Part shown: piece by piece, positions 1 to 64,000 of the stretch
Layout of the letters: the number at the start of each line of letters is the position of its first letter
Numbering within the stretch: position 1 is the stretch's first letter
Assembly (NCBI RefSeq): GCF_009729055.1
Contig: NZ_CP045484.1
Span: forward strand, 1,488,001 to 1,552,000
DNA length: 64,000 nt
Source: Sulfurisphaera ohwakuensis
GTDB taxonomy: Archaea > Thermoproteota > Thermoprotei_A > Sulfolobales > Sulfolobaceae
Direction: 5' to 3'
The notes under the pieces: generated by a model
What the model was told of the DNA's origin: nothing
Database searches by the model: none
Seen by the model: only the letters and a program-made list of their open reading frames with translations
Program-made: the position numbers and the translations under genes

Positions 1-25
1 AGTTACGATAAGTTAAAAAGAAAAG

Positions 26-670
26 ATGAATAATTGGTTTACGTATAAGCAGAGAGCCTGGGAAAGAGTAATTAGGGATAAAGAGATAGGATACCTTGAT
101 CCAGATATATTTGATACACTGGAAGTCTTTTTTAAAAGAAGGGATACTTTTACCCAAAGTAGTTGTAGCGGAAGAATTACGATAATAGATGCTGAGATGC
201 CGTGGGAGAGGAAAAATTCCAGTGTAGTCTTCAAAAATCATTTAGGAATTACGGTTACTGATTTGTTAGAAACTATAAATAAAGGGAAAGTTTGGAATTT
301 ATGGTTAGTAGTTCAAGGACCAATATTTCATGTTTATACTAGAACAAATGAAGAAGCTTGGGATATATTAAAATTAGCCAGATCTGTAGGTTTTAAACAT
401 AGTGGTGTTTTGACCGTAAATGAGAAAGGTGTATTGGTAGAGTTAAGAACTGGAGTAAAAATGGTGCATCTGCTCAAGGATAATTATGATGAAAAAGAAG
501 CTAATGAGCTAGTAGTAATTGCTAACAAAGTATTACAGAAAGGAAAGGAGAAATTACGCAAATTAAAAGAAGTTGTTGAGAACTCATTGAATTCCAACAA
601 TTCTATGGAATTGAGGAAGAACTCTGAAGGGAATTCCGAGTTTCAATATAATATCAATAAGCTCTCTTAA
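26..670 (+). CDS. taw3: TYW3/Taw3 family tRNA wybutosine-synthesizing methyltransferase
   Basis: Predicted SAM-dependent methyltransferase that methylates the 4-demethylwyosine base at G37 of tRNA-Phe, in the cytoplasm. The family hallmark is the conserved SSCSGRI segment at about residues 45-51, preceded by an FFKRRD stretch; the whole 214-aa length fits archaeal Taw3. The charged C-terminal tail of about 30 residues lies over the 3' end of queE on the other strand, so the two genes converge with an 87-base overlap. The ATG at 26 has an A-rich upstream and only 25 bases are visible before it, so the promoter cannot be judged. The family call rests on motif recognition. Confidence 0.85.
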   Translation: MNNWFTYKQRAWERVIRDKEIGYLDPDIFDTLEVFFKRRDTFTQSSCSGRITIIDAEMPWERKNSSVVFKNHLGITVTDLLETINKGKVWNLWLVVQGPIFHVYTRTNEEAWDILKLARSVGFKHSGVLTVNEKGVLVELRTGVKMVHLLKDNYDEKEANELVVIANKVLQKGKEKLRKLKEVVENSLNSNNSMELRKNSEGNSEFQYNINKLS

Positions 671-1222
671 GCCTTCCGTATAATTCTCTTTTCTTCCGTC
701 GAGTTGAAGAATAACTTTGCTTGGTTCAATATTATTCTCTCTTATAAATCTTATTATTTCTTGAATATCCTCTAGTGGATTCACTATAACAAATTTAAAA
801 TATGTTGCCCAATTATCATCTTTAAAATTATATTTAAATTTATACCCAGAATTAGACAACTTAGGAGAAACAGAAAATATATCAACAAGTTCTCTTAGTT
901 TTTTAGATGGTTTTATAGTACCACTTGTTTCTATTAAAACTTTATGATTAAGTGATTTTAATGCTTCAACTAATGGTAAAATATCTTGAAGTAATGGTTC
1001 CCCGCCTGTTATCGTAGTAAATTTAATTCTTTTATCAATTTTATCAAGAATCTGTTCTATACTCATTTCCTCTCCATCATATTTGTGCCAAGCATATTTT
1101 GTATCACACCATATGCATCTTAAATGGCATCCAGCTAGTCTAATAAAATTAGAAGGTGTTCCTATAACTTCTCCTTCACCCTGAATTGAGGTAAATATCT
1201 CGCTTATCCAGTATCTGACCAT
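584..1222 (-). CDS. queE: 7-carboxy-7-deazaguanine synthase (radical SAM), archaeosine pathway
   Basis: Radical SAM enzyme that converts carboxy-tetrahydropterin to 7-carboxy-7-deazaguanine, a precursor of archaeosine in tRNA. The N-terminus has EIFTSIQGEGE followed by the cluster motif C-x3-C-x2-C (CHLRCIWC, residues 32-39), with the TGGEPLLQ strand at about 72-79, all typical of QueE. Length (212 aa) is normal. It starts inside the end of the NOG1-like GTPase gene (47-base overlap, same strand), so the two are probably cotranscribed and translationally linked. The 3' end overlaps taw3 tail to tail; both products serve tRNA base modification. Confidence 0.9.
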   Translation of the reverse strand: MVRYWISEIFTSIQGEGEVIGTPSNFIRLAGCHLRCIWCDTKYAWHKYDGEEMSIEQILDKIDKRIKFTTITGGEPLLQDILPLVEALKSLNHKVLIETSGTIKPSKKLRELVDIFSVSPKLSNSGYKFKYNFKDDNWATYFKFVIVNPLEDIQEIIRFIRENNIEPSKVILQLDGRKENYTEGLRELIDIILKLGIPFRVLPQFHRIVGIQ

Positions 1223-2180
1223 TTTGTAGTAGGTTAATAACGTAATTTAAAAGTGTATCTAATCCTATACTCTTCTCAGCACTTATCTCAAAAACTTTTT
1301 CAAGAATATTTTCCTTTATTTGCTTATATAATTCCTCGTTTTTATCATCTATCTTATTCAGTACTGGGATAACCACACTTTTAATGCTTTTCACTTCTTT
1401 GTATAAATCCAATTGTTCTTTCGCAGAATAAATTGAAGAATTTGATACGTCAAAGAGGAACAGTATGATTCCATTAAGGTTCTTTATTGCATTTATAGCC
1501 TTAAGCTCTATGCTGTTTCTTTCACTCATAGGTCTATCAAGTATACCTGGAGTATCTATTACCTGAATTTTAAAAATACCAGTATCTATGTGTCCTACAT
1601 GGATTTCTTTAGTCGTGAAGGGATATGATGCAACTTCAGGTTTTGCGGATGAGATTTTACTTACTAAAGTGCTTTTACCTACATTTGGAGGACCAGCAAT
1701 TATGATAGTTGGAAGATTAGGATCTATTGCTTTTAATTTTTTTAATTGGCTTGTTATGTCTATGAGCCAATCGATACAATCCTTTCTACTACGTAATATA
1801 GAACTTACTCTTCCAAAACATTGTCTCATTAGTCTATTTGCTTCTTTTTCATCTGAAGATTTAATTAACCTTCTATAGCGTTCTATTATGTTAAACGATA
1901 ACTGAACTCCCCTATTTATTGCTCCTAAGCACATCTTTACCTTATCTATATCTGCGATAATCTCTATATTTTCTCTATAAAATGGATGTAACTGATCTAT
2001 TCTAGGAAATTGCAATACAAAATCTTTGTATTTTTGAAGCTGTTCTTTATAAAAAAGTATTCTTTTTATTTCTCTCTCCTTTACATTCTTACCTCCTATT
2101 TTAGGTATTCTATCTAGAACTATCTTTATTAAGTCCTCTGTCTTTGGTGGTATTTTTATATTTTCAAAGGGGTTTAACAT
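1176..2180 (-). CDS. NOG1-family GTPase
   Basis: GTP-binding protein of the OBG/NOG1 group, expected to act in assembly of the large ribosomal subunit. A helical N-terminal half (about 1-155) precedes the G domain: G1 GPPNVGKST at 163-171, G3 DTPG at 209-212, G4 NKID at 275-278. The length of 334 aa equals the short archaeal NOG1 form, without the eukaryotic C-terminal extension. Its start overlaps the stop of the upstream tRNA-binding gene by 7 bases and its end overlaps queE by 47 bases, so the three minus-strand genes form one transcription unit concerned with translation. Confidence 0.85.
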   Translation of the reverse strand: MLNPFENIKIPPKTEDLIKIVLDRIPKIGGKNVKEREIKRILFYKEQLQKYKDFVLQFPRIDQLHPFYRENIEIIADIDKVKMCLGAINRGVQLSFNIIERYRRLIKSSDEKEANRLMRQCFGRVSSILRSRKDCIDWLIDITSQLKKLKAIDPNLPTIIIAGPPNVGKSTLVSKISSAKPEVASYPFTTKEIHVGHIDTGIFKIQVIDTPGILDRPMSERNSIELKAINAIKNLNGIILFLFDVSNSSIYSAKEQLDLYKEVKSIKSVVIPVLNKIDDKNEELYKQIKENILEKVFEISAEKSIGLDTLLNYVINLLQNGQILDKRDIYLNSG

Positions 2181-2515
2181 ACTTTTGTTCCTGCGGGAAC
2201 TTCCCCATCTACTGTAAGTATTCTAGGTTTTATTCCTTTCTCCTCATCTTCTTTACAACCAGCAGCTAATATCATTCCCTGACTTTCAAATCCTCTTATT
2301 TTTTTAGGCTTTAAATTAGCTATGAGTATGACTCTTTTTCCCACTAATTCTTCTGGCGTGTAAAATTCAGCTATACCAGAAATAATCTGCCTAGATTCAC
2401 TGCCTAAATCAATGATTAATTTTAGTAATCTAGTTCCTTCTATCCTCTCAGCTGACTTTACAATTCCTACTCTTAAATCTAGTTTTGCAAAGTCATCTAT
2501 TGTAATCTCACTCAT
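2174..2515 (-). CDS. metG2: MetRS beta subunit-like tRNA-binding protein (Trbp111-type OB fold)
   Basis: A 113-aa stand-alone EMAP/Trbp111-type tRNA-binding OB-fold domain. The start FAKLDLRVG and the later LKPKKIRGFESQGMILAA block are the signature of this domain, which is also found at the C-terminus of bacterial MetRS. In crenarchaea such proteins are annotated as the beta subunit of methionyl-tRNA synthetase, which raises tRNA affinity. It is the first gene of the minus-strand unit running to queE and is transcribed divergently from purC, with a perfect inverted repeat in the shared region. Confidence 0.85.
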   Translation of the reverse strand: MSEITIDDFAKLDLRVGIVKSAERIEGTRLLKLIIDLGSESRQIISGIAEFYTPEELVGKRVILIANLKPKKIRGFESQGMILAAGCKEDEEKGIKPRILTVDGEVPAGTKVC

Positions 2516-2518
2516 AGG

Positions 2519-2563
2519 GGTTAAGTAAAATGAACTAGATAATGAGTATTCGTTTACTTAACC
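2519..2563. promoter_or_regulatory. Inverted repeat between metG2 and purC, candidate operator
   Basis: GGTTAAGTAAA at 2519-2529 is matched exactly by its reverse complement TTTACTTAACC at 2553-2563, an 11-base perfect dyad with a 23-base spacer. It sits next to the metG2 start and about 30 bases upstream of the purC TATA box. The spacing of arms (about three helical turns) suits a dimeric or tetrameric regulator. No regulator is identified; function is inferred from position and symmetry only. Confidence 0.45.
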
Positions 2564-2593
2564 AAGTAAAAATACTAAGGTTATTAACACAAG

Positions 2594-2603
2594 TTTTTTA
2601 TAC
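2594..2603 (+). promoter_or_regulatory. TATA box of the purine operon
   Basis: TTTTTTATAC lies 21-30 bases before the purC ATG at 2624, the distance expected for a leaderless archaeal transcript beginning at or next to the start codon. No Shine-Dalgarno site precedes purC, in contrast with most of the downstream genes. Confidence 0.6.
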
Positions 2604-2623
2604 TGCTCATGTAAAGTTGTCAT

Positions 2624-3328
2624 ATGGAATTTCTAAAGCTTAGTGAAGGGAAAACGAAAGAAGTTTATGCATATGACGATTCCCGTGTTCTTTTGAAATT
2701 CAAAGATTCTATAACTGCGGGTGATGGTGCAAGGAAAGATATACTCGAAGGAAAAGGAATATTAAATGCACAAACTTCAGCCTTTTTATTTAGACTATTA
2801 GAATCAAAAGGAATAGAGACACACTATATTGGAATGTTTGACGAAAGAACAATGATAGCTAAAAAACTAAAAATGATACCGGTTGAAGTTGTTTTAAGGA
2901 ATATTGCTACTGGCAGTATAGTAAAGAGATTACCCATAAAAGAGGGTGAAGTTTTTGAGCCTCCAATTATAGAGTTTTTCCTTAAAGATGACGAAAGACA
3001 TGATCCAATGCTAAATTACTATCACATGGAATACCTGAAATTAATGGCAAGAAAAGAAGCAGAAAAAATAGAAGAGATTATGCTTAAGGTTAATGAGATT
3101 TTGTATCCATTTTTTAAAAGTAAAAAGCTTCTCCTCTATGATTTTAAACTTGAATTTGGTAGATTGGATGGCAAGTTAATCATAGGTGATGAACTCACAT
3201 TAGACTCTATGAGGATTAGAGAGGAAGGTTCTGGTAGAATACTAGATAAAGATTTGTATAGGAAAGGAGCTGATTTAGAAACCGTCAAGAAGGCTTACGA
3301 AGAGTTCTTCAAAAGGATAAGTGAGTAA
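2624..3328 (+). CDS. purC: Phosphoribosylaminoimidazole-succinocarboxamide synthase (SAICAR synthetase)
   Basis: Joins CAIR and aspartate with ATP to give SAICAR in IMP synthesis. The 234-aa length and the motifs SEGKTKEVY (7-15), [12 protein letters not shown] (about 87-98) and the GDELTLDS-type segment near 188 (GDE then DSxR) are those of PurC. It is the first gene of the operon purC-S-Q-L-F-F'-D-M and is read from a leaderless start behind a TATA box. The purS start codon follows directly after the stop codon. Confidence 0.95.
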
Positions 3329-3329
3329 A

Positions 3330-3599
3330 ATGCTTTACCGCGTAGAACTGATAATAACTAACAAAGAAGGAATAAGAGATCCAGAAGGAGAAACAATTCA
3401 GCGTTATGTTGTTAGTAGATTTAGTGATAAAATTACAGAAACTAGAGCGGGAAAATACTTGGTATTTAGAGTTAATTCTAGTAGCCAGCAAGAGGCTACG
3501 GAATTAGTTAAAAAGTTAGCCGACGAAATGAGACTCTACAACCCAATAGTCCATAAAATTGAAATTAGGGCGAACAAGATTGAAGACAGCAGTAATTAA
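3330..3599 (+). CDS. purS: FGAM synthase subunit PurS
   Basis: Small subunit of the PurS-PurQ-PurL formylglycinamidine ribonucleotide synthase complex; it bridges the glutaminase and the synthetase. The 89-aa form begins MLYRVELIITNKEG and contains DPEGETIQRY, the family signature. An upstream in-frame GTG at 3321 would add three residues and overlap purC, but the GTGAG there looks like the ribosome site for the ATG at 3330, so 3330 is preferred. The purQ start lies inside its 3' end. Confidence 0.9.
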   Translation: MLYRVELIITNKEGIRDPEGETIQRYVVSRFSDKITETRAGKYLVFRVNSSSQQEATELVKKLADEMRLYNPIVHKIEIRANKIEDSSN

Positions 3600-4251
3600 A
3601 TTCCCTGGTACAACATGTGAGATCGACGTTTACAAGGCTCTGTTAGAGGCTGGAGTAGAAGCTGAAATTGTAAAATATAAGGATTTTGATCCCGATAAGT
3701 ATAGTGCAGTTATTTTGCCAGGAGGTTTTAGTTTTGGTGATTATCTTAGAGCTGGTAGTATTGCCGCTAGTACGGAAACAATTAAGAAAGTTAAAGAAAT
3801 GGCGGATGAAGGTAAAATTGTAATCGGAATATGTAACGGATTTCAAATATTGGTTGAAAGTGGTCTCCTAGAAGGTGCTCTTTTGCCTAACTTAAATTTG
3901 CGTTTTATCAGTAAGTGGGTTTACTTGAGAGTTGTTAGATTTGATACAGCTGTAACTCGTGGATTAAATAAGACTATTCTAAAAATGCCTATAGCACATG
4001 CAGAAGGGAGATTTTATTTAGATAATGTAGAGAAAGCAAAGAAATATGCTGTTATGCTATATTCTGACGAAAATGGAAATGTGAACAATATGGTAAATCC
4101 TAATGGTTCAATTCTCAATATAGCTTCAATTGCTAATGAAGAAGGAAATGTCATAGGCATGATGCCACATCCAGAGAGGGCATCTTTCAAATTAACCTCT
4201 ATAACGGGTGAAACTGATGGGTTATTATTATTTAAGGGGTTAAGAAAATGA
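3580..4251 (+). CDS. purQ: FGAM synthase glutaminase subunit PurQ
   Basis: Class I glutamine amidotransferase that supplies ammonia to PurL. KTAVIKFPGTTCE at the N-terminus, PGGFSFGDYLRAG, the nucleophile elbow GICNGFQ (Cys in VIGICNGFQ) and the MMPHPERA histidine-glutamate motif near the C-terminus complete the catalytic triad. The start is taken as TTG at 3580, because it puts the family-typical MKTAVIKFPGTT at the N-terminus; an earlier in-frame TTG at 3559 would add seven atypical residues. It overlaps purS by 20 bases and purL by 4 (ATGA). Confidence 0.92.
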   Translation: MKTAVIKFPGTTCEIDVYKALLEAGVEAEIVKYKDFDPDKYSAVILPGGFSFGDYLRAGSIAASTETIKKVKEMADEGKIVIGICNGFQILVESGLLEGALLPNLNLRFISKWVYLRVVRFDTAVTRGLNKTILKMPIAHAEGRFYLDNVEKAKKYAVMLYSDENGNVNNMVNPNGSILNIASIANEEGNVIGMMPHPERASFKLTSITGETDGLLLFKGLRK

Positions 4252-6359
4252 AAATAACACTTTCTTCGTACGAAATGGAACTAATAAGAAAGAAGCTTGC
4301 AAGAGAACCTAATGAGGCTGAATGGCTAACTATAGATGCATTATGGAGTGAACATTGCTCTTATAAGTCGTCTAAAGTTTTCTTAAGAAGTTTTCCTAGT
4401 GAGGGAGAAAAGGTAGTAATGGGTATTGAAGATTGGCAAGATGCTGGAGCATTAGATGTTGGAGATGGGTGGGCAATTGTATTAAAACTTGAAAGCCATA
4501 ATCACCCTTCAGCTATTGATCCATTTAATGGTGCAGCTACTGGAGTTGGAGGTATAATTAGGGATATAATAAGTAAAGGAGCGAAGCCAATTGCCTTATT
4601 AGATATGATTAGGGTTGGTAATTTATCTAATCCAAGAAATAAATGGTTGCTAAAGAATATAATTGCTGGAATTGGATTTTATGGGAATAGTATTGGTGTA
4701 CCAGTAGTTGGTGGAGAATTAGATTTTGATGATTCATATAATGATAATCCTTTAGTGGATGTTGCTGGTGTAGGTATAGTAAGAAAAGATAAGATTGTAC
4801 CAAGTGTTGTTAAGGAGCCTGGGTTAAAGATAGTCATAGTTGGCTTAACTGGTTTAGATGGTTTAGGGGGAGCTTCTTTTGCTTCAAGAAAATTAAGCGG
4901 AGAGGATGAAATAGGTGCTGTACAAATTGCCGACCCATTTGCTGGGAAAATAGTTTTGGACGTTACTCTTGAAATTGCTGATAAAGTAGAGGCTATTAAG
5001 GACCTAGGCGGTGGTGGATTAGTAGTTGGAGTTACTGAAATGGCTAATGGGTTAGGGGCAATAGTTAATTTAGATAAGGTTCCCTTAAGGGTTAAAGACC
5101 TTAAACCAGAAGAGATTTTGGTATCAGAAACCCAAGAGAGAATGCTTTTTGCTGTTAAAGAAGAAAATGTTAATGAAGTTTGTAAAGCATTTGAATATTA
5201 CGATTATCCTTGTGCTGTAATAGGTGAATTCGTAAAAGAATCATACATTAAGTTTCTTTATGGAGGTAAAGAGATTGTTTCCTTACCATCAGATTTACTT
5301 TTATCTCCACCAAGATTTATATGGGAAATTAAAAAGCCTAAACTAATTAAAAGTGATAAAAAACCTGAAGTTGGGTTAGAAGAAAGTATTAGAGCAATAC
5401 TCTCTAGAATAATAAGTAAAGAATGGGCTTACTCACAATTTGACTATGAAGTAGGTACTTCTACTGTTTTAAAGCCTGGAGAAGCCGATTCTGCTTTAAT
5501 ATCACTTCCGAATGGTAAGCTTTTAGCATTAAAGGGTGATGCTAATCCAGACTTATGTGCTGAAGATTCTTATGAATGTGGTAAATCTATTGTTGCTGAA
5601 GCATATCGTAACTTAGCATCTGTCGGTGCAATTGGTATAGGAGTAGTTGATCATCTTCAATTTGGTGATCCTAAAAAACCAGAAGTTTACTATTCGTTTG
5701 TAGAAGCTATTAGAGGTATAGCTGAAGCATCAAAGTTCTTTTCTACTCCAATAGTTGGCGGAAAAGTATCATTTTATAATGAAAATAAAGAAGGTAAGGC
5801 AATTAAACCCACTCCTTTGATAGTCATGGCAGGCTTAATTAAGGATAAATTCTTACGTAATAAGGTCGTTGAAGATAGTTATATTACTTTAATAGGTTTT
5901 ACAAGGGACGAGATGAGGGGGTCTTTATTTGGTAAAATATTTGGAAATTATGGCGAGGTTCCAAAAGCGAGGTTAAATGAAGACTATTTAGCGAGTCAGT
6001 TAGTTGTAGATTTAATAAACGACGAGAAAATATTCTTTGCTAAGGACATTAATAAAGGAGGTCTAATTGCCTCGTTATTTTCAATAATAGTTAAGGGTAT
6101 GGGTGTAGAGATTAAAACGTCTTCAATTCCTTCGGATGCTGATGATTGGATTCCTAAACTTTATTCTGAAAATGGTGGTAGGTTTATTGTATTAACTAAC
6201 GATCCAGAGTACATAATACGTAAGTCCAAAGGAATTCATATATCAGTAATTGGAAAGATAACTAAGGACCAAGGTATAATAAAAATTGATAATAAAGAGA
6301 TTAATGTAAATAAAGAGATTGATAATTATTATAACTACTTATATGAGGTGATGTCATGA
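4248..6359 (+). CDS. purL: FGAM synthase large subunit PurL (small-type)
   Basis: ATP-dependent synthetase that makes formylglycinamidine ribonucleotide. At 703 aa it is the archaeal/Bacillus small type that needs separate PurS and PurQ, both encoded just upstream. Visible motifs: LWSEHCSYKSSK near residue 33, LESHNHPSAIDPFNGAATGVGG (about 80-101) and the second AIR-synthase-like half containing KGDANPD and GGGLVVGVTE-type glycine loops. The start ATG overlaps the purQ stop in an ATGA arrangement; its end overlaps purF by 4 bases. No odd features. Confidence 0.95.
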   Translation: MKITLSSYEMELIRKKLAREPNEAEWLTIDALWSEHCSYKSSKVFLRSFPSEGEKVVMGIEDWQDAGALDVGDGWAIVLKLESHNHPSAIDPFNGAATGVGGIIRDIISKGAKPIALLDMIRVGNLSNPRNKWLLKNIIAGIGFYGNSIGVPVVGGELDFDDSYNDNPLVDVAGVGIVRKDKIVPSVVKEPGLKIVIVGLTGLDGLGGASFASRKLSGEDEIGAVQIADPFAGKIVLDVTLEIADKVEAIKDLGGGGLVVGVTEMANGLGAIVNLDKVPLRVKDLKPEEILVSETQERMLFAVKEENVNEVCKAFEYYDYPCAVIGEFVKESYIKFLYGGKEIVSLPSDLLLSPPRFIWEIKKPKLIKSDKKPEVGLEESIRAILSRIISKEWAYSQFDYEVGTSTVLKPGEADSALISLPNGKLLALKGDANPDLCAEDSYECGKSIVAEAYRNLASVGAIGIGVVDHLQFGDPKKPEVYYSFVEAIRGIAEASKFFSTPIVGGKVSFYNENKEGKAIKPTPLIVMAGLIKDKFLRNKVVEDSYITLIGFTRDEMRGSLFGKIFGNYGEVPKARLNEDYLASQLVVDLINDEKIFFAKDINKGGLIASLFSIIVKGMGVEIKTSSIPSDADDWIPKLYSENGGRFIVLTNDPEYIIRKSKGIHISVIGKITKDQGIIKIDNKEINVNKEIDNYYNYLYEVMS

Positions 6360-7687
6360 AGGTTAAAGAACACTGCGGTATTGTTGGAGTTTATGCTGAT
6401 AATTCTCCAATGATTTCTTACGAATCCCTAAAGTTATTACAACATAGGGGACAAGAATCAGCAGGAATTACTTACAGAAAAGATGGGAGTTTAGTTACCA
6501 TGAAAGGCCTGGGTTTAGTTGAAGAGGCATTAGATCCTAGGCTTCTTCCTAATGCAAAACTATCAATAGGTCATGTTAGATATTCAACTACCGGTAAAGG
6601 TTCACTTGACGAGGCTCAACCTTTAAGTAACGGTAAAATTGCTATTGCATTTAATGGTACAATAACTAATTATTTTAAGTTCGGAACTTCTACTGATACC
6701 GAATTTATTCTTAAGGTTCTCTCGGAGGCGCCTAATATTAAAGAAGGAATTAGAAGGTTAGTTGACTTAGCTGACGGTGCATACTCACTCGTAGTTTTAA
6801 CTAATGACGGAGAACTTATCGGCTTTAGAGATCCTAAAGGATTTCGTCCTCTAGTCTTAGGTAAAATTAATAACGGTTATATAATTGCTTCAGAAGATTC
6901 CGTAATCAGACAATTAGGAGGTAAGCCTTTAAGAGATGTAAAACCCGGAGAAATGATATACATTAAAGATGGTGAAATTGAAAGCGAAGTTATTTCTAGG
7001 GATCGTGTAAGTTTTTGCTCATTTGAGTACATATATTTTGCCAGGCCCGATTCTATAATTGATGGTGTGTCTGTTTATAACTCTAGGATAAAGCTAGGAG
7101 AAATTTTAGCTGAAAATCACGGAGTTGATGCAGATGTAGTTATACCAGTTCCAGAATCCTCAATTCCGATTGCAATAGGATTCTCTAGGAAATCAAAGAT
7201 TCCTATGGAATACGGTTTGATTAGAACACTTGTAGCAAAGAGGTCTTTTATTATGCCTACACAAGATAAAAGAAATGCTGTACTAGAAGAGAAATTTGGT
7301 ATAGTCAAAAGTGTAGTAGAAAATAAGAAAGTTATTGTCATTGATGACTCAATCGTTAGAGGAAATACTATGAGAAAAATTGTAAGAATGATAAGGGATA
7401 ATGGTGCTAAGGAAGTTCATGTAAGAATAGGCTCTCCAAAAGTAAAATATCCTTGTTATATGGGTATAGATTTTCCATTATCTAAAGAACTAATAGCTAG
7501 TGAGAAAGATGAAAAAGAAATAGCTAAGTATATTGGTGCTGATTCAGTTGAGTTCTTAACAGTTGAAGAAATGATTAAAGCCATAGGAAGACCTGATTTA
7601 TGTCATGCATGTTTTTCTGGAGTTTATCCCCTTAAATTTTCATATAACTTGCAAGTATTAGAATCTATATTTAAAAAGGTGAGTTAA
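6356..7687 (+). CDS. purF: Amidophosphoribosyltransferase, active copy
   Basis: First step of purine synthesis: glutamine and PRPP to phosphoribosylamine. The N-terminal Ntn-glutaminase has Cys7 after a short propeptide (MKVKEH|CGIVGVYA), HVRYSTTG, FNGTITN and TDTEF, so all catalytic parts are present. The phosphoribosyltransferase half has the PRPP loop VIDDSIVRGNT. Four cysteines (in VSFCSF, KYPCYM and LCHAC) match the structural Fe-S cluster ligands known from the Bacillus enzyme. A strong Shine-Dalgarno GAGGTGAT sits at 6345-6352. The next gene is a paralogue lacking the glutaminase residues. Confidence 0.95.
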   Translation: MKVKEHCGIVGVYADNSPMISYESLKLLQHRGQESAGITYRKDGSLVTMKGLGLVEEALDPRLLPNAKLSIGHVRYSTTGKGSLDEAQPLSNGKIAIAFNGTITNYFKFGTSTDTEFILKVLSEAPNIKEGIRRLVDLADGAYSLVVLTNDGELIGFRDPKGFRPLVLGKINNGYIIASEDSVIRQLGGKPLRDVKPGEMIYIKDGEIESEVISRDRVSFCSFEYIYFARPDSIIDGVSVYNSRIKLGEILAENHGVDADVVIPVPESSIPIAIGFSRKSKIPMEYGLIRTLVAKRSFIMPTQDKRNAVLEEKFGIVKSVVENKKVIVIDDSIVRGNTMRKIVRMIRDNGAKEVHVRIGSPKVKYPCYMGIDFPLSKELIASEKDEKEIAKYIGADSVEFLTVEEMIKAIGRPDLCHACFSGVYPLKFSYNLQVLESIFKKVS

Positions 7688-8899
7688 ATGGCTGGAATAA
7701 TAGGTGTATATGCATTTGATAAAATTTGGAATATAAGTAAATTTTTATATTATGGTCTAATAGGATTACAGAATAGGGGATATAGTTACTCAGGAATGTC
7801 GATACTTAAAGAAAACTTCCAATTAATAACTAACGAAGGTGCACCAGAAGATATTGAGTTACCGCAGAATATAGAAGGATGGGCAGGGATAGGTTATACT
7901 GGAACTAAAATAGGATATCCAATAATAACAGATTTTGGCACTTTAGTAGTAGATGGAATTATTAAGGGAGATTTAAATGAAATCGCAAAAGGATTATATA
8001 AAGATCCAGAGAATACTTTAAAAGAAATTAATGGTGTTTTCTCATTAATATTCTTAACAAAAGATGGAAAAATGATGGGTTATAGAGATTCATATGGAAT
8101 AAAACCTCTAGAAATAGGAGGTTTTGGTTTTGATTTAGCTATTCTATCATCAGAGACTTCGGGAATTACGGTTATAGGTGGAGAATTCAGAAGAGAAATT
8201 AAACCTGGTGAAGCGGTATTTATTGACACTTATGAAATTTCTTACAGCCAAATAAATGAGAATAGACATAATTACTGCGCGATTGATTTAGTTTATCAAT
8301 CAAGAATAGACAGTTTTGTATTTAGTAAAAATATTTATGAAGTAAGAGTGAAGATTGGAGAACAGCTAGCTGAAGAAAAGAAAATTGATGCTGATGTTGT
8401 GATTGGCGTTCCAGATACTGCTATACCTTTTGCAATAGGCTATTCTAAGAAGTCTGGTATACCTTATGATTTAGGTTTTACCAGAACTGGAAGTCCAATT
8501 AGAACAATGCTGGCTTCAGATGATTTCTTAAAGATCATAGGAGTTCAACTAAAATTAAATCCTATTAAATACGTAGTCAAAGGCAAAAGAGTAATCTTAA
8601 TCGACGATTCTATGGTCACTGGCAGAACTTTGAAAAATACAGTTTTTGCTTTAAGAAGTTTAGGTGCTAAGGAGGTTCACGTTTTAATTGGCAGTCCTAA
8701 GTTAATATCAAAATGTCCTTATGGTATGGAAGTTCCAGAGGAAAAAGATTTAATTGCTGCTAATCTCTCAGAAGAAGAAATAGCTAAGGTTATTGGTGCT
8801 GATTCCATTTACTGGTTAAGTCTTGAAGGTCTTTATAAAGTTCTAGGTAAGAGCATATGTGTTGGTTGTATGACTAGAAACTATCCTAAGGTGATATAA
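7688..8899 (+). CDS. PurF paralogue with dead glutaminase domain
   Basis: A 403-aa homologue of the preceding PurF, also in the operon (starts right after the purF stop, SD GGTGAG). The N-terminus reads MAGIIGVYAF: the Ntn nucleophile Cys is Ala. The HVRYSTTG arginine loop is replaced by GIGYTGTK, FNG by VDG, and the TDTEF loop is missing, so glutamine hydrolysis should be impossible. In contrast the PRPP loop LIDDSMVTGRT and all four Fe-S cysteines (NYCAID, SKCPYG, SICVGC) are kept. It may be an ammonia-dependent amidotransferase, a PRPP-sensing regulatory partner of PurF, or a hetero-oligomer subunit. The homology is clear; the role is unknown. Confidence 0.85.
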   Translation: MAGIIGVYAFDKIWNISKFLYYGLIGLQNRGYSYSGMSILKENFQLITNEGAPEDIELPQNIEGWAGIGYTGTKIGYPIITDFGTLVVDGIIKGDLNEIAKGLYKDPENTLKEINGVFSLIFLTKDGKMMGYRDSYGIKPLEIGGFGFDLAILSSETSGITVIGGEFRREIKPGEAVFIDTYEISYSQINENRHNYCAIDLVYQSRIDSFVFSKNIYEVRVKIGEQLAEEKKIDADVVIGVPDTAIPFAIGYSKKSGIPYDLGFTRTGSPIRTMLASDDFLKIIGVQLKLNPIKYVVKGKRVILIDDSMVTGRTLKNTVFALRSLGAKEVHVLIGSPKLISKCPYGMEVPEEKDLIAANLSEEEIAKVIGADSIYWLSLEGLYKVLGKSICVGCMTRNYPKVI

Positions 8900-8900
8900 G

Positions 8901-11287
<2,387 letters not shown>

Positions 11288-11343
11288 CATTTAATGAAGT
11301 CCTTTTAAACTCTGGTGATAATATAGCCTTCTAGTGATTAAAT

Positions 11344-11790
11344 ATGAAACAAATGGATACAAAATCTTTGGTAAATTATATAGCATTAAAGATACTAGGT
11401 GGTAGCGACTATATATTAGATGCACTAGAAGAATATCTAGTCAAAGGAGAAGGACCGGCATCAGTTGCATATAAGTATCAAATATCAAAGCATCAACTTA
11501 GGGGTTATGCTCAAAGGATTATTGAAAAGAGTGGTAGTGAAGCTAGAGCTAGAAAAATTATTCCTATAATTAAGCAAATTGCAAGCGATATTAAACCAAT
11601 AATTAAGAAAAATGAAAAAGACCTATATGTATGTGAAATATGTAAAGTTACAATTCCAAAGGAAGACACAGAAGAACATGTGAGAAAATATCATAAAGAC
11701 ATTCTTACAACAACAATGAAGACAATGCTTGAAAGGCTCGAAGAATATAAGAAAGAAAAACAAACCGTAATACTTACTTCAGCAAGTTAA
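11344..11790 (+). CDS. HTH plus C2H2 zinc-finger protein, possible regulator
   Basis: A 148-aa protein without an assigned function. Residues about 20-60 read like a helix-turn-helix (SVAYKYQISKHQLRGYAQRI), and Cys97-x2-Cys100-x11-His112-x4-His117 forms a C2H2-type zinc site, followed by a helical tail. The combination suggests a DNA-binding protein. It lies alone between the purine and arginine operons, both of which have TTAAGTAA-type dyads upstream, so it is one candidate for their regulator, though nothing proves this. A TTTTAAA box lies about 35 bases before the ATG. Confidence 0.6.
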   Translation: MKQMDTKSLVNYIALKILGGSDYILDALEEYLVKGEGPASVAYKYQISKHQLRGYAQRIIEKSGSEARARKIIPIIKQIASDIKPIIKKNEKDLYVCEICKVTIPKEDTEEHVRKYHKDILTTTMKTMLERLEEYKKEKQTVILTSAS

Positions 11791-11854
11791 TGAATTTTTA
11801 TATGTTTACTCCGTATTTTAAAACTTGTTTATTTTTTCTTCTTAGCTTTTACTC

Positions 11855-11864
11855 TTATATATAA
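11855..11864 (+). promoter_or_regulatory. TATA box for the small RHH gene
   Basis: TTATATATAA ends 25 bases before the ATG at 11889, giving a near-leaderless transcript. The T-rich stretch at 11828-11850 just upstream may end transcription of the preceding zinc-finger gene. Confidence 0.5.
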
Positions 11865-11888
11865 TCTCGGTATTACTATTATGAGAAC

Positions 11889-12035
11889 ATGAAGAAGGTT
11901 GTTAGCGTAAGACTAAGAGAGGAAATTATTGCAACAATTGATGAATACAGTAAAAAAATGAGTTATCAAAGTAGAACTGATTTTCTTAAAAAAGCCCTAG
12001 AATTTTACATGAAGAAAAGATCGGGGAAGAGCTAA
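11889..12035 (+). CDS. Small ribbon-helix-helix DNA-binding protein
   Basis: A 48-aa reading frame that begins MKKVVSVRLREEIIATIDEY and ends in MKKRSGKS. The alternating beta strand (VVSVRL), a first helix with the xIDEY pattern and the SYQSRTDFLKKALEFYM second helix are the CopG/Arc/MetJ fold, which binds DNA as a dimer. It has its own TATA box at 11855 and stops 91 bases before argG. Such mini-regulators often control neighbours or form antitoxins, but no toxin is adjacent. It is easily missed because of its size. Confidence 0.75.
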   Translation: MKKVVSVRLREEIIATIDEYSKKMSYQSRTDFLKKALEFYMKKRSGKS

Positions 12036-12075
12036 AGGACTCCTTTACCATTCTACTTCTCGAGAAACGCCTTTT

Positions 12076-12103
12076 TTTACTTAACCTCATACTTTTTAAG
12101 TAA
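12076..12103 (+). promoter_or_regulatory. argG promoter with TTACTTAA/TTAAGTAA dyad
   Basis: TTTACTTAA at 12076-12084 and TTAAGTAA at 12096-12103 form an inverted repeat that includes the likely TATA element TTTTTAAG (12093-12100), about 27-34 bases before the argG ATG. The half-site is the same sequence seen in the dyad upstream of purC. Overlap with the TATA box would allow repression by blocking TBP. The half-site is AT-rich, so chance cannot be dismissed. Confidence 0.45.
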
Positions 12104-12126
12104 TTTCTTATATCAACAAAGCCGAT

Positions 12127-13299
12127 ATGAAAATAGTTCTTGCATACTCTGGTGGATTAGATACTACAGTAGCGATAAGATGGCTAAAGGAAACCTTTAA
12201 TGCTGATGTTATCACAGTCACAGTAGATGTAGGGCAAAAAGATAACTTTGAAGACATAGAAAAAAGAGCATATATAGCAGGAGCAACAAAGCATTATACT
12301 ATAGATGCAAAAAAGGAATTTGTTGATAATTTCATTTCTTACGCAATCAAAATGAACGCATTATATGAGGATGTTTATCCATTATCAACAGCCTTAGCAA
12401 GACCATTAATAGCACAAAAAGTTGTTGAAATAGCAAAAAAAGAGAAAGCAGACTATATTGCTCACGGTTCAACATCTAAAGGAAATGATCAAGTAAGATT
12501 CGACTTAGCAGTTAAAGCATTATATCCAGAGGCTAAAATCATAGCTCCAGCCAGAATATGGAATATGACAAGAGAGAAAGAAATAGAGTTTGCAAAAGCC
12601 AGAGGGATTCCTATCAAAACTGAAAGCAGTAAATATAGTATTGACGAGAACTTATGGGGTAGAAGTATTGAAGGTGATGATATTTCTGATCCGTCAAAAG
12701 AAGTCCCAGAAGATGCTTTTGAATGGACCAAAAAGAAAAATAATGGTAAAATTATTCTCTCCATTGAATTTGAAAAAGGTATTCCAGTTGCTATAAATAA
12801 TGAAAAAATGGATTTAGTTAAAATTATTCAAGTGTTAAATGAGGTAGTAGGTTCTTATGGTTTTGGAAGAGTAGAACATTTAGAAAATAGAGTTGTAGGT
12901 TTTAAATCTAGAGAAGTTTATGAAGTTCCTGCAGCGTTAGTTTTGATAAATTCACATAAAGACTTAGAAAAGACTGTTTATTCTCCATTAGAGTTTAGAT
13001 TTAAGAAATATATAGACTCACAATGGACTGATTTAGTTTATCAAGGGCTTTGGTTTGAACCTTTAAGAGAGACTATACAATTGGCCGGTGATAATTTAAA
13101 TAAATGGGTTACTGGTGAGGTAAAAGTAGAAATAGAAGGTAATGGAATGAGAATATTAGGTAGAGCTTCAAAGTACTCCCCATTTTCTGAAAAAGTTGCT
13201 AGTTATAATAAAGGATGGTATCCGACTGATGAAATGGCAAGAGGATTTATTGAGATATACGGTATGCATTCACTGCTGACAAGACAGGTGAGAGAGTAG
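12127..13299 (+). CDS. argG: Argininosuccinate synthase
   Basis: Couples citrulline and aspartate with ATP (cytoplasmic, arginine synthesis). The PP-loop SGGLDTTVA is at residues 8-16; SPSxDxxLWGRSIEGD-like (DENLWGRSIEGDD) and the GLWFEPLRE region follow. Length 390 aa is normal. It opens the operon argG-argH-carA-carB-argX. The stop TAG overlaps the GTG start of argH by one base, with the argH Shine-Dalgarno GGTGAG inside argG. Confidence 0.95.
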   Translation: MKIVLAYSGGLDTTVAIRWLKETFNADVITVTVDVGQKDNFEDIEKRAYIAGATKHYTIDAKKEFVDNFISYAIKMNALYEDVYPLSTALARPLIAQKVVEIAKKEKADYIAHGSTSKGNDQVRFDLAVKALYPEAKIIAPARIWNMTREKEIEFAKARGIPIKTESSKYSIDENLWGRSIEGDDISDPSKEVPEDAFEWTKKKNNGKIILSIEFEKGIPVAINNEKMDLVKIIQVLNEVVGSYGFGRVEHLENRVVGFKSREVYEVPAALVLINSHKDLEKTVYSPLEFRFKKYIDSQWTDLVYQGLWFEPLRETIQLAGDNLNKWVTGEVKVEIEGNGMRILGRASKYSPFSEKVASYNKGWYPTDEMARGFIEIYGMHSLLTRQVRE

Positions 13300-14639
13300 T
13301 GGTATTATACAGAAGATGGGGCACAGAAAAAGATTTTGTGTCTACTTATACTTCCTCCATAGATAGTGACAAGGAAATAGTAGAAGAAGTAAAAGTTGTG
13401 ATGAAAGCTCATGTTATAGAACTTTATCTATCTGGTTATATAGCAAAAGATACTGCTAAGAGAATTTTGTTAGCAATAAACTCTTTTCATGAATTGAAAG
13501 AAGGATATGAAGATATTCATGAGGCTTTAGAAGATCATATAATAAAGACAGTTGGTGAAGAAGGCGGATGGGTAGGATTTGGAAGGAGTAGAAATGATCA
13601 CGTTGCTACAGCACTAAGACTTAAGATGAGAAAATATCTTGTTGAAATTTTATACGATATTATATCTTTAAGAAAAACCCTCATTGAAAAGAGTAAGACA
13701 TCTACAGAAATTTTATTTCCTACTTATACTCACTTTCAACCAGCTCAACCATCAACGTTAGCTCATTATTTCTTATATATTGAAGACGAATTAGATACAA
13801 TCTGGAATTATATTTATTCCTCTTTACTTTTAGTAAATAGATCTCCATTAGGAAGCGGGGCTATTGTAGGGACTAACGTTAAATTAGATAGAAAAAGAGA
13901 AGCTGAATTGCTAGGATTTGATGACATTATATATAACACAATATCTGCTACTTCATCAAGATTAGATCTGATTAATGCAGTATCAAATTTGTCATTGCTA
14001 ATGTTATTTTTTAGCAGAATAGCAGAAGATTTAATTCTTCTTTCCTCCATGTTTATTAATATAGTAAAATTACCTGACTCTCACGTAAGTACCAGTAGTT
14101 TAATGCCACAAAAAAGAAATGCAGTCACGTTAGAGATTCTAAGAAGTAAGGCTGGAGAATGCTTTGGCGATCTCTCTTCTCTTTTTAACATTTACAAAGG
14201 TTTACCCTCTGGTTATAATTTGGATTTACAAGAAATGAATAAGCATTATTGGGATTGCGTTAAAATTGTTATTTCTTCAATAGAAGTAATAAATTCAATA
14301 CTAGAAGGTATCGAAGTTCTAAACTTTCAATTAGATGACAAGACTACAGCTACTGATGTTGCAGAAGACTTAGCTATTACCGGAATACCGTACAGAAAAG
14401 CTTATATGGAGGTAGCTAACAAAATTAGAGCGGGCACTTTTATATCCGAAATTTCTCCAAAAACTTCTATATATAAGAAGGCTGTTATGGGCTCTCCTAA
14501 TCCCGAGTTAATAAAGGAAGAGATAAAAATTAAAGAAAATAGAATAGTAGAAGAAGAGAATAAATTGAAAAAATATGAAGAAAAAATAATCGGAAAAATG
14601 AATGAATTAAAGGTGATCGAAGATGACCTTATATTGTAA
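13299..14639 (+). CDS. argH: Argininosuccinate lyase
   Basis: Splits argininosuccinate into arginine and fumarate. Fumarase/aspartase-superfamily signature SSLMPQKRN is present (usual SSxMPxKxNP; the final Pro is Ala here), along with THFQPAQPSTLAHY and GFGRSRNDHVAT. It uses a GTG start at 13299 directly joined to argG. Its 3' end overlaps carA by 17 bases. 446 aa is the common length. Confidence 0.94.
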   Translation: MVLYRRWGTEKDFVSTYTSSIDSDKEIVEEVKVVMKAHVIELYLSGYIAKDTAKRILLAINSFHELKEGYEDIHEALEDHIIKTVGEEGGWVGFGRSRNDHVATALRLKMRKYLVEILYDIISLRKTLIEKSKTSTEILFPTYTHFQPAQPSTLAHYFLYIEDELDTIWNYIYSSLLLVNRSPLGSGAIVGTNVKLDRKREAELLGFDDIIYNTISATSSRLDLINAVSNLSLLMLFFSRIAEDLILLSSMFINIVKLPDSHVSTSSLMPQKRNAVTLEILRSKAGECFGDLSSLFNIYKGLPSGYNLDLQEMNKHYWDCVKIVISSIEVINSILEGIEVLNFQLDDKTTATDVAEDLAITGIPYRKAYMEVANKIRAGTFISEISPKTSIYKKAVMGSPNPELIKEEIKIKENRIVEEENKLKKYEEKIIGKMNELKVIEDDLIL

Positions 14640-15741
14640 GAGAGGATATAAGGGGTATTTATACCTAGAAGATGGAACATTAATTGAAGGTTGCGGTTTT
14701 GGAGCTAAAGGAATTAGAGCTGGAGAAGTAGTTTTCACTACATCAATGAATGGCTATCCAGAGAGCTTAACTGATCCTTCATATAGAGGGCAAATCCTTG
14801 TGATAACACATCCACTGGTAGGAAATTACGGAGTCCCAGAAAAGCAAAGAGTAGAAGGAATATTAACTAACTTTGAGTCAGAGCAAATACAAGTTGAGGG
14901 TCTTGTAGTAGCTGAGGAAACAGATCCCTTTAAATGGAATTCGTCTAAAAGCCTTCATGAATGGTTACTAAGCGAGGGGGTTCCAGGACTTTCAGACGTT
15001 GATACTAGAAGTATCGTTAAAAAAGTAAGAAGTAGAGGAGTCATGATGGGTGTAATAGCATCTGGTTATGAGATAGAAGATCCAAAAAAGTTCCTAGAAA
15101 AGAAGTATGATGAGATTGATTTTACACAGTTTACATCACCAAAAGCTCCCATAGTTCATTTAGGTAATACTGGTGAAACAATAGTAGTAGTAGATTGTGG
15201 AGTAAAGCATGGTATACTATATCAACTTCATCAAAGAGGATTCACAATTGTAAGAGTACCTTGTAAGTTTAATGCAAGTAAAATAATGGATTATTATCCT
15301 AAAGGTGTAGTTTTTGGTAATGGGCCTGGTAATCCAAACTTATTGCAAGAAGTTATAGAGAATTTTAAAGAATTAACAGAATATAAAATCCCAATTCTAG
15401 GAATTTGCTTAGGTCATCAAGTAGCAACTTTAGCAATGGGTGGAAAGGTAAATAAAATGAAATTTGGACATAGAGCAATAAACAAACCAGTTATTGATAT
15501 ATCATCAAATAAATGTTATATTACAACGCATAATCATGGTTATGGTATTCTTTCAAAAGAAGATCTACCACCAAATAGTAAGTTGTGGTTTATTAACCCA
15601 GATGACGGAACAATTGAAGGTTGGATTCATGAAAAGTTACCAATTATTACTACTCAGTTTCATCCTGAAGCTAGACCCGGTCCTTGGGATGTAACTTGGG
15701 TATTTGATAAATTTAAAAAGATGGTGAGTCGTAATGCGTGA
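14623..15741 (+). CDS. carA: Carbamoyl-phosphate synthase small (glutaminase) subunit
   Basis: Provides ammonia from glutamine to CarB for arginine and pyrimidines. N-terminal CPSase domain with [13 protein letters not shown] and [16 protein letters not shown]-terminal class I amidotransferase with GICLGHQ (nucleophile Cys), HNHGYG and [10 protein letters not shown]. Length 372 aa. SD AGGTGAT at 14611 precedes the ATG. Overlaps argH (17 bases) and carB (8 bases), pointing to tight cotranslation. Confidence 0.95.
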
Positions 15742-18700
15742 GAGTGTAAGAAAAGTATTAGTTATTGGGTCTGGACCAATTAAAATAGCTGAAGCAGCAG
15801 AGTTTGATTACTCTGGAAGTCAAGCATTAAAGGCATTAAAAGAAGAGGGAATAGAAACAATATTAGTAAACTCTAACGTAGCAACTGTGCAGACTAGTAG
15901 AAAATTCGCTGATAAACTTTATATGATACCAGTAACTTGGTGGGCTGTTGAAAAAGTAATTGAGAGAGAAAGACCAGACGGAATTATGGTAGGATTCGGC
16001 GGTCAGACAGCACTGAACGTAGGTGTAGACTTATACAATAAGGGAATACTTCACAAGTACGGTGTTAAAGTTTTAGGTACTCCTATAGAAGGAATTGAGA
16101 GAGCATTAAGTAGAGAGAAATTCAGAGAGACAATGATTAATGTGGGTTTACCAGTACCTCCAAGTCTTTCAGCTAGAAGCGAGGAAGAGGCATTAGAAAA
16201 GGCAAGGCAAATTGGTTATCCAGTAATGGTTAGAGTCAGTTTTAATCTTGGTGGTAGAGGTTCTATTGTAGCTTGGAATGAAGAAGAGTTAAAGAGAGAT
16301 ATTGGAAGGGCTTTGAGTCAAAGTTATATTCATGAAGTTCTAATAGAGAAATATTTACATCATTGGATAGAATTAGAATACGAGGTAATGAGAGATAAAT
16401 ACGGAAATTCAGCAGTAATTGCATGTATTGAAAATCTTGATCCTATGGGTGTTCACACTGGTGAATCTACTGTAATTTCACCTTGTCAAACATTAGATAA
16501 TAAAGAATTTCAAGATATGAGATTTATGTCTATGGATGTTGCAAAATCTATTGATCTAGTGGGAGAATGTAATGTACAATTTGCATTAGATCCAAAAGGT
16601 TATAATTATTACGTAATCGAGACAAATCCTAGAATGTCAAGATCTAGTGCGTTAGCAAGTAAAGCTACTGGTTACCCATTAGCCTACGTATCAGCAAAGT
16701 TAGCATTAGGTTATAGTTTATATGAAGTTTTGAATAAGGTATCTGGAAGCACTTGTGCTTGCTTTGAGCCCAGTTTAGATTACGTTGTAATAAAGATTCC
16801 TAGATGGGATTTAGATAAATTTGAAAATGTGGAGGTTAGCTTAGCTTCAGAAATGAAAAGCGTTGGAGAAGTAATGAGTATTGGCAGATCATTTGAGGAG
16901 TCGTTGCAAAAAGCTGTGAGAATGTTAGATATTGGCGAGCCAGGAGTTGTAGGAGGAAAGATATATTTCTCCAAAATGACAAAAGAAGACGCTCTTAAAA
17001 ATCTTAAAACGAGAAGGCCTTATTGGTTCCTTTATGCTGCTAAAGCATTTAAAGAAGGTGCAACTATTGATGAGGTTTATGAAGTCACTGGAATTAATAA
17101 ATTCTTCCTTAATAAGATAAAAGCATTAGTAGAGTTTTATGAGATGCTAAGAAAGCAAAGAAACATTGATAAGGATACTTTACTTAAGGCTAAGAAATTA
17201 GGGTTTAGTGATCTTCAGTTGGCAAAAGCATTAGGAGTGAAGGAAAATGATATTAGAAAACTAAGAGAAAAATGGAATATTGAACCTAAAGTAAAGCAAA
17301 TAGATACTTTAGCTGGAGAATGGCCAGCTGTTACTAATTATCTCTATTTAACATATAATGGCACAGAAGATGATATTGAATTTTCAGAATCTGGAAATAA
17401 GTTATTAATTATAGGGGCTGGTGGATTTAGAATAGGTGTTTCAGTAGAGTTTGACTGGAGTGTAGTGTCACTATTAGATAGTTCATTAAAGTACTTTAAT
17501 GATGTAGCTATACTTAACTATAATCCAGAAACTGTCTCAACGGATTGGGATATAGCGAGAAAACTCTATTTTGATGAAATTTCAGTTGAAAGAGTATTAG
17601 ATTTGATTAGGAAAGAGAAATTCACTTATGTAGCTACATTTACTGGAGGTCAAATAGGAAATAATATATCTAAAAAATTAGAAGAAGAAGGAATAAGATT
17701 GTTAGGAACTTCTGGTAGAAGTGTAGATACAGCTGAAGATAGAGAGAAGTTCTCTAAATTGCTTGATAAACTAGGAATCAAACAACCCGAATGGATTTCT
17801 GCAAGATCATTAGAAGAAGTAAAAGAATTTATCAGTAGAGTGGGATATCCGGTCCTAATAAGACCAAGTTATGTACTAAGTGGTGCAGCTATGAAAATAG
17901 TAAATAACGATCTTGAGTTAATGGAATATTTGAAAAGAGCTACAGAAGTATCACCAGAACACCCAGTTGTTATATCAAAATACTTAAACGATGCTATAGA
18001 GGCTGAAATTGATGCCGCTGGAGATGGTAAAGGAGTATATGGGGTAGTAATTGAACATGTCGAAGAGGCCGGTGTACATAGTGGAGATGCTACAATGTCG
18101 ATTCCTTATAGGAAACTATCAGGTAATGTAGTTAATAAAATGAAAGAAAATGTACATATGATAGTTAGAGAATTAGAAATTAAAGGCCCTTTTAATGTGC
18201 AGTTTGTAATAAAGAATAATGAACCATATATTATAGAGCTTAATTTGAGAGCTAGTAGATCTATGCCATTTAGTAGCAAAGTGGTTAGTAAAAACATAAT
18301 TTCGTTAGCACTTGATGGAATATTAAATGGTTTTGGCGTTGATGAGTTCATTGAGTTAAAACCAAAATCATGGGGAGTAAAATCTCCACAATTTTCATGG
18401 GCTCAGTTAAAAGGTGCTTATCCATTTTTAGGACCAGAAATGAAGAGTACGGGTGAAGCAGCCTCTTTAGGTACTGATTTTTACGACGCATTATTAAAAA
18501 GCTGGTTATCGTCTAGTCCAAATAAAATACCTAATAAAGAAGGAATTGCTCTTGTATATGGTACTACAAATGTTGAATACTTAAAAATTACAGCTAAGAA
18601 TTTAATTGATTATGGAATGACTGTTTATACTTTATCAGAAGCTAGCATAGGAATTGAAGAGAAAAACATTAATGATATAATAGAACTTATTAAGAACAGA

Positions 18701-18883
18701 AAAGTTGAAATTGTTGTAACTGATGGATATCTTAAGCATATAGATTATGAGGTGAGGCGTATTGCCGTGGATTATAATATACCCATAATATTAAATGGTA
18801 GATTAGGAGCTGAAGTTACAAGAGCTTTTTCTCATCCAAATGTTACATATTACGAAATAAGTGAATATGGTGCAGGAATATGA
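15734..18883 (+). CDS. carB: Carbamoyl-phosphate synthase large subunit
   Basis: Two tandem ATP-grasp synthetase halves make carboxyphosphate and carbamoyl phosphate. The first half starts with [19 protein letters not shown] and has [18 protein letters not shown]; the second half starts near [16 protein letters not shown] (about 555) and has [17 protein letters not shown]-terminal MGS-like domain (from about 930, [10 protein letters not shown]) is the allosteric part. Full length at 1049 aa. SD GGTGAG precedes the start; the stop overlaps argX in ATGA. Confidence 0.96.
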
Positions 18884-19728
18884 GAGTGGCCTTAATAGTT
18901 GATATTGTAAGACAAGAAGAGAAATTAATAGCAAAAGCACTAGAGGAAAATAAGGTTCAATATGATATAATAAATGTTGCACAAGAACCTCTACCATTTA
19001 ATAAAGCACTAGGTAGATACGATGTAGCGATAATAAGACCAGTTAGTATGTATAGAGCATTATATTCTTCAGCTGTGCTTGAAGCTGCTGGAGTTCATAC
19101 CATAAACTCAAGTGATGTAATAAATGTGTGTGGAGATAAGATTTTAACGTACTCTAAATTGTATAGGGAGGGAATTCCAATTCCAGATTCAATAATTGCT
19201 CTTTCTGCAGAAGCAGCATTAAAAGCTTATGAGCAAAGGGGATTTCCATTAATAGATAAACCACCAATAGGAAGCTGGGGCAGACTAGTCTCTTTAATTA
19301 GGGATGTATTTGAAGGTAAAACAATAATTGAACATAGAGAGTTGATGGGTAATTCTGCTTTAAAAGCTCATATAGTTCAAGAATACATTCAATATAAAGG
19401 TAGAGATATAAGATGTATAGCAATAGGAGAAGAGCTATTAGGTTGTTATGCTAGAAATATTCCACCAAATGAATGGAGGGCTAATGTAGCTTTAGGTGGA
19501 ACTCCTTCAAACATTGAAGTTGATGAGAAATTAAAGGAAACTGTAGTAAAAGCTGTAAGTATTGTTCACGGAGAATTTGTTTCGATAGATATACTAGAGC
19601 ATCCAAATAAAGGTTATGTAGTTAACGAATTAAATGATGTACCAGAGTTCAAGGGGTTCATGGTAGCAACTAATATAAATGTTGCACAAAAGCTAGTTGA
19701 ATATATAAAAGAAAACTACTCTAAATGA
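18880..19728 (+). CDS. argX: ATP-grasp ligase of the LysX/ArgX family, probable glutamate-LysW ligase
   Basis: LysX/ArgX enzymes ligate the amino group of alpha-aminoadipate or glutamate to the C-terminal glutamate of the carrier protein LysW. The 282-aa protein has the ATP-grasp parts [24 protein letters not shown] and the metal-binding [18 protein letters not shown]. Its place at the end of argGH-carAB, four bases overlapped with carB, argues for ArgX (arginine) over LysX (lysine). LysW itself is not in the window. The family is sure; the substrate is inferred from context. Confidence 0.78.
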
Positions 19729-20303
19729 GCTAAGAATAAATCATGATTTGTTTCTTCTAAAAGTCTTCTGAGATTGTCAATTTTTTGTCTTAATCCTGGA
19801 ACTACAGCCTTTGGGTACTCTAAAGTCCACAATATTTCATATAACTCTTCCATCATCTTATAAGTATTCTCGGCTTCAATCTTATCGTCTTTTCTAAGTA
19901 ACTCTAACACTCTTCTTCTCATTTCCCCAATAGCATCTGCAATACCAAGAATATAATAAATCTCTGGAATTCCTAAATCTTCTGCAGTCTTTAGTTTCTC
20001 TCCGAAGTACATTGAATAGACTATACTAGCTTCAGAAATTTCTTGGTAAGCTGTACCAACATCACCGTACAATAACTCTGGGTATTCATCTATTATTTTC
20101 TTTAATTCTTCTAATTTTTGTAATGCAACCCTATATTTTTCTTCTGCTTCTTTCTTTTTTAATCTATGAGATAAAGATATCGTTTCTCCAGAATATCTAA
20201 TTACTTCTCTTGCAATAAGTAAGACTTTTTCTCTTTTATCGAATCTTTCTTGTAATTTAGGAGTTATCTTATCTATGTACTCTTTGATTTCCTCAGTAAG
20301 CAT
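19716..20303 (-). CDS. Translin-family protein
   Basis: All-helical 195-aa protein. The arrangement (basic helix 1, [16 protein letters not shown]-like segment, KLEEL helix, long helix with the motif [17 protein letters not shown], then the C-terminal [17 protein letters not shown]) is that of archaeal translin/TRAX-like nucleic-acid-binding proteins. Homologues are sometimes misnamed haloacid dehalogenase. Eukaryotic members bind and cut RNA as octamers; the archaeal role is not known. It converges on argX with a 13-base overlap. There is no other gene in its unit. Confidence 0.75.
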
Positions 20304-20403
20304 AGGATAGAATTCGAGTTAACTAATTAAAACTATTCATTGATATAGAGATTCTCATTAGCTGAAAGAAAACTACTTATACTACTTATACTTTTTAAAT
20401 CTT

Positions 20404-21360
20404 ATGAGACAAATAAAGACGGTATCCGTAATTGGTGCTGGAGTAATTGGTGCTGGTTGGAGTACTCTATTAGCTCTAAAAGGATATGAAAATTGGTTTT
20501 ATACAGAAAAGAAAGAGACATTAGATAAAGGGCTAGCGAAAATTAAAGGATATCTCAATGTTTTATATGAGTATAAGCTTATCGATAAGGAGCCAGATTA
20601 CTATATGCAGAGAATCCATCCTACTACTAAGCTTGATGAGGCTATCAGTAATACAGATTTTGTATTGGAGGCTATAGTTGAAGAGTATGGAGCTAAAAAA
20701 GCGTTATTTAAACAACTTGATGAAAAGCTTGACAAAGATGTAATATTAGCAAGTAGTACTTCTGGGTTATTAATGACAGAAATACAAAAAGCAATGACTA
20801 AATACCCAGAAAGAGGAATTATTGCACATCCATGGAATCCACCACATCTTTTACCCTTAGTGGAAATTGTTCCTGGTGAAAAGACATCTCAAGATACAAT
20901 TTATGCTACTAAAGATTTTATGGAAAACAAACTAGAAAGAGTTGTAGTAGTTTTAAAGAAAGAAATACCGGGATTTATTGGAAATAGGTTAGCTTTTGCA
21001 TTATTTAGAGAAGCAGTATATTTAGTTGATGAAGGTATTGCAACAGTTGAGGATATAGATAAAGTTATGACTGCTGCTATTGGCTTAAGATGGGCATTCA
21101 TGGGTCCATTCCTAACCTATCATTTAGGAGGAGGAGAAGGAGGATTAGAGTATTTCTTCAGTAGAGGGTTTGGATACGGAGCTAATGAATGGATGCATAC
21201 ATTAGCTAAGTACGATAAATTCCCATATACCGGTGTTGTAAAATCCGTGCAACAAATGAAAGAATACGAATTTGTAAAGAGCAAAACATTTCAAGAACTA
21301 TCTAGATGGAGAGACGAAAAATTAATATCTTTAATAAAATTATTAAGAGGAAAGATTTAA
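20404..21360 (+). CDS. 3-hydroxyacyl-CoA dehydrogenase family NAD-binding protein
   Basis: Single-module hydroxyacyl-CoA dehydrogenase (318 aa): Rossmann motif GAGVIGAGW at about 11-19, [15 protein letters not shown] with the catalytic His, [16 protein letters not shown] and a C-terminal helical domain. The small single-domain form without a hydratase fusion also covers L-gulonate 3-dehydrogenase/lambda-crystallin relatives, so the natural substrate is open. Monocistronic, with repeated ACTTATACT sequences just upstream and a TTTTTAAA box 8-15 bases before the ATG. Confidence 0.8.
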
Positions 21361-21364
21361 TATT

Positions 21365-21925
21365 TTATTCCTCTTCTTCTTTAAATTCTAAGATTCCTAA
21401 ATTTTCTAATAACCCAGAATCTGTAACGTCAAATAGTATTGCCTCTTCTGTTTTTGAAACATTAACGTGATAGTGAACCATATTTGCTGGAACTACAAAT
21501 ACGTCTCCTTCTTCCCAATCTAACTTCTTACCCCCAATTACTGAATAGCCTTTTCCTTTAACTACTAGGTATATTGAGGCCATGTTATGTGAATGAGGTT
21601 TAGTTTTAGCATTTGGGGATAGATATTGAAAGCCTGGCATCATAGTAGGTGTTAATCCTCTAGATCTTCCAGTACTAGGTGAGTATAACATAACTTTTGC
21701 CACTCCTTTTTCGATAGGATTATCTATAGCTAATAACCTCAATAATTCCAAAATTTTATTAAACTTTATTACTTTAGGGCTTACTTGTGGTGGTGGTGTA
21801 GTATGTTCCATAAAGGCAACTATTTTAAGATCCTCAGTTTCATTTTCAATTTCCTTTATTATTTCTTTAGCTTTCTCCTTTATTATTTCAGATTGTTTAT
21901 CAATCCGTTGGAGAGTTTTAGACAT
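21365..21925 (-). CDS. Cupin-domain protein
   Basis: A 186-aa protein with one cupin barrel: the first motif is [19 protein letters not shown] (metal ligands His, His, with Glu replaced) and the second is [10 protein letters not shown]. The N-terminal 60 residues are helical and charged. It resembles gentisate/quercetin-dioxygenase-like cupins but no substrate can be read from sequence. It is divergent from the cysteine-rich mini-gene starting at 21968, sharing a very short AT-rich promoter of about 40 bases. Confidence 0.75.
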
Positions 21926-21967
21926 ATGTATAAATTATATAAGTAATTTAAAAGGGTTGTGGTTAGA

Positions 21968-22153
21968 ATGAAATGTTATGTGATATTTGAAGGAAAAAAA
22001 TGTGTGGAAATATGTGGTAGAATAATTTGCGATGAAGAAACAGTAAAAAGTTACGGTGAAATGTGCGAGAAATGTGAAAAAGGGGATAAGCAGTCATGTA
22101 TCAAACTTTATGAAAGATATGGTTGTTGGAGTACTACAGGGTGGTGGTTATAA
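21968..22153 (+). CDS. Cysteine-rich small protein (8 Cys), unknown
   Basis: A 61-aa reading frame from ATG 21968 (a GTG at 21959 would add three residues). It has eight cysteines spread as pairs: KCYV, KCVEIC, IICD, MCEKC, SCIK and GCWS. That density in an otherwise charged protein suggests metal or Fe-S binding, or disulfides. No family is recognised. It is divergent from the cupin gene, and its end overlaps the VIT1-like gene by 20 bases tail to tail; both neighbours are metal-linked families, so a metal role is a reasonable guess. Confidence 0.6.
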   Translation: MKCYVIFEGKKCVEICGRIICDEETVKSYGEMCEKCEKGDKQSCIKLYERYGCWSTTGWWL

Positions 22154-22688
22154 GGATTGAGAATAAAGATGCTATTATACCAGCTACTACCATAAGAATT
22201 ATTGTAAATACTTTTTCTTTTATTTCTCCTTCGTAAAAAACTCCTAAAATTGAAAGTGATCCAGCTGATAATATGATAGTCAAAGTGACATTTTTCAATA
22301 AAATATATATTAGTAGTGGTATTAATCCTATGAATGGAGAGAGTGTATGAGCGATAGTTGATAGAATAACACTTATTTTGTAACTATAATCATAAACTGT
22401 TCCTTTTAGAGATCTCATCATTTGTTTTTCAAGTTCTTTTAATTCTTCCTCTTTTTCCTTAAGCTCTACTACTATTGTATTCCACATTGAGGAAAGAGAA
22501 ACTCCTACAATACCAGATAAGGTTAACGGAATTAGCTTAGGAATAGGTGTTTTAGCTAATGCTGATGAAACAATTATACTTAGAGATACAAGTAAACCAT
22601 CAAATGCACCTAAAACAAGATATCTACGAATACTGGATTTATCACTTTTTACAACAATCTTAAATGCGTCTAAAAGTTTCTGTGACAC
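22134..22688 (-). CDS. VIT1/CCC1-family membrane protein
   Basis: A 184-aa membrane protein. The N-terminal RYLVLGAFDGLLVSLSII resembles the DGLxxxL start of VIT1/CCC1 iron/manganese transporters; about five hydrophobic segments follow, with a charged coil (LKEKEEELKELEKQ) between segments two and three as in the metal-binding domain of the family. Probably exports or stores a divalent metal. It lacks the ferritin-like extension of the second VIT1 protein in this window. The start lies 44 bases from a divergent secreted protein gene. Confidence 0.7.
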   Translation of the reverse strand: MSQKLLDAFKIVVKSDKSSIRRYLVLGAFDGLLVSLSIIVSSALAKTPIPKLIPLTLSGIVGVSLSSMWNTIVVELKEKEEELKELEKQMMRSLKGTVYDYSYKISVILSTIAHTLSPFIGLIPLLIYILLKNVTLTIILSAGSLSILGVFYEGEIKEKVFTIILMVVAGIIASLFSILITTTL

Positions 22689-22732
22689 AGTAATACTTTA
22701 GATTGAACTTATATATTAGGTTTATTTAAAAA

Positions 22733-23128
22733 ATGTCGATGAATAAAAACATATACCTTGCTTTGGCAATAGTAGTTATAATAATAACAGCTCTTGGTGT
22801 TTATGCATTTAGTTCATATAAAACTACGATAGACGTGAAAAATTTAGGAGGAAGTCCGGTAAATGGGGAATACAAACTTGTTGTCAAAATTTTAGTAAAT
22901 TACGGACCATTTGGAGGTATACATCCTCTAGGCTCAGCTGATGTTTGGATTTATTATAATGGTAAGTATTATAATCAATCACTAACAGACAGCAATGGCG
23001 TAGTGACTTTCTATTTACCACCAGGTAATTACACATTGTTTTTTACAGTGTTTCATATAAAGTATAATATAAACTTAGACTCCAATTATGAAGTAACATT
23101 AAATTATGCATACCTAAAATCCACATGA
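22733..23128 (+). CDS. Membrane-anchored extracellular protein with beta-sandwich domain
   Basis: 131 aa. An N-terminal hydrophobic helix (about residues 8-27) serves as signal or anchor. The rest alternates beta strands with ADVWIYYNGKYYNQSLTDSNGVVTFYLPPGNYTL, a pattern like carboxypeptidase-regulatory or Ig-like folds on cell surfaces, with potential N-glycosylation sites (NQS, NYT). Function unknown. A TATATTA box precedes the start. The TGA stop overlaps the C box of the sRNA candidate that starts at 23125. Confidence 0.55.
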   Translation: MSMNKNIYLALAIVVIIITALGVYAFSSYKTTIDVKNLGGSPVNGEYKLVVKILVNYGPFGGIHPLGSADVWIYYNGKYYNQSLTDSNGVVTFYLPPGNYTLFFTVFHIKYNINLDSNYEVTLNYAYLKST

Positions 23129-23179
23129 TGTAAATGGGAGTACATCTGAAAAATGATGAAGTGGTCCTCGTCTGAAAAG
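23121..23179 (+). ncRNA. C/D-box guide sRNA candidate
   Basis: All four boxes stand in order with normal spacing: C box ATGATGT (23125-23131), 14-base guide, D' box CTGA (23146-23149), 3-base spacer, C' box ATGATGA (23153-23159), 12-base guide, D box CTGA (23172-23175). This is the architecture of archaeal 2'-O-methylation guides bound by L7Ae, Nop5 and fibrillarin. The C box starts at the stop codon of the preceding gene, so the RNA may be cut from its 3' UTR. The D guide pairs with ACGAGGACCACU and the D' guide with AUGUACUCCCAUUU; I could not assign targets. Ends are estimates. Confidence 0.75.
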
Positions 23180-23208
23180 TTTTTACCTTGTTTTTCTAAG
23201 TATATAGT

Positions 23209-23697
23209 ATGAGTGTAAAAATTGATGTAATAAGGGTTGAAATACCAGAAGGAACTAATGTTATTATTGGGCAATCCCATTTTATAAAAACAGTAGAAGA
23301 TTTGTATGAAACATTAGCTTCCTCAAGTCCTCATCTAAAATTTGGTATAGCGTTCTGTGAAGCTAGCGGTAAAAGATTAATAAGATGGGATGGAAATGAC
23401 GAAGAACTAATCAAGTTAGCCCAACAAACAGCATTAAAAATTGGTGCTGGACATACTTTTGTAATTTATATCAAGAATGGATTCCCGATAAATGTCTTAA
23501 ATAGAATAAAGAATGTAGAAGAAGTTGTGAGAATATTTGCTGCTACAGCGAATCCATTACAAGTTCTCATTGCAGAGACTGATCAAGGTAGGGGAGTAAT
23601 AGGAGTAGTTGACGGTTATACGCCTCTAGGTATCGAGACAGAAGCTGATATAAAAGAAAGGAAGGAGCTCCTCAGGAAGTTCGGATATAAGAGATAA
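23209..23697 (+). CDS. Adenosine-specific kinase (DUF355) family protein
   Basis: A 162-aa protein of the archaeal/bacterial Adenosine_kin family, whose members bind adenosine or AMP. Characteristic segments are [44 protein letters not shown] and [19 protein letters not shown] near the C-terminus. The physiological reaction is poorly understood. Its 3' end overlaps the DUF309 gene by 72 bases in convergent orientation. Confidence 0.85.
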
Positions 23698-24066
23698 AGC
23701 CCTATCTAAAAGCGAATCAGAAATCTCTTTTTGTCCTTTACAATATTTTATCATTGAAGCCGAAATAAGAATAAGAGCTTGCAAATATTTTTTCTTTTTC
23801 TCATCTTTCTCAACTCTCCATTTTTCCTCTAGTATTTCATGCGATTCCCAAAATCTACCATTAAAAAATAATTTCTCGAATGGTAATTTCTCACTTGTAA
23901 ATAATGGTTTACCTAATATAGAAATTATTCTTTCATCCTCATAAAAATCGATCTCCACATATTTGCAAATTCTTACATCAATAACATTAATACCCATTTG
24001 TCGTAATTTATTTTTAATTGTGTAGTCACAACAATCTTTAGGATAGAAGTAGATTACCCTTTTCAT
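23626..24066 (-). CDS. DUF309 family protein
   Basis: 146 aa from the ATG at 24066, which places [11 protein letters not shown] at the N-terminus; an earlier ATG adds 13 residues. The second half carries the DUF309 signature [17 protein letters not shown] followed by a helical [17 protein letters not shown], a small helical metal-site-like fold of unknown activity. The N-terminal 60 residues are a separate alpha/beta part with a CC pair. Converges on the adenosine-specific kinase gene. Confidence 0.7.
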
Positions 24067-24182
24067 TACATAAACATTGTAGGAAGAGATAAAAAATGAT
24101 TGCAAATTAACAAGGTGCCTTTCCGTAAATTTAAATAAATAAAAATTTTAAGTCCAGAAACTCAAATTATCCTAACTGAATT

Positions 24183-24533
24183 ATGTTTAGGAAATTTTAT
24201 GAAGAAGGAAAAGAAGTTGACTATGAAATACAACAACCAATAAGTTTAGATGAGATTTGGAAAGTGCTCGACGAAATATTCATGAATCTAAAAGATGTTA
24301 ACGTTGTTGATGTTTACTATAGAGAAGTTGAAATTGATGAAAAAACCTCATACCCTACAGTAATTGTTGATGTTTATAATAATGACTATACTAATCCTGT
24401 TTACTTGATTTATGTTAAAGATTTAGATGAATATTCATGGAAGGAGTTAAAAGAAAAGATTGTTAATAAATACAAAAGCGATAAACTTAACGTATGTGAT
24501 GAAGATGAAATATATGTTTCATTTTGTTCATAG
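24183..24533 (+). CDS. Hypothetical acidic protein
   Basis: 116 aa, strongly acidic, alpha/beta in pattern, no family recognised. It has [24 protein letters not shown] and a C-terminal [14 protein letters not shown] with two cysteines. It lies 29 bases before the AmmeMemoRadiSam enzyme gene on the same strand and is probably cotranscribed with it. An AAATTTAAATAAATAAAA run upstream supplies the TATA box. Confidence 0.55.
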
Positions 24534-24562
24534 TTTTTATTTTTGCATTCAGAGTATTTCAT

Positions 24563-25618
<1,056 letters not shown>

Positions 25619-25634
25619 TAAAAAAGAAGAGATA

Positions 25635-26474
<840 letters not shown>

Positions 26475-26501
26475 TTAAGATCTTGATCAGTAAAGATAAT
26501 T

Positions 26502-27059
26502 ATGAAAAAAGACATTATACCACTATTATATTCCGCTATTGCTATTATTCCAATAGGAGGTAGTTCTATTTCTTCATATTTATTATCAGATTATTTACGA
26601 GATTTCTCAGAGACTTTAAGATATTTACCCCTAGTGTGGGGTCTCTCCTCTTTATCTTCCATTCTAGTTGCGTTTTATTATTTTAAACAATTTCTTTTCG
26701 AAATTTTAGCTATTGTAATAGCTGCTCCGCTTCTTATTTCATATTTAAATTATAAAAAATATGAGAATATAAAAATAGAAGTTAATGAATACTACTTAGA
26801 AATTAAATTTGAAGTGCCTATGAAGAGACTATCATTTGATAACCCTTCCGCTTTATTTGAATATGTTTTTGAAAAAGCATTGAAGAAAATAAAGCCCCCT
26901 TACTTATTTAAATTAAGAAATTTAGATAATTGTGGAAATTTAAAAGTAATTCCAAGAGAGAACTCAATAATATTAAGGAAAAGATGTGGAGATACAGTGG
27001 TTGAAATAATAATATCGAACAATGATAAAGCTGATTTAAAAGTCACAATGCCATATTAA
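26502..27059 (+). CDS. Membrane protein of unknown function
   Basis: 185 aa. Three hydrophobic stretches lie in the first 80 residues (about 6-28, 40-58 and 62-80). The remaining 105 residues form a soluble domain with alternating charged strands and two cysteines (LDNCGN, KRCGDT). No family is recognised. It stands alone between two minus-strand genes and has a TTTTAAG box about 24 bases before the ATG. Confidence 0.55.
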   Translation: MKKDIIPLLYSAIAIIPIGGSSISSYLLSDYLRDFSETLRYLPLVWGLSSLSSILVAFYYFKQFLFEILAIVIAAPLLISYLNYKKYENIKIEVNEYYLEIKFEVPMKRLSFDNPSALFEYVFEKALKKIKPPYLFKLRNLDNCGNLKVIPRENSIILRKRCGDTVVEIIISNNDKADLKVTMPY

Positions 27060-27103
27060 TCTTGTTTTTGAACAAATATTACAAAATAATAAAACTTTAA
27101 GTA

Positions 27104-28009
27104 TTAAATAAGTTTTACTATAATTAACGTTAGTAAGATTATTGCAAGATAAGGCGAGGATAATTTAAATGATTCCCAAGCTTCATCTGCTGTAGGATTA
27201 AGATAAAGTTTAACTGATACATATAGTAGAAATGCGGACACTATTGTACTTACAATCAAATATATTAAACCAGCATATAACCCTATTAGTAAAGCAAATG
27301 GTACCATTAATGCATTTGATATAGCAATAGCTTTAGCAGAAGTTCTCTCATCTGTCAATACTGGTAACATAGGAATTTCAGCATTTTTATAATCATCTCT
27401 GAACCTTAACGCTAAAGACCAAAAGTGTCCTGGGGTCCACATAAAGATTAAAAAGCCTAATAAAAACGACAATAATGTGAAAGAACCACTACTTGCTGCA
27501 AAACCAGCCCATGCTGCCGCACTTCCAGCAAAACCACCAATTACAATATTCCACCAAGTTCTTGGTTTTAGCCAAATTGAATAAATAACTACATATATAA
27601 AAGCTCCTAAAGCGATAAATAGGGCTGTGAGAGGATTTGCAAGAAAACCAATAAGTGTACCAACAACTATAAATATTGAACCTATTGCATAAGCCTCTTT
27701 TCTTCCTACTTCTCCTTTTACTGTTGGTCTCCAAGAAGTTCTCTTCATTTTCTTATCTTTTTCTATCTCAAGACCTCCATTAATTATCATTCCTCCACCA
27801 GATGCAAGACTACCTCCTATAATTACGGCAAGAAAACTCACTATGATAGAAGTAATATTAATAGCTTTAGGTAAACCAAGTACAAATCCTGCAATAGCAG
27901 CGAGATCTAAGAGGCTAATAACTCGAGGTTTTGAAAGCTTAATATAGTCAATTAACTTCCTAGATAGACTTATTGCCATAAGTCTCACGTATATTCTCGT
28001 AATTTTCAT
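27104..28009 (-). CDS. ctaB: Protoheme IX farnesyltransferase (UbiA family)
   Basis: Integral-membrane prenyltransferase that converts heme B to heme O for the terminal oxidases. [18 protein letters not shown] at the N-terminus, the diphosphate-binding [15 protein letters not shown], the second loop [28 protein letters not shown] and about eight to nine hydrophobic helices identify CtaB/CyoE. A second in-frame ATG at 27979 (MAISLSRK) is an equally possible start. Monocistronic. Confidence 0.9.
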
Positions 28010-28048
28010 ATTTAAATATTCTCTTAAATAATTACAAATAGAGAAAAA

Positions 28049-28963
28049 TCATAAGCAATTTCTCTTTAGAAGAATTAAATCAGATAAAGCTCCATAGGCA
28101 GCATTTACTGGTCCAGCACCAGGTCCTCTTATTAAAATACTTTGAATATCTGTGGTAATATCAAGCGCGTTTTCAACACCGTCAACATTATATAGAGGAT
28201 CATCTTGAGAAATAGGAAGAGGCTTTACCCATACTTCTTTTTCATCAGCATAGGCGATTAACTTTATTTTTTCATTTTTTGGTAAATCTCGATTTATGCC
28301 TTCAAACTTTACATCTTTAATCGTTACACTCTTTCCTATCATAAAGTTGGCTAAAATAGTTATTTTTGCTGCCGCATCAAAACCGTTAATGTCTAATGTA
28401 GGGTCTTCTTCAGCATATCCTCTTCTTTGAGCCTCTTTCAATGCCTCTTCGAAACTTACTCCTTTATTCATGAGGGTCAATATGAAGTTTGTTGTCCCAT
28501 TTAGAATCCCCCTAATCTTTATCACTCTACTTCCTGGTAAAACTCTGTATAGATTAATTGATGGTGTTCCGCTCATTACAGTTCCTTGAAAACCAATTTT
28601 TACACCTTTTGATCTAGCTAAAGAAAATATCTCATTAAAGGCTAAAGCTAAAGGAGCTTTATTTGTAGTTATTATATTTATACCATCTTTTATTGCTTCC
28701 TTATATAGAGAAAGCGAAGGTTCTCCATTGTTATAATTTGCAGATGAAACATCAACTATTACATCTGGTTTAATTTTTTCAAAAGCTTTAAATACGTCTC
28801 CTTCGAGATCTGGTGTAAAGTCTTCTTTATCTTGTAACATTATTCCTCTTCTAGTAACTATTCCTCCAATTATTATGTCATTTAACTCTGGAGATCTTTT
28901 TTCATGAAGTAGTTTTCTAAATGCTTTTCCTACATTTCCGTAACCAAAGAGTAATAATTTCAA
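28049..28963 (-). CDS. hom: Homoserine dehydrogenase
   Basis: NAD(P)-dependent reduction of aspartate semialdehyde to homoserine for threonine and methionine. GYGNVGKAF at 7-15 binds the nucleotide; TNKAPLA and [25 protein letters not shown] and [16 protein letters not shown] are catalytic-domain hallmarks. I choose the TTG at 28963: it gives the standard N-terminus MKLLLFGYG, is preceded by GGTGA, and overlaps the upstream stop (TTGA). That makes 304 aa with no ACT domain. The penultimate residue is a cysteine; C-terminal cysteine disulfides are known to switch a close crenarchaeal homologue, by recall. Confidence 0.93.
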
Positions 28964-29631
28964 CCTAAATTCACCATTCCATTCCATTTTCCATTAGCAT
29001 ATTTAACTAATAACTCTGCTGTAAGTTTAGCAGCGTAAAATACTAAATCTTTTTCAACTCCCGGTACTCCAGCTGAAACAATTAAAACATTTTTAGTTTC
29101 AAATGTAATGCTTGTAAGTAATGAGTCTCTATGAGGATAAATATGCATAACTTTTCCGCTTTCGTCAATCATAATTGGTATTCCTGGACTAACTTTTTCT
29201 GGTTCTTTCTTTCCAATTCCATAAAATAATTCATCTCCTTTACTAAGTATGATCCTCGGATTTCCTACTATTTTATCCATATCATACAATCCTATTGGTA
29301 CTAAAGTTTCTGTACTTGAGATATTTCCAGAATCTACTACGTTATTTATTCTTGGTAATCTTCCGTTTCTTGATACTCTTCTTCTTAATGCTTCTCCACT
29401 AGGTCTTATTTTTGTTGGGTCAATCCCTATTTTCCAATAAAAATCTCTATAAGCTCTAACTACTGGATTATCCTTTAAGGTTTCAGGATTTTCTCCTTTA
29501 TACTTCTCTTCAATTTTTTCTAATTCCATTTCGATGAGTTTACTATTCTTTTCTACAGTAACGGAGTGAACTTCAGTGAAACCAATAAAAATTCCCAGCT
29601 TTTTAGCGTCTTCGCATACTTTAACAATCAT
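28960..29631 (-). CDS. Stand-alone B3/B4 tRNA-editing-like domain protein
   Basis: 223 aa matching the B3/B4 domain of the PheRS beta subunit, found alone in many prokaryotes. [28 protein letters not shown] is the strongest signature, followed by [12 protein letters not shown] and [12 protein letters not shown]. Stand-alone members may deacylate mischarged tRNA, but this is not shown for archaea. It lies between a NikR-like regulator (3 bases apart) and hom (4-base overlap), so it is in an operon with both. Confidence 0.8.
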
Positions 29632-29634
29632 ATA

Positions 29635-30018
29635 TTAAGTTTCTGGTGTCGAAACAATAAACCTTACTTTTTTTACACCCTTAAGCTGAGATAGTTTTGC
29701 TGTCAATTCCACTAAATCTCTTTTCTTTCCTTTCACTGCTAATGCTTCTATGCATTCATTTCCCACATGAATATGCATGACAGAGATTATCTTATCTTCA
29801 TGCTCATGTTGGAATTTAGTAACTTCAGAAGCATTTTCGTCGTAAACCAAGTTTATTATACCATAAACAAATGTGTCACTACCCTCATTTTCATCAAGGA
29901 AATTTCGTATAGCGATCTGGAAAATTTTGCTTCTATCTACTATTTGTTTCTCTTTTAAATATCTTTCTAATCTTTCATATAATTCCCTAGGTATTGATAT
30001 ACTGATTTTTTCGCTCAT
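29635..30018 (-). CDS. nikR: NikR-like nickel-responsive regulator
   Basis: 127 aa: N-terminal ribbon-helix-helix ([17 protein letters not shown]) and C-terminal ACT-like sensor. The metal ligands line up with NikR: a His in QHEHED, then eleven residues on His-x-His (MHIH) and a Cys five residues later (NEC, one residue closer than in E. coli NikR). So it should sense Ni(II) or a similar metal. It is the first gene of an operon with a B3/B4 protein and hom, and shares a 30-base promoter region with divergent tldD. Confidence 0.8.
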
Positions 30019-30048
30019 TTATATAAACCTCTTGGAAAAGTAAAATAT
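30018..30048. promoter_or_regulatory. Overlapping divergent promoters of nikR-hom and tldDE
   Basis: Only 30 bases separate the two start codons. TTTATATAAA (30018-30027) is placed to serve tldD as a leaderless promoter, and the reverse-strand TATTTTA (30040-30046) serves nikR. The two transcription complexes cannot sit together, so the units should compete, and NikR bound here would affect both. Confidence 0.5.
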
Positions 30049-31395
30049 ATGGATTTATTAAAAAAGGCTGAGGAATTAGGGGCTACATTTGCTGATTTAA
30101 GAATAATGAAAATTAAAGAACTTTCTTTGACTGTAACTGAAGATAGGGAGTTAATAACCACTAATGGAATTGACCAAGGGTTCTCATTGAGAGTGCTTTA
30201 TAGAAGTAATTGGGGATATAAATCTAGTACTGGAGAAGTAGGTTATGATGACGTTAAAGATGCAATTAACGTAAGTTATGGAGATGAAAAAACAAATATC
30301 ATTTACATGCCACCAAAAAAGGATATTGTTGATATAAAAATAAAATATGATTTTAATAGGTCAATTGAGGAAAAATTCAAAGACTTAAGAAAAATAAGAG
30401 AAAGCGTATTTTCTCTATCTGATAGGATAAAAAGTGTAAATATACGATATTATGAATCACACTATGAAAAAGAATACTATAGCACTGAAGATAGAGAGAT
30501 TAAGCAAAAATATGTAATAAGTGGATTTTCTATTGTAGCAGTAGCTAGAGAAAATGACGTTGTGGCATCAGCCTATGTTTCAAAATCTACTTTCCAAGGT
30601 TATCCACTAGAAGTATTTGATATTAATGATATTTTGCAAACATTAAAAATAAGGATAGAAGGACAACTTAAAGGTAAGCCACCAAAAGCTGATAAATATC
30701 CTGTTGTATTAGCACCAGAAGTTGTTGGAGTTTTCGCTCATGAGGCTATAGGTCATTTAGCTGAAGCTGATTTAGCTATAAATGGTATTCTTTATGAATT
30801 AAGAGGAAAGCAAATAGCTCCAGAATCTGTAAATATAATAGATTCTCCAGTAGTGGATTATCCTATGGGTATAGGAGTTACCATTTATGATGATGATGGA
30901 ATAGAAGGAAGAGATGTTTATATCATAAAAAATGGAGTGGTAAACGAATTCCTTACTGATAGATTTTACTCCTCATATCTTGGTCAGAAACCTACTGGTA
31001 ATGCAAGGGCAGAGGACTTTAGAAATCCTATTATAATAAGAATGAGAAATACTTACATATCTCCCGGTTCTTATTCTTATGACGAGATGATTAAAGAGGT
31101 TAAACAAGGGATATTATTGGTTTCTCCCCGTGGTGGTCAAACCAGTCCAGATGGTACTTTCCAGTTTGGAATACAAGAAGCATATAAGATAGAAAATGGA
31201 GAAGTTAAAGAACCTTTAAGAAATGTCGGAATTTCTGGGTATACAATTGAAACGTTAAGAGACATTAAGGCTATATCTAAAGAGTTTAATGTTTCTCCTG
31301 GCTATTGTGGAAAAGAAGGTCAAAGTGTTCCAGTAGGTGTAGGCGGATCATACGTTTTAGTTGAAAATATGAAGGTTGGTGGTATAATTGACTGA
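30049..31395 (+). CDS. tldD: TldD metalloprotease subunit
   Basis: 448-aa subunit of the TldD/TldE peptidase, which in bacteria degrades unfolded short peptides and matures microcin. The zinc site [12 protein letters not shown] (HExxxH) is intact at about 231-236; [15 protein letters not shown]-like and [16 protein letters not shown] near the C-terminus are family blocks. It starts leaderless behind a TATA box and overlaps its partner gene by 8 bases. Cytoplasmic. Confidence 0.9.
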
Positions 31396-32632
31396 TGTGT
31401 ACACTATTATCCAAAAAGGAAAGGAACTAGGCTATTCAACTGAGGTCTTTATGGCGGAACTTAGAGCCGTTCAAATTAAAAGAGAAAGACAGTATCAGAA
31501 TATGAGTATCTTAGATAGAGGATATGGTATTAGAATAATAAAAGATGGCAAGTTAGGCTTTGCATACGGTAATAGACTTGATAACCTTTTAGATTTAGCA
31601 ATTGATGGCCTTCATGCATCTAAAGAAGATAAATTTAATGTTTTACCATCTCCAGAAAAGATCAGTAAATTAAACCTGAAAATGTTTGATATAGCAAATG
31701 CACAAACTAGGATTAGTGATTACTTATCCTTTGGTAATGAGATAAGAGAACATGTTAATGTTGTAGCTGAGTATTATGATATTATGAACTTGAAAGTTAA
31801 GATTGTTAGTTCAGAAGGAATCGATGTAGAGGAAGAGAGAAGTCTTTCCTCAATAAGTTTAAGTTTTAATGTAAAAAATGATACGGAAATAAGCCCAGAA
31901 ATATACGAACATGTAACGAGTAGATCCTTAGATATTAACTTAGATAGTATTAAGGATAGGATTTTGAAAATGAAAGAAATATTTAGCAAGAGGAGAGTAA
32001 AGTTAGAAAAACCTGTGTCAGAGGGAATTTTTACTCCTAAAGCTCTTTCAGAGTTGTTCTCTCCGTTATTTTCTCACGCTATCTCTTTAGAGAATTATTA
32101 CAGAGGAAAATCGCCATTAAAAGAAGGAGAAATAATAAACGAGAAACTAGAAATAAGCGATAATCCTCTAATACTTAATGCTCCTTATAGTAGATCTTTT
32201 GATGCAGAGGGATTACCATCCAAGATAAATTACTTGATAAAGGATGGGAAAATTAATCAATTCTTATCAAATACCTATTGGAGTTTAAAGACCAATAGAG
32301 AAAATACGCATTCAGCTACTAGGAACTACTCAGTTCTCCCTTATATTTCACCCACAATATTAGATATAAATGTAAAAAGCAGTTCAGATAACGAAGGAAT
32401 ATTTATAGATCAAGTACAAGGAGTTCATACCAGTAATTTTGATACTGGAGAGTTCTCAGTAGTGATTCCTATAGCATGGAACGAAAAAGAAGGCGTAGCG
32501 TACAAGGAATTAACTTTATCTGGAAATCTAAAGGATTTTATTAAAGGTATTGAAAGTAGTGTAGGAGATAAGATAATTTATGGTAATTTGAGTACTTCAG
32601 CACTCAGAGTGAAAAACGTTACCATCGTATGA
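31388..32632 (+). CDS. tldE: TldE/PmbA-type partner of TldD
   Basis: 414 aa, homologous in layout to TldD but without the HExxxH metal site, as expected for TldE. It begins at a TTG overlapping the tldD stop. [26 protein letters not shown] and [14 protein letters not shown] are TldE-like blocks near the C-terminus. It should complete the heterodimer that shields the TldD active site. Confidence 0.85.
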
Positions 32633-32667
32633 AATATTTAAATTCTATCTATTCCATAAGAAAAGTG

Positions 32668-33102
32668 ATGAATATGTTCAAAAAGATCCTCGTAGCTTAT
32701 GATGGCTCGGATCATGCGGCCAGAGCATTAGATATTGGGATAGATTTAGCTAAAAGATATGAAGCAAAATTAGATATTGTGGAAGTTGTAGATACAGCAG
32801 CATTATTAGGCATGGGTGTAGCACCTATTCCAGGTGAGGTAATTCAACAAGTTTACAATAAAGCAAAAAGCGATATTGACAACGCTAAAGCAAAAGCACA
32901 GAATCAGGGTATTAAAGACGTTGAGGGTGTAGTTCTTGAAGGTGATCCAGCAACAGCAATTTTAGAATATGCTGGGAAAAACGGTGTTGATTTAATAGTT
33001 ACTGGAAGTAGGGGACTTTCGACATTTAAGAGAATAATTTTAGGTAGTGTGTCTACAAAACTAGTTCAAGAGGCTAAGATACCCGTATTAGTCGTAAAGT
33101 AA
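32668..33102 (+). CDS. Universal stress protein (UspA family)
   Basis: Single Usp domain of about 144 aa. ILVAYDGSDHAARALDIGIDLAKRY at the start and GSRGLSTFKRIILGSVSTKLVQEAKIPVLVVK at the end contain the ATP-binding G-x2-G-x9-G(S/T). Candidate ATGs are 32668 and 32674; GTGAT at 32665-32669 favours 32674. A TATTTAAAT box at about 32633-32641 gives the gene its own promoter just after tldE. Confidence 0.88.
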   Translation: MNMFKKILVAYDGSDHAARALDIGIDLAKRYEAKLDIVEVVDTAALLGMGVAPIPGEVIQQVYNKAKSDIDNAKAKAQNQGIKDVEGVVLEGDPATAILEYAGKNGVDLIVTGSRGLSTFKRIILGSVSTKLVQEAKIPVLVVK

Positions 33103-33114
33103 AAACTCTTCTTT

Positions 33115-34941
<1,827 letters not shown>

Positions 34942-34945
34942 GTTG

Positions 34946-35010
34946 AACGGTGATAGATGAGGTGATCGCTGAAAAAAATGATGATGGGTTTAAAAACCCG
35001 TACTAGAATT
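34946..35010 (+). ncRNA. Second C/D-like module, weak
   Basis: GTGATAG (34950-34956, C-like), a 12-base guide, CTGA (34969-34972), a 5-base spacer and a perfect ATGATGA (34978-34984) follow the first candidate in tandem. A final D box is poor (CTAG at 35003). A short hairpin GGGTTT-AA-AAACCC (34986-34999) sits after the C' box. Either a second guide RNA with a decayed end, or part of one longer RNA. Confidence 0.3.
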
Positions 35011-35120
35011 TAAAATTGCATAGAAATGTATATACATTTTTTTCCATTGCAACACAAATTGTACGACTTTTATTAACAAAAGGATTTTAAGAATGCCCCT
35101 AATTGTAATATGGGATTATA

Positions 35121-35642
35121 ATGACTGAAGAACTACTTTTAACAGGAAACTTACAAGAAGCATCTAAGAAAGCAATCCAATGGTTGATAAACAGAAAACC
35201 GATAAAGAGTCTAATAGATTGGGGTATTTCATTTTCACTATGGCCACCACATTTAACAACCAGCTGTTGTGGAACAGAATTTGGGGCTTTTGCTGCAGCT
35301 AGATTTGATGCTGAGAGATTTGGTGTTCTTCCATTTTCCTCTGCAAGGCAAACTAATTTACTAGTTATTGAGGGAACTTTAACTAGAAAAATGGCAAGAG
35401 CAGCGAAAATTGTCTATGATCAAATGCCAGAACCCAAATGGGTAATAGCTATGGGAGCTTGCTCACTTGAAGGTGGAATATTTTGGAACTCCTATAATAC
35501 CGTCTTACCCTCAGAAATTGGGATTCCAGTAGACATTTATGCCCCAGGTTGTCCAACTAGACCAGAAGCACTAGCAAGAGCTATAATAACACTTCAAAAA
35601 AGAATAAGAGGTAATCAAACAGTAAAAGCTAAATCTGCATAA
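35121..35642 (+). CDS. nuoB: NADH dehydrogenase-like subunit B (NuoB)
   Basis: 173-aa NuoB-type iron-sulfur subunit of complex I. The N2 cluster ligands are visible: tandem Cys in TTSCCGTEFG, Cys in MGACSLEGG and Cys in YAPGCPTRPEAL. Normally nuoB is encoded with the other Nuo subunits; here it is alone with its own promoter region. It should work in the membrane arm junction of a ferredoxin- or quinone-linked complex. Tail overlaps the next minus-strand gene by 28 bases. Confidence 0.9.
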   Translation: MTEELLLTGNLQEASKKAIQWLINRKPIKSLIDWGISFSLWPPHLTTSCCGTEFGAFAAARFDAERFGVLPFSSARQTNLLVIEGTLTRKMARAAKIVYDQMPEPKWVIAMGACSLEGGIFWNSYNTVLPSEIGIPVDIYAPGCPTRPEALARAIITLQKRIRGNQTVKAKSA

Positions 35643-36142
35643 TCTACGTCTAATATTTTTCCTTTTACTGGAGTCTTATACTCTGGTTTAACTATAGCAG
35701 GTAAATCTGAAATTTCAATACCGTTCCAAAGCTTAAGATATTCTTTTATACCATTAATTAGTTCTTTTCTATTACTTCCAATTACTGGAACATCATGCAG
35801 AATTAGAATCTTATCTAGATTATCTTTTTTAAAACCTAAGAATCGAAGCTCTGCTGTTAAGAACTTTTCTAGTTTTTTTGCTCTTAGGGCTATTATTACT
35901 TTGTCGTCATCAATTAATGATGTTAGTCCACCATCCTTATTCGCTGTAATAGAGTATTTATAACCAGTATACATTCCTTTTTTGCTAACTACAATTAATT
36001 CTCTTAGTTTAATGCCCATCTCATTGTATGATATAAAATCTGGATAATCTTCAGCCAATGACGATACAAACTTCTTAGTAAGAATTACATACTTAGCTTC
36101 AGGCTTAAGTATTGATGATATATCTATTCCTTGGAGTTTCAT
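35615..36142 (-). CDS. Conserved-looking hypothetical protein
   Basis: 175 aa, alpha/beta pattern, no transmembrane segment and no motif recognised. Notable pieces are KYVILTKKFVSSLAEDYPDF and FLTAELRFLGFKKDNLDKILILHDVPVIG. It converges on nuoB with a 28-base overlap and has a TATAAATACG-like promoter on the minus strand just upstream. The codon use matches its neighbours, so it is likely real. Confidence 0.55.
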   Translation of the reverse strand: MKLQGIDISSILKPEAKYVILTKKFVSSLAEDYPDFISYNEMGIKLRELIVVSKKGMYTGYKYSITANKDGGLTSLIDDDKVIIALRAKKLEKFLTAELRFLGFKKDNLDKILILHDVPVIGSNRKELINGIKEYLKLWNGIEISDLPAIVKPEYKTPVKGKILDVDYADLAFTV

Positions 36143-36445
36143 AAGTATAAATACGTTTTAATATCTTATCTATTTTTCATTTAATCAAACTTTAATTTGC
36201 TTATAAGCTAAGTGAACAATTTAAAATATAGAAATAAATTCCGAATTATTTCCTTGATTAATGAGGGTTAAGATAATTAGTATTATTTGCTGGTGAATAT
36301 TTATGTAAAAGATAATTATAAATATCGGTGTAAAAATAAAAAGTATTCAACACTATATTTTAACTTTTTCTTCTATTCTTCTTAGGTTTTTCTTCTATTT
36401 TTTCTAATATTAAATCCTTTTAATCAGAGTACTCAAAAATAATTT
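36143..36445. other. Intergenic gap before the M20 peptidase
   Basis: 303 bases, AT-rich, no gene seen. A pyrimidine-rich T-tract region at 36360-36411 on the plus strand could stop transcription. CCTTTTAATC (36416-36425) is a likely TATA box for the leaderless ATG at 36446. Confidence 0.4.
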
Positions 36446-37594
36446 ATGGAATTAGAAGAATTAACCTCAAAACTAATCCAGTTTCCTACAGTAAATCCAC
36501 CAGGTGAAAACTTACTTGATTGCGCCTTATTTATAAAAGATTATCTTTCATCTCAAGGCTTTTCATCTCAAGTTGTAGAGTTTGAAAAGGGCTGGCCAGT
36601 AGTTATTTCCGAAAATGGTAATAGAAATGGAAAGTTAATAATGCTAAATGGCCATTATGATGTTGTCCCTACTGGAGATGTAAATAAATGGAAATATGAT
36701 CCTTTTTCTGGAAAGATTATTGATGATAAAGTTTACGGACGAGGTAGTACTGATATGAAAGGAGGCTTAGCTGTTTTCATGAAAGTATTTACTGAAATAG
36801 CCGATAAAGTTAATTATAACCTTATTTTCACAGCTGTTCCAGATGAAGAAAGTGGTGGTGATAAAGGGTCAAAATATTTAGCTGATAGATATAAGCCAGA
36901 TTTAGTACTCATATCTGAACCATCCGGTTCAGACTCTATAAACATCGGTGAAAAAGGGTTATTACAAATAAAGTTGATAACTAAAGGTAAGGTTGCTCAC
37001 GGAAGTCTTCCATCTTTAGGTGAAAATGCAATAATGAAACTCGTTAAGGATTTAATTCAACTTGAAAAAATAAAAGAGATTGAAATAAAAATCCCAGATA
37101 ATCTCATAGAAGCGATGACAGTAAGAATACCTTCAGAAATTGCTAAGAATGATGTATTAAGGATTTCCTTTAATCCCGGTGTAATTAAAGGTGGAGTTAA
37201 GATTAATGTAGTTCCAGATTACGCTGAAGTTGAAGTTGATATGAGAATACCACCCGGAATAAATAGTGATGAAGCATTAAATATTGTAAGGAGCCTTGTG
37301 AAACAAAGTGAAATAATACCTCTGGACTTATCAGAACCTAATTATACTCCTCCAGATAATGAGTTTGTGAAAAAATTGGAAAATACTATATATAAACAGC
37401 TAGGCATTAAAGCTAAGAAATATATCATTACTGGTGCTACAGATGGTAGATATTTTAGATATAAGGGGGTTCCAGTAATAGTTTACGGCCCAGGAGAGCT
37501 AGGCATGGCTCACGCTTATGACGAGTTTATTTCATTTAGAGAATTACGAAATTCCTATACTGTTATGAAAGATTATTTATTAACCCTCTTCTAA
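36446..37594 (+). CDS. M20 family metallopeptidase (ArgE/DapE type)
   Basis: 382-aa zinc aminoacylase/deacylase. Metal and catalytic residues are in place: His in LNGHYDVVPTGD, Asp in GRGSTDMKGG, Glu-Glu in VPDEESGG, Glu in ISEPSGSD and His in GMAHAYDEF. The dimerisation (lid) domain is about residues 170-290. The family contains acetylornithine deacetylase, succinyl-DAP desuccinylase, LysK-like and peptidase members; context does not pick one. It overlaps the convergent MFS gene by 15 bases. Confidence 0.85.
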   Translation: MELEELTSKLIQFPTVNPPGENLLDCALFIKDYLSSQGFSSQVVEFEKGWPVVISENGNRNGKLIMLNGHYDVVPTGDVNKWKYDPFSGKIIDDKVYGRGSTDMKGGLAVFMKVFTEIADKVNYNLIFTAVPDEESGGDKGSKYLADRYKPDLVLISEPSGSDSINIGEKGLLQIKLITKGKVAHGSLPSLGENAIMKLVKDLIQLEKIKEIEIKIPDNLIEAMTVRIPSEIAKNDVLRISFNPGVIKGGVKINVVPDYAEVEVDMRIPPGINSDEALNIVRSLVKQSEIIPLDLSEPNYTPPDNEFVKKLENTIYKQLGIKAKKYIITGATDGRYFRYKGVPVIVYGPGELGMAHAYDEFISFRELRNSYTVMKDYLLTLF

Positions 37595-38830
37595 ATATCT
37601 AAAGATTAATGAAGAGATGAATAGTAAAATCCCAGCTGTTATGAAGTCAATTCCATAACTTAAATAATGAGTTATATATCCAGATAGAAGACTACCTAGA
37701 AAAAGTGCAATTCCAACTACAGTACTATACACACCAAGATTTTTACCTTGTGATCTCTCTCCAACGATCTTAAATATCAAAGTATTTGATGATGAATAGT
37801 AAATTGCAAAGGCTATACCAGCTGCTAAAGGATAAAATATTAATCCCAAAATCAGAATTAATTGACCATAAAATAATAATGTAGAAACACCAAGTATAAA
37901 GTACGAGCCTCCTCTAAGAAGCAGAGATTTATGGGCAAGTTCAGTCTCATTCTTATCTTTAATTAATTTCTCACTTATTCTAAACCCTATAATTTGAAAT
38001 ACCATCCCCATAGTTATAACTGCAAGAGCTTCTGACTTATCTAAACCTTTTACGTAAAGACTTGCTGGATAAACTGTGTTAAAGATTCCACTACTAATGT
38101 AAAAGATAACTATAGCAATATAAAGTAAGGGAACGTAATTTATTGGTTTTCTCAAAAGTCTGCTAAGTTTAAATAATTTAAAATGATGAGGATTAGGCAA
38201 ATGTAAAAACATTAATGGTAAATGAAGTAATCGTGTAAAGAAGGACTCTTTGTGGTGGAGTATTGCTGTTCTTTCAAAAGTTAAGATTGGTTCTGGCAGA
38301 ATTTTAACAGAAATGATTGCTGTTATAGCCATAATTACAGCTAATATGAAAATTATTTGAAATATTCTCATATATATTACAAGAAACGTTGATATTAACA
38401 ATCCGATTAAGGTTCCTATTGATGAAAGAAATGAATATCTAGAAAATAACGCTCCCCACTCCTTTTTACTAGCAGATTCCATAACTAAAAGATTGAATGG
38501 TGTCGTAGACGCTGTTGATGAAAAGATAAGTAAGGAGTATCCTAAAGCTATCATCTGAACATTCCTAGAATAAGATAGAAGGAAAAGAGAAAGAGCTGTA
38601 CCAGAGAAACTGGTGATAATTTGTTTTCTTCTACTAATCCTATCAGCTGTATAACCCCAGAAGATCGACGAAGGGATTAATACCAGATTACCTAATGATA
38701 TTACATAAGCAATATCAAGTGCGTTTCCTCCCAAAGAAATAATTTGTAGGGTTATAAGAGTAGATATTGGACCTATAGTAGCATTATAAGGTAAAGTAAG
38801 GTAAAGCCATTTTGTATTTCTTCTTATCAA
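37580..38830 (-). CDS. MFS transporter
   Basis: 416 aa with about twelve hydrophobic helices and the intracellular loop pattern GYTADRISRRKQI between helices 2 and 3 (the MFS motif A variant). A His-rich loop (LLHLPLMFLHLPNPHH) lies in the middle between the two six-helix halves. Substrate unknown. Tail-to-tail with the M20 peptidase; upstream lies a divergent region shared with the por operon. Confidence 0.8.
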   Translation of the reverse strand: MIRRNTKWLYLTLPYNATIGPISTLITLQIISLGGNALDIAYVISLGNLVLIPSSIFWGYTADRISRRKQIITSFSGTALSLFLLSYSRNVQMIALGYSLLIFSSTASTTPFNLLVMESASKKEWGALFSRYSFLSSIGTLIGLLISTFLVIYMRIFQIIFILAVIMAITAIISVKILPEPILTFERTAILHHKESFFTRLLHLPLMFLHLPNPHHFKLFKLSRLLRKPINYVPLLYIAIVIFYISSGIFNTVYPASLYVKGLDKSEALAVITMGMVFQIIGFRISEKLIKDKNETELAHKSLLLRGGSYFILGVSTLLFYGQLILILGLIFYPLAAGIAFAIYYSSSNTLIFKIVGERSQGKNLGVYSTVVGIALFLGSLLSGYITHYLSYGIDFITAGILLFISSLIFRYLEEG

Positions 38831-38959
38831 CTTGAGCTTATACAGTAGTATTTATTTTTAAAATTACCTTTCTAATGTTTAACAAGGTTAATTATATTAA
38901 CGTCGGGTTTTAATAAGTTAAAATTTTTTCGTCATAAGAGAAAAATTAAATGTGGAAAA

Positions 38960-39508
38960 ATGCTTATCGAAATAGCCTTAAGAGGTAGAGGAGGGCAAGG
39001 AGTAGTTACCGCAGGAGAATTAATGGTTAAAGCGACAGTTCTTGAGGATAAGTATGCTCAGTCAATTCCCTTTTATGGAGGAGAAAGAAGAGGAGCCCCG
39101 GTTGTATCATTTTTACGTCTCTCGGATAAACCTGTTCTTTTACATAGGGAAGTATATAACCCAGATGGAGTAGCAGTTTTTGATCCTTCCTTAACTAAAA
39201 TTATGGATGTAACACAAGGCATAAAAGAAGACGGTTTCTTATTAATTAACACATCAGAAGCAAAGAAAATTTGGAAAAATGAGTATTATATTGTGGATGC
39301 AACATCAATTGCTAAAGATTTAGGCTTAGTAATAGCCGGATGGGCAGTAGTCAATACTACAATGATTGGCGCTTTAGCTAAAATTTTAGGAATGCCTTCT
39401 TTAACTTCCTTAGAGGAAGCGATAAAAGAAGAATTTCCTGGAAAGCTTGGTGAATTAAATGCAGAAGCTGTTGAAAGAGGATATAAAGAGGTGAAAAAAG
39501 TTGATTAA
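38960..39508 (+). CDS. porC: Pyruvate:ferredoxin oxidoreductase gamma subunit
   Basis: 182-aa gamma subunit: [18 protein letters not shown] at 9-26 is the family signature, with [18 protein letters not shown] after it. First gene of a four-gene operon (gamma-delta-alpha-beta) that oxidises pyruvate or another 2-oxoacid to acyl-CoA with ferredoxin. Overlaps porD by 8 bases. Confidence 0.93.
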
Positions 39509-39767
39509 AGTCCCAGAAGGAATTCCAATCGCAAGACCAAAAATTGGGTCAGCCGGAAATACTGGATTATGGAGAGTTGAAAGACCCGAGATTCATTATG
39601 ATAAATGCACTAAATGTAGGCTATGTGTACTTTATTGCCCAGAAAATACAATAGATTTGTTAGAGAATTTGTTTCCTAAAATTGATTATGACTATTGTAA
39701 AGGTTGTGGTGTATGCGCTCAGGTTTGTCCCACAAAAGCAATTGAGATGGTTAGGGAGGTGAAATAA
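39501..39767 (+). CDS. porD: Pyruvate:ferredoxin oxidoreductase delta subunit (2[4Fe-4S])
   Basis: 88-aa ferredoxin-like delta subunit with two C-x2-C-x2-C-x3-C clusters: [11 protein letters not shown] and [14 protein letters not shown] start at 39501 with SD GAGGTGA just before it. Passes electrons from the TPP/cluster site to ferredoxin. Stop lies two bases before the alpha start. Confidence 0.93.
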
Positions 39768-39769
39768 AA

Positions 39770-40930
39770 ATGACTCAAATTTTAAAAAGAAAGGCTTTAG
39801 CATTAGTAGGAAATCATGCAGTTGCCTATGCAGTTAAACAAGCTAAACCACAAGTATTAGCAGTATTTCCTATAACACCTCAAACTACAATGTTAGAAAA
39901 ACTTGCTGAATATATAAGTTCAGGTGAACTAAAAGCAGAGCTTGTAAGAATAGAGAGTGAGCATTCAGCATTAGCAACAATTTATGGTGCAGCAGTAGCG
40001 GGTGCTAGAGTATTTACTGCTACTGCCTCACAAGGACTATTGTACATGGGCGAAATGATATATTGGGCTGGCGGTCAAAGAGTTCCTATGGTAGCCGCAG
40101 TAGCAACAAGGGCAATAGCGGAGCCTTGGAGCATTTGGGATGATCATCAAGATTTTATGAGTAAAAGAGATGCTATATGGATTCAAATTATGGCTGAAAA
40201 CGTTCAAGAGGCTTACGATTTAACACTTCAAGCTTTTAGGATTTCTGAAGATGAAAGGGTAATAATGCCGGTAATGATGGGGTTTGATGGCTTTATCTTA
40301 ACTCACACAATGGAGAGAGTTGAAGTGCTTGAAGATTATGAAGTTGATTCATTCTTACCACCTAGACAATTTAATTTAATTGACTTTTCAGATCCAATAG
40401 GAGTAGGCCCAATAGCACAGCCAGATGAGTATATGAGAATAAGATATGAAGCTATGAAGGCTATGGAAAGAGCTAAGTCAGTCATTGAAGAAATAATGAG
40501 AGAATATGAGAAAATCTCTGGAAGAAAGCAGTACGGACTTGTTGAATGCTATAAATGTGAAGATGCAAAGTATGCTTTTGTAACTATGGGCGCATGGAGC
40601 GGCGATGCGAAGGTCGCAGTAGACAGATTAAGAGATCAGGGTATTGAGGCAGGATTATTAAAGATTAGAGTATTCAGACCGTTTCCAAGGGAAAAAATAA
40701 AGGAATATTTGAGGTCAATGAAGGGTGTAATAGTATTTGATAGAGCTGTATCTTTCGGCTCTGGAGGTATTTTAGCAAATGAAGTAAAATCATCTCTTTA
40801 TGGATTAGAGGTTCCAGTTTATAGCGTTGTAGCCGGTTTAGGTGGTAAAGATGTTAGACCCTTACACTTCCAAAAAGTAATGGAAGATCTAATTGAAGGT
40901 AGGTTAGAAGAGGAGAGGTGGTTGTTATGA
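39770..40930 (+). CDS. porA: Pyruvate:ferredoxin oxidoreductase alpha subunit
   Basis: 386-aa alpha subunit. The N-terminal pyrimidine-binding domain has [45 protein letters not shown]; the C-terminal part has [22 protein letters not shown] precedes the ATG. Overlaps the beta gene through the upstream GTG, though the ATG at 40927 is the better beta start. Confidence 0.94.
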
Positions 40931-41820
40931 GTTTAATCACTCAAGTTAAAAGAATTCCAAAATTTTATAGAGGAAATGCTGCATGTCCAGGTTGTCCAAT
41001 TCCAAGGGAATTAGATATACTAATTGAGGAATTAGGAGAGAAAACTGTACTAGTTGTTCCAGCATCATGCTCAACAGTAATTCTAGGAGATACTTCTGGG
41101 ATGCCATCTACAGTTCCAGTGGTTCATAGTGCATTTGCCGCATCCGCTGCTATAGCTTCTGGTATTGTTAGGGCTTTAAGAATGAGAGGAGATAAGGATG
41201 CAATAGTTACAGTATGGGCTGGTGATGGTGCCACTGGAGATATAGGTTTTGCTACTTTAAGTGGCGCTGCTGAAAGAAATGAAGACATACTTTACGTTTG
41301 TTATGATAATGAAGCCTATATGAATACTGGAATTCAACGTTCAAGTTTAACTCCTAAAGGAGCTTGGACAACTACAACTCCAGAAGGTAAAAGAGAGTTT
41401 AAGAAACCATTACCATTCATTATGGCTGAACATAAAATACCTTACGTAGCTACTGCATCAATAGCTTATCCATTTGATTATCAAGCAAAGGTGAGGAAAG
41501 CTAAGCAAATTCACGGATTTAGGTACATACATTTACTATCACCATGTCCACCAGGCTGGCGTTTTGACTCAAGTTTAACAATTGAAATTGCAAAGTTAGC
41601 TGTAGAAACCGGTGTTTGGCCATTATTTGAAATAGAGAACGGAGAATTTAGGTTAACAAGTGTTAGTAAGACACTACTTGATAAGAAAAACAGAAAACCA
41701 GTGATAGAATACTTAAAATTACAGGGAAGATTTAGCAAACTTACTGAGGAACAAACTAAAGAAATTCAAGAATCAATAGACGAAATGTGGGAACAAATTA
41801 AAGAAATGGTTAAAAAATGA
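40927..41820 (+). CDS. porB: Pyruvate:ferredoxin oxidoreductase beta subunit (TPP-binding)
   Basis: 297-aa beta subunit with ACPGCP (cluster ligands), the TPP-binding [22 protein letters not shown] and [14 protein letters not shown]. Start at the ATG at 40927 because GGAGAGGTGG stands at 40911-40920; an upstream GTG at 40918 adds three residues. As this is the only 2-oxoacid enzyme here, pyruvate versus branched oxoacid preference cannot be read directly. Ends the por operon. Confidence 0.93.
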
Positions 41821-41825
41821 TGAAA

Positions 41826-42869
41826 TTAAATGTGCAAATAATAAGAAGCTAGCAAACCTAGTATATGTGTTCCAATAGCAGCTAATATTCCTAGACTCAA
41901 CATTTCAACACCTTTTTTAGCTGGATTTACTGAACTTAACAAACCTATTAAATAACCCACAATAAATATCGCTATTCCAGAAATGATATATGAGGAAATT
42001 ACACCGACTAATCCTCCAATGCCCAGTAAATAAGGAATTATTGGAATTACTGCACCGGATATATAGGATAACGCTGTAACTCCAGCACTCTTTTTTGGGC
42101 TTTCCTCAACTTTTGGTGCAATTATGTCTTCAGCAACATCAACAAGCTGTGGAGAAATATCAGAGGCAATATTTTCTTTAATTCCTAGTTCTGTTAATAT
42201 CATGGAAAGTTTTTTCGCAACTTCCTTTCTATCTACAAGCTTTTGTATCTCTATTTTTCTTCTCTTATGCTCATTAATTTCTTTTTCTGATTTCGTAGAC
42301 AAATAAGCACCAATAGCCATGGATAAAGTGCCAGAAGCACCAATTATTAAGCCAGAAATTCCAACTAAAAATGGAATATTGAAAGCACCAGAAAGACCAG
42401 ATGTTGCAGCTAGAACCTCAACTAATCCATCACTAATTCCATATACAAAATCGCTAACATCCTTAGATTTTACCGTAGATATAATTTCTTCATGTACAGC
42501 TTCATCAACACTTAATTCTCTCATTTTTTGTCTTTCTTCTTCACTTAGTTCTTCACTCTTTGAAAGTTCATAGTATTTTTTAATATCACTTTCCTCTCCG
42601 TTCTCTAATAATTTTGTTGTAAGCTCTAATCCGAATATTTTTCTAAAAATAACATAGAAATTTAATTTCCACTTGTGATACCATTTTAATTTTCCTAATT
42701 TTATGCCTCTACTTATTGCAATTTCCTTCCAAATTTCAGAATGTTTTCTTTCCATTTCTGAGAGTTTATAAAGATATATTCTTGTAACTCTATCTTTCTC
42801 CACATCTCCTAATCTTCTATAAACTTCACTATCAAACAGTTCTTCAATATAATTCTTGTTATAGTCCAT
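41826..42869 (-). CDS. Ferritin-like/VIT1 fusion membrane protein (MbfA-like)
   Basis: 347 aa in two parts. The N-terminal about 135 residues are a ferritin-like helical bundle with Glu/His pairs (SEMERKHSEIW and SVDEAVHEEII), as in erythrin/MbfA proteins. The rest is a VIT1/CCC1 membrane domain with VYGISDGLVEVLAATSGLSG, a charged cytosolic coil, and about five helices. Such fusions export iron and defend against peroxide in bacteria. It is one of two VIT1-type proteins in the window. Tail-to-tail with porB, five bases apart. Confidence 0.82.
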   Translation of the reverse strand: MDYNKNYIEELFDSEVYRRLGDVEKDRVTRIYLYKLSEMERKHSEIWKEIAISRGIKLGKLKWYHKWKLNFYVIFRKIFGLELTTKLLENGEESDIKKYYELSKSEELSEEERQKMRELSVDEAVHEEIISTVKSKDVSDFVYGISDGLVEVLAATSGLSGAFNIPFLVGISGLIIGASGTLSMAIGAYLSTKSEKEINEHKRRKIEIQKLVDRKEVAKKLSMILTELGIKENIASDISPQLVDVAEDIIAPKVEESPKKSAGVTALSYISGAVIPIIPYLLGIGGLVGVISSYIISGIAIFIVGYLIGLLSSVNPAKKGVEMLSLGILAAIGTHILGLLASYYLHI

Positions 42870-42934
42870 ACTTAATTTATAGTAACTATTACTTAAAAAT
42901 GTTTCTAATTAGCTTCCTTATAAAAATAATTTAT

Positions 42935-42994
42935 AGCCAATTTTTATTGGTTAATATAAACTCTATTATAAAATGGAACTATGGGGATTCAAGG
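42935..42994 (+). pseudogene. Relic copy of the osmC promoter and start
   Basis: The stretch ending in CTATTATAAAATGGAA at 42963-42979 is closely similar to the sequence just before and at the osmC start (43996-44037): attggttaat/attgattaat, then the identical CTATTATAAAATGGAA. After the ATG the copy loses about 13 bases relative to osmC and soon reaches a stop (20-codon frame). It looks like the head of a decayed OsmC duplicate. Confidence 0.5.
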
Positions 42995-43275
42995 TTGTTG
43001 GACGATTCGGTTTGCTTTGCAAATTATTTCATTAATGTAAGATTAAACAAGTAATCATACATTTAGGAGATGAGCTGTAAGTTATATTAAGGAACAAAAT
43101 GAGACTTTTCTCCTTTAATTAGTTTTAGATTAAACTCCCACTACCCTCCCATCCCTATTTATCACTCCCAAAGCCTCATGAGCAGAGCCCGTCATCAGTA
43201 GGGAGCTCATCAATACAAGACATTGAGGTAATACTGTATAAACATAATCATAATAAAGATACTAATTAAAAATGA
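42995..43275. other. Intergenic gap with a GC-rich patch
   Basis: No intact gene. On the minus strand at 43130-43210 a 26-codon frame reads MSSLLMTGSAHEALGVINRD and ends in a stop; its base composition is much richer in G+C than the surroundings. It resembles the tail of an insertion-sequence ORF but I cannot name it. The rest is AT-rich and featureless. Confidence 0.35.
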
Positions 43276-43535
43276 TTAAAAATTACGTAAAGATGTTACA
43301 GTCTTTAACTTGGCAGATGTTGTAATTATATTCTCATCGTTTATGTCAATAAGTTTAAAGGAATTTCTTACAATACTATATCTGGGTAGTGCTTCTTTCC
43401 ATCCCTTAATTCTAGTATAAGCATGAAGAAATTCTATGAGATTTACAGGATTAACGTAAACCTCACTTTTTCTATTATCTCTTTTACTTCTTTATTGCCA
43501 TAAAAGTATAGTATGATTGCAGATGTATCAAGCAT
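43276..43535 (-). pseudogene. Broken VapC (PIN-domain) toxin
   Basis: From the ATG at 43535 the frame reads MLDTSAIILYFYGNKEVKEI, a clear PIN start with the first catalytic Asp, then runs into a stop. A shift at an A5 run (43467-43471) restores SEVYVNPVNLIEFLHAYTRI with the second acid and goes on to KLIDINDENII. It then ends early, without the C-terminal acidic residues that complete the site. So the toxin has both a frameshift and a lost end. Its start overlaps the intact antitoxin gene as in a normal vapBC pair. Confidence 0.8.
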
Positions 43536-43761
43536 TACTTTTTTCACGTTCTTTTCTCCTCTCTTCTTCTAAAATTTTTAAAGCTTGTATAGCATCCTTA
43601 TCGCTTCCGAAATATTTTTCAATACTCTCTTTAGGAAATATGTAAATACCTTCATTGTCAACTACGACGTTTACTTCATCACCCTCCTTTATGTTAAACT
43701 TATCTCTAATCTCTTTAGGTATTACTATTATTCCTTTCTTACGAACTTTTAACCTATACAT
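43528..43761 (-). CDS. vapB: AbrB/SpoVT-type antitoxin (VapB)
   Basis: 77 aa from the ATG at 43761: MYRLKVRKKGIIVIPKEIRDKFNIKEGDEV is the swapped-hairpin AbrB DNA-binding domain, followed by a toxin-binding acidic/basic tail (LKILEEERRKEREKSNA). An earlier ATG would add 20 non-family residues. Its stop codon lies inside the start of the broken vapC, so this antitoxin has outlived its toxin. Confidence 0.82.
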   Translation of the reverse strand: MYRLKVRKKGIIVIPKEIRDKFNIKEGDEVNVVVDNEGIYIFPKESIEKYFGSDKDAIQALKILEEERRKEREKSNA

Positions 43762-44031
43762 AAGAATATAATTATTAAAATGAGGTTTAAGTATAACTTC
43801 ATGTAACGATAAGTTTAACAATTCGTGACTAAATTACATCATGACGATTTTCCGATAAGTATCAGATTAAATTACTTTTTTTCATATATTCATATCTCGA
43901 TACTATTCCTATATTCTCTTACGGTTGCGAACCTTGGTTTGTTAAATATGTTGGAATGCAATTCTTCATTAACTTACGCATAAACACTTAGTAGTTAATT
44001 TTTTATTGATTAATCTAAAATCTATTATAAA

Positions 44032-44415
44032 ATGGAATTTAGTATTAGTTTATATGGTGACTTTGAAAATCCAACCGTAGAAATACCGGGTAGAAGAGAA
44101 AAAGCTAGCAAATTATATCTAGAGGCACCTTTATATGCGTTTCTTATCTCAATACCTCATTGCATAGCTGAAGCTTTTGAAAGCATAGCTAAAAAAGAGG
44201 GAATTAAGATTAAGGATTGTAAAGTTAGAGCTGTATACGAGATTGATGAAAAACAATTTATGCTAGGATATCCTGTTATAAAGAAGATAAAAGTTTTTAT
44301 ATATAATAGTGGTTGTACATCAGAAGAATTAGAAGAGATGATACGTAAAGTAAAAAGGGAATGTCCAATTTATCTAAGTTTTTCAGAAAAAATAGAAATT
44401 TTACCTGGTAATTAA
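44032..44415 (+). CDS. OsmC-like protein
   Basis: 127 aa. The order of blocks (APLYAFLISIPHCIAEAFESIAKKEGI with a mid-helix Cys, then VIKKIKVFIYNSGCTSEELEEMIRKVKRECPIYLS) fits OsmC/Ohr proteins, where paired cysteines reduce organic peroxides. The first OsmC cysteine maps to PHCIAE and the second to ECPI. Small for the family (usual 135-140). A decayed copy of its 5' end lies at 42935-42994. Confidence 0.7.
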   Translation: MEFSISLYGDFENPTVEIPGRREKASKLYLEAPLYAFLISIPHCIAEAFESIAKKEGIKIKDCKVRAVYEIDEKQFMLGYPVIKKIKVFIYNSGCTSEELEEMIRKVKRECPIYLSFSEKIEILPGN

Positions 44416-46391
44416 TCAAACACTATTCTTACATCTACAGCAAAGGCTCCTCTCTCATTTACAAATAATGGATTTATGTCCATTTCTCTTATATTTAAAT
44501 CAACTATCATCCTAGAGACACTTATTATTGTCCTTATAAGCGAATTCTCATCATAACCTCTTTTCCTAGCAGTTAACATAGCGTGAATCTTGCTCTCCAT
44601 TAAGAGTTCTTGTGCTTCGTCTTCATAGATTGGTGACAAACCGTATGCGACATTCTTTAAAACCTCAACATAAATTCCTCCACTTCCTACTAGAACTACA
44701 TGACCAAATACCGGATCCCTTATACCACCAATATAAACTTCTAAACCGTTTAACTGTTCTTGAATCATTACCCTCTTAGTTATTTTAGATAATTGCGAAT
44801 AAACATCCTTTACTTGGTCTTTCTCCACGTTAACAACAACTCCTTTCATCTCTGTTTTATGTACTGGTTCATCTGGTGAAATTTTCATAACTACCGGATA
44901 ACCAATAGAGTCTGCAACTCTTTGGGCCTCTTCTACACTTTCAGCAATTCCCCATTTGGGAGTTCTTATTCCGTAAATTTCCATAAGCTTCATCGCCTCA
45001 TAATCCTTCAATGTTTTCTTTCCCTTAACAAGTTCTATAGCACTTTCAATTGGTTGAACTGTCCTTATTTTCTTCCTCGGTATTGGCTTATTTACAAAAT
45101 ATTTAATAGCTTTTACAGCGTCCTCTGGGAATGTATATGCTGGAATTCCAGTAGTTTCTAAAATTTTTAATGCTGTATCCTCATCAAGTCCCATAGTAAT
45201 TCCGATAACTCCTTTTCCTTTAAAATTTGAAATTACTCTAGCAACATCTGTACAGCTAACCATTGGTAAAGCCTGAACTATAACTAACTTAGTTGAATTT
45301 AGCTCACTAACAATCTTTAATGCTGAATAGTATCTTTCCTTATTTGCATCCCCAGTTAAATCTAAAGGATTTCTAGGTACTGAAGTTGGAGGTAAAATCT
45401 TTCTTAAAGTTTCTTTCATCCAATCTGGTATTTCAACCATCCTTAATCCATTTTTCTCAATTTCATCAGAAGTAAGAACTCCATGTCCGCCAGAATTAGT
45501 AATTACAAGTAATTCTTCGGTAACCGGCTCAGAATACATTAAGAGCTTTGCGAGGTTTAACATATCATGAAGATTATCCACCAGAATTCCTCCAACAGTC
45601 CTAACTGCTGCTTTGAAAACTTCAAAAGAGCCAGCCAAACTGCCAGTATGTGTTTTAGCTGCTGCTGCACCATTACTTGTAGTACCCCCTTTTAAGAATA
45701 CTACCGGTTTTCTCTTCGTGGCTTCTGGTAAAGTTTCTAAGAAAGAATTACCATCTGAGACTCCTTCTAGGTAAACGAATATTGCTCTTGTTTCTGGGTC
45801 TCTTGAAAGGTATTCGATAACTTCATACTCTTTTACATCAGCTTGATTACCTAAACTCACCATATAACTTATTCCTACTCTATATTTCTGTGCCCAATTT
45901 AGCATGTAAACTCCTAGACCACCGCTTTGAACAACTAATGCAATATTTCCTCTTTTAACGTCAGTATAGGCAAAAGTTGCATTAAACTCTGGAGTAATGA
46001 TACCAAATGTATTTGGTCCTAAAACTCTTATTCCTCCTTTTCTGGCAATACTTATGACCTTATCTTCTAATTCGGCCTCACCAACTTCTTTAAATCCAGC
46101 AGTAATTACGATTGCTGCTTTCACATTTTTTTCTACGGCCTCTTCCATTACCTGTGGCACAGCCTCTCTAGGTACTGTAATTACTACCATATCTATAGGA
46201 TCTGGAATCTCCTTAACGCTTTTATATGCTTTTACACCTTCAACATCTTCAGCCTTTGAATTTACTGGGTAAAGTTTTCCGTGATAAGTATATAGAAGAT
46301 TTCTGAATACTACATTTCCAACTTTCTCTTTATAGCGAGAAGCCCCAATAACAGCAATACTCTTTGGTTTAAAGAGGTATTCTAATGACAT
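44412..46391 (-). CDS. ADP-forming acyl-CoA synthetase, fused alpha-beta
   Basis: 659 aa that join both parts of the ADP-forming acetyl-CoA synthetase family. Alpha half: IAVIGASRYKEKVGN, LVVQSGGLG, and the phospho-histidine in AKTHTGSLAGS (about 247). Beta half (from about 445): ATP-grasp with IGYPVVMKISPDEPVHKTEMKGV carrying the second His, and EMDINPLFV. It converts an acyl-CoA with ADP and phosphate to acid and ATP, or the reverse; in related archaea such fusions activate acetate or hydroxybutyrate. The acyl group cannot be told from sequence. Confidence 0.88.
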   Translation of the reverse strand: MSLEYLFKPKSIAVIGASRYKEKVGNVVFRNLLYTYHGKLYPVNSKAEDVEGVKAYKSVKEIPDPIDMVVITVPREAVPQVMEEAVEKNVKAAIVITAGFKEVGEAELEDKVISIARKGGIRVLGPNTFGIITPEFNATFAYTDVKRGNIALVVQSGGLGVYMLNWAQKYRVGISYMVSLGNQADVKEYEVIEYLSRDPETRAIFVYLEGVSDGNSFLETLPEATKRKPVVFLKGGTTSNGAAAAKTHTGSLAGSFEVFKAAVRTVGGILVDNLHDMLNLAKLLMYSEPVTEELLVITNSGGHGVLTSDEIEKNGLRMVEIPDWMKETLRKILPPTSVPRNPLDLTGDANKERYYSALKIVSELNSTKLVIVQALPMVSCTDVARVISNFKGKGVIGITMGLDEDTALKILETTGIPAYTFPEDAVKAIKYFVNKPIPRKKIRTVQPIESAIELVKGKKTLKDYEAMKLMEIYGIRTPKWGIAESVEEAQRVADSIGYPVVMKISPDEPVHKTEMKGVVVNVEKDQVKDVYSQLSKITKRVMIQEQLNGLEVYIGGIRDPVFGHVVLVGSGGIYVEVLKNVAYGLSPIYEDEAQELLMESKIHAMLTARKRGYDENSLIRTIISVSRMIVDLNIREMDINPLFVNERGAFAVDVRIVFD

Positions 46392-46648
46392 ACATAAATA
46401 TAAAGAGAAGTTGAAATATATATTTAACTTAACGAATTAGACACAATTGTTCTTACTTAAATAAGTAGTGCATAGTTACAATTTGTTATTCAAAATAATT
46501 AATATGTCTGCATTCTCTAAACAAAATCTTTCTCTTTGATTAATTCTTTAGGTTAGCATTATAGCTTACTAAAAATTCTTATTTATTTACTTCAAAAATT
46601 GATATAATAAAAACATATCTTAACTCAGAAATTATATAAAGAAAAATC
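46392..46648. other. Intergenic gap
   Basis: 257 AT-rich bases with no gene seen. A small dyad TACTTA-AA-TAAGTA lies near 46455, between two genes on the minus strand; it is upstream of the acyl-CoA synthetase by about 60 bases and might be regulatory. Confidence 0.3.
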
Positions 46649-47257
46649 TTAAATGAATGGGGTCCATTTACTAAATGCAACTAGATGTTCTCCTACCGCT
46701 TCAATTCCTATATATCCTGCTAATAATCCAGCTAATATTAGTAAGACTGCATCTACTATTAACCATATTTTATTCCACTTTCCGTTATCAAGGAATATTG
46801 CAACAGGATAGAAAAATATTGAAGCTAGTCCAGTTAATGTGTATAATGCTAATAATGCTGTTGGTTCAAGAGTCATATTATGCAAATATCCTTGAACACC
46901 ATAATATATTGTTACTAATCCAAATAACAAAGCCATGAAGCCTAAGTGCTCGAGCTTATACTCATTCTTAATGCTTAAAGCTATTCCTATAATTCCCAAA
47001 CCTAATACTGGATAAAGATCGTAGAATAGTATGTTATAACTGGATGGTAAGGGCCAGAGAAGCATTCCGTAAAATCCAGTAATAGACATAAATAAACCTA
47101 ACAATAGTAGTGGCATGTATTGTGGTTTAATAGCATTTCTGTAATCTTGTACTGTGGAATGCACTAGGAATGTCTTAATTAAGCCGTAAGCAAAGGTTAA
47201 GAAACCTATACCCATTGTTATTAACTGAATAGTTAATATATCTATGAATAGTGCCAT
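46649..47257 (-). CDS. DUF981 membrane protein
   Basis: 202 aa with about six transmembrane helices and few charges, matching the archaeal DUF981 group (GFLTFAYGLIK near the start, FYGMLLWPLPSSYN after helix 2). Function unknown. Transcribed alone. TATATCACC lies directly before the start on the minus strand. Confidence 0.65.
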   Translation of the reverse strand: MALFIDILTIQLITMGIGFLTFAYGLIKTFLVHSTVQDYRNAIKPQYMPLLLLGLFMSITGFYGMLLWPLPSSYNILFYDLYPVLGLGIIGIALSIKNEYKLEHLGFMALLFGLVTIYYGVQGYLHNMTLEPTALLALYTLTGLASIFFYPVAIFLDNGKWNKIWLIVDAVLLILAGLLAGYIGIEAVGEHLVAFSKWTPFI

Positions 47258-47557
47258 TTTATATCACCAATTATAATTATACAATTCCAGAGATATAAAC
47301 GGAATATGTTAAGGTATATACATTTGTAGATGGATATTAACGATAAACTAACATTTAAGAAATTTTAAACTTTTTAAAATCATTCATTTAAAATCATTCA
47401 TCTAAATTAATTGAAAATTTTATATCATATCACATCAAAAATATAAATATATGCAACATACTTTATTACATGTTCTTATACATACCTAGACATATGTAAA
47501 TGAAAATGAACTAGTTTTGAACTCTCTATCCTCTCAAATTTTTAGTAAAATAGCTAG
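47258..47557. other. Intergenic gap with tandem 14-base repeat
   Basis: 300 bases without a gene. TTAAAATCATTCAT occurs twice in direct tandem at 47374-47401, upstream (on the minus strand) of the DUF981 gene. The repeat is AT-rich; it could be a regulator site or a slippage product. Confidence 0.35.
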
Positions 47558-48106
47558 TTATCGTCTCTGAGCTGCATCTAAAAACGAAAGTATTACCCAG
47601 ATGTCAATTATCGAAATTCCCCAAGCTTCAATTGTTGCTGAAGAGGGCCACTTAACTATTTCTGCGATAATATTTCCAATAATAAAGAGAATTATCATAT
47701 AAATTCCTAGTTTTCTTCTTGCTGTTAATAGGCCTATCCCGTATGTTAAAATTGCAATGTCAAATTGTATGAAGAACCAAGTGGAAACAAACACATGCGG
47801 ATACGTTCCCTCATGATATATTCCTATTAAGGCTAGAAAAATTGCAGCAACCATTACAAAAGCTGATGCTATTATCAAAATTTTATTTTCACTTACTTCT
47901 GCTAAAAAGATAGCATAAAGAAAAGCAAATAAGGAAACTACTATAAGGCCATAATTATATAGCCAAGGATCTTTTGCTAAAGGTCCTCCTAAATCACTAA
48001 AAGCATTTTTAGTAAAATTGAACCATGGGTTAAGGCTAATGCTTACAAATATTATAATCCATGCTAATACTGCGCTTATGAATCCTGTATATTTTAAGAT
48101 TCTCAC
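47558..48106 (-). CDS. DUF998 membrane protein
   Basis: 182 aa, six predicted membrane helices, with the DUF998 hallmark NPWFNFTKNAFSDLGGP after helix 1 and GIYHEGTYPHVFVS in the middle. The family is common in archaea and of unknown function. Monocistronic on the minus strand. Confidence 0.7.
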   Translation of the reverse strand: MRILKYTGFISAVLAWIIIFVSISLNPWFNFTKNAFSDLGGPLAKDPWLYNYGLIVVSLFAFLYAIFLAEVSENKILIIASAFVMVAAIFLALIGIYHEGTYPHVFVSTWFFIQFDIAILTYGIGLLTARRKLGIYMIILFIIGNIIAEIVKWPSSATIEAWGISIIDIWVILSFLDAAQRR

Positions 48107-48438
48107 AATATTAATTTAAGCGTTTTTATTTCATAAGTTTTTAAGTAAGACCGTTTTAAAGAGCAAAAATTTCAAATGCCGGACAGCTCTTATTTTAATC
48201 CAACTTTATTTAATAATAGTCACAAAAAGAAGTAAAGAGCTCAGCTTTACCTTTGAATATGAGCAAGTTAATCGAATGAGTCAGTATACCCTGTATTGGT
48301 TAATGTTATTTCCCTTTGTATTTACTGTGAAAAAGACTATATTTTAAGCTACTCAATTGTACTTTAAGAAAATGTAAAAATATAAAAGCCTCATATTAAG
48401 AAAATGAATAAAAGTTAAATAAGGTAGAAAGTATAATT
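48107..48438. other. Intergenic gap holding one copy of a dispersed repeat
   Basis: 332 bases with no gene. The part 48230-48343 is similar to 60616-60737: both begin with a GTAAAAGA-CAGCTTTA-type segment and end with TACT[GA]TGAAAAAGACTATAT. The copy lies just upstream of the vapBC-like pair. Confidence 0.45.
48230..48343 (+). repeat. Dispersed repeat, copy 1
   Basis: The best-conserved part, 48311-48343, reads TTTCCCTTTG then TATTTACTGTGAAAAAG, then ACTATAT. The second copy at 60705-60737 differs at about four positions in this core. The flank CAGCTTTA at 48242-48249 is also shared. Possibly a remnant of a mobile element or of a duplicated toxin-antitoxin promoter. Confidence 0.45.
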
Positions 48439-48645
48439 ATGGAGAAGACAATTAAAGTGAAGGAAACTACACTCGAAATGTTAAAGAGGCTTAAAGAGGA
48501 GAACAATTTCTCGTCAATATATGATATAATCATGTATTTAATAAAGCTGTATCGAGAAGAAAAGTTAAGGAAAATGTTTGGTGTAGATAAAGGTAAAATA
48601 ACTCCCTTCACTAGAGATGATAAAATTGAGGATCGTGATGGATAG
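48439..48645 (+). CDS. Antitoxin of a VapBC-type pair (RHH-like)
   Basis: 68 aa: KTIKVKETTLEMLKRLKEENNFSSIYDIIMYLIKLYREEK is the ribbon-helix-helix type N-terminus common in VapB antitoxins, followed by a short charged tail. It overlaps the PIN toxin by 29 bases, so the pair is cotranslated. TATA-like sequence AAAGTTAAATAAGG lies just upstream. Confidence 0.78.
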   Translation: MEKTIKVKETTLEMLKRLKEENNFSSIYDIIMYLIKLYREEKLRKMFGVDKGKITPFTRDDKIEDRDG

Positions 48646-49030
48646 TTTATGTTTGGATAGATTTTTTATGGGTAGTAGTAAAGGAGAGAAAGTCCTTAAA
48701 ATCCTCTCTTCTGCAGATGAGGTAATAACGCCAGATTTAGTTCTTGCTGAATTAGCCAGAAAGTATATTAGAGAGGGAGTTGAAGAAAATATAGTTAAAG
48801 AAAGACTTAAATTTATTGAAGAGAATAGTATAATTGTCTGTATTGATAGAGAGTTAAGTACTCAGGGTGCTAAAGCATATGTTGAATTGTTAGTCAAGGC
48901 AAAAAGAGAGGGTAAAAATAAGCCTAGCATAACAGATAGTATACTTCTTTCATTAAGTAGAAAGTATAATGCGAAAGTGATTACTGGAGACGAGATATTT
49001 GAAGGAATGAGTGAGGTAATATTTCTATAA
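48617..49030 (+). CDS. PIN-domain toxin (VapC type)
   Basis: 137 aa from the ATG at 48617. PIN acids are all visible: Asp in IVMDSLCLDR, Glu in VLAELARKYI, Asp in SITDSILLSLS and Asp in VITGDEIF. Expected to be a ribonuclease cutting tRNA or rRNA, held in check by the antitoxin just upstream. A TTG at 48626 is an alternative start that keeps the first beta strand. In contrast to the locus at 43276-43761, this pair is intact. Confidence 0.8.
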   Translation: MIKLRIVMDSLCLDRFFMGSSKGEKVLKILSSADEVITPDLVLAELARKYIREGVEENIVKERLKFIEENSIIVCIDRELSTQGAKAYVELLVKAKREGKNKPSITDSILLSLSRKYNAKVITGDEIFEGMSEVIFL

Positions 49031-49239
49031 TTACAGAAGAAAATAATGTTAAAATTTTCAAGTATTCGTATTATGCTTCAGATTGATCGGTCAAATCAGA
49101 TATATTTAATCTATGATTGTTAATAAAAATTTCCTTCAAATTTCAAATTTTGATGAATCCTATTGGAAATTTTTACTAACTGTTACTATGCTGGAAATTT
49201 AGTTAATTAGTGTCTAATTCAATTTACAGAAAAGGGGGT
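49031..49239. other. Gap between vapBC pair and TnpB element
   Basis: About 200 AT-rich bases with no gene seen. It provides the left flank of the TnpB insertion, with no target duplication recognised, as expected for IS200/IS605-type insertion. Confidence 0.3.
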
Positions 49240-49291
49240 TAAGGGGGCGAAAAGCCTCGCCTCTCTGAGGCGGGGATGGATAGCCCCCTTA
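49240..49291 (+). repeat. Left-end subterminal palindrome of the TnpB element
   Basis: TAAGGGGGC (49240-49248) pairs with GCCCCCTTA (49283-49291), and inside it CCTCGCCT pairs with AGGCGGGG (one G-T pair). Such hairpins are the recognition structures of IS200/IS605 ends. G+C content is far above the surroundings. Confidence 0.65.
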
Positions 49292-49296
49292 TAGAA

Positions 49297-49306
49297 AGTT
49301 TAAATA
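49297..49306 (+). promoter_or_regulatory. TATA box of tnpB
   Basis: AAGTTTAAATAC-type sequence at about 49297-49306 lies 24 to 33 bases before the ATG at 49330, the leaderless spacing. Confidence 0.45.
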
Positions 49307-49329
49307 CTTCTTTTTTCGAAATTCTTTTA

Positions 49330-50448
49330 ATGGCTAGGAGGGTTAAAGCGATCAGAGCTACTGTTTCTATGAAGATCGCCCTATCTGAACCCCTCCTAGC
49401 CCTTGTGAATAACTACGTAAAAGCCCTCCGTTTCGCCCTATTTTAGTTGAAGGAAAATGTCCCGAATCCTAATGAGAAGGAAGTTTTAGAAAAAGTCCAT
49501 GAAGGACTGTATGAGAGGTTAAAAGAAGAATATAATCTACCATCAAAGGTTGCCCAAGACTGTTATCGTGAAGCTCTCTCAGTATACAAGGGCTGGTATA
49601 ATAATCCGAGAAGGGGTCGTTTCCCAAGAGTATATAAGCCAACAGTTTGGCTAACTCCTAAAGCAAGTTATAATGTTGACTTAGATAATATGACTGTTAG
49701 GATAGCAAGTGTTGGTGAATTTCAAATTCTAGGTTATCCTAGAAACCTCAAGGAGTACTTAAGCTGGAGGATGAAGGAGGCTAGGTTAGTGGTTAAGGGT
49801 GATAAGGCTTTTCTTAAGGTTGTTTTTGAGAAACCGTTGGAGAAGGCTAAACCAGGGGAAAGTATTGCTGTTGATGTTAACATGAGCGAGATTGTTGTTG
49901 GCAAGGATGATACTCATTACGTTAGGATTCCAACTCGTTTGCACGAGGTTCATCACTGGAAGTCTTTAGCCGAGAGATTGCAGAAGAAATACTCAAAGAG
50001 GTGGAGGGAGAATAAGAGGATTCTGCATAGGATTCGTTCTTTTCATCAAAAGGCTAGGCGTATTATGGAGGATTTCGCTAGGAAGGTTGGGAAGTGGGTT
50101 GTTGAGATTGTTATAGATTTTGGTGCTAATGTTATTAAGTTGGAGAACCTTGAGAACCTCATCAAGAACGTAGATAAACTACCTAAAGAGTTTCGCGACA
50201 AACTTTATCTAATGCAGTATCGTAGGATTCAGTATTGGGTTGAGTGGCAGGCTAGGAAGCACGGTATTCTAGTTCAATACGTTAATCCCAAATATTCTTC
50301 CGTCTCTTGTCCTAAGTGTGGTAAAAGGATGAGGGAGGTCTCTCATCGTTGGTTTAAGTGTTCATGTGGTTATGAGAATGATAGGGATGTTATTGCTGTA
50401 GTTAATCTGAACAGGAGGGGGTCTCTGACCCTCTCGTCTGCCCACTAA
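49330..50448 (+). pseudogene. tnpB: TnpB RNA-guided nuclease gene with an in-frame amber stop
   Basis: The frame starts [20 protein letters not shown] at 49330, is interrupted by TAG at 49444-49446 (codon 39, probably Trp TGG in the parent) and continues for 333 codons from TTG 49447 to the stop at 50448. The downstream part keeps the RuvC acids ([18 protein letters not shown], and [11 protein letters not shown]) and the zinc finger CPKCGKRM...CSCG. So only a single base separates it from an intact protein. A short re-initiated product is possible, because TTG follows the stop directly; it would lack the N-terminal wedge part. Confidence 0.85.
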
Positions 50449-50540
50449 ATGAGAGATGTAATCCCGAATCGATGGTGGGAACGATGATCCGCCCTAAGGG
50501 AACCATCGCCCTTCTAGGGCGGTGAGAAAGTCAGATAATA
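50449..50540 (+). ncRNA. Right end of TnpB element / candidate guide (omega/re) RNA scaffold
   Basis: Just after the tnpB stop the sequence folds strongly: CCGCCCTA (50489-50496) pairs with TAGGGCGG (50515-50522), AAGGG with CCCTT inside, and GATGGT (50471-50476) with ACCATC (50502-50507) as an alternative. In the superfamily the tnpB 3' end and right end give the guide RNA, with the guide taken from flanking DNA. Whether RNA is made here is unknown. Confidence 0.5.
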
Positions 50541-50704
50541 GCCCTCTCTATTAGATAAATTTGATCTATGTAACGAATAAAAATTTAATAAATTTGCTAA
50601 AAAGAGAAAAATTTTACTCTGTATCTTTATAATTGTGAAATGTAAAAATTCCTAATCACTTAGGTTTTCTCCTCTCTTGACTTTTTCATGGATATACAAG
50701 AGAA
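50541..50704. other. Gap after the TnpB element
   Basis: About 160 AT-rich bases with no gene; it is the 3' flank of the insertion and of the convergent ATP-cone gene. Confidence 0.3.
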
Positions 50705-51274
50705 TCAACTATTTAGGGGATACTTTAGCTCATAAGGTTTCCAGCCTAGGCTTTCCCTAAAATCATTAATATACTTAATTGCTTTCTCCTTTTCACTTAC
50801 CGGCATGTCCTTCTTGTGAAGGACCCCCATGTATAGAGCGTAGAGCCTTGCATTTATAATCTTAGGACTTAACCCGTAGTCCATGTCTTCTTTTAACTCC
50901 TCTAAGATATCATTAACTTGCTCAGCGCTCTCAAGCCCCTTACCGCTAAAGTCCTTAACTTTTCTACCTAAATAAAGCCTTCCTTTTTCAACTACTACAG
51001 CTTTACCATTTTCAAATGTTATTCTACCTTTAAATACTCTATCATAAAACTGCCAGGCATCTGCAACTTCTGGCTCCAACTGTTGTAATCTTGTTAAAAC
51101 ATATCTCCTAATCTCATCTGTCGAGATTTTTTCCCTATCTTTGATCTTCTCCTCAATTTCTTTAACAATTTCTTTTGCAACTTCGTCAGAGGCCCCTGCC
51201 CTTATTAGCGCATTATATAACTTATCTGAAAGGTATTCTTCCTCTCTTCCAGACCTTTTAATTACCTTAGTCAT
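50705..51274 (-). CDS. ATP-cone domain protein
   Basis: 189 aa. The N-terminal about 95 residues form an ATP-cone: VIKRSGREEEYLSDKLYNALIRAG, ISTDEIRRYVLTRLQQLEPEVADAWQFYDR. This domain senses ATP/dATP in ribonucleotide reductases and NrdR. The C-terminal part is helical and unassigned (YALYMGVLHKKDMPVSEKEKAIKYI). No reductase is nearby. It may be a stand-alone nucleotide sensor. Confidence 0.78.
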   Translation of the reverse strand: MTKVIKRSGREEEYLSDKLYNALIRAGASDEVAKEIVKEIEEKIKDREKISTDEIRRYVLTRLQQLEPEVADAWQFYDRVFKGRITFENGKAVVVEKGRLYLGRKVKDFSGKGLESAEQVNDILEELKEDMDYGLSPKIINARLYALYMGVLHKKDMPVSEKEKAIKYINDFRESLGWKPYELKYPLNS

Positions 51275-51609
51275 AAATTAAATTATGAGAGGAAGAATAT
51301 ATTTATTTCAAGTTTATTCTGATTCCGAAAGTGAGAAATAGAGCTTAAGTGAAAGTTTTTCTTACTTAAAATTGTCTTTACTATAATATTATCCCATCAT
51401 TCCTATTTCTATTAATTCTGATAACTTCTCAAGTTGTTCACAAGAATTATTGGTTGTTCTAACTTTTCTTATAAGCAATTGAATTTAAAAATTCTTCAAC
51501 CTGGGAATTTGCTATGATGTGTGGGTACAATATGGTATATAAGCTGAAATTGTTAGCTTAGAGCAGTTTTCGGATAGAAATAAAAAGTATAATATAAGAA
51601 TAATTATTC
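51275..51609. other. Intergenic gap
   Basis: 335 AT-rich bases between divergently transcribed genes, with no ORF or RNA recognised. A TATAATATAAG sequence at about 51589-51599 probably belongs to the next gene. Confidence 0.3.
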
Positions 51610-52047
51610 ATGCGTTTATTTATAATAGCCGTCATACTAATAATTCTTGGAATCTTGTTTCTTTCTCTAATACCTTTTGCATCTCAAAACTCCATAAGGA
51701 TGAGTAATAAGGTTGTAATTCTTCCTCACGAATCCTATACTGTTCCGTATAAAGGTGATTCTGAAGTACTTTTTTCTTATAATTTTTCTAATCCGATTAA
51801 GGTTTACGGTTATCCTTCTGGTGCTACAACTGCTAATGATAGTATTTTATATGTTATTTGTTTCTTTTCCTCTTCTCCAGGTAAGTTAATACTATGTAAC
51901 GCTAATAATATTTCTTCCACAGTATATTTCACTATTTACGAGGCTTACGGCTTAGCCTTAGACATTGAATATATGTTTGTCATTTCTCCCATCTTGATAG
52001 TATCTGGAGTAGCTCTCATAATCTATTCTAAGTTAATAAAGCGATAA
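51610..52047 (+). CDS. Membrane protein with external beta domain
   Basis: 145 aa: hydrophobic helix at about 3-24, a 90-residue polar part with N-glycosylation sequons (NFS, NDS, NIS) and strand pattern, then a second helix near 120-140. So the middle is likely outside the cell with both termini in. No family recognised. Its 3' end overlaps the CHAD gene by 25 bases. Confidence 0.6.
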   Translation: MRLFIIAVILIILGILFLSLIPFASQNSIRMSNKVVILPHESYTVPYKGDSEVLFSYNFSNPIKVYGYPSGATTANDSILYVICFFSSSPGKLILCNANNISSTVYFTIYEAYGLALDIEYMFVISPILIVSGVALIIYSKLIKR

Positions 52048-52655
52048 TGAAATTCCTCTTGACCTTTGATAATCCTTGTTATTGCCCTGAGCGCTTCCTC
52101 TTTGTAAATATTTACGTTAATTTCTGGTGGTGTCAAACCATTACATTCCATTTTTAATATGTTATCCCTTACATCGCCCATCTTTTTTGCAATGATCTTT
52201 ATCTCTTGAGAGCTATAACCTAAAGCTTCAGCTAAGTTCCTTATGATTCTCACTCTTTTTCTAATTTCATGGAAATCGTCTAACTGAGGAATTAACTTAT
52301 ATAAACTGTAAATACGTGTAAACAGAAGAAGCCTACTTCCATAGATTTTCCTTGGTAAAAAGCATATTTTTAGTCGTTTAAATTTCTTTATAGTATCGTA
52401 AGCTAGTTCATCTCTTCTTCTATCTCTTGATCCACAGATATCCATATCCCTTATTCTTCCTAGATTTCCTATAATTTCATTTGAAATGAAAGCACATTCG
52501 GAATTTTCATAAACCGGGTAAAGAGAAGTCAGAACATCGTAATACTTTCTTAAGCTAACCCTAGCATCATGAATACTCTCTTCATCAATTTTAGTTCTTC
52601 CTAGTACTTCTTTAAGATTAAGGTTTGCGTATTCTTCAGGGCGTAAGGTTTTCAA
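52023..52655 (-). CDS. CHAD-domain protein, polyphosphate-binding candidate
   Basis: 210 aa of CHAD type: helical, with conserved His and basic residues in SIHDARVSLRKYYDVLTSLY and GRIRDMDI, then DDFHEIRKRVRIIRNLAEALGY, which is the second half of the repeat. CHAD domains bind inorganic polyphosphate granules. It is the last gene of the operon sixA-ppx-tmk-tmk'-CHAD, overlapping the upstream Tmk-like gene by 20 bases. That link to ppx supports a polyphosphate role. Confidence 0.82.
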   Translation of the reverse strand: MKTLRPEEYANLNLKEVLGRTKIDEESIHDARVSLRKYYDVLTSLYPVYENSECAFISNEIIGNLGRIRDMDICGSRDRRRDELAYDTIKKFKRLKICFLPRKIYGSRLLLFTRIYSLYKLIPQLDDFHEIRKRVRIIRNLAEALGYSSQEIKIIAKKMGDVRDNILKMECNGLTPPEINVNIYKEEALRAITRIIKGQEEFHYRFINLE

Positions 52656-53253
52656 TTTTATTCACTATCTCCTTATGTACTTCATCAAAATTCCTATCCG
52701 TGTAAATAATATTTTCCTCTGAAGAGAGAGAAATAAGAACTTTCTGAAATTCATTAATATAATCTTCATAAGCTGTAAATACATCGCTTTTTATACAAAT
52801 ATCTATTCCCGCACTAAGAGGGTCTAAGAATCCTCTTTTCTTTATTATTCTCTTTATGATTTCTTCTGGTCTTGAGATAAGGGAAAAGTATATTGCCGGT
52901 CTAGGAAAAATAGACAAAACATCATTCATCCAGTCTTTCTCTAATCCTCTTACTAGTCCCCATGACATTAGGGTTAATATGTAGCCATCAGCTAATGCAA
53001 TAAAACCAGAGTCTAATGAAGGTTTAACATAGTTCTCAACTTGATCTGCCAGATCAGTAACATAAGCTAAAAATAGTGTCCTTCTTTCAAATACTATATT
53101 TCTTTTAACTTGTGAAATTCTCTCACCTATTAACTTTGACATCTGTAATCCAAAAGTTACTGTACCATAACCTTCTTTTTCTAGGTAACGTTTAACAGCC
53201 TCTAAATGGGCTGTCCTACCAGATCCCTCAATTCCCTCAAAAGCTATTATCAA
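52636..53253 (-). CDS. Degenerate thymidylate-kinase-like protein
   Basis: 205 aa, paralogous to the gene just upstream. The P-loop is [12 protein letters not shown]: the Walker A lysine is Arg. The catalytic DR(Y/H) motif is DGY (ADGYILT), and the lid region carries [14 protein letters not shown]. Both changes hit the phosphoryl-transfer chemistry, so normal dTMP kinase activity is unlikely. It may act as a partner of the active copy or have a new substrate such as polyphosphate. It overlaps its neighbours by 17 and 20 bases. Confidence 0.8.
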
Positions 53254-53878
53254 TTAACTCACCTACAAATTTTCTAATTTGAATTTGTATTTCCTTCGGA
53301 GTTTTAGTTCCGTCAATCACTATAAAATTCTCATCCTTAACCAATTTATCATAAATCTCAGTAATTAGTCCTTGGTATTTCAGGAATCCCTCCTCTGGTG
53401 ATAATCCTGGAAATATATCAGCACCAGCTTCTTGAGGTTTTATTTTCCTTTTTGATTTCTTTATCCTCTGTAGTGCTATATCTGGTGAAACTCTAATGTA
53501 AAAAGTAATATCCGGTTTTATAGCAAATGAGTACAGTTTCTTAACCCAATCAATATCTACTCCCCTAACGCTATCCCTAGCATAAGCTGTGTAAATATAC
53601 CTATCAGAAATAACTATGAAACCAGACTTTAACATTGGTAAAATATACCTTTCATACCTGTCAGAAAAATCAGTAGCGTGTATTAGACTAAAAGTTAATG
53701 GGGTAAGAAGATCTTTCTTCTTTGCCTCTTTAATTATATCATGAATCCAGTCTGAAGAGTTCCACTCCGTTAGATAGACATCTCTTTTTAATTCTATCCA
53801 ATCCTTAAGTAACGTAGCCTGACTTGATTTACCAGAGCCATCAATTCCTTCAAAAGCTATTAGAACTCCTTTTTTCAT
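53237..53878 (-). CDS. tmk: Thymidylate kinase-family P-loop kinase
   Basis: 213 aa with the intact P-loop [12 protein letters not shown] (9-20), the DRY motif [12 protein letters not shown] and the lid-like [15 protein letters not shown]. It should phosphorylate dTMP to dTDP. Since polyphosphate kinases of the PPK2 type share this fold and the neighbours are ppx and a CHAD protein, a polyphosphate-linked activity is also possible. Its start overlaps the ppx stop (ATGA). Confidence 0.83.
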
Positions 53879-55128
53879 AATCTAACACCATTAACATATT
53901 TCTCAACCGCGTTTTTCACTATATTTCCATAAGATAATAGCTCTTTTTTACTTATTTTTTCACTTAAAAATTTAATGTGTTTCTTCTTTACTTTATTATA
54001 TACAGATTTACATATAAAGCCTATTATTAAGGCTTCTTCTAAGAGAAATCCTGGTAAAACAGAATTCTTGATAAACCTATAACAAGCCTCATAAGGATTG
54101 AGATAACCAGACATCTTAAATATCAGGGATAAATAGGCTGATGAAGCAATATAAAACGAGTACTTTCCTCCTACACTATCTATTATATCCTTGAATATTT
54201 GAATTGGCGGCTCCAACGCATTAAAGTATGCTATCCCATACAACCAACTCTCTCTATTCAGTCTTCTTCCTTCTGTCAGTACTCCTTCCCTCATACCATA
54301 AGCAGAAACAATTAGTTTTTCCGCATTAAAATATTTCATTAACTCATCTATGATGATTGATGCCGTATGTATCGTGAAAGCTCTTTCTTTTCCAATTCCC
54401 GGGAGGGAGGCTCTTGCATCTACATCTAAAGTAGGAAGAAGCGAGGAATATTTACTTATTTGTTTTAATGAAATTGAATAACCATGAATGGATCTTGTTG
54501 GATAAGATGAAAGTTTTAAATCCATCTTTGCTAAAGCTCTCACATTACCTCCAGATCCAACTAAAACACCTTGTCTTTTCAAAGAGAGTGTTGATAACTG
54601 ATCTTTCACTATTTTTCTTATCTCTTTTTCTGGGTAATTTAGGAGTTTTAATGCACCTATAGGTAACTGATAAACTTTACCAATATTTCCCTCATTAACC
54701 TCAATTAGTTCAAGAGAACCTCCTCCAAGTTCAAAAAGTATACCGTTAGAGACGGGTAAAGTATTTAGGATTCCAATCCCGGAAAATCTTCCCTCTTCTT
54801 CTCCAGAAATAATTTTCATTTCATACCCTATGAGTTTACTTAATTTCTGGGCAATCTCATTACCGTTAGTAGCGTATCTAAACGCACTAGTAGCAACTAT
54901 TTTAACATCCTCCACTTTCTCTTTATCGATGATCTTCTTAAAAATTGAAAAGGCTTCTTCAGCTTCTCTAATTTTACTCTCTCCTATAGGTTCTCCTTCT
55001 TCTAACCCTTCTCCTATTCTTACAAAAGACTTAAGAGAGCCTATAATTCTAAAAGTTCCATTAGGAAAAACTTGGTATAGGACTAAACGAAAGGAATTAA
55101 AACCAGCATCAATAACTGCTGATAACAT
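53875..55128 (-). CDS. ppx: Exopolyphosphatase (Ppx/GppA family)
   Basis: 417 aa of the actin/Hsp70-like ASKHA fold. [16 protein letters not shown], the catalytic Glu in [28 protein letters not shown] and [12 protein letters not shown] (phosphate loop) are as in Ppx. The C-terminal 120 residues form the helical HD-like part. Releases phosphate from polyphosphate ends. It sits second in the five-gene operon. Confidence 0.9.
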
Positions 55129-55130
55129 AA

Positions 55131-55610
55131 TTAAATCATCTTAAGCACCTTCTGAGTTAAAAGCATTTTTAAAACACCTTTGTTTTCTTTTAAATCATAA
55201 TCAATCATAGCTATACCTCCTTTCTTAATTTCAACACTTCCACCTGTCAGTGCTTTAACTAAACCAGAGAGATATGGTTCGTGACCCACAATTAGTACTG
55301 TCATATTGTCTGGAAACTCCTTTATCTTTTCAATAAATAGAGATGGATCCTTATCTGGTATGAGATCATCATAAGTCTCTATTTTTAGACTATCTACCCC
55401 CATTTTATCCAATATAGCTTCTGCTGATTGATATGCTCTTAAATAGGGGCTGGAAACAACTTTATCAATTTTTATCCCCATTTCATCAAGAAAAGTAGCA
55501 ATTCTTTTCATTTGTTTTATTCCTTTCTTCACTAGTTTTCTATCTTTATCATCTTTTCCCTCAATTTGAGGTTCAGCATCTCCATGCCTTACTATAATTA
55601 AACTAAGCAT
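55131..55610 (-). CDS. sixA: SixA-type phosphohistidine phosphatase
   Basis: 159-aa histidine-phosphatase-fold protein: IIVRHGDAEP with the catalytic RHG, SSPYLRAYQSAE, and GHEPYLSGL with the second His. SixA acts on phosphohistidine; related members cut other phosphoesters. First gene of the polyphosphate-type operon, two bases before ppx. A TATATAAAC sequence lies upstream on the minus strand. Confidence 0.88.
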   Translation of the reverse strand: MLSLIIVRHGDAEPQIEGKDDKDRKLVKKGIKQMKRIATFLDEMGIKIDKVVSSPYLRAYQSAEAILDKMGVDSLKIETYDDLIPDKDPSLFIEKIKEFPDNMTVLIVGHEPYLSGLVKALTGGSVEIKKGGIAMIDYDLKENKGVLKMLLTQKVLKMI

Positions 55611-55734
55611 GCTAACTATATCTTCGACTGTTCCTATTTAAGGTTTTCTATATAAACTATATAATAGTATAAGGTTATATTATTATATGTGACGTCTATA
55701 TGTTTACATTTTTTTCTCCATTACATACTAGGTT

Positions 55735-56556
55735 TCAATTATTCCATGCTTCATATTTACTTAAGTACCTCAATCTCTCCGATAATGAAGGATGGGTTCT
55801 AAAAATACTTCTACTGTTATTCATTATTAGCTGTTGTTTTATAAAATATAATTGAAAATCTGGAATATCTCTAAGTAAGTAAGAAGGTATACTTCGGCCC
55901 AAATAACCAATTTTTATTAATGCATTCTCTAAATAGATAGTTAGCCACCTATTATTCTTAACTGCAGTTAAATCAGCTCTTTTTTCTAGCATTCTATGTA
56001 TAAAGATGAAAAGAGGGTAAGCAAGTGCAAAAGTAACTAGGCCTAATATAAAGTTTATATTGAAAAGATAAAGATATAGAATGTTATAAAGAATTAAGCC
56101 GAGAACTTGAATCTCCATGTCATGATTTTTTAAATGTGCTAACTCATGGGCTGTAACGCCAACAATTTCATTATCTTGTAAAGATGACAAAAGCCCCGAT
56201 GTATATCCAATAGCTTTGTAAAAGAAATTTCCGAATGCAAAAGCATTTGAATAATCTGTCTTTGTTACATATACAAGCGGTTTCTTCATGTTAAATATTG
56301 AAGATGTGTAAGAAACTAGTGAGTTTAGTCTCTCGTCATTACTCTTTTTAAGTCTAAACGAAAAGATCATAATTAAAGGGGATAATAAATACCACACGAA
56401 AAAGATTAAAGATATTTCGCCACATTCTAGATAGAAGTTTAATGGAATGAAATTTGAGAGAATAAGGGAAAGTACTAAGAGTATAGCAAAAGAAATAAAG
56501 TAATATCTCCACCACATAAGAGATTTTTCGAACAAAAGATAATATTTATTGTGCAA
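55735..56556 (-). CDS. htpX: HtpX-like M48 membrane metalloprotease
   Basis: 273 aa. The zinc site HELAHLKNHD (HExxH) follows two N-terminal membrane helices; two more helices lie after it and EKRADLTAV supplies the third ligand. HtpX degrades damaged membrane proteins, with the active site on the cytoplasmic side. It is 3 bases after the upstream SRPBCC-like gene, so the two are cotranscribed. Confidence 0.88.
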   Translation of the reverse strand: MHNKYYLLFEKSLMWWRYYFISFAILLVLSLILSNFIPLNFYLECGEISLIFFVWYLLSPLIMIFSFRLKKSNDERLNSLVSYTSSIFNMKKPLVYVTKTDYSNAFAFGNFFYKAIGYTSGLLSSLQDNEIVGVTAHELAHLKNHDMEIQVLGLILYNILYLYLFNINFILGLVTFALAYPLFIFIHRMLEKRADLTAVKNNRWLTIYLENALIKIGYLGRSIPSYLLRDIPDFQLYFIKQQLIMNNSRSIFRTHPSLSERLRYLSKYEAWNN

Positions 56557-56559
56557 TAT

Positions 56560-57357
56560 CTAGCCAAATATTTTTTCTAAGCCTTTTGTCTTTATAAAAT
56601 CGTAAATTTTATCTCCTATTTCAGAATCAAACAACAAAACTTTCACTGGCTTCTCATAATTCAGTAACTCATAAAGTGCGTTGATACCAGTAGATCTCTT
56701 CTCTCCTATTATTAATTCGCCGTTATCTAATTCACCGTCTATAATAGTATAAATTCCTTCAAGATTTTCTCCATATATATAAATTCCGCCAAACTTTATT
56801 ACTGAAATATATTTTTTAGCTTCTTTTATAGCATTAATAGGTGTTCCTTCTATTTTCCCTAAAAACCTCAGATGAAGATGTTGTTGTCTGCTTAATTGCT
56901 GTAAATAAGGGAGTATATGATCTTCAAAAATATGCTCTACGGGTGCATATTCAAACATTTTTTTCTTGCTAAAAAATGATTTAATTCCTTCATCTTTTAC
57001 TTTAATTCTTAAAATAGTATTTTCCCCGTCTTGTTTTATAAAGAAATCTACCTGAGCTGTTATCTCATTTCCATCAGACAGAATATACTCTATTTGGGTA
57101 GAACTTACTAGAGTTTGAGTTACAGAAAGTAGTTTTACTTCAACTTTCTCTTTTTCTGTATCTGGTATATTAAGGTAAGCAACAATATATTTTCCAGATT
57201 TATTCTTAGCTTTCGGTGGTGGTAATAATTCTCCACTTTTATCTTCAGCTAGCAATACTGCAAAGTGTCCAGATATTCCAGCAAGAAATATAATATCTGA
57301 TAAAATATTAAACACTTGTTTAGAGTCGATGTAAAGCGTAAATTCTCTCTCATACAT
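56560..57357 (-). CDS. SRPBCC-like two-domain protein of unknown function
   Basis: 265 aa. The N-terminal about 150 residues (REFTLYIDSKQVFNILSD to a long C-terminal helix with HILPYLQQL) fit a START/SRPBCC lipid-binding-like fold by pattern. The C-terminal 100 residues are an alpha/beta part (KYISVIKFGGIYIYGENLEGIYTI). No exact family recognised. Cotranscribed with htpX, with 3 bases between them. Confidence 0.5.
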   Translation of the reverse strand: MYEREFTLYIDSKQVFNILSDIIFLAGISGHFAVLLAEDKSGELLPPPKAKNKSGKYIVAYLNIPDTEKEKVEVKLLSVTQTLVSSTQIEYILSDGNEITAQVDFFIKQDGENTILRIKVKDEGIKSFFSKKKMFEYAPVEHIFEDHILPYLQQLSRQQHLHLRFLGKIEGTPINAIKEAKKYISVIKFGGIYIYGENLEGIYTIIDGELDNGELIIGEKRSTGINALYELLNYEKPVKVLLFDSEIGDKIYDFIKTKGLEKIFG

Positions 57358-57407
57358 TGAGTTAAATATGATGTAAAAACTAATAATTTCTTTCTTTCGT
57401 TAAAAAT

Positions 57408-58106
57408 TTAGATAAAATAATACGCGTTGTATTCATGCAATATCTCTCCATGATATGGTATCAAGATTCTAAAAGGCAAAGAAAGTAAATAGTTGAAAGA
57501 TCTTAAGGCTTTTTCATAGTCCCAACAGAAAAACTTTATAGGAGGTTTTACTCCGTTAATATTTCTTATAGCATCACCGACTATCAAAACCCCTTCACCC
57601 ATTAATGCTATATGTCCTTTTGTATGTCCAGGGACATGAATTACTCTAAATCCACCCAGTTCTTCTCCACCTTTAAGCTTAACATCAACAGTAGGAATTT
57701 CAACTTTCATATTGTTTATTCTGTCTAATGTCTTTTGTATCTCTACATCACTCACATTATTAAATTCCTTTTTTACATCTTCAAACTTAACTTTTTTCAT
57801 TTCAAACTTCTCTTCTTCATGGGCATAAATTTTAGCTTTTGATTCCCTCTTTATTCTTTCAGCATTTCCAAAATGGTCTGGATGAGCATGAGTAATTATG
57901 ATATCTGAGATGTCTTCTATTGAATAACCCCACGATTTTAAATATTTCTCTAAATCATCATAATTCTCTGGTAGACTCGTATCTACGAGCATTAATCCGC
58001 CACTAGGACCTTTTTCTATTATTACAACATTATGGTTTAGTATTGTTCCAAAGAAATCTGGTTCTAACAACTCTATAATTCTTATCCTATCTGTTATCTT
58101 CACCAT
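57408..58106 (-). CDS. MBL-fold metallo-hydrolase
   Basis: 232 aa from the ATG at 58106. Metal sites: [10 protein letters not shown] (HxHxDH), [17 protein letters not shown] and IPYHGEI, all in the usual order. Glyoxalase II/lactonase-like; substrate unknown. It overlaps the U32 gene by 20 bases and so is cotranscribed with it. Confidence 0.85.
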
Positions 58107-59229
58107 GACTAACAAACCTCGGAATAAGTTCTATTGGTGGTCTAATTTTTTCTTGTTGTTGGAAGAATGGTTTACCATCAATTTTTATTACCTTCTCTGC
58201 AACTATATCACAATATCTACATTCCTCGCATGTCCTTTCCTCGCACCTATTATACTTAAAATAACTCAACCAGTTAGGCGGGAATTGAGTATTATCTACG
58301 TATACTTTCATTAGTATCTCATAGTTTGACGATTCATTAATTCTCCTTAGTGCAGAAGTAGTTGCTCTACCCTGAACATAACTTAAAATATCTAATAAGT
58401 TTCCTTTGTATTCCCTTTCTGAGTAAGCCTTTACAACATTTACTAACCAATCGGTTTTCTTATTCCTTCCAGCAATCTTAAACCTATCAATTCCGATCTC
58501 CTCATAATAATGTAAATCTTCTGGTCTAATCCATCTCATCCTGATAATATTAGCAAAATCATTCCTAACCTCAGTAGCGCAAAACAGAACCGGATATTCA
58601 AACCAAACATTTTTAACTCCATCTTTAGCTGAGAGATAAGAAGTCACCTGGTCATGAGTTAATTTATAGGGACAACTCCATAGACAAGTATTATTTGTAA
58701 TTACTTCAATATCAGCATTATACTTTTTTGCTAACTTTGCAGAAGCCTCCAATAGTGTAAAATTTCTATTTGTATCCTCATCCATGATAACAGTATTTGC
58801 ACCTATTTGTAAGTATTCCTCAACTTTTCTAATGTTAGTTATCCTTGCAAAAGAGGATACAGAAACTTCTATATCTGGATGTTCTTTTCTGATAAAGTAA
58901 ATTAAAAAGGGTAAGGCCACTATAAATCCATCAACACCAAAATTTATTAATTTTTCTATTTCATTTTTTAGCTTATTAAGGAAATGTTCATCATATTCTT
59001 TACCGTGAAGATTTGCAGTATTCATTGTATATAGAAATTTTATCTTATAAGAATGGGCTACAGAAATATGTTCCTTAAGTTTTTCATCGTCAACTTTAGG
59101 TAAAATAAAAGAAGCTCTGCCATGTCCAGTTAACGTCTCTGTTTGACTACCGTAAATATATTTTACCGGATATTTTGAAATTTTCTCTATTAGTCCATTA
59201 TCGAAGTTTGTTGCAATAACTAGTCGCAT
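58087..59229 (-). CDS. Peptidase U32-family protein
   Basis: 380 aa. The TIM-barrel-like part has [16 protein letters not shown] and [16 protein letters not shown]; the cysteine set [14 protein letters not shown] and CRYCD near the C-terminus resembles the 4Fe-4S ligands of UbiU/RlhA relatives, whose members hydroxylate rRNA or quinones. The name peptidase is historical. First gene of the unit U32-MBL, followed after 50 bases by the SRPBCC-htpX pair. Confidence 0.75.
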
Positions 59230-59923
59230 AAAATAATGTAGTAAATGAATAAATTTAAGTTTAGTGTATTTATTATTTATGCGTTATAATCGGAAATAAT
59301 ATATAAGACTTATCACTAAAATAAGAATATCAGTCTAACATTATCAGAAAAGTTCTCTTAGCCTTGATTATCGAAAATTACAAGATTATTTGTGATTATA
59401 TTTAATAAACTGATTTTATATTATCATACTCTTAGTAATTAAGTGAATTTAATTCTAAATAAAGGCATTTTATAACTTTTTACTTTATTTAGTTGTTCAT
59501 ATTAATTACGCATTTGACACTCCCCAGAGATAATGATATATAATCAATTATTTCTTTATAGAATTATTTTAATCTAAAAGAGAATATTACAATTCGCAAA
59601 GGAAACCTGATGCACTTATAGGAAAATCATTGTATTTTTACGTTACGTTAAACATATGTAAGAGATACTGTCTTTATTAACTAAAAATTCCTTGTGATAA
59701 ACTAAATAAAGTAAGGGAGTAAATTCAAAGTATTTATTAATTCACGGGCGAATATTATAATTTTTATGATAAGGAAATTTCCTTAAACTACTAACTTGAC
59801 TCTCCCAGAGAGGCGTGAAAGATCTACTATTATTCATAACATATTATATTACTCATCAGTATTATTATCCTTAATCAGATATTAATCGAAAGATTTTTTA
59901 ATGTGTTTTCTTTCTATTTTATC
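59230..59923. other. Large AT-rich gap
   Basis: About 690 bases without a gene. It holds a perfect 16-base palindrome TAAGGAAATTTCCTTA (59770-59785), and two similar short segments, TTGACACTCCCCAGAGA (59515) and TTGACTCTCCCAGAGAGGCG (59805), which look like worn insertion-sequence ends. Confidence 0.35.
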
Positions 59924-60232
59924 GTGGCTTGTAAGGAATGGAAGATAAGAGTTAATATGAGGAAAGCCAAGAGTTTTAATGAATTAGTAGAATATATCTC
60001 TGACGAGTTTTCTAACGTGAAGATATTAAATATCATTAGGGAGAAGATTAAATTACTCAGAGATAATCCTTTCAAATACGCCAGGGAAAAGTTGGGAAAA
60101 GATAGGTACGGTAATCCGATGTTCTCAATAGAAGTTACTGGGGATATAAGAATACTTTATAGCGTGGATTCAAAAAACTGTATCGTATTTATTTGGGAGA
60201 TTGGCTCTCATAAGAGGATTTACGGGCATTAG
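59924..60232 (+). CDS. RelE/ParE-like toxin candidate
   Basis: 102 aa from GTG 59924 (GTG 59903 and ATG 59957 are alternatives). The end DIRILYSVDSKNCIVFIWEIGSHKRIYG is the RelE-type pattern of C-terminal strands, after two helices and a FKYAREKLGKDRYGN turn. The expected action is ribosome-dependent mRNA cleavage. No antitoxin precedes it; instead a small acidic ORF lies tail to tail, overlapping 44 bases. The antitoxin role of that ORF is inference. Confidence 0.6.
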   Translation: MACKEWKIRVNMRKAKSFNELVEYISDEFSNVKILNIIREKIKLLRDNPFKYAREKLGKDRYGNPMFSIEVTGDIRILYSVDSKNCIVFIWEIGSHKRIYGH

Positions 60233-60338
60233 CCTTTTCCTTAGCTCTCTTTATTACGGCATTGAAAAATTCATCTATATCTTCTTCGCTCTCTAGCTCT
60301 AGGAACCTTTCGCCATTCTTATCTTCAACAATTCTCAT
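60189..60338 (-). CDS. Small acidic protein, possible antitoxin
   Basis: 49 aa from the ATG at 60338: MRIVEDKNGERFLELESEED then a helix (IDEFFNAVIKRAKEKANARK) and a polar tail. The shape (short hairpin, acidic helix) fits a RelB-like or small antitoxin. It is on the opposite strand to the RelE-like gene and overlaps it by 44 bases, an unusual order for a toxin-antitoxin pair. A further upstream ATG adds 17 residues. Confidence 0.45.
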   Translation of the reverse strand: MRIVEDKNGERFLELESEEDIDEFFNAVIKRAKEKANARKSSYESQSPK

Positions 60339-60952
60339 AAGTATAAATTTATCATAAGACATTAAAAAGGATATGGTAATTTTTCTCATTGAATTTTAAG
60401 AAACGGAATCTCTTATATAGCTTCCTTTGATTCCAGCTTTAATAAACTTTTGAAAAATTTAAGTATGGAATTCATATTTTAACATATCGTAAAAGGCGTG
60501 AGTTAGAGAGGATTTTAGTCATTACATTCGGTTATTAGATGAGATATGTCCAATTTCCTTTTCTCACGTGAGAGGCACCACATGCCATGCATCTCACAGA
60601 CCTAAGCTTGCAAAGGAGTAAAAGATCAGCTTTAACTTATGATGCTAAATATTCGAAATTTAGTTAAATCAATAAATATATTTTTTATCGATAAATATTG
60701 TTTTCCCTTCGCACTTACTATGAAAAAGACTATATACTGCTAAAATCAGTTATTTAATCTTACGCTGACGAAATAAATTGAATTCATTAAGGACACATGT
60801 ACGACCTATGTTAATGAAAATAGTGCCGTAATATTATGGGCAGTCAGGATTTAGCTCATAATATTGAGTTCTAAATAGAAGATCTAGTAAACTTGCTTTT
60901 CTCCCTATAAACTAAGTTAAAGCTTTATATCTTAATATTTTAGTTACTAGGC
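60339..60952. other. Gap with repeat copy 2 and a palindrome
   Basis: About 610 bases, no gene. TCTCACGTGAGA (60562-60573) is a perfect 12-base palindrome in a slightly GC-richer patch (60555-60615). The dispersed repeat lies at 60616-60737. TTTATAT at about 60924-60930 is the likely TATA box for the methyltransferase start at 60953. Confidence 0.4.
60616..60737 (+). repeat. Dispersed repeat, copy 2
   Basis: Similar to 48230-48343 over about 115 bases, weakly in the middle, strongly in the last 33 (TTTTCCCTTCGCACTTACTA then TGAAAAAGACTATAT). Shared flank: CAGCTTTA at 60627-60634. Confidence 0.45.
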
Positions 60953-61646
60953 GTGTCTATTAAAGCTTCGGATGAAGAGTTAAGAGAAGTTTATAACCAT
61001 ATTCCATCATCTTATGATAGAGCTAATCGGTATATATCCTTTAATCAAGATATAAAATGGAGAGCGGATCTTGTAAAGACTATCTTAAATTATTGTAAAA
61101 AAACCTAGACTAGTTTTAGACGTAGCAGCAGGAAAAGGAGAGTTGACTTACGTTTTTAAAAAGTTATATAGGGAGAAATTCTTCCCTGTAATAACTGATT
61201 ATGCCGAAAACATGTTGAAACTAGCTATAGTTGAAGATGATAGAGTTCTGGCTTCCTTTGAAGCCTTGCCTTTTAGGGATAATGCTTTTGATATTGTAAT
61301 GAGTAGTTTTGCTTTACATGCATCAGATAATATAGAGACTGTGATTAAAGAAATGAATAGGGTATCAAGAAAGATAATAGGATTTATAGCTATGGGAAAA
61401 CCGGATAATAAATTAAAAAGGATTTATCTAAGTTTTTACTTGAGATTCGTAATGCCTTATATAACGATATTTGCTAAAGGGAAGCCAAAAGATTACAAAT
61501 ATATCTACTATATCTACAGAAGACTTAATACTAACTCATGGTATAAGCAATTATTTTTTAGATTGTTAGATGTTAAGATTTATGAGGAAAAAGCATTGAA
61601 TCTGTTTTACTTTGTAGTTGCTTATAAAAGAGATAATAAGGAGTAA
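60953..61646 (+). pseudogene. UbiE-like SAM methyltransferase, frameshifted at an A7 run
   Basis: GTG 60953 opens a frame ([20 protein letters not shown], then [15 protein letters not shown]) that stops at TAG 61106 because the run at 61097-61103 has seven A. With six A the frame would continue as [20 protein letters not shown] (SAM motif I) through [17 protein letters not shown] to the stop at 61646, giving a full UbiE/COQ5-like protein of about 230 aa. So it is either a recent pseudogene, a sequencing error in a homopolymer, or a recoded gene. A TATA box suits a leaderless GTG start. Confidence 0.75.
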
Positions 61647-61788
61647 ATTTTCAATTTATACTATCTTTACAAATTTTTCGTACTACGACTCTATAGAAAA
61701 TTACTACTAAGATTAAAACCAAAATAAAATTATTTATTAGTTATTTTGAGAACGTTCGATATATATGCTTATATATTTCGTTGTTTTC

Positions 61789-62496
61789 ATGTATGATGTG
61801 GATATTAATAAGATTATTGGTCTAATTACCCACTTACAAAATTTTGGATACATAGATAAGATTGATGACCCCGATCTCCTTAAAACATTAACCTCTTTAA
61901 AACTTGTCGAAATTCGTGATAAAATATATGTGGATAAAAACCTCTACAAATATGATTTCTTAGTCTTAGAATCGAAAATAGAAGTTCGAATTATGAGAGA
62001 ATATTATAGTAGAAGTGAGAAATATACTTTTTTGATTACAAAAGACGGTATAAAAGAACTTAATTTCATTTACGATATAACTCCAGTAACTAAATTTAGG
62101 TTTATAAAACTTAGAAGAAGCAATGAGAAAAACATAGATGCTAAAATTGAGAAAAATAATGACCTAGTCAAATTTAAACTAATTTTTTCTCATCCTACTA
62201 CTTTTGGCGAAATCATAGAATTTACTTACTATATTTACTCTAAAAGCTACATAAATAATAACGTGGAGTATTTTTATATATTATCACCTACTTTCTCTTC
62301 TTCTCTTCGTATCACTACTTTTTCTAGGATAAAATCTGTTGAAGGAGTAAGATTAGTAAAAGGTCCCCTTTCATATCATTTTAAACCACTTGATATAGAA
62401 AACTATCTTATAGAGAAAAAAAGTGAAAATGAAATAGTTTTTAGCGTAAAAAATGTAAATTATGGAATTTATGGAGTCGTGTTAGAGTATGGATAG
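61789..62496 (+). CDS. Unknown protein, first of a two-gene operon
   Basis: 235 aa from ATG 61789 (an earlier ATG adds 8 hydrophobic residues). The first 45 residues look like a winged-helix-type bundle (INKIIGLITHLQNFGYIDKID); the rest is beta-rich and lysine-rich, with KLIFSHPTTFGEIIEFTYYIY in the middle. No family recognised, no membrane helix. It overlaps the next gene by 8 bases. Both share a general layout and may be distant paralogues. Confidence 0.6.
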   Translation: MYDVDINKIIGLITHLQNFGYIDKIDDPDLLKTLTSLKLVEIRDKIYVDKNLYKYDFLVLESKIEVRIMREYYSRSEKYTFLITKDGIKELNFIYDITPVTKFRFIKLRRSNEKNIDAKIEKNNDLVKFKLIFSHPTTFGEIIEFTYYIYSKSYINNNVEYFYILSPTFSSSLRITTFSRIKSVEGVRLVKGPLSYHFKPLDIENYLIEKKSENEIVFSVKNVNYGIYGVVLEYG

Positions 62497-63154
62497 AAAA
62501 GAACTACTTAAATTAATAAATCACTTTAAAAACGTCGAAAGCGGAATAGAAAAATTAAAACCAGAATTACAAGGAAGTAAATATTACCACGTATACGCTG
62601 AAAGGAAAATCAATATTGATAAGGACGGTAATGCAAGAATAGTTAGTGTTAGAGAATTTCTACCAATCTTCAGTGGTATTTCAGAAGAGTATATCTCTTT
62701 TAAACTTGATGAGGTAAAAGGGATATCGTATAGTAAGATCAACTATATAAAAAGAGAGAATTTATTATCTAAAGAAAAGTTAAATGCTGAGGCTGAAATT
62801 CAACAGGATAAAAATCAATTATTAGTTAGGATGAAATTTTTACCGCCACTAAGAGTAGGAGATAAAGTAAGATTAAAATATACTGTGAGAATTAAGGGTT
62901 TTGTCTCAGAGGGAGAAAACATAGATAGTGTGCAAGTCGCATCTTTCACTTATTACCTTAAACTTCTTATATACCTTCCTAAGAGACCTAAGAGAGCTGA
63001 AGTATACAAAGTAACGTTCGGGGATAGTGATATTATTAGTAAAATTCCCCTAGGAATAGACGAAGATTATAATTTTGTTGTTAATGATACAATGATAAAA
63101 TTTGAAATTTATCGTATAGCATTTTCCACTTATTCCGTTATCTGGGAGATTTAG
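62489..63154 (+). CDS. Unknown protein, second of a two-gene operon
   Basis: 221 aa. Begins with a helix (RKELLKLINHFKNVESGIEK) then is beta-rich: FLPPLRVGDKVRLKYTVRI parallels FSHPTTFGEIIEFTYYIY of the upstream protein and the ends (FSTYSVIWEI and YGIYGVVLEY) also match in pattern. No known motif. Cotranslated with the first gene through the 8-base overlap. Located in an accessory area next to insertion-sequence debris. Confidence 0.6.
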   Translation: MDRKELLKLINHFKNVESGIEKLKPELQGSKYYHVYAERKINIDKDGNARIVSVREFLPIFSGISEEYISFKLDEVKGISYSKINYIKRENLLSKEKLNAEAEIQQDKNQLLVRMKFLPPLRVGDKVRLKYTVRIKGFVSEGENIDSVQVASFTYYLKLLIYLPKRPKRAEVYKVTFGDSDIISKIPLGIDEDYNFVVNDTMIKFEIYRIAFSTYSVIWEI

Positions 63155-63378
63155 CTCCCTTACAAAAATAATTTAATTCATTAATCAATCTGAATATTTA
63201 GAGTATAGCGGTTATAGCAAACTTTCTATCCAACTAAGGACGTCAAAAAACATAATTTTCATTTTAGAGATTCTAACACAGTTTATTTAAATACGAATGA
63301 TATAAATAAAAAGTAGACGATAGACATTAAGTTACAAATTTATGAGGTTCTTTTAAATCAGAGATACAACTCATTTAC

Positions 63379-63419
63379 AAAATGGGGGTTAAGGGGGCGG
63401 AAAGCTTCACCCTTCACGG
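63379..63419 (+). mobile_element. Truncated left end of the TnpB-type element
   Basis: AAAATGGGGGTTAAGGGGGC followed by GGAAAGCTTCACCC repeats the outermost part of the left end at 49231-49258 (AAAAGGGGGTTAAGGGGGC then GAAAAGCC), with a one-base insertion and few changes. The inner palindrome arm and tnpB are absent. It marks an old copy or a failed excision. Confidence 0.6.
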
Positions 63420-63536
63420 TACTCCCAAAATCATTTTACAAAAATAATTCTGATTGAACAATATTAAATTTGTTGAACATAACCAAGTTTATAACAACAT
63501 CAAGAATTCAACAAATTGGGAAAAAAGGTTTAAAGC

Positions 63537-63584
63537 GAGGGAATCGGTATTACCATAAGGGCTCATGGTAATGCCAATTCCCTC
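63537..63584 (+). repeat. Long near-perfect hairpin upstream of the transposase
   Basis: The arms GAGGGAATCGGTATTACCAT (63537-63556) and ATGGTAATGCCAATTCCCTC (63565-63584) are inverted copies with 2 mismatches in 20, around an 8-base loop. It may be an IS end, a terminator that guards the transposase from read-through, or a small inserted element. Confidence 0.6.
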
Positions 63585-63621
63585 ATTAAACACTCAACAA
63601 ATAGGGTATAAATTAATTTCC

Positions 63622-64000
63622 ATGAGTAACTTCCAAGGGAGAAAGGGAGAGGAAGTTACAAAAACCTTGATCTCAGCATCATTACACAAAGATTCAGTGG
63701 AAAACGTTTCCAGAGCTTACAACGTATCACCACAAACGGTGAGGAATTACGTTGAAGAACAAGGGTTACAAGTAGCGGAAAAAACACTGGAACAAGTGAA
63801 ACAAATCTCACTCGAAACACTTAAGGGCGTGAAGGAGATAGAACTATCAATAGATTGGACAACAATAACTTGGTACGGAAAACCTGTAGAAGGTTTGGGA
63901 AGCTCAGAAAAGGGATACTCGTGGAACTACGCAACAGCTACAACGAAATACGAAGGAAAAATCCTCATACTTGCTTTCATACCGCAAGTTAATGGGATGA
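63622..64000 (+). CDS. Transposase, N-terminal part (runs off the window)
   Basis: 126 codons visible from the ATG at 63622: an N-terminal HTH (SVENVSRAYNVSPQTVRNYV, about 25-44) and then KEIELSIDWTTITWYGKPVE, where the Asp would be the first acid of a DDE catalytic triad, and GSSEKGYSWNYATATTKYEG. This layout resembles the archaeal ISH3-type transposases. The rest lies beyond base 64000. The G+C content and codon use are richer than those of neighbours, consistent with a mobile origin. TATAAATT lies at 63607-63614. Confidence 0.7.
   Translation, partial: MSNFQGRKGEEVTKTLISASLHKDSVENVSRAYNVSPQTVRNYVEEQGLQVAEKTLEQVKQISLETLKGVKEIELSIDWTTITWYGKPVEGLGSSEKGYSWNYATATTKYEGKILILAFIPQVNGM

What the first reader, a model, noticed from the sequence alone, without database searches (positions are those of the whole stretch)
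52023..55610. Five-gene operon linking SixA, Ppx, two Tmk-like proteins and a CHAD protein: a probable polyphosphate system
Five genes run sixA-ppx-tmk-tmk'-CHAD with gaps of 2 bases or overlaps of 4-20 bases, so they are translated together. Ppx degrades polyphosphate and CHAD domains bind it; both are established. PPK2 polyphosphate kinases share the Tmk-like P-loop fold, and as far as I recall these organisms lack classical ppk genes. The Tmk pair may therefore hold the missing polyphosphate-making kinase, with SixA acting on a phosphohistidine or phosphate intermediate.
Basis: partly seen in the sequence, partly recalled or inferred. Interest (0 to 1): 0.82.

Follow-up and report, generated by a model that had tools for sequence, protein, structure and literature searches.

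The report
Sulfolobales polyphosphate kinase operon (PPK3)

Summary
Observation confirmed: sixA-ppx-tmkA-tmkB-CHAD on the minus strand, one 2-base gap, overlaps of 4, 17 and 20 bases. The order is kept in 26 of 31 Sulfolobaceae genomes while flanking genes change. All 31 carry another, housekeeping-type Tmk; none has PPK1 or PPK2. TmkA keeps every kinase motif but has Arg-Asp where true Tmk has Tyr-Gln. TmkB is a degenerate paralogue (DR to DG in 25/25 copies, Walker Lys to Arg in 16/25). CHAD keeps the residues shown to bind polyphosphate. Best explanation: a reversible two-subunit polyphosphate kinase (catalytic TmkA, regulatory TmkB) working with Ppx and CHAD. This is already known: two held papers cite Hofmann et al. 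(bioRxiv 2024; JBC 2026; not held) for the Sulfolobus enzyme; that it is this gene pair rests on my memory of the abstract plus agreement with my data. Beyond that, the same tandem pair occurs in Nitrososphaerota and more than ten bacterial phyla, often next to Ppx, CHAD, SixA and PhoU genes, usually with Arg in TmkB's Walker A motif. Whether that range has been published I could not check.

The parts
55635..55647 (-). candidate archaeal promoter (BRE AAAACC + TATA-like TTAAATA), 25-37 bases before the sixA ATG
   Evidence: sequence; similar elements at about the same distance in several relatives
55131..55610 (-). SixA-type histidine phosphatase, 159 aa
   Evidence: TIGR00249 97.7 bits, above cut-off; R8-H9-G10, R58, E78, H110 at least 95% conserved in 27 sequences
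53875..55128 (-). Ppx/GppA-family exopolyphosphatase, 417 aa
   Evidence: PF02541 149.7 bits, TIGR03706 221.8 bits but below its cut-off; same family as S. acidocaldarius ppx (Saci_2018, PMC7831078)
53237..53878 (-). TmkA: Tmk-like P-loop kinase, 213 aa; proposed catalytic subunit of the polyP kinase (cPPK3)
   Evidence: near-identical to ST1543, PDB 2plr; K17, R74, D92-R93-Y94, R101-D102, K147 invariant in Sulfolobaceae
52636..53253 (-). TmkB: degenerate Tmk-like paralogue, 205 aa; proposed regulatory subunit (rPPK3)
   Evidence: Walker A Lys is Arg here; DR is DG and ADR is ADQ in all 25 Sulfolobaceae copies; model pLDDT 84.6, best fold match ST1543
52023..52655 (-). short CHAD-domain polyP-binding protein, 210 aa
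   Evidence: PF05235 E 9.8e-5, slightly under cut-off; H29, R32, R36, R69 invariant, the residues shown to bind polyP in SsCHAD (PMC6537752)

Best explanation
The five genes form one polyphosphate-cycling operon. TmkA (catalytic) and TmkB (a pseudokinase-like regulatory partner) together act as a reversible polyphosphate kinase of the PPK3 type: ATP + polyP(n) to ADP + polyP(n+1), probably favouring ATP formation when energy charge is low. CHAD holds the polymer or docks the enzymes on it; Ppx trims it to phosphate; SixA is a small phosphatase of unknown substrate. Shown here: gene order, conservation, motif losses, separate housekeeping-type Tmk, absence of PPK1/PPK2, joint decay in some genomes. 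Shown by others: polyP binding by SsCHAD; Ppx activity; a crenarchaeal PPK in S. acidocaldarius. Inferred or recalled: that this pair is that kinase, the heteromeric complex, the direction preference, and any role of SixA.
For: Order kept in 26/31 Sulfolobaceae with changing flanks. No PPK1 or PPK2 in any of 31 genomes although control genomes ring. Separate Tmk-like gene in all 31, and only one Tmk-type match per genome elsewhere in the order. TmkA keeps the catalytic motifs but has R101-D102 where housekeeping Tmk has Y-Q. TmkB: DG in 25/25, ADQ in 25/25, Walker Arg in 16/25. Joint decay: G059 keeps sixA but has only a ppx fragment abutting a CHAD fragment, Tmk pair gone; G151 has ppx in two frames and tmkB split by an insertion. 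Outside the family the pair recurs beside Ppx (39/79), SixA (29/79) and CHAD (17 or more); in 22 neighbourhoods the commonest families are Ppx-GppA 12, CHAD 10, HD 10, His_Phos_1 7, PhoU 5. Literature: Hofmann 2024 and 2026 cited as the crenarchaeal PPK.
Against: The Hofmann papers could not be opened; the identification with this gene pair is from memory. ST1543 (TmkA) is deposited and was studied as a dTMP kinase (PDB titles; references), so dTMP kinase activity in vitro is not excluded. No activity, complex or expression was tested here. ppx is split in G011 and G066 while the Tmk pair stays open, so the genes are not always lost together. Two thirds of sampled non-Sulfolobaceae genomes with the pair also have PPK2.
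Confidence: 0.87

Rival explanations
1. TmkA is a second dTMP (or broad dNMP) kinase and TmkB its helper; co-location with Ppx and CHAD reflects general phosphate or nucleotide metabolism, or polyP used as phosphate donor for NMPs.
For: TmkA passes the dTMP kinase equivalog model and its S. tokodaii orthologue is crystallised as a dTMP kinase.
Against: Another Tmk-like gene in all 31 genomes; R-D in place of the Tmk Y-Q motif in all 105 A proteins; the pair tracks polyP genes in distant phyla and is gone together with most of ppx and CHAD in G059.
Confidence: 0.08
2. The pair senses or regulates polyP (or nucleotide) levels for Ppx and CHAD, and another unidentified enzyme makes polyP.
For: TmkB is kinase-dead-looking; CHAD and Ppx already suffice to bind and degrade polyP.
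Against: TmkA's active site is intact in all sampled copies, unlike a sensor under relaxed catalysis; held papers say the crenarchaeal polyP-making enzyme has been characterised in S. acidocaldarius.
Confidence: 0.04
3. Chance or merely local clustering of unrelated genes.
For: Archaeal genomes are compact and short gaps between genes are common.
Against: Same five-gene order across 26 genomes with changed flanks and the identical order in two Nitrososphaerota loci, L084 and L109.
Confidence: 0.01

Closest known systems
PPK3, the crenarchaeal polyphosphate kinase of Sulfolobus acidocaldarius (Hofmann et al., bioRxiv 2024; J Biol Chem 302:111283, 2026)
   Same: From memory of the preprint abstract: two Tmk-annotated genes (Saci_2019 catalytic, Saci_2020 regulatory) downstream of ppx; ppx = Saci_2018 is confirmed by PMC7831078. 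This window carries the same pair in the same place.
sixA-ppx-dTMP kinase-CHAD cluster of biomining archaea (PMC10892726, Figure 2)
   Same: Same gene cluster, reported as conserved.
   Different: That paper, in the passages read, discusses CHAD and copper; I saw no proposal there that the Tmk pair makes polyP, and it says the crenarchaeal synthesising enzyme was not yet identified.
PPK2 polyphosphate kinases
   Same: P-loop kinase of the Tmk-like fold class; same type of reaction proposed.
   Different: No Pfam PPK2 match; no GRDAAGKG/DRSWYNR motifs; profile match only 8.6%.
PPK1 polyphosphate kinase
   Same: Same proposed reaction, also clustered with CHAD in Acidithiobacillus (PMC10892726).
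   Different: Unrelated fold with phospho-His; absent from all 31 genomes.
Housekeeping thymidylate kinase
   Same: Clear homology (profile 99.8%).
   Different: YQ replaced by RD, different LID (KxxEAG), separate clade.

Membership tests
PPK3 (crenarchaeal polyphosphate kinase) | two adjacent Tmk-like genes directly downstream of ppx | tested here: met
   that this defines PPK3 is recalled, not read
PPK3 (crenarchaeal polyphosphate kinase) | one subunit with intact kinase motifs, partner regulatory | tested here: met
   motifs only: TmkA K17/D92/R93/R74 invariant; TmkB degenerate; regulation itself not tested
PPK3 (crenarchaeal polyphosphate kinase) | distinct from the organism's dTMP kinase | tested here: met
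   separate Tmk-like gene in 31/31 genomes
PPK3 (crenarchaeal polyphosphate kinase) | ATP/polyP phosphotransfer activity | not testable with these tools
   needs enzyme assay
PPK2 | PF03976 match and GRDxAGKG / DRSWYNR motifs | tested here: not met
PPK1 | PF02503 gene in the genome | tested here: not met
   0/31
dTMP kinase (functional sense) | TIGR00041 above cut-off | tested here: met
   TmkA yes (109.6), TmkB no (50.6)
dTMP kinase (functional sense) | DRYxxSxxAYQ motif as in the housekeeping-type Tmk | tested here: not met
   R-D replaces Y-Q in 105/105 TmkA-type proteins; 13/13 housekeeping-type copies have Y-Q
CHAD | Pfam PF05235 over the gathering score | tested here: inconclusive
   22.9 against 25.6 bits
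CHAD | His29/Arg32/Arg36/Arg69 needed for polyP binding in SsCHAD | tested here: met
   invariant at the same numbers
Ppx/GppA | PF02541 over the gathering score | tested here: met
   149.7 bits
SixA | TIGR00249 over cut-off, RHG motif and second His | tested here: met
   97.7 against 74.5; R8 H9 G10, H110

The most novel reading that the evidence does not exclude
The TmkA/TmkB pair is an old, two-subunit polyphosphate kinase shared by Sulfolobaceae, Nitrososphaerota and more than ten bacterial phyla, currently hidden under thymidylate kinase annotations. Its regulatory subunit is marked by an Arg in place of the Walker A Lys (82 of 102 copies), and the pair travels with Ppx, CHAD, SixA and PhoU genes.
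Probability: 0.5. Interest if true: 0.65.

Novelty: already known. Interest (0 to 1): 0.42.

Why it matters
Sulfolobales accumulate polyphosphate, which is tied to metal resistance, motility and biofilms, yet lack every classical polyphosphate kinase; this operon carries the enzyme that fills the gap. Family models still name its catalytic subunit a dTMP kinase. If the bacterial and Nitrososphaerota pairs do the same job, polyphosphate synthesis has been overlooked in many genomes scored as lacking PPK1, and a conserved pseudokinase subunit becomes testable as a switch between making polyP and making ATP.

Tried and rejected
Hofmann 2024/2026: tried by DOI, PMC id and PubMed id, not held; searches for PPK3, cPPK3, Saci_2019 found nothing useful. 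PPK2 homology of the pair tested by Pfam and hhalign: rejected. CHAD by PDB sequence search: no hit. A first A/B/C tree contained badly cut reference rows and made B paraphyletic; rebuilt without them, A, B and C are each one group. A TmkA-TmkB complex could not be modelled with these tools. TnpB-like and ATP-cone-like neighbours were not followed.

Full report
What is there. On the minus strand, five ORFs follow each other as sixA (55610-55131), ppx (55128-53875), tmkA (53878-53237), tmkB (53253-52636) and CHAD (52655-52023), with a 2-base gap and then overlaps of 4, 17 and 20 bases. The window is a Sulfurisphaera relative: TmkA is nearly identical to ST1543 of S. tokodaii (PDB 2plr). A TATA-like element lies 25-31 bases before the sixA ATG, with similar elements in several relatives, which suggests a single leaderless promoter.

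Conservation. Tmk, Ppx, CHAD and SixA were searched in all 31 held Sulfolobaceae genomes. The window and 25 others have the five genes in the same order and strand. The next genes upstream stay beside the operon only in the two nearest relatives, so the conserved unit is these five genes. The other five genomes: G125, G154 and G148 lack the pair, CHAD and ppx and have only distant SixA-type matches; G149 (79% complete) has sixA and ppx, each at a contig end, and no pair or CHAD; G059 has intact sixA and the remnant described below.

Housekeeping Tmk and classical kinases. Every one of the 31 genomes has another Tmk-like gene elsewhere (the G148 match is weak, E 5.7e-4), and other families of the order show at most a single Tmk match per genome. 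PPK1 (PF02503) and PPK2 (PF03976) have no match in any of the 31, while control genomes ring. This agrees with published surveys (PMC6864096).

Two different Tmk-like subunits. TmkA keeps Walker A Lys17, Arg74, and Asp92-Arg93-Tyr94 in all Sulfolobaceae copies, but carries Arg101-Asp102 where all 13 housekeeping-type copies have Tyr-Gln, and a different LID (KxxEAG). TmkB has DG instead of DR and ADQ instead of ADR in 25/25 Sulfolobaceae copies, and Arg for the Walker A Lys in 16/25. It is nonetheless well conserved (44 invariant columns), folds like ST1543 (model pLDDT 84.6; TM about 0.8 to 4nzy), and so looks like a maintained non-catalytic partner rather than a decaying copy. By profile TmkA is Tmk-like (99.8%), not PPK2-like (8.6%).

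Partners. CHAD just misses Pfam's cut-off, but its invariant residues include H29, R32, R36 and R69, the residues whose joint mutation abolishes polyP binding in SsCHAD (PMC6537752; wild-type KD about 45 nM). Ppx belongs to the characterised Sulfolobus exopolyphosphatase family. SixA has the RHG motif and second His; its substrate is unknown.

Decay. In G059 sixA is intact, ppx residues 1-195 (with a stop) run into CHAD residues 62-167, and the pair is gone. In G151 ppx is split between two frames, tmkB is split by about 2.8 kb carrying transposase-like ORFs, and CHAD was scored with an internal stop in one alignment. In G011 and G066 ppx is split while the Tmk pair is open. Some of these could be assembly errors; I did not test that.

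Literature. The cluster was drawn in PMC10892726 Figure 2, whose introduction says the crenarchaeal polyP-making enzyme was not yet identified. PMC11677633 (December 2024) says it was characterised in S. acidocaldarius by Hofmann et al. 2024; PMC13318637 (2026) cites Hofmann et al. [quoted passage not shown] Neither original is held. From memory of the preprint abstract: Saci_2019 is the catalytic and Saci_2020 the regulatory subunit, both annotated thymidylate kinase, downstream of ppx; Saci_0893 is the real Tmk; polyP-dependent ATP formation is favoured. Ppx being Saci_2018 (PMC7831078) and my motif data agree with this. I therefore file the finding as already known.

Wider range. A scan of one genome per species with the TmkA alignment found 538 or more relatives. 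Of the 79 best outside Sulfolobaceae (42-53% identity; labelled Nitrososphaerota, Acidobacteriota, Nitrospirota, Chloroflexota, Planctomycetota, Melainabacteria, Verrucomicrobiota, Myxococcota and others, mostly metagenome bins), 77 have a second Tmk-like gene close by under the criterion, and the output shows one in L107 as well, on the other side of Ppx. Ppx lies in 39, SixA in 29 and CHAD in at least 17 of these loci. Two Nitrososphaerota loci, L084 and L109, have the full SixA-Ppx-TmkA-TmkB-CHAD order. In 22 neighbourhoods the commonest Pfam families are Ppx-GppA 12, CHAD 10, HD 10, His_Phos_1 7 and PhoU 5. Walker A is Lys in 105/105 TmkA and Arg in 82/102 TmkB. TmkA, TmkB and Tmk proper each form one group in a quick tree (support 72, 82, 100), and A and B distances correlate (Mantel r 0.88, 0 of 1000 permutations as high), as expected of a pair inherited together. 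In 398 sampled Thermoproteota genomes the TmkA type occurs only in Sulfolobaceae and two other families, which I take to be Nitrososphaeria from the named loci. In 50 pair-bearing genomes outside Sulfolobaceae PPK1 was found in 10 and PPK2 in 33; many are incomplete. The function of these pairs is inferred from relatedness and neighbourhood, and I could not check whether the 2026 paper already describes them.

Noticed in passing
L075-L153 (e.g. L084:3876-8244, L109:3714-8024): The TmkA/TmkB tandem pair, with Arg for the Walker A Lys in most TmkB copies, occurs in Nitrososphaerota and many bacterial phyla next to Ppx, SixA, CHAD and PhoU genes.
   Followed up: partly
L042:5822-8584: tmkB of one g5 genome is split by about 2.8 kb holding transposase-like ORFs; ppx of the same operon is in two frames.
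   Followed up: partly
L059:3141-4680: In G059 sixA stays intact while a ppx fragment abuts a CHAD fragment and both Tmk genes are gone.
   Followed up: partly
L060:3832-5034 and L061:3323-3793: G149 has ppx and sixA each close to a contig end, so they may be adjacent; no Tmk pair or CHAD was found in this 79% complete genome.
   Followed up: no
L087, L103, L112, L116 and other Melainabacteria-type loci: Here both members of the pair keep the Walker Lys and DRY, so both may be active; these loci showed no Ppx, SixA or CHAD within about 6 kb by the profiles used.
   Followed up: no
window 49447-50448: TnpB-like protein with a CPKCG zinc-finger motif (by eye, not searched).
   Followed up: no
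window 50705-51274: ORF that by eye resembles an ATP-cone (nucleotide-regulated) domain protein; not searched.
   Followed up: no

Follow-up and report, generated by a model that had tools for sequence, protein, structure and literature searches.

A UbiE-like methyltransferase gene of Sulfurisphaera ohwakuensis split at an A7 run, most likely by a recent +1 frameshift

Results

We analyzed a window of 64,000 nucleotides (G000:C1:1488001-1552000, where G000 is the genome of S. ohwakuensis) from a single-contig genome of 2.80 Mb. The locus is chromosomal; the plasmid collection searched gave no match, and neither did an Rfam search of the window. One UbiE-like methyltransferase is encoded here in two halves that lie in different frames, and direct reading of the sequence places the break at a run of seven A's. 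The features, in window coordinates, are as follows.

60923-60932, + strand: TATA-like box CTTTATATCT, approximately 26 bases 5′ of the GTG start (read from the sequence, function putative)
60953-61108, + strand: ORF1, the N-terminal part of the UbiE-like (PRK05785-type) methyltransferase, with a GTG start and 51 codons
61097-61103, + strand: A7 run, the frame break (read from the sequence and by comparison with G001, G002, and G003)
61104-61646, + strand: second half in the other frame, with SAM motif I and the remainder of the methyltransferase (PF01209, NF004452)

ORF1 ends at a TAG (61106-61108), and the second frame, open from 61089 after a TAA at 61086-61088, stops at 61644-61646. The residues right after the junction, which we take to be SAM motif I, are encoded in this second frame directly 3′ of the junction, as an earlier note on this DNA had claimed. 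The earliest common start codon of the second half is a TTG at 61143, 3′ of motif I; an independent gene in the second half was ruled out, because the second frame has no ATG, GTG, or TTG ahead of the motif. The TATA-like box, also said to be intact, is indeed kept in the same-genus genomes G002 and, as TTTATATCC, G003, and the methyltransferase mRNA is predicted to be leaderless.

Together, the halves (50 + 180 residues) cover all 230 residues of the protein in the sister genome G002, with none missing. Read separately, they align end to end with the same proteins, and ORF1 is 94 to 96% identical to the G003 and G002 proteins over 50 residues. These alignments bear out the earlier claim that the A7 run splits one UbiE-like methyltransferase, and the intact one-frame orthologues rule out a chance pairing of two ORFs.

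Both halves score above the cut-off of Pfam Ubie_methyltran (PF01209; 20.1 bits), ORF1 with 22.1 bits over profile positions 3-42 and the second half with 51.8 bits over positions 51-206. The second half alone reaches 283 bits with NF004452/PRK05785, for which the cut-off is 207 and intact orthologues score 358 to 368 bits. UbiE/MenG proper (TIGR01934) was tried and rejected, as the intact orthologues, at 96.8 and 98.5 bits, fall under its cut-off of 158.35. The methyltransferase is UbiE-like (PRK05785/NF004452), not UbiE proper; orthologues in this family are whole, whereas the G000 member is split by one base. A literature search on quinone methylation listed no paper that names this methyltransferase gene.

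At 60701-60735 lies a sequence of approximately 35 bases with 19 matches in the genome at an E value of ≤0.01, itself included. Several copies of this dispersed motif share a stretch ending in TTTACTATGAAA, and the motif is clear at some, not all, of the 19 sites. A ParE-like toxin gene (PF05016) at 59903-60232 is overlapped by a convergent small ORF (60189-60389), possibly an antitoxin. Two adjoining genes at 61765-63154, encoding 243 and 221 amino acids, have no Pfam or NCBIfam match; the pair adjoins the methyltransferase in G002 and G003 and was not found in the 20 kb around the G001 copy. From 63565 to 64000 the DNA is GC-richer and purine-rich, with an open frame, transposase-like by eye, that runs off the window.

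As a check for a pseudogene, the earlier note had proposed looking for a close strain with more disruptions; the opposite was found, the gene being open in one frame of 227 to 243 codons in all three same-genus genomes (G001, G002, and G003). At the junction, G003 has A6 and both G001 and G002 have GAAAAA. A DNA search gave matches in 14 of 41 genomes, and a profile search at an E value of ≤1e-20 matched 24 of 31 family genomes; the gene can be lost, given that 7 of the 31 had no match. A split into two halves of one gene occurs in only 2 of the 24, G000 and the draft genome G018 (190 contigs, 87% completeness), where the break lies elsewhere, after motif I. A conserved programmed site was ruled out, as the break is absent from G001, G002, and G003, and G018 is broken at another place. 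Further copies comprise a second, more distant one in G001 and a tandem partial one in G013. No close paralogue was found in G000 at an E value of ≤1e-20, so loss of the gene would possibly be costly to the cell, which counts against an inactivating mutation.

To describe selection, we took the halves separately, aligned them to the G002, G003, and G001 genes, and counted the changes private to G000. The 48 codons ahead of the run hold 0 synonymous and 0 nonsynonymous changes, and the 176 codons after it hold 9 synonymous and 0 nonsynonymous changes. Neutral expectation on the G000 branch is approximately 44 nonsynonymous and stop changes versus none seen, with opportunities counted where the other three genomes agree and a transition weight of our choosing. 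Constraint can have been lacking for no more than about 7% of the branch. This leaves three possibilities: the break is very young, it is bypassed, or it is not real. An old, decayed pseudogene is ruled out by the 9:0 ratio and the lack of any further stop; among the readings listed in the earlier note (slippage or recoding, decay, or sequencing error), long-standing decay thus falls away, and a recent single mutation fits best.

The reading that the break is not real holds that the gene is intact and ordinary, with A6 in the DNA of the cell, the seventh A being a consensus or assembly error. Purifying selection undiminished in both halves favors it, as does the position of the extra base, since long-read and pyrosequencing errors concentrate in A/T runs. 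We compared G000 with its sister G002 over 295,911 aligned bases, of which 265,739 lie in ORFs of at least 100 codons; the G000 stretch at 400001-440000 failed to align with the segments chosen from G002 and was left out, and those at 800001 and 2200001 contributed alignments over part of their length. Sixteen indels not divisible by three touch a long ORF in either or both genomes. Five (8, 2, 1, 2, and 5 bases) break genes of G002 that are intact in G000, all within the 3.1 kb immediately 5′ of the methyltransferase; five touch ORFs in both genomes; and six lie in an ORF seen in G002 only, one of them being the methyltransferase break. The others of those six are a T5-to-T6 change and a 2-base change in one RelE-like gene, one indel near a C terminus, and two in a spurious extension. 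The latter, frameshifts at 1565389 and 1565433, were discounted as falling in a spurious N-terminal extension of a protein that aligns whole over residues 17-449.

The genes broken in G002 are whole in the window at 56560-60232 (G000:1544563-1548229) and encode a 265-amino-acid protein, a protein that is metallo-beta-lactamase-like by reading, and the ParE/RelE-like toxin. The methyltransferase shows the opposite pattern to these three neighbors, being whole in G002 and broken in G000.

Across the 295,911 aligned bases, the sole other run-length frameshift is the T5-to-T6 change (+1) at G000:2205579, in the RelE-like gene (so assigned by likeness to the window's ParE-like gene), which is open in G002. 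Among A/T runs of at least 5 in aligned long ORFs, 0 of 1,770 have a gap inside the run, the methyltransferase A7 being scored as substituted in this count because the alignment places its gap next to the run, a base away. Of the 342 such runs that lie elsewhere than in long ORFs, 17 have a gap, one of them in the RelE-like gene. Run lengths evolve mostly where this is harmless, and homopolymers do not seem to be a source of noise in the assembly. This contrast speaks against an error, which is less favored because a frequent error source would strike coding runs too. The GeneTack authors, in the excerpted text, expect a singleton validated by BLASTp to reflect a sequencing error, not an indel mutation (PMC3711429), which counts in favor of an error. 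On balance, an assembly error is a serious rival, somewhat unlikely as it stands.

Reversible slippage between A6 and A7 as a phase-variable on/off switch would draw on the same readiness of run lengths to change outside long ORFs (17/342); the run, however, is short and is absent as such from G001 and G002, and we regard a switch as scarcely credible. Homopolymers were counted in G000 (464 kb) and G002 (620 kb). In coding sequence of G000, sense A7 was observed 107 times versus 190.0 expected, A8 7 times versus 58.5, and A9 0 times versus 20.2; A9 and A10 together were seen 0 times in G000 ORFs versus approximately 29 expected. In noncoding DNA of G000, under a second-order model, A7 plus T7 numbered 24 versus 39.3 expected and A8 plus T8 numbered 1 versus 15.1. 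A/T homopolymers of at least 8 are far scarcer than expected whether the DNA is coding or noncoding, which suggests that run length is capped across the genome. Striking as the coding depletion is, it was not retained as a sign of slippage at A7, since noncoding DNA is depleted to a similar degree; with coding and noncoding depletion alike, the cause is probably mutational and genome-wide.

Bypass of the break would mean that full-length enzyme is still made from the A7 allele, a pseudo-pseudogene that is perhaps regulatory. It could occur during transcription, if slippage dropped one A or added two, or during translation, if tRNA-Lys slipped +1 between AAA codons on the ribosome while the rare codon ACC occupied the A site. 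The lack of nonsynonymous changes after the break is in keeping with this reading, and so is the rarity of ACC, at 3.6 per thousand codons. The fold of the RNA 3′ of the junction has a z score of -1.68 when computed at 37°C, with 12 of 200 shuffles equally stable.

Precedents exist in the excerpted literature. During M.HaeIII drift in Escherichia coli, indels in runs of 3 to 8 were bypassed (PMC3812077), and frameshifts at bp 545-551 of Sulfolobus acidocaldarius pyrE are termed leaky (PMC3139894). The archaeal precedent is fucA1 of Saccharolobus solfataricus, which encodes an alpha-L-fucosidase and is likewise a chromosomal Sulfolobales enzyme gene split at an A run; its full-length relatives have one A fewer (PMC8211752), as A6 of G003 has compared with the G000 gene. 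In fucA1, full-length protein was demonstrated; the -1 shift that yields it takes place on an in-phase A-AAA-AAT, and a putative stem-loop and rare CAC codons accompany the site (PMC8211752). The G000 methyltransferase, known from sequence alone, differs in needing a shift of +1 or -2, the wrong direction for the fucA1 type, and in having no in-phase X-XXY-YYZ heptamer (its codons read TGT AAA AAA ACC TAG). In the A9 pseudo-pseudogenes of Baranov et al. (2005), the frameshifting indel is likewise in an A run, according to the excerpted text; those runs were extended from 8 A's to a slippery 9 (PMC1088944), whereas the G000 run is A7 and slippage at it hypothetical.

One extra A in the transcript would give TGT AAA AAA AAC CTA GAC TAG, that is, a stop. 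Transcription indels in A/T runs of E. coli and Buchnera are mostly single insertions, with no frame-restoring case found in the excerpted text (PMC5574713), and the prevailing single-A insertions would therefore reach a stop here. The run is also not conserved in relatives, and A7 is not specifically avoided in coding sequence. For the recoding raised by the earlier note, then, nothing positive emerged. We consider bypass in general improbable, and it is very doubtful that RNA polymerase or the ribosome loses one A at the A7 run to give useful amounts of whole methyltransferase.

Discussion

We conclude that the split methyltransferase is an ordinary and most likely recent +1 frameshift. The favored explanation, to which we give a probability of roughly 58%, is a mutation that is real and very recent, in which replication slippage inserted one A (+1) and reduced the product to a stub. 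The run of the intact gene would have been A6, to which slippage of DNA polymerase would have added one A to give A7. Transcription and initiation should stay unaffected, and the cell would then mainly make an N-terminal stub of 51 residues that lacks the SAM site. The second half would yield no active enzyme by ordinary reinitiation, because no ATG, GTG, or TTG lies ahead of motif I. That the extra A is truly in the DNA, arose by replication slippage, and turned the gene off is what we infer from a base read from one assembly.

The disruption itself, its base known from the assembly, is a lone lineage-specific indel in a gene otherwise constrained, as in a recent single-frameshift disruption. 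A lone homopolymer indel in a recently functional gene is also how a consensus error looks, which weighs against the mutation. Addition of one A to A6 is an expected event, in that +1 and run frameshifts are a leading class in the Sulfolobales mutation spectra, as the excerpted reports describe them. In wild-type Sulfolobus islandicus, +1-bp changes made up 24.4% (28) of spontaneous apt mutations, and Dpo4-dependent +1 mutations typically followed A4 or A5 runs (PMC7390963). For pyrE of the S. acidocaldarius control strain DG185, frameshifts made up 0.62 and plus-1 changes 0.40 of mutations, fractions that exclude the leaky frameshifts at bp 545-551 (PMC3139894). Homologues of MutSL are described as absent from Sulfolobus species, and the mutations of S. 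acidocaldarius prominently include single-nucleotide frameshifts in short runs (PMC4471258). Like the A7 allele on the favored reading, these apt and pyrE mutations are single-base insertions in short mononucleotide runs that inactivate the gene; they were laboratory selected, whereas the G000 A7 was found in a genome assembly.

If true, loss of one A at the A7 run would explain the unbroken purifying selection. It would then be, to our knowledge and within a nonexhaustive literature search, the first case from the archaea in which a chromosomal frameshift undergoes +1-type bypass. As a recent mutation, the split gene is a clean natural example of a +1 A-run frameshift, which in these archaea is a leading type of spontaneous mutation, and has little significance alone. 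It offers a ready A7 test case of whether the RNA polymerase or ribosome of a hyperthermophile can skip an extra A.
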